From positions 3,909 through 13,413 of the forward strand of contig JABMDE010000005.1 of assembly GCA_015904055.1 (NCBI GenBank): a stretch of DNA of 9,505 bases, written 5' to 3'. Below are positions 1-9,505 of the stretch, piece after piece. Positions within the stretch are counted from its first letter, which is position 1. The number at the start of each line of letters is the position of its first letter. Made by a program: the position numbers and the translations under genes. This DNA is from Nitrospira sp. (GTDB taxonomy: Bacteria; Nitrospirota; Nitrospiria; Nitrospirales; Nitrospiraceae). A model generated the notes under the pieces. The model made no database searches, was not told the origin of the DNA, and worked only from the letters and a program-made list of their open reading frames with translations.

Positions 1-641
1 TATACGCATCGTCCAGCTCCGTCTACGGCGGCAATACCCACATGCCGTTTTCCATTCACGACAATGTGGACCACCCCGTCTCGCTCTATGCCGCCACGAA
101 GAAAGCCAACGAACTCATGGCCCACTGCTACGCACATTTGTATCGGATTCCCTGTACTGGATTGCGTTTTTTCACAGTCTACGGCCCGTGGGGCAGGCCT
201 GACATGGCGCTGTTCATTTTCACGAAGGCAATTTTGGAAGGCACGCCGATCGAGGTGTTCAATCACGGCAACATGCGACGCGATTTCACCTATGTGGATG
301 ATATCGTCGAGGGCATTATCCGGACCCTCGATCACCCGGCGACGGTCAATCCAGCCTGGTCAGGAGACAAGCCCGATCCCGGCACCAGTTCGGCACCGGC
401 CCGCGTCTACAATATCGGCAACCACCAACCGGTGGAACTCCTGCATTTCATCGGAGTATTGGAACAGGCACTCGGTAAGAAAGCAGAGAAGAAACTGATG
501 CCCTTGCAGCCGGGCGATGTGCCCGCCACCTACGCCGACATCGACGACCTCACACGCGATGTCGGATTCGCACCGGCCACGCCGATCGAAGAAGGCATTC
601 CTCGCTTCGTGAAGTGGTATCGAGAGTTTTATCAAGCCTGA
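1..641 (+). CDS. UDP-glucuronate 4-epimerase-like NAD-dependent sugar epimerase, 3' part (copy 1)
   Basis: This is the C-terminal 212 residues of an extended short-chain dehydrogenase/reductase sugar epimerase, cut at the left edge of the window. The first full codon is TAC at base 3, matching Tyr129 of the complete copy at 7016-8038. The serine-rich active-site strand ending SSSSVYG and the catalytic YAATK (Tyr-x3-Lys) are present, followed by the substrate-binding half with [15 protein letters not shown] and the [13 protein letters not shown] signature. The Rossmann GxxGxxG lies off the window. The protein differs from copy 2 in one residue (Gly for Glu at position 279), although 38 bases differ. 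The family interconverts UDP-glucuronate and UDP-galacturonate for surface polysaccharide in the cytosol. Exact substrate is inferred. It converges on the exported-protein gene, with 30 bp between stops. Confidence 0.9.
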
Positions 642-646
642 TAAAA
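627..646 (+). terminator. Perfect 8-bp hairpin over the epimerase stop codon (copy 1)
   Basis: TTTTATCA (627-634) and TGATAAAA (639-646) form a perfect 8-bp stem with an AGCC loop; the right arm contains the TGA stop. It lies between two convergent genes, where a bidirectional terminator would be useful, but it is AT-rich and has no clear T tract beyond the arm itself. In copy 2 (8024-8043) the stem is partly lost, surviving only with two wobble pairs and one mismatch. A terminator role is therefore tentative. Confidence 0.3.
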
Positions 647-671
647 ACCCGCCTTCTCCCTTGTGCGGAGC

Positions 672-1241
672 TTAGGGACATCCAATCGGAACAAACCCTC
701 TCCCGAAAATCTCCGACAACGTCACATAACGCGCGTTATCGTAGAAGGAGTGGCTCGCCCCGCGCTGATTGCGGCCGGAAAGGTCTCCGCCATATGACGG
801 GTCCGATCCGAACCACAGGCCCCCACGGGTTTTCTGAACCAGCTGAAGCCATTCCATATACAGTCCACACACTTCGCTTTGCACTGAGCCGGATCCAGTA
901 TTGCTTGCGTGCCAGTCCCGAGCCCAATCCGGGACATTGCGCCCTCCCGTTCCCGAAGATCGATCCTGGTAGGCAGGGACATCGTACTGCGGCGCGGCAA
1001 CTGGAGCCGGGCGGGGACCAGTCGGCATATTCTCCAGCGACGGAACAACCGACAACGGCCGTAGCATCATGGCTCGACAACCCGCCCGTTCCTTGTTGGT
1101 ATACACCGTGTCGCCGTCCGCCGTGAGGCATTCCAATACGCCTGTCGGTTCAGGAGCCGGCGGCGGAGTATCGGCTGACGCTGAACCGGAAACCATCGCC
1201 GCGAGTATGGACGCTGAAAAGGCCATCCGTATGAGCCTCAT
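672..1241 (-). CDS. Small exported protein of unknown function with four cysteines (copy 1)
   Basis: The product is a 189-residue protein that I cannot assign to a named family. The ATG at 1241 is chosen because a perfect GGAGGT lies 5 nt upstream (plus-strand 1247-1252). The frame stays open for 26 more codons, but that part has no signal character. Residues 1-23 form a Sec signal peptide (short basic start, hydrophobic core, SASA cleavage site before Asp24). A Pro/Ala-rich linker follows, then a segment at 37-55 with Cys38, a GDTVYTN motif and Cys55. This segment vaguely recalls the small DUF4124-type periplasmic module, though the match is weak. The C-terminal half (about 100-189) is rich in Trp, Tyr and Gly and holds Cys125 and Cys188; two disulfides are possible. 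It differs from copy 2 at 15 of 189 residues, far more than the neighbouring epimerase. Confidence 0.8.
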   Translation of the reverse strand: MRLIRMAFSASILAAMVSGSASADTPPPAPEPTGVLECLTADGDTVYTNKERAGCRAMMLRPLSVVPSLENMPTGPRPAPVAAPQYDVPAYQDRSSGTGGRNVPDWARDWHASNTGSGSVQSEVCGLYMEWLQLVQKTRGGLWFGSDPSYGGDLSGRNQRGASHSFYDNARYVTLSEIFGRGFVPIGCP

Positions 1242-1287
1242 GGGGCACCTCCGTAAAAATGTAGCGATGAGCCGCGCACAGGCTCTC
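1242..1287 (-). promoter_or_regulatory. Conserved leader of the exported-protein gene, with hairpin and strong ribosome binding site (copy 1)
   Basis: These 46 bp upstream of the ATG at 1241 are identical in both repeat copies, although the flanking intergenic DNA differs at about 15% of positions. Read on the minus strand the block holds a hairpin, GAGCC-TGTGCGC-GGCTC (plus 1269-1285, 5-bp stem, 7-nt loop), then an AT-rich stretch, then GGAGGT 5 nt before the start. A transcribed leader with a structured element is the simplest reading; what it responds to, if anything, is unknown. Copy 2 has it at 8639-8684. Confidence 0.45.
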
Positions 1288-1337
1288 TGATCATTCCGTC
1301 TTCGGTCACGCACACACACAACTTACGCAATGGGACT

Positions 1338-1388
1338 TCCAAGAGTCTATGCCACTTTGGGAGGGGGAAACCCAACTCCTGAGCCGGT
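1338..1388. promoter_or_regulatory. 51-bp invariant element in the divergent intergenic region (copy 1)
   Basis: The 355 bp between the exported-protein gene and the antiporter hold no gene. Within them this 51-bp block is unchanged between the repeat copies (8735-8785 in copy 2). It contains an inverted repeat, TTGGG and CCCAA separated by nine bases (about 1357-1375), followed by CTCCTGAGCCGGT. On the minus strand it includes TGGCAT followed by CTTGG, which recalls a sigma54 -24 element, but the -12 half is one base too far away and lacks the GC. It may be a promoter or operator for the exported-protein gene, whose start lies about 97 bp away, or for both genes. It does not match any riboswitch consensus I know. 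Confidence 0.4.
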
Positions 1389-1460
1389 CCTAAGAGATCC
1401 AGCCACCGATAATCATCTCGAACAGAAGCGTCCCACAGACTCGGAATTGAACGCTTTGCC

Positions 1461-1489
1461 TTGTTCACTTGAGTGCGATGAGGTATCCT
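1461..1489 (+). promoter_or_regulatory. Candidate sigma70 promoter of the antiporter gene (copy 1)
   Basis: TTGTTC (1461-1466) and TATCCT (1484-1489) are separated by 17 bp. Each box is only a moderate match to TTGACA/TATAAT. Support comes from copy 2 (8857-8885), where both boxes and the bases around them are unchanged while three of the 17 spacer bases differ. Transcription would start near 1496, leaving a leader of about 100 nt. The antiporter ATG has only a weak ribosome binding site (CAGG about 8 nt upstream). Confidence 0.35.
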
Positions 1490-1596
1490 CCACCCCATTC
1501 CGGATGAAATGGCGAGAATCGATCCGGCGCACAGATCGACACGCCCTTTCTCCTTGACGTGGTTCCGTTCAGGTTTTACCTCCCACAGGCCTCGCA

Positions 1597-2739
1597 ATGA
1601 ACGATAACGATGTTCTCAGCAACTTGCTGCTTATTTACACTGTCTCTATTGCGGTGGTGTTTCTTTTTCACCAGTTTCGCTTGCCCTCCATCGCCGGATT
1701 TCTCGTCGCCGGAGCCCTGATCGGTCCGCATGGATTCAACCTCATTTCAGACATCGGAACCGTACAAGTGCTCGCGGAAATCGGGATTGCCCTGCTGCTA
1801 TTCACCATCGGCATTGAGTTCTCGCTGGTCCAGCTTGCCTCACTGAAGCGGCTGCTCCTGGTCGCTGCACCGATTCAGGTCGGCGGGGTCATCGTCCTCG
1901 TGTGGCTCGGCGGCATCATCGCGGGGATACCGGGTCCGCAGGCGCTGTTCTGGGGCTTCCTGTTGTCACTCAGCAGCACAGCGATCGTATTGAAGGCGCT
2001 GGCGGCAAGCGGAGACAGCGATGCTCCGCACGGCCGCGCAACCATCGGCATCCTGATCTTCCAGGACCTCGCCGTCGTGCCTATGATCCTGCTGACGCCG
2101 ATTCTGGCCAGCCCCGGCGAGGACACGCTCTCATCCATCCTCTTACCCGTGGGAAAATCCGTGGTGCTCGTCGGCTGTATCATGGCGGCCGCCTGGTATG
2201 CAGCTCCGAAGGTGCTCGAATACATCGTCCGCAGCCGCAGCCGCGAGCTCTTTTTACTGACGATCATCGTCATCTGCCTCGGTATCGCATGGCTGACGTC
2301 AATAAGCGGGCTGTCGCTTGCATTGGGCGCTTTCATCGCCGGACTCGTCATTTCCGAGTCGGAGTATAGTCACCAAGCCATTGCGGAGGTCCTGCCGTTT
2401 CGAGACAGTTTTAACAGCCTGTTCTTCATCTCCATCGGCATTCTGATGGATTGGCGATCCCGAAGTCGTCACCGGCTTATTACTCGTGGTGCTGCTTCTG
2501 AAATTCCTCAGCGGTGCCGGTGCCGTGCTGGTCGCGTCCGTCCCTCCACGGGCGGCGGTCATGACCGGCGTCGCCCTGGCTCAAGTGGGCGAATTCAGCT
2601 TTGTACTGGCCCAGGTCGGCCAAGAACACGGGCTAGTGTCCGGCGCACCCTATCAAATATTCCTGGCGGTCTCCGTCTGCTCCATGATCATCACGCCGTT
2701 TCTCATGCAGCTGTCGCCACATCTCGCCCGGCACGTTGA
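1597..2739 (+). CDS. Antiporter 5' fragment: N-terminal membrane half (copy 1)
   Basis: This open frame begins at the same ATG as copy 2. Residues 1-285 are Na+/H+-exchanger-type membrane domain. Hydrophobic spans alternate with short loops, including AGFLVAGALIGPHGF (33-47), ALLLFTIGIEFSLVQL (65-80), STAIVLKAL (127-135) and the IFQDLAVVP segment (154-162) with Asp157 in a conserved transport helix. After residue 285 the frame is wrong: the last 95 residues are Arg/Gly/Ser-rich and hydrophilic, as expected of out-of-frame GC-rich DNA. As written the product is 380 residues, lacks the last membrane spans and the regulatory domain, and is unlikely to work. The first 171 residues differ from copy 2 at four positions (2, 4, 30 and 40), while 29 of 33 base changes are silent. 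The frameshift is therefore probably much younger than the duplication. Confidence 0.7.
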   Translation: MNDNDVLSNLLLIYTVSIAVVFLFHQFRLPSIAGFLVAGALIGPHGFNLISDIGTVQVLAEIGIALLLFTIGIEFSLVQLASLKRLLLVAAPIQVGGVIVLVWLGGIIAGIPGPQALFWGFLLSLSSTAIVLKALAASGDSDAPHGRATIGILIFQDLAVVPMILLTPILASPGEDTLSSILLPVGKSVVLVGCIMAAAWYAAPKVLEYIVRSRSRELFLLTIIVICLGIAWLTSISGLSLALGAFIAGLVISESEYSHQAIAEVLPFRDSFNSLFFISIGILMDWRSRSRHRLITRGAASEIPQRCRCRAGRVRPSTGGGHDRRRPGSSGRIQLCTGPGRPRTRASVRRTLSNIPGGLRLLHDHHAVSHAAVATSRPAR

Positions 2740-3592
2740 AGCCGTCCAGCGGCTCCGCCGATGGCTGCCTGGCCAAACGACGGCCCATGTGTTGGAAACA
2801 GAAGGACGGCACCTCCGTATCAAGGACCATGTGATCATCGTGGGATACGGGTTGAACGGCAGAAACCTGGCTCGCGTGCTGGGTGAAACGGAGGTGCCAT
2901 ACATCGCGTTGGATTTGGACGGCGATACGGTGCGCCGGGAAGCGCAGCACGGTTTGCCGCTCTACTACGGCGATGCCACGAACCCGCACGTACTCCGGCA
3001 TATGAAAATCGACGATGCCAGAGTCCTGGTGATCGCAATTTCCGATCCGTTCATGGCCCGCCGAACCGTCCAGGTGGCGCGTAGCCTGAATCCGAAAATT
3101 CATATTGTCGTCAGGACACGCTATCTGCGCGAGCTGGAAGAACTCCATCAACTCGGCGCCGACGATGTGGTGCCGGAAGAGTTTGAAACGTCGATCGAGA
3201 TTTTTGCGCTGGTACTGCGGACCTACAACATGCCGCAAGACTTCGTGATGCAGAAAGCCGAGCAGGTCCGGCGGGAAGGCTATGCGCTGTTGCGCCGGAG
3301 CGATCTACCCGAGTTAGCCCACCACCTTCGTGGCGGCACACTCAGCGATGTGGAAGTGGAGACCTGTCGGATCGAAGAAGACTCACCGGCAGCGGGGAAG
3401 ACCATTGATCAACTGTCCCTGCGGCCCCGAACCGGCACCTCGATCATTGCGTGGACCAGAAACGGCATCACAGAATCGAATCCTTCTGTGAAAACCACCC
3501 TTCTCCCCGGCGATATCATTGTCTTATTGGGAACACGCGATCAGATCAGGCGGGCAATGGGTCTGATTCTTTCCCGCGAAGCAGAACACTAG
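2486..3592 (+). CDS. Antiporter 3' fragment: last membrane spans, TrkA-N and TrkA-C domains (copy 1)
   Basis: This is the remainder of the antiporter in the +1 frame. Family sequence starts at about 2453, but the first possible start is an internal GTG at 2486 with no convincing ribosome binding site, so separate translation is doubtful. Of 368 residues from that GTG, about 1-80 hold the last membrane helices (ALAQVGEFSFVLAQVG is typical of CPA2 proteins). Residues about 112-235 form the TrkA-N/RCK Rossmann domain, with GYGLNG at 120-125 and an acidic residue after the second strand (LDLDGD), as expected for NAD(H) or adenine nucleotide binding. Residues about 286-360 form the TrkA-C domain ending LLPGDIIVLLGTRDQI. 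Such domains gate Kef/YbaL-type K+ efflux. The frame is well preserved over 1100 bp, so inactivation must be recent or a sequencing artefact. Confidence 0.7.
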   Translation: MVLLLKFLSGAGAVLVASVPPRAAVMTGVALAQVGEFSFVLAQVGQEHGLVSGAPYQIFLAVSVCSMIITPFLMQLSPHLARHVEAVQRLRRWLPGQTTAHVLETEGRHLRIKDHVIIVGYGLNGRNLARVLGETEVPYIALDLDGDTVRREAQHGLPLYYGDATNPHVLRHMKIDDARVLVIAISDPFMARRTVQVARSLNPKIHIVVRTRYLRELEELHQLGADDVVPEEFETSIEIFALVLRTYNMPQDFVMQKAEQVRREGYALLRRSDLPELAHHLRGGTLSDVEVETCRIEEDSPAAGKTIDQLSLRPRTGTSIIAWTRNGITESNPSVKTTLLPGDIIVLLGTRDQIRRAMGLILSREAEH

Positions 3593-3599
3593 CAGGCTG

Positions 3600-4682
3600 T
3601 CAGCTTCTCCACCGCAACGTCACCCGCTCTTTGAGAGGATGTTCCATCGGCTGCCCCGTCTGAACCGAGGCAAGGTGGGCGGCCTTCAGTTTGTAGTACC
3701 ACTTGGCCGGCATATCGGCATCGCCAAGAAACATCGACGAGGGTTTGTGACGAAGCCCCACGGCGAGATGCTTCATGGCGCGTTCATCCTGGCCCAGAAA
3801 CATCTTGGTGAGCGTGCGGAAAATCAGATTCCCGAATGGAAGCCAATGCAACCCGCGCCAATAGGCGGAGAAATCGATACGGCACTCCATGTCGGATATG
3901 GGCGTGGCCATCAACCGGTTGGCCATCCACACCCGCCCGCATTCCATGAGTTCGACGCGCTGATTCGGAAGTAGAAAGTCGATCGTGGTGCTCAATGGCC
4001 CTCCGTAGACACGCTCCAGCCAATGAAACGGGCCGCTGTTCTTGGCCGGCCGGTGCGCTGTCATCCGAAATCCATTGGGAATCGGCTCGAAGGTCTTCGC
4101 CTTTTCATGCATGCTTGCATCGCTGCGCCACCAGGAATGCACGTAGGGGCCATGGACCGGATCGATAAGGCCGATGACGCCGTCGTCTGCCGTACAGGTA
4201 TAAATCAGCGAAATGTGAAACGACTGTTTCGGCTCCGATGGCAGCGGCATGCGCGGAACCGGAGGCAACGAACCGGGGGCTCCACGATCGTCGGCAAGAT
4301 ACACCCAGATCATGCCGTCGGCTTCTTCAGCCGGATAACTGGCGATCCCGACTTTGTCGGTCTGAAGGGACGTCCCTTCGGGCAGCGCAGGGATACAGCG
4401 GCATCGGCCCTTCATATCGAACTGCCACCCGTGATACGAACATTCGATACGCTCGCCGTTAAATCGCCCGAATGACAACGGCATGCCACGGTGCGGGCAG
4501 ACATCGCGCATCGCTGCCAGCCGTCCCTCCCGGTCCCGACAGAGCACGATCGGAAGCCCCAACATCTGCAGCGCTTTCATCGAACCTGACCGCACGGTAT
4601 CGCTCGGCACAGCCGGGTACCAGAATCCAAAAAGCGGCGCGCTTCTGGCGGAGACAATATCAGGCGTGAGCAGTGTGTTCAT
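3600..4682 (-). CDS. Rieske [2Fe-2S] non-haem iron oxygenase
   Basis: The 360-residue product resembles the oxygenase (alpha) component of ring-hydroxylating and Pao/vanillate-demethylase-type enzymes. The Rieske cluster ligands are CPH (Cys62, His64) and CSYH (Cys81, His84), separated by 16 residues. The mononuclear iron site is probably Asp174-x2-His177-x4-His182, with a third acidic ligand near Asp299 (GQDERAMKH). An FWYPAV start motif lies at 20-25. I chose ATG 4682. A strong promoter at 4728-4756 lies just upstream, which rules out the longer open frame reaching 4886, although no clear ribosome binding site is visible. The enzyme would need a ferredoxin or reductase from elsewhere; none is encoded here. 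The substrate cannot be inferred. It is transcribed divergently from the DsrE2-TusA operon and convergently with the broken antiporter, 7 bp from its stop. Confidence 0.85.
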   Translation of the reverse strand: MNTLLTPDIVSARSAPLFGFWYPAVPSDTVRSGSMKALQMLGLPIVLCRDREGRLAAMRDVCPHRGMPLSFGRFNGERIECSYHGWQFDMKGRCRCIPALPEGTSLQTDKVGIASYPAEEADGMIWVYLADDRGAPGSLPPVPRMPLPSEPKQSFHISLIYTCTADDGVIGLIDPVHGPYVHSWWRSDASMHEKAKTFEPIPNGFRMTAHRPAKNSGPFHWLERVYGGPLSTTIDFLLPNQRVELMECGRVWMANRLMATPISDMECRIDFSAYWRGLHWLPFGNLIFRTLTKMFLGQDERAMKHLAVGLRHKPSSMFLGDADMPAKWYYKLKAAHLASVQTGQPMEHPLKERVTLRWRS

Positions 4683-4727
4683 GGACGAGGAAGGAAGCCC
4701 GAACGATGGGGCGCACCTACGAATGGG

Positions 4728-4756
4728 ACTATAGCGGCCGGATAAAGGAAGGTCAA
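4728..4756 (-). promoter_or_regulatory. Sigma70-type promoter of the Rieske oxygenase gene
   Basis: On the minus strand TTGACC (plus 4751-4756) and TATAGT (plus 4728-4733) are separated by exactly 17 bp, each matching five of six consensus bases. Transcription would start near 4721, leaving a leader of about 40 nt before the ATG at 4682. This is the best promoter match in the window. Confidence 0.65.
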
Positions 4757-4789
4757 GCAACGATAGCGCGGATGCCGCAGGCACATTCC

Positions 4790-4819
4790 TTGACACCCTC
4801 ACGAACCCCATACTATTCT
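4790..4819 (+). promoter_or_regulatory. Probable promoter of the DsrE2-TusA operon
   Basis: A perfect TTGACA (4790-4795) is followed by TACTAT (4811-4816, spacing 15) or TATTCT (4814-4819, spacing 18). Neither -10 box is ideal. Transcription from here would give a leader of about 45-50 nt before the ATG at 4872. The -35 boxes of this promoter and of the oxygenase promoter are 33 bp apart and face away from each other, so a shared regulator could bind between them. Confidence 0.5.
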
Positions 4820-4871
4820 GTTCACAAGTCCGGACAGGGCTGAATCTGTGAATGGGAAACGAGGCCACGCC

Positions 4872-5402
4872 ATGATCGCCACACAAATAGAGCCGACGAC
4901 GACGTTAGCGCAGCTCCAGGCTTCCAAACCGGATCGAGTGACCATCGTCCTCTTGAGCGGAGATCTGGACCGGGCCATGGCGGCCTTCATCATCGCGACC
5001 GGCGCGGCCGCGATGGGCATGCAGGTCACCGTGTTCTTTACCTTCTGGGGACTGAATACGATTCGCAAGAAGGGCGCTGCCAGTTCAGCGAAGGATTGGC
5101 TCCGCCGGATGTTCGGAGCGCTCAATAAAGGCGGCGCCGAGACGCTGCCGCTCTCACGATTTCATTTCGGCGGACTGGGCACTGCGATGATGCAGAAGGT
5201 GATGAAGCAGAATCGCATGCCGGGCGTCCCCGAATTGATGCACACCGCGCTGGATCTGGGCGTGCGATTCATCGCCTGTACGACCACGATGGGCCTCATG
5301 GGGATCACCAAGGACACGTTGATCGACGGCATCGATCAGTTCGCCGGAGTCACGACGTACCTGGCAGAAGCCAAGCACGGCAGCGTGAACCTCTTTATCT
5401 AA
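4872..5402 (+). CDS. DsrE/DsrF/DrsH-like (DsrE2 family) protein
   Basis: The 176-residue protein belongs to the DsrE2 branch of the DsrE/F/H family, often labelled peroxiredoxin-family. The ATG at 4872 is preferred because GAGG (4861-4864) lies 7 nt upstream; a GTG at 4848 would add eight residues. The core opens with a beta strand, VTIVLLSGDLDRAMAAF (23-39), followed by the family signature GAAAMGMQVTVFFTFWGL (44-61). A conserved single cysteine, Cys136 in FIACTTTMGLMGI, is the likely persulfide-carrying residue. The family exchanges sulfane sulfur with TusA in sulfur oxidation and sulfur-trafficking systems. A TusA gene follows 83 bp downstream, which supports that role here. Residues 64-117 are a mostly helical, basic insertion typical of DsrE2, some members of which are membrane-associated. 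No dsrAB, sHdr or rhodanese gene is seen in this window. Confidence 0.85.
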   Translation: MIATQIEPTTTLAQLQASKPDRVTIVLLSGDLDRAMAAFIIATGAAAMGMQVTVFFTFWGLNTIRKKGAASSAKDWLRRMFGALNKGGAETLPLSRFHFGGLGTAMMQKVMKQNRMPGVPELMHTALDLGVRFIACTTTMGLMGITKDTLIDGIDQFAGVTTYLAEAKHGSVNLFI

Positions 5403-5411
5403 AAGCAGGCT

Positions 5412-5470
5412 AAGGTCGAGGTCAAGGCTAAAAAGTTAGCCATACCCCTCCCAACCTCAACCTGAACCTT
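5412..5470. repeat. Inverted array of six-base units around a perfect hairpin
   Basis: The 83-bp gap between the DsrE2 and TusA genes holds three tandem units of form RAGGYY (5412-5429: AAGGTC, GAGGTC, AAGGCT). The complementary form appears on the other side (ACCTCAACCTGAACCTT, 5454-5470; read on the minus strand AAGGTT, CAGGTT, GAGGTT). In the centre GGCTAA (5426-5431), loop AAAG, and TTAGCC (5436-5441) form a perfect 6-bp stem. There is no T tract, so it is not an ordinary terminator. It could be an mRNA-stabilising or processing structure between two cotranscribed genes, or a dispersed intergenic repeat. Confidence 0.5.
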
Positions 5471-5485
5471 CAGGGAGTCATACTG

Positions 5486-5719
5486 ATGCAATCCGACATC
5501 AAGCTCGATACCCTGGGCTACTTCTGCCCCATGCCGATTATCCTCACGTCGAAGAAAATCAAAGAACTGACGTTGGGACAGATACTCGAAGTCGTCTCCG
5601 ACGACGAAGGCATCAAGAAAGACATGCCGGCTTGGTGCGAAACCACCGGCCATCAGATGGTGGGGATGGAAGAAGAGCAGGCGAAGTCAGGACTGATCCC
5701 ACCCGCTCGTCCACGGTGA
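5486..5719 (+). CDS. tusA: TusA/SirA-family sulfur carrier protein
   Basis: The 77-residue product has the full TusA fold length and signature: LDTLGYFCPMPIILTSKKI, with the CPxP motif at 14-17 and Cys14 as the persulfide-carrying residue. A second cysteine, Cys51, lies in the loop MPAWCETTGH, at the position where many family members have one. AGGGAG (5472-5477) stands 8 nt before the ATG. The stop overlaps the GTG of the next gene by four bases (GTGA), indicating translational coupling. TusA proteins pass sulfane sulfur between persulfide proteins in thio-modification of tRNA, cofactor synthesis or sulfur oxidation. With DsrE2 directly upstream the sulfur-relay role is well supported, but the final acceptor is not shown. 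The gene symbol denotes family, not proven orthology to E. coli tusA. Confidence 0.88.
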   Translation: MQSDIKLDTLGYFCPMPIILTSKKIKELTLGQILEVVSDDEGIKKDMPAWCETTGHQMVGMEEEQAKSGLIPPARPR

Positions 5720-6981
5720 CGAACGGCGGCCTTCGCATTTTTCATTCAGTCAAACGGCAAGCAATTCCCCTGGGATTCGACCAGCGCCCCCTGGGACCAA
5801 TGGTGGGAACCCTGCTCGGCATGTTAGACGGCACACGCCAGACTGACGAGATCAGGACAGTCGTAGAGACCGCCCCGCGCGAAGCCAGAACGACGCTCAC
5901 CCGGCTGATGGAATTGCTGATTCAGCATGAGTGCCTTCTCAGTTCGCCCAAGACCTCGATCCGGCCACACTGGCTCGAATCCATACAGGACCGGGATATG
6001 GTGCATCTCGGCCACGCGGCGCTGCTCTATCGGCAACTGGACAACTTTTTCCTCTTCGACCCCTGGCTGCTCCCGTGGTTCGCCGAATCCTCCCTCCCTT
6101 CCCTGTGGGGCTCGCTCTTGCCCAAGCCATCGGCCGTGTTCTTAACGCACGATCACGACGATCATGTCGATCCTCGCACACTGCTCCACTTGCCAAAAGA
6201 CACGCCGATCATCGTACCCAGCCGGCGCAACCGGAAGACGTTCTTTTACGATTATCTACCGCTCCTACGGGAACTCGGATTTGGCCGCGTGGTTGAACTG
6301 GCGCATGGCGAGAGTTGGCCGTTCGAAGGCGGGACCATCGTCTCCGTGCCGTTCTACGGTGAGGACCCCTGCGATCTACAGATGCCGAGAAACTGCTACT
6401 TGATCAGCGACCGGGGCTACAACGTCCTCGTCCATGCGGACAGCGGGCCGGCCAACGACGGACGATCACCGCTGAAAGACGGCATCATCGCGCAACTGAC
6501 CGACAAATACGGTCCGATCCGGCTGGTGTTCGCATCGCAACAACAATTGCTCGAACTCCGAAGCCACACCGCCCATGCGCCCTTGTCTCATCCTGGCAAA
6601 TGGCTGGAGGTGGGTGAGAACGGCTATCTCACCAACGCCTATCTGGACGACCTATGCCAGGCGGCGCACGCGACTCTGTTCGTATCCTACGCCACCGGCG
6701 GCGCCGACTGGTACCCGGACCATTTGTCGTTCATGTTCAGCCGGCGAAACCCTGCGCGCACCGCGCTGCTCACAGCCCGGTGGGAGCGTCCAGAAACACT
6801 AAAAGACCTTCTCTCCCTGCACAATTGCGGGTATCATTGCTCGCGGGCGCTGGATCTGTATCGATCAACCAGCGATGCGCGTATCGAGGTCATCTCCACG
6901 GGCGACGCGCTGACCCCGTTGAGTCTCCACCGGCTGGATCACGGCGATCCGCCGTTCATGACAACAAGCCGGCACGTGTAG
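5716..6981 (+). CDS. Metallo-beta-lactamase-fold hydrolase (UlaG-like) with N-terminal helical domain
   Basis: The 421-residue protein is cytosolic. Residues about 18-76 ([21 protein letters not shown]...) form a helical domain similar in pattern to PqqD-like or winged-helix modules. Residues 95-350 are metallo-beta-lactamase fold: [10 protein letters not shown] (95-104), FLFDPWL, then the metal-binding THDHDDH (144-150; His145, His147, Asp149, His150), His240 with Asp242 in VHADSG, and a late [16 protein letters not shown] segment. The GHA and DPWL motifs place it with UlaG/RomA-type hydrolases. I use the GTG at 5716, which overlaps the tusA stop as GTGA. The frame is open to an ATG at 5632, but that would overlap tusA by 88 bases. 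No ribosome binding site is visible, consistent with coupling. The reaction is unknown; coexpression with sulfur carriers makes a sulfur-related or modified-peptide substrate possible, but this is inference. Confidence 0.8.
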
Positions 6982-7015
6982 CCGGATTGTCATCGCAACG
7001 TTGAAAGGACCACAC

Positions 7016-8038
7016 ATGAGCGGGCCATCTTCTCCCATCTTGGTCACGGGGTCGGCGGGCTTTATCGGATTTCATGTGGCCCGGCGTCTGTTGGATCGCG
7101 GCGATGCTGTCATCGGCCTCGACAATCTCAACGACTACTACGACGTCCGGCTGAAAGAAGCACGCCTGGCCCAACTGACCGCTCACAAGGGATTCCGCTT
7201 CATCAAGCTGGATCTGGCCAATCGACAGGGCATGCGGGATCTCTTTGCCGACGAACCGATTCAGCGAGTGGTCCATCTGGCCGCACAAGCCGGTGTACGC
7301 TATTCACTCGTGAATCCTCACGCCTATACCGAAAGCAATCTCGAAGGCTTCATGAATATTCTGGAAGGCTGCCGCCATAGCCACGTCGCGCATCTGGTGT
7401 ACGCATCGTCCAGCTCCGTCTACGGCGGCAACACCCACATGCCGTTTTCCATCCACGACAATGTGGACCACCCCGTCTCGCTCTACGCCGCCACGAAGAA
7501 AGCCAATGAACTCATGGCCCACTGCTATGCACATTTGTATCGGATTCCCTGCACAGGTTTGCGATTTTTCACAGTCTACGGCCCGTGGGGCAGGCCTGAC
7601 ATGGCGCTGTTCATCTTCACGAAGGCGATTTTGGAAGGAACGCCGATCGAGGTATTCAATCACGGCAACATGCGGCGTGATTTTACCTATGTGGATGATA
7701 TCGTCGAGGGCATCATCCGAACCCTCGATCATCCGGCGACGGTCAATCCAGCCTGGTCAGGAGACAAGCCGGACCCCGGCACCAGTTCGGCACCGGCCCG
7801 CGTCTACAACATCGGCAACCACCAACCGGTGGAGCTGCTACACTTCATCGAGGTATTGGAACAGGCGCTCGGCAAGAAGGCAGAGAAGAAGCTGATGCCG
7901 TTGCAGCCGGGCGATGTGCCTGCCACCTACGCCGACATCGACGACCTCACACGCGATGTCGGATTCGCACCAGCCACGCCGATTGAAGAAGGCATTCCTC
8001 GCTTCGTGAAGTGGTATCGAGAGTTTTACCAAGCCTGA
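7016..8038 (+). CDS. UDP-glucuronate 4-epimerase-like NAD-dependent sugar epimerase (copy 2, complete)
   Basis: This 340-residue extended SDR is complete. ATG 7016 is chosen for the GAAAGGA at 7003-7009, 6 nt upstream; an in-frame TTG at 7001 overlaps that site. Residues 9-20 ([12 protein letters not shown]) hold the NAD-binding GxxGxx[20 protein letters not shown] (36-54) is highly typical of UDP-glucuronate epimerases. The active site has the serine run 131-134 and Tyr157-x3-Lys161. The C-terminal half has [14 protein letters not shown] (184-197) and RRDFTYVDD (220-228). It probably converts UDP-glucuronate to UDP-galacturonate for capsule, lipopolysaccharide or exopolysaccharide. It follows the hydrolase gene by 34 bp with no obvious promoter and may be cotranscribed with the sulfur genes. 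A 5-epimerase activity (lspL-type naming) is an alternative. Confidence 0.92.
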
Positions 8039-8068
8039 TAGAGACCAGCCTTCTCCCTTGTGGAAACC

Positions 8069-8638
8069 CTACGGACATCCAATCGGTATAAACCCTCTCC
8101 CGAAGATATCCGACAGGGTCACATAGCGCGCGTTATCGTAGAAGGAGTGGCTCGCCCCACGCTGATTGCGGCCGGAAAGGTCTCCGCCATACGACGGGTC
8201 AGATCCGAACCACAAGCCCCCACGGGTTTTCTGAACCAGCTGAAGCCATTCCATATACAGTCCACACACTTCGCCTTGCACTGAGCCGGAGGCTGTATTG
8301 CTTGCGTGCCAATCCCGAGCCCAATCCGGGACATTGCGCCCGCCCGTACCCGATGGTCGATCCTGGTAGGCCGGGACGTCGTAATGCGGTGCGGCAACTG
8401 GAGCGGGACGGGGAACAGTCGGCATATTCTCCAGCGACGGCACAACCGACAACGGCCTCAACATCATGACTCGACAACCCGCCCGTTCCTTGTTGGTATA
8501 GATCGTGTCGCCATCCGCCGTGAGGCATTCCCATACGCCTGTCGGTTCAGGAGCCGGCGGCGGAGTATCGGCTGATGCTGAACCAGACACCATTGCCACG
8601 AGCATGGATACTGAAAACATCATCTGTATGAGCCTCAT
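8069..8638 (-). CDS. Small exported protein of unknown function with four cysteines (copy 2)
   Basis: This is the second 189-residue member of the pair, with the same start context (GGAGGT at plus 8644-8649, 5 nt before the ATG). It has the same signal peptide layout (MRLIQMMFSVSMLVAMVSGSASA, then Asp24), and all four cysteines (38, 55, 125, 188) are retained. The 15 substitutions relative to copy 1 cluster in the signal peptide (five changes, all but one hydrophobic), the Pro-rich linker (such as Gly75 to Val, Gln85 to His) and positions 36, 46 and 57. Residues 123-176 are identical. The pattern is that of a functional exported protein with a conserved C-terminal domain and a relaxed N-terminal part. 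Its 3' end lies 30 bp from the convergent epimerase stop. Function unknown. Confidence 0.8.
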   Translation of the reverse strand: MRLIQMMFSVSMLVAMVSGSASADTPPPAPEPTGVWECLTADGDTIYTNKERAGCRVMMLRPLSVVPSLENMPTVPRPAPVAAPHYDVPAYQDRPSGTGGRNVPDWARDWHASNTASGSVQGEVCGLYMEWLQLVQKTRGGLWFGSDPSYGGDLSGRNQRGASHSFYDNARYVTLSDIFGRGFIPIGCP

Positions 8639-8684
8639 GGGGCACCTCCGTAAAAATGTAGCGATGAGCCGCGCACAGGCTCTC
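8639..8684 (-). promoter_or_regulatory. Conserved leader with hairpin and strong ribosome binding site (copy 2)
   Basis: This is identical to plus-strand 1242-1287. The GAGCC/GGCTC hairpin is at 8666-8682 and the ribosome binding site at 8644-8649. Confidence 0.45.
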
Positions 8685-8734
8685 CGGTCATTCCGTCCTC
8701 GTCCACGCGCACGCACAACTTACGCAATGGGACG

Positions 8735-8785
8735 TCCAAGAGTCTATGCCACTTTGGGAGGGGGAAACCCAACTCCTGAGCCGGT
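8735..8785. promoter_or_regulatory. 51-bp invariant element in the divergent intergenic region (copy 2)
   Basis: This is identical to 1338-1388. The rest of the 354-bp gene-free stretch 8639-8992 holds the leader block, this element and the weak antiporter promoter at 8857-8885. I see nothing else of note there. Confidence 0.4.
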
Positions 8786-8856
8786 TCCAAGAGATCCGGC
8801 CACCGGCAATCATCCGAACAGGGGCGTGCCGCAGGATCGGAACTGAACGCTTTACC

Positions 8857-8885
8857 TTGTTCACTTGCGGGCAATGAGGTATCCT
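8857..8885 (+). promoter_or_regulatory. Candidate sigma70 promoter of the antiporter gene (copy 2)
   Basis: TTGTTC (8857-8862) and TATCCT (8880-8885) are 17 bp apart, with both boxes identical to copy 1 and three spacer differences. The match to consensus is moderate. Confidence 0.35.
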
Positions 8886-8992
8886 CCACCCCATTCCAGG
8901 TGAAATGGTGAGAATCGATCCAGCTCGCGGATCGGAACTCCCTTTCTCCTTCATGTGGTTCCATTCAGGCGTTACCTCCCACAGGCCTCGCA

Positions 8993-9505
8993 ATGACCGA
9001 TACCGATGTCCTCAGCAACTTGCTGCTTATTTACACCGTCTCCATCGCGGTCGTGTTTCTCTTTCACCAGTTTCGCTTGTCCTCCATCGCCGGGTTTCTC
9101 GTCGCCGGATCCTTGATCGGACCGCATGGGTTCAACCTCATTTCAGACATCGGCACCGTGCAAGTGCTCGCGGAAATCGGGATTGCCCTATTGTTATTCA
9201 CCATCGGCATCGAGTTCTCGCTGGTCCAGCTCGCCTCACTGAAGCGGCTGCTCTTAGTCGCCGCACCGATTCAGGTCGGCGGTGTCATCGTCCTCGTGTG
9301 GCTCGGCGGCATCATCGCGGGAATACCGGGCCCGCAGGCGCTGTTCTGGGGCTTCCTGTTATCACTCAGCAGCACTGCGATCGTATTGAAGGCGCTGGCA
9401 GCAAGTGGAGACAGCGATGCGCCGCACGGCCGCGCAACCATCGGCATCCTGATCTTCCAGGACCTCGCCGTCGTGCCCATGATCCTGCTGACGCCGATTC
9501 TGGCC
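8993..9505 (+). CDS. Kef-type (CPA2) K+/H+ antiporter, 5' part (copy 2)
   Basis: The first 171 codons of the second antiporter run off the right edge of the window with the frame open. The protein starts MTDTDVLSNLLLIYTVSIAV and has the same membrane spans as copy 1, including GSLIGPHGF, LLLFTIGIEF and IFQDLAVVP with Asp157. Four residues differ from copy 1 (Thr2, Thr4, Ser30, Ser40) and 29 of 33 base changes are silent, so this copy has been under purifying selection. The family exchanges K+ or Na+ for H+ across the inner membrane under control of a C-terminal nucleotide-binding domain. Whether this copy is intact at the site where copy 1 is broken cannot be seen, because that site would lie about 340 bp beyond the window. 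Confidence 0.88.
   Translation, partial: MTDTDVLSNLLLIYTVSIAVVFLFHQFRLSSIAGFLVAGSLIGPHGFNLISDIGTVQVLAEIGIALLLFTIGIEFSLVQLASLKRLLLVAAPIQVGGVIVLVWLGGIIAGIPGPQALFWGFLLSLSSTAIVLKALAASGDSDAPHGRATIGILIFQDLAVVPMILLTPILA

Follow-up and report, generated by a model that had tools for sequence, protein, structure and literature searches.

A diverged seven-gene repeat in a Nitrospira contig that may bring together one locus from two strains

How two copies of the same genes, 8% different in sequence, come to lie head to tail in one Nitrospira contig is the question raised by the window, i.e. the whole stretch of 9,505 nucleotides that was analysed. Self-BLAST aligns 3-2109 with 7400-9505 over 2107 columns, of which 1940 are identical (92.07%), with 166 mismatches, one gap and E = 0. 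This similarity is far above chance level and bears out the collinear direct repeat of about 92% identity with one single-base indel described in the initial annotation. The repeat offset is 7397 on the 5' side of the indel and 7396 on its 3' side. Copy 1 (1..2109) is cut by the window end at its left edge and copy 2 (7398..9505) at its right edge, hence 2.1 kb is a lower bound for the repeat length. The repeated genes, previously taken for a three-gene block, are real; the true unit is a seven-gene block, truncated at either end of the window, with the units meeting at base 5691.

The window starts with the C-terminal 212 codons of nucleotide-sugar epimerase/dehydratase copy 1 (3..641, forward strand; PF01370, PF16363), the N-terminus being cut off by the window end. 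Copy 1 of an exported protein of 189 aa follows (672..1241, reverse strand), an ORF that has relatives, shows no match to the Pfam profiles and is assigned to no family. A CPA2-type cation:proton antiporter is split into a 5' part that runs up to a frameshift (1597..2456, forward; PF00999), whose best NCBIfam match is TIGR00932, under the cut-off of that model for this fragment, and a 3' part in the shifted frame with the TrkA-N and TrkA-C domains (2486..3592, forward; PF02254, PF02080). The Rieske oxygenase (3600..4682, reverse; PF00355) is 96% identical to that of the relative L001, and is followed on the forward strand by a DsrE2 family protein (4872..5402; PF13686), TusA with an altered C-terminal end (5486..5719; PF01206) and a 5'-truncated MBL-fold gene (5716..6981; ORFs), CmlA-like as judged from the CmlA match of an intact relative. 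The second unit continues with a complete epimerase copy 2 (7016..8038, forward; PF01370), exported protein copy 2 (8069..8638, reverse; ORF), identical to copy 1 at 176 of 191 positions, and the first 171 codons of antiporter copy 2 (8993..9505, forward; ORF), where the window ends. Neither antiporter copy is complete as seen here, the first being frameshifted and the second leaving the window.

In the Nitrospira relatives these genes form one block, in the order MBL gene, epimerase, exported protein, antiporter, Rieske oxygenase, DsrE2 and TusA. Six of the block genes are present in 40 of the 78 fetched loci (with the exported protein as well in 35), always in a single order and with zero repeats. 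In L003 a single block copy was seen within 21 kb of a 72-kb contig, the rest of its genome giving none, and no second full block match was found in 79 genomes (76 with a match, three candidates scored per genome). The joint between the units is spanned in none of these 79 Nitrospira genomes. The sequence comparison indicates a single-copy block as the ancestral state.

The joint at 5691, which cuts both tusA and the MBL gene, is absent from the initial annotation. At this base one BLAST match to L003 gives way to another that lies 8.08 kb away in L003; the left side ends in tusA codon 69, and the right side begins at about native residue 113 of the MBL gene. In direct orientation it connects the tail of one unit with the head of its neighbour, inside both genes, and a direct repeat with such a novel unit-end/unit-start joint is what a tandem duplication by illegitimate recombination would show. 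As a result, the final 11 native residues of TusA (native ends taken from L003, L092, L093 and L017) are swapped for 8 residues read from MBL-gene DNA. No viral contig carries the 23-base joint pattern, and the novel TusA tail occurs in none of 240 fetched proteins (120 listed of 740 MBL relatives and 120 listed of 411 TusA relatives), a weak search given that cluster representatives can hide members. In the parent comparison, both parents overlap by about 1 bp at the joint. K-mer misassembly is rejected on this ground as the source of the joint: its sides share about 1 bp and not a k-mer, so a real or a chimeric molecule must have supplied it.

Concerning the age of the joint, the MBL gene that it cuts is informative. 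The ORF encodes 421 aa from a GTG, or 449 aa from an upstream TTG, compared with 542 aa in the native L003 ORF; 118 of the 120 listed relatives (of 740) have at least 500 aa, and the lost part holds 34 residues that are invariant across 40 aligned relatives. The predicted structure of an intact MBL protein (mean pLDDT 59.7, with a poor N-terminus) does not show if the missing segment forms a domain of its own. A gene released from constraint at the time when the copies separated would be expected to carry about 100 amino-acid changes by now, with a 1.6% probability of having escaped a stop; relative to L003, 22 differences and no stop are observed. The dN/dS to L003 is 0.115, with 0.076-0.146 for intact pairs (n=6, dS under 1.1), and over 94 codons to L091 it is 0.18, above the intact range. 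By these comparisons, the truncated gene shows a lack of decay.

A second lesion is a 14-bp deletion at 2456..2457 (forward strand, MAFFT alignment), seen against an alignment of six relatives (L001, L003, L017, L026, L033 and L041), which breaks the frame of antiporter copy 1. It coincides with the end of the longest exact run shared with L001, of 120 bases. L003 likewise has an exact run of 113 bases, and the L001 run at the deletion is suggestive only; affinity to L001 is fairly even along the contig.

The divergence between the copies resembles that between species. Their dS is 0.30 for the epimerase, 0.27 for the exported protein and 0.25 for the antiporter start. For copy 1 and copy 2, respectively, dS to L001 (partial overlap) is 0.36 and 0.29, 0.35 and 0.26, and 0.23 and 0.15 in the same three genes, and dS to L003 is 0.26 and 0.27, 0.39 and 0.26, and 0.41 and 0.36. 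As estimated from these alignments, the inter-copy dS is within the range of dS to L001 and L003, which are MAGs of two other species. In the quartet formed by both copies, L003 and L001, the two-two site patterns number 13 (copies together), 14 and 9, i.e. a star, and the DNA tree likewise leaves the four unresolved. Between the two epimerases there are 37 base differences, 36 of them at third positions, with 1 amino-acid change in 212 and a dN/dS of 0.007.

The best explanation that we can offer is that the copies represent one single-copy Nitrospira locus from two strains or sister species; that they meet in the contig and not in a chromosome is the most likely reading, at about even odds. 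An inter-copy distance as between separate species, together with the star pattern, makes a strain-mixed contig the better fit. The copies probably evolved in separation and came together only late: divergence before joining is indirectly favoured by dS and by the undecayed MBL gene, provided that its short form has no function. The locus would have evolved separately in the two strains or sister species; one strain would then have supplied a molecule with tusA joined to the MBL gene interior, more likely through a recent tandem duplication of its own than as a chimeric library product; finally, assembly may have crossed between strain and relative via common sequence within 2110-7397. The k-mer count gives 404 31-mer and 24 55-mer positions that recur within the window and no recurring 77-mer, the longest exact run common to the visible copies being 59 bases, hence an assembler run at short k could pass from one such strain to the other, and chimeric contigs from related strains are described in a review (PMC7299287). 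Constraint on both copies is also expected if each evolved as the only copy of its own lineage. Several observations count against mixed strains. The overlap of about 1 bp means that k-mer-driven misassembly alone is insufficient, and a random library chimera would seldom combine two stretches of one and the same locus in head-to-tail order. Along the 2.1-kb repeat no change of strain can be seen (as few runs arise in 253 of 2000 shuffles for L003 and 707 of 2000 for L001). With 92.1% identity over the repeat, the copies are also somewhat closer to each other than to L003 (86.5-89.5% for the antiporter and the central portion), they are joined at 95/90 in the exported-protein tree (L001 not included), their sisterhood is not rejected with the DNA tree (p-AU 0.22), and the MBL dN/dS to L091 is raised.

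A possible but rather doubtful alternative is a real merodiploid, in which a Nitrospira cell acquired sister-species DNA and retained it next to the resident locus, the copies having diverged before they met. The donor ends, the tusA end and the MBL interior, would be joined and the circle would enter by one homologous crossover, or else homology would pair one end while an illegitimate event attached the other. This would account for the species-like distance, for the missing decay of the truncated MBL gene, for the near-blunt joint and for the lack of that joint in the genomes searched. A similar laboratory outcome is reported for E. coli conjugation, where the duplication product was present in 56 of 60 PCR-screened clones (14 sequenced); from this the authors deduced that a circular molecule without part of the homologous segment had undergone a single crossover (PMC3240628). 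Of the four homology-facilitated illegitimate joints tabulated there, three have no homology and one has 1 nt, and S. pneumoniae transformation is described as yielding tandem-duplication merodiploids of about 100-900 kb through repeats (PMC3784515). Such events are, however, rare, with homology-facilitated illegitimate recombination given as 3e-10 per recipient in E. coli, and joints in competent species mostly involve 3-10 bp of homology plus a deletion (PMC3240628). The product would also need catching fresh, at an abundance sufficient to assemble, and the visible 2.1 kb contains no crossover signature, i.e. no reciprocal affinity switch between the copies, in a comparison with L001 and L003, neither of them a close parent. 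That the window captures a natural inter-species merodiploid soon after formation, with two tandem seven-gene blocks 8% apart on one chromosome, a fresh joint and a broken antiporter, is a doubtful proposition.

An old tandem duplication within one lineage, with both copies kept and 8% diverged under selection, is unlikely. The near-silent divergence of the epimerases, the union of the copies in the exported-protein tree and the DNA tree's tolerance of sister copies speak for it. Against it, the MBL gene cut by the joint is undecayed over the supposed age, although it lost a part with 34 invariant residues and intact length is the rule; the copy-1 antiporter is frameshifted; and L003, whose epimerase is 94% identical to both copies, carries one block only. 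Of the two readings in the initial annotation, the strain-variant contig fits better and the duplication maintained by selection is disfavoured; constraint on both copies is real, as in the epimerase, but the frameshifted antiporter and the undecayed truncated MBL gene are hard to square with selection on both copies since a duplication.

A pure technical chimera, formed by ligation or amplification with no strain duplicated, is a sub-case of the preferred strain-mixed reading and very unlikely in itself. A near-blunt joint cutting two genes, the second lesion at the end of the L001 match, and a joint seen in no searched genome or viral contig suit it; however, the second molecule would need to derive from this very locus, on the same strand, in a sister strain, which is improbable unless the sample were almost only Nitrospira. 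Sequencing error on a circular molecule that was read through twice is ruled out by the third-codon-position bias of the copy differences in the coding parts (36/37, 32/49 and 25/33) and by one indel in 2107 columns.

The window was also considered as a mobile element. Megablast gave no plasmid match. As to phage, an epimerase is found in four phage records (in three of them at 67% across 89% of the gene, in the fourth at 69% across 15%), and viral contigs hold eight epimerase loci at 42-67% identity; an origin from phage or plasmid was rejected.

If the arrangement were real, uncultured nitrifiers could gain a second, already diverged gene block in one step, and the joint would be a fresh one for study. 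If strains are mixed, which is more likely, the locus is a worked example of a read-free test of a metagenomic 'diverged tandem duplication': the joint is located, the genes that it cuts are identified, and their decay is compared with the divergence time of the copies.

Tandem duplication with a short- or no-homology joint is a general class of bacterial rearrangement, and the copies of new tandem duplications are generally identical. The window shares with this class the head-to-tail units, the unit-end/unit-start joint inside genes and the single-copy relatives, and departs from it in the 8% difference between copies. No paper was found on tandem duplication in Nitrospira metagenomes, and among the papers listed on divergent copies none treated such a bacterial case, as judged by title and abstract opening. 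Merodiploids formed by homology-facilitated illegitimate recombination or from circularised fragments, as reported in PMC3240628 and PMC3784515, would give diverged tandem copies and an illegitimate joint of 0-1 nt; the longer homology at most joints in competent species differs from the roughly 1 bp found in the window. In strain-chimeric metagenome contigs, a switch at homologous words keeps the gene order and would leave the tusA/MBL joint unexplained; such contigs (PMC7299287) resemble the window in combining parts at species-like distance in one contig, with exact common words, here of up to 59 bases, as possible switch points.

The window (9505 bases, no N, G+C 58%) contains, in order, the C-terminal part of an epimerase, an exported protein on the minus strand (672-1241), a CPA2 antiporter, a Rieske oxygenase on the minus strand, DsrE2, TusA and an MBL-fold protein (5716-6981), followed by a complete epimerase (7016-8038), the exported protein again (8069-8638) and a second antiporter start. 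Its closest relatives are Nitrospira MAGs, the top value, 96%, belonging to the Rieske protein. The diverged direct repeat described in the initial annotation is borne out by self-comparison, with 1940 of 2107 columns identical and one gap between bases 3-2109 (copy 1) and 7400-9505 (copy 2). The complete epimerase matches the solved structure 5u4q, named dTDP-glucose 4,6-dehydratase (E 1e-146), and three Aphanizomenon/Planktothrix phage records hold a gene 67% identical to it in DNA. The exported protein gives no Pfam match in either copy and no NCBIfam match in copy 2; it has 597 relatives at E <=1e-40, and the named organisms among the 120 listed are Nitrospira or Nitrospiraceae.

Within the window, TusA reads directly into the MBL gene, and two matches to L003, a locus from a Nitrospira relative, abut at base 5691 although their positions in L003 lie 8.08 kb apart. 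TusA has lost 11 native C-terminal residues here and gained 8 new ones, while the MBL protein, natively 542 residues long, lacks about its first 113. For the 421-aa MBL frame the start is a GTG, which corresponds to an internal Val codon of L003; starting from a TTG farther upstream, within tusA DNA, would yield 449 aa. Since the parents overlap by about one base at 5691, the window shows a head-to-tail joint formed without homology. This joint has the entire block as its unit; where the repeat visibly stops is set by the window ends alone.

Scanning genome contigs with the Rieske protein yielded 93 relatives, the best 80 of which correspond to 78 distinct loci. Among these, 62 carry the epimerase, the antiporter start or TusA, singly or together. 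Block order is kept across Nitrospira: leaving the exported protein aside, 40 of the 78 contain all six remaining block genes, always as MBL, epimerase, antiporter, Rieske, DsrE2 and TusA, and 35 of the 40 also have the exported protein between epimerase and antiporter. No gene repetition was detected in the 78 loci at the thresholds used, nor any MBL match beyond TusA in the 48 with at least 2 kb past it. When bases 5486-5949 were compared with 79 genomes of the genus of L003 (a maximum of eight scored candidates in each), 76 matched, and in none did a match extend across the joint by over 8 bases; the pattern across the joint is also absent from viral contigs. Likewise, 76 of the 79 matched 7016-8992 and none had a second full match (three candidates scored per genome), the largest overlaps between matches being about 125 bases (G060, on a second contig) and 73 bases (G004). 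The two nearest genomes are fragmentary, G001 holding an intact MBL start and G002 a native TusA end.

Concerning the distance between copies, the epimerases differ at 37 of 636 bases, 36 of them third positions, with 1 amino acid changed (dN/dS 0.007, dS 0.30), the exported proteins by 49 differences (dN/dS 0.15, dS 0.27) and the antiporter starts by 33 (dN/dS 0.043, dS 0.25). The dS of the copies is 0.15-0.36 to L001, another relative's locus that covers epimerase and exported protein only partly, and 0.26-0.41 to L003. L003 is 94.4% identical to each copy in the epimerase, 86.5 and 89.3% in the middle part and 89.1 and 89.5% in the antiporter, against 94.2, 90.0 and 93.6% between copies; the copy 2 antiporter is nearer to L001 (95.1%) than to copy 1. 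Two-two site patterns in four-sequence columns number 13 for the two copies together, 14 for copy 1 with L003 and 9 for copy 1 with L001. The DNA tree leaves the four sequences without resolution, and constraining the copies as sisters is not rejected (p-AU 0.22). A contrary signal comes from the exported-protein tree, built from L003 and 25 metagenomic relatives out of the 120 listed, which groups the copies (95/90). On balance, the copies probably come from near populations evolving separately. The copy 1 antiporter is disrupted by a 14-bp deletion after 2456 that is missing from six aligned relatives; L002, left out of this alignment by a length filter, has a match with the same length excess. 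The deletion (2456-2457) sits where a 120-base exact match to L001 ends, and may mark a strain switch.

The MBL gene, previously called a hydrolase, resembles CmlA and FrsH, MBL-fold non-heme diiron oxygenases, more closely than it does a plain hydrolase. The intact relative P0005 gives a CmlA-like phmmer match (E 2e-8, residues 201-396), the top Foldseek matches, 4jo0 and 8a90, extend over >500 columns at TM 0.39-0.40 with a query model of mean pLDDT only 59.7, and an HDHDDH motif is invariant across 40 aligned relatives. The missing stretch appears not to be expendable: in an alignment of 40 relatives taken from the 120 listed, 34 residues ahead of position 113 are invariant, and of those 120 (740 were detected) 118 reach 500 residues or more. 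The remaining two measure 428 residues, in an entry called partial, and 463, in one from a contig of 1496 bases.

Whether the joint is as old as the difference between the copies can be judged in part from the truncated gene, which shows no decay. Its dN/dS to L003 is 0.115, with 0.076-0.146 among intact relatives (six pairs with dS <1.1, of nine computed); over 94 codons shared with L091 it is 0.18, above the intact range, and L004 gave no full match. Polarised amino-acid changes number 6 on the truncated side and 3 on that of L003, and the terminal protein branch is 0.024 (median 0.021). Neutral simulation over half of the copies' dS (0.135; 1000 runs) yields on average 100 amino-acid changes, and 1.6% of runs are stop-free; at a quarter of that time, 6% show <=22 changes without a stop. 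The real gene has no stop and 22 differences from L003, both sides summed. Unless the short MBL form works, the truncation would then be more recent than the greater part of the divergence between copies.

Given the species-like distance and the apparently young truncation, the likeliest history is divergence in two lineages, each with a single copy, followed by late joining; the initial caution about strain variants was right. The favoured route would be a contig that mixes strains and overlies either a tandem duplication of recent date or a chimeric molecule. It is preferred on the grounds that mixing of strains is common and that exact words as long as 59 bases recur between the visible copies; PMC7299287 describes contigs that are chimeras of related strains. 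The weak point of this route is that the joint must still come from some molecule. Somewhat less likely is a real merodiploid from sister-species DNA, formed either through homology-facilitated illegitimate recombination or through a single crossover after end-joining of the fragment. The third route, an old duplication in one lineage with selection on both copies as in one of the initial readings, is disfavoured.

A laboratory outcome similar to the merodiploid is reported in PMC3240628. Joints in competent species, as covered there, mostly carry 3-10 bp of homology plus deletions, a poorer fit. In E. coli, the duplication product was found in 56 of 60 PCR-screened clones, 14 were sequenced, and the authors inferred a single crossover of a circular molecule; of the four illegitimate joints tabulated, three had no homology and one had 1 nt.
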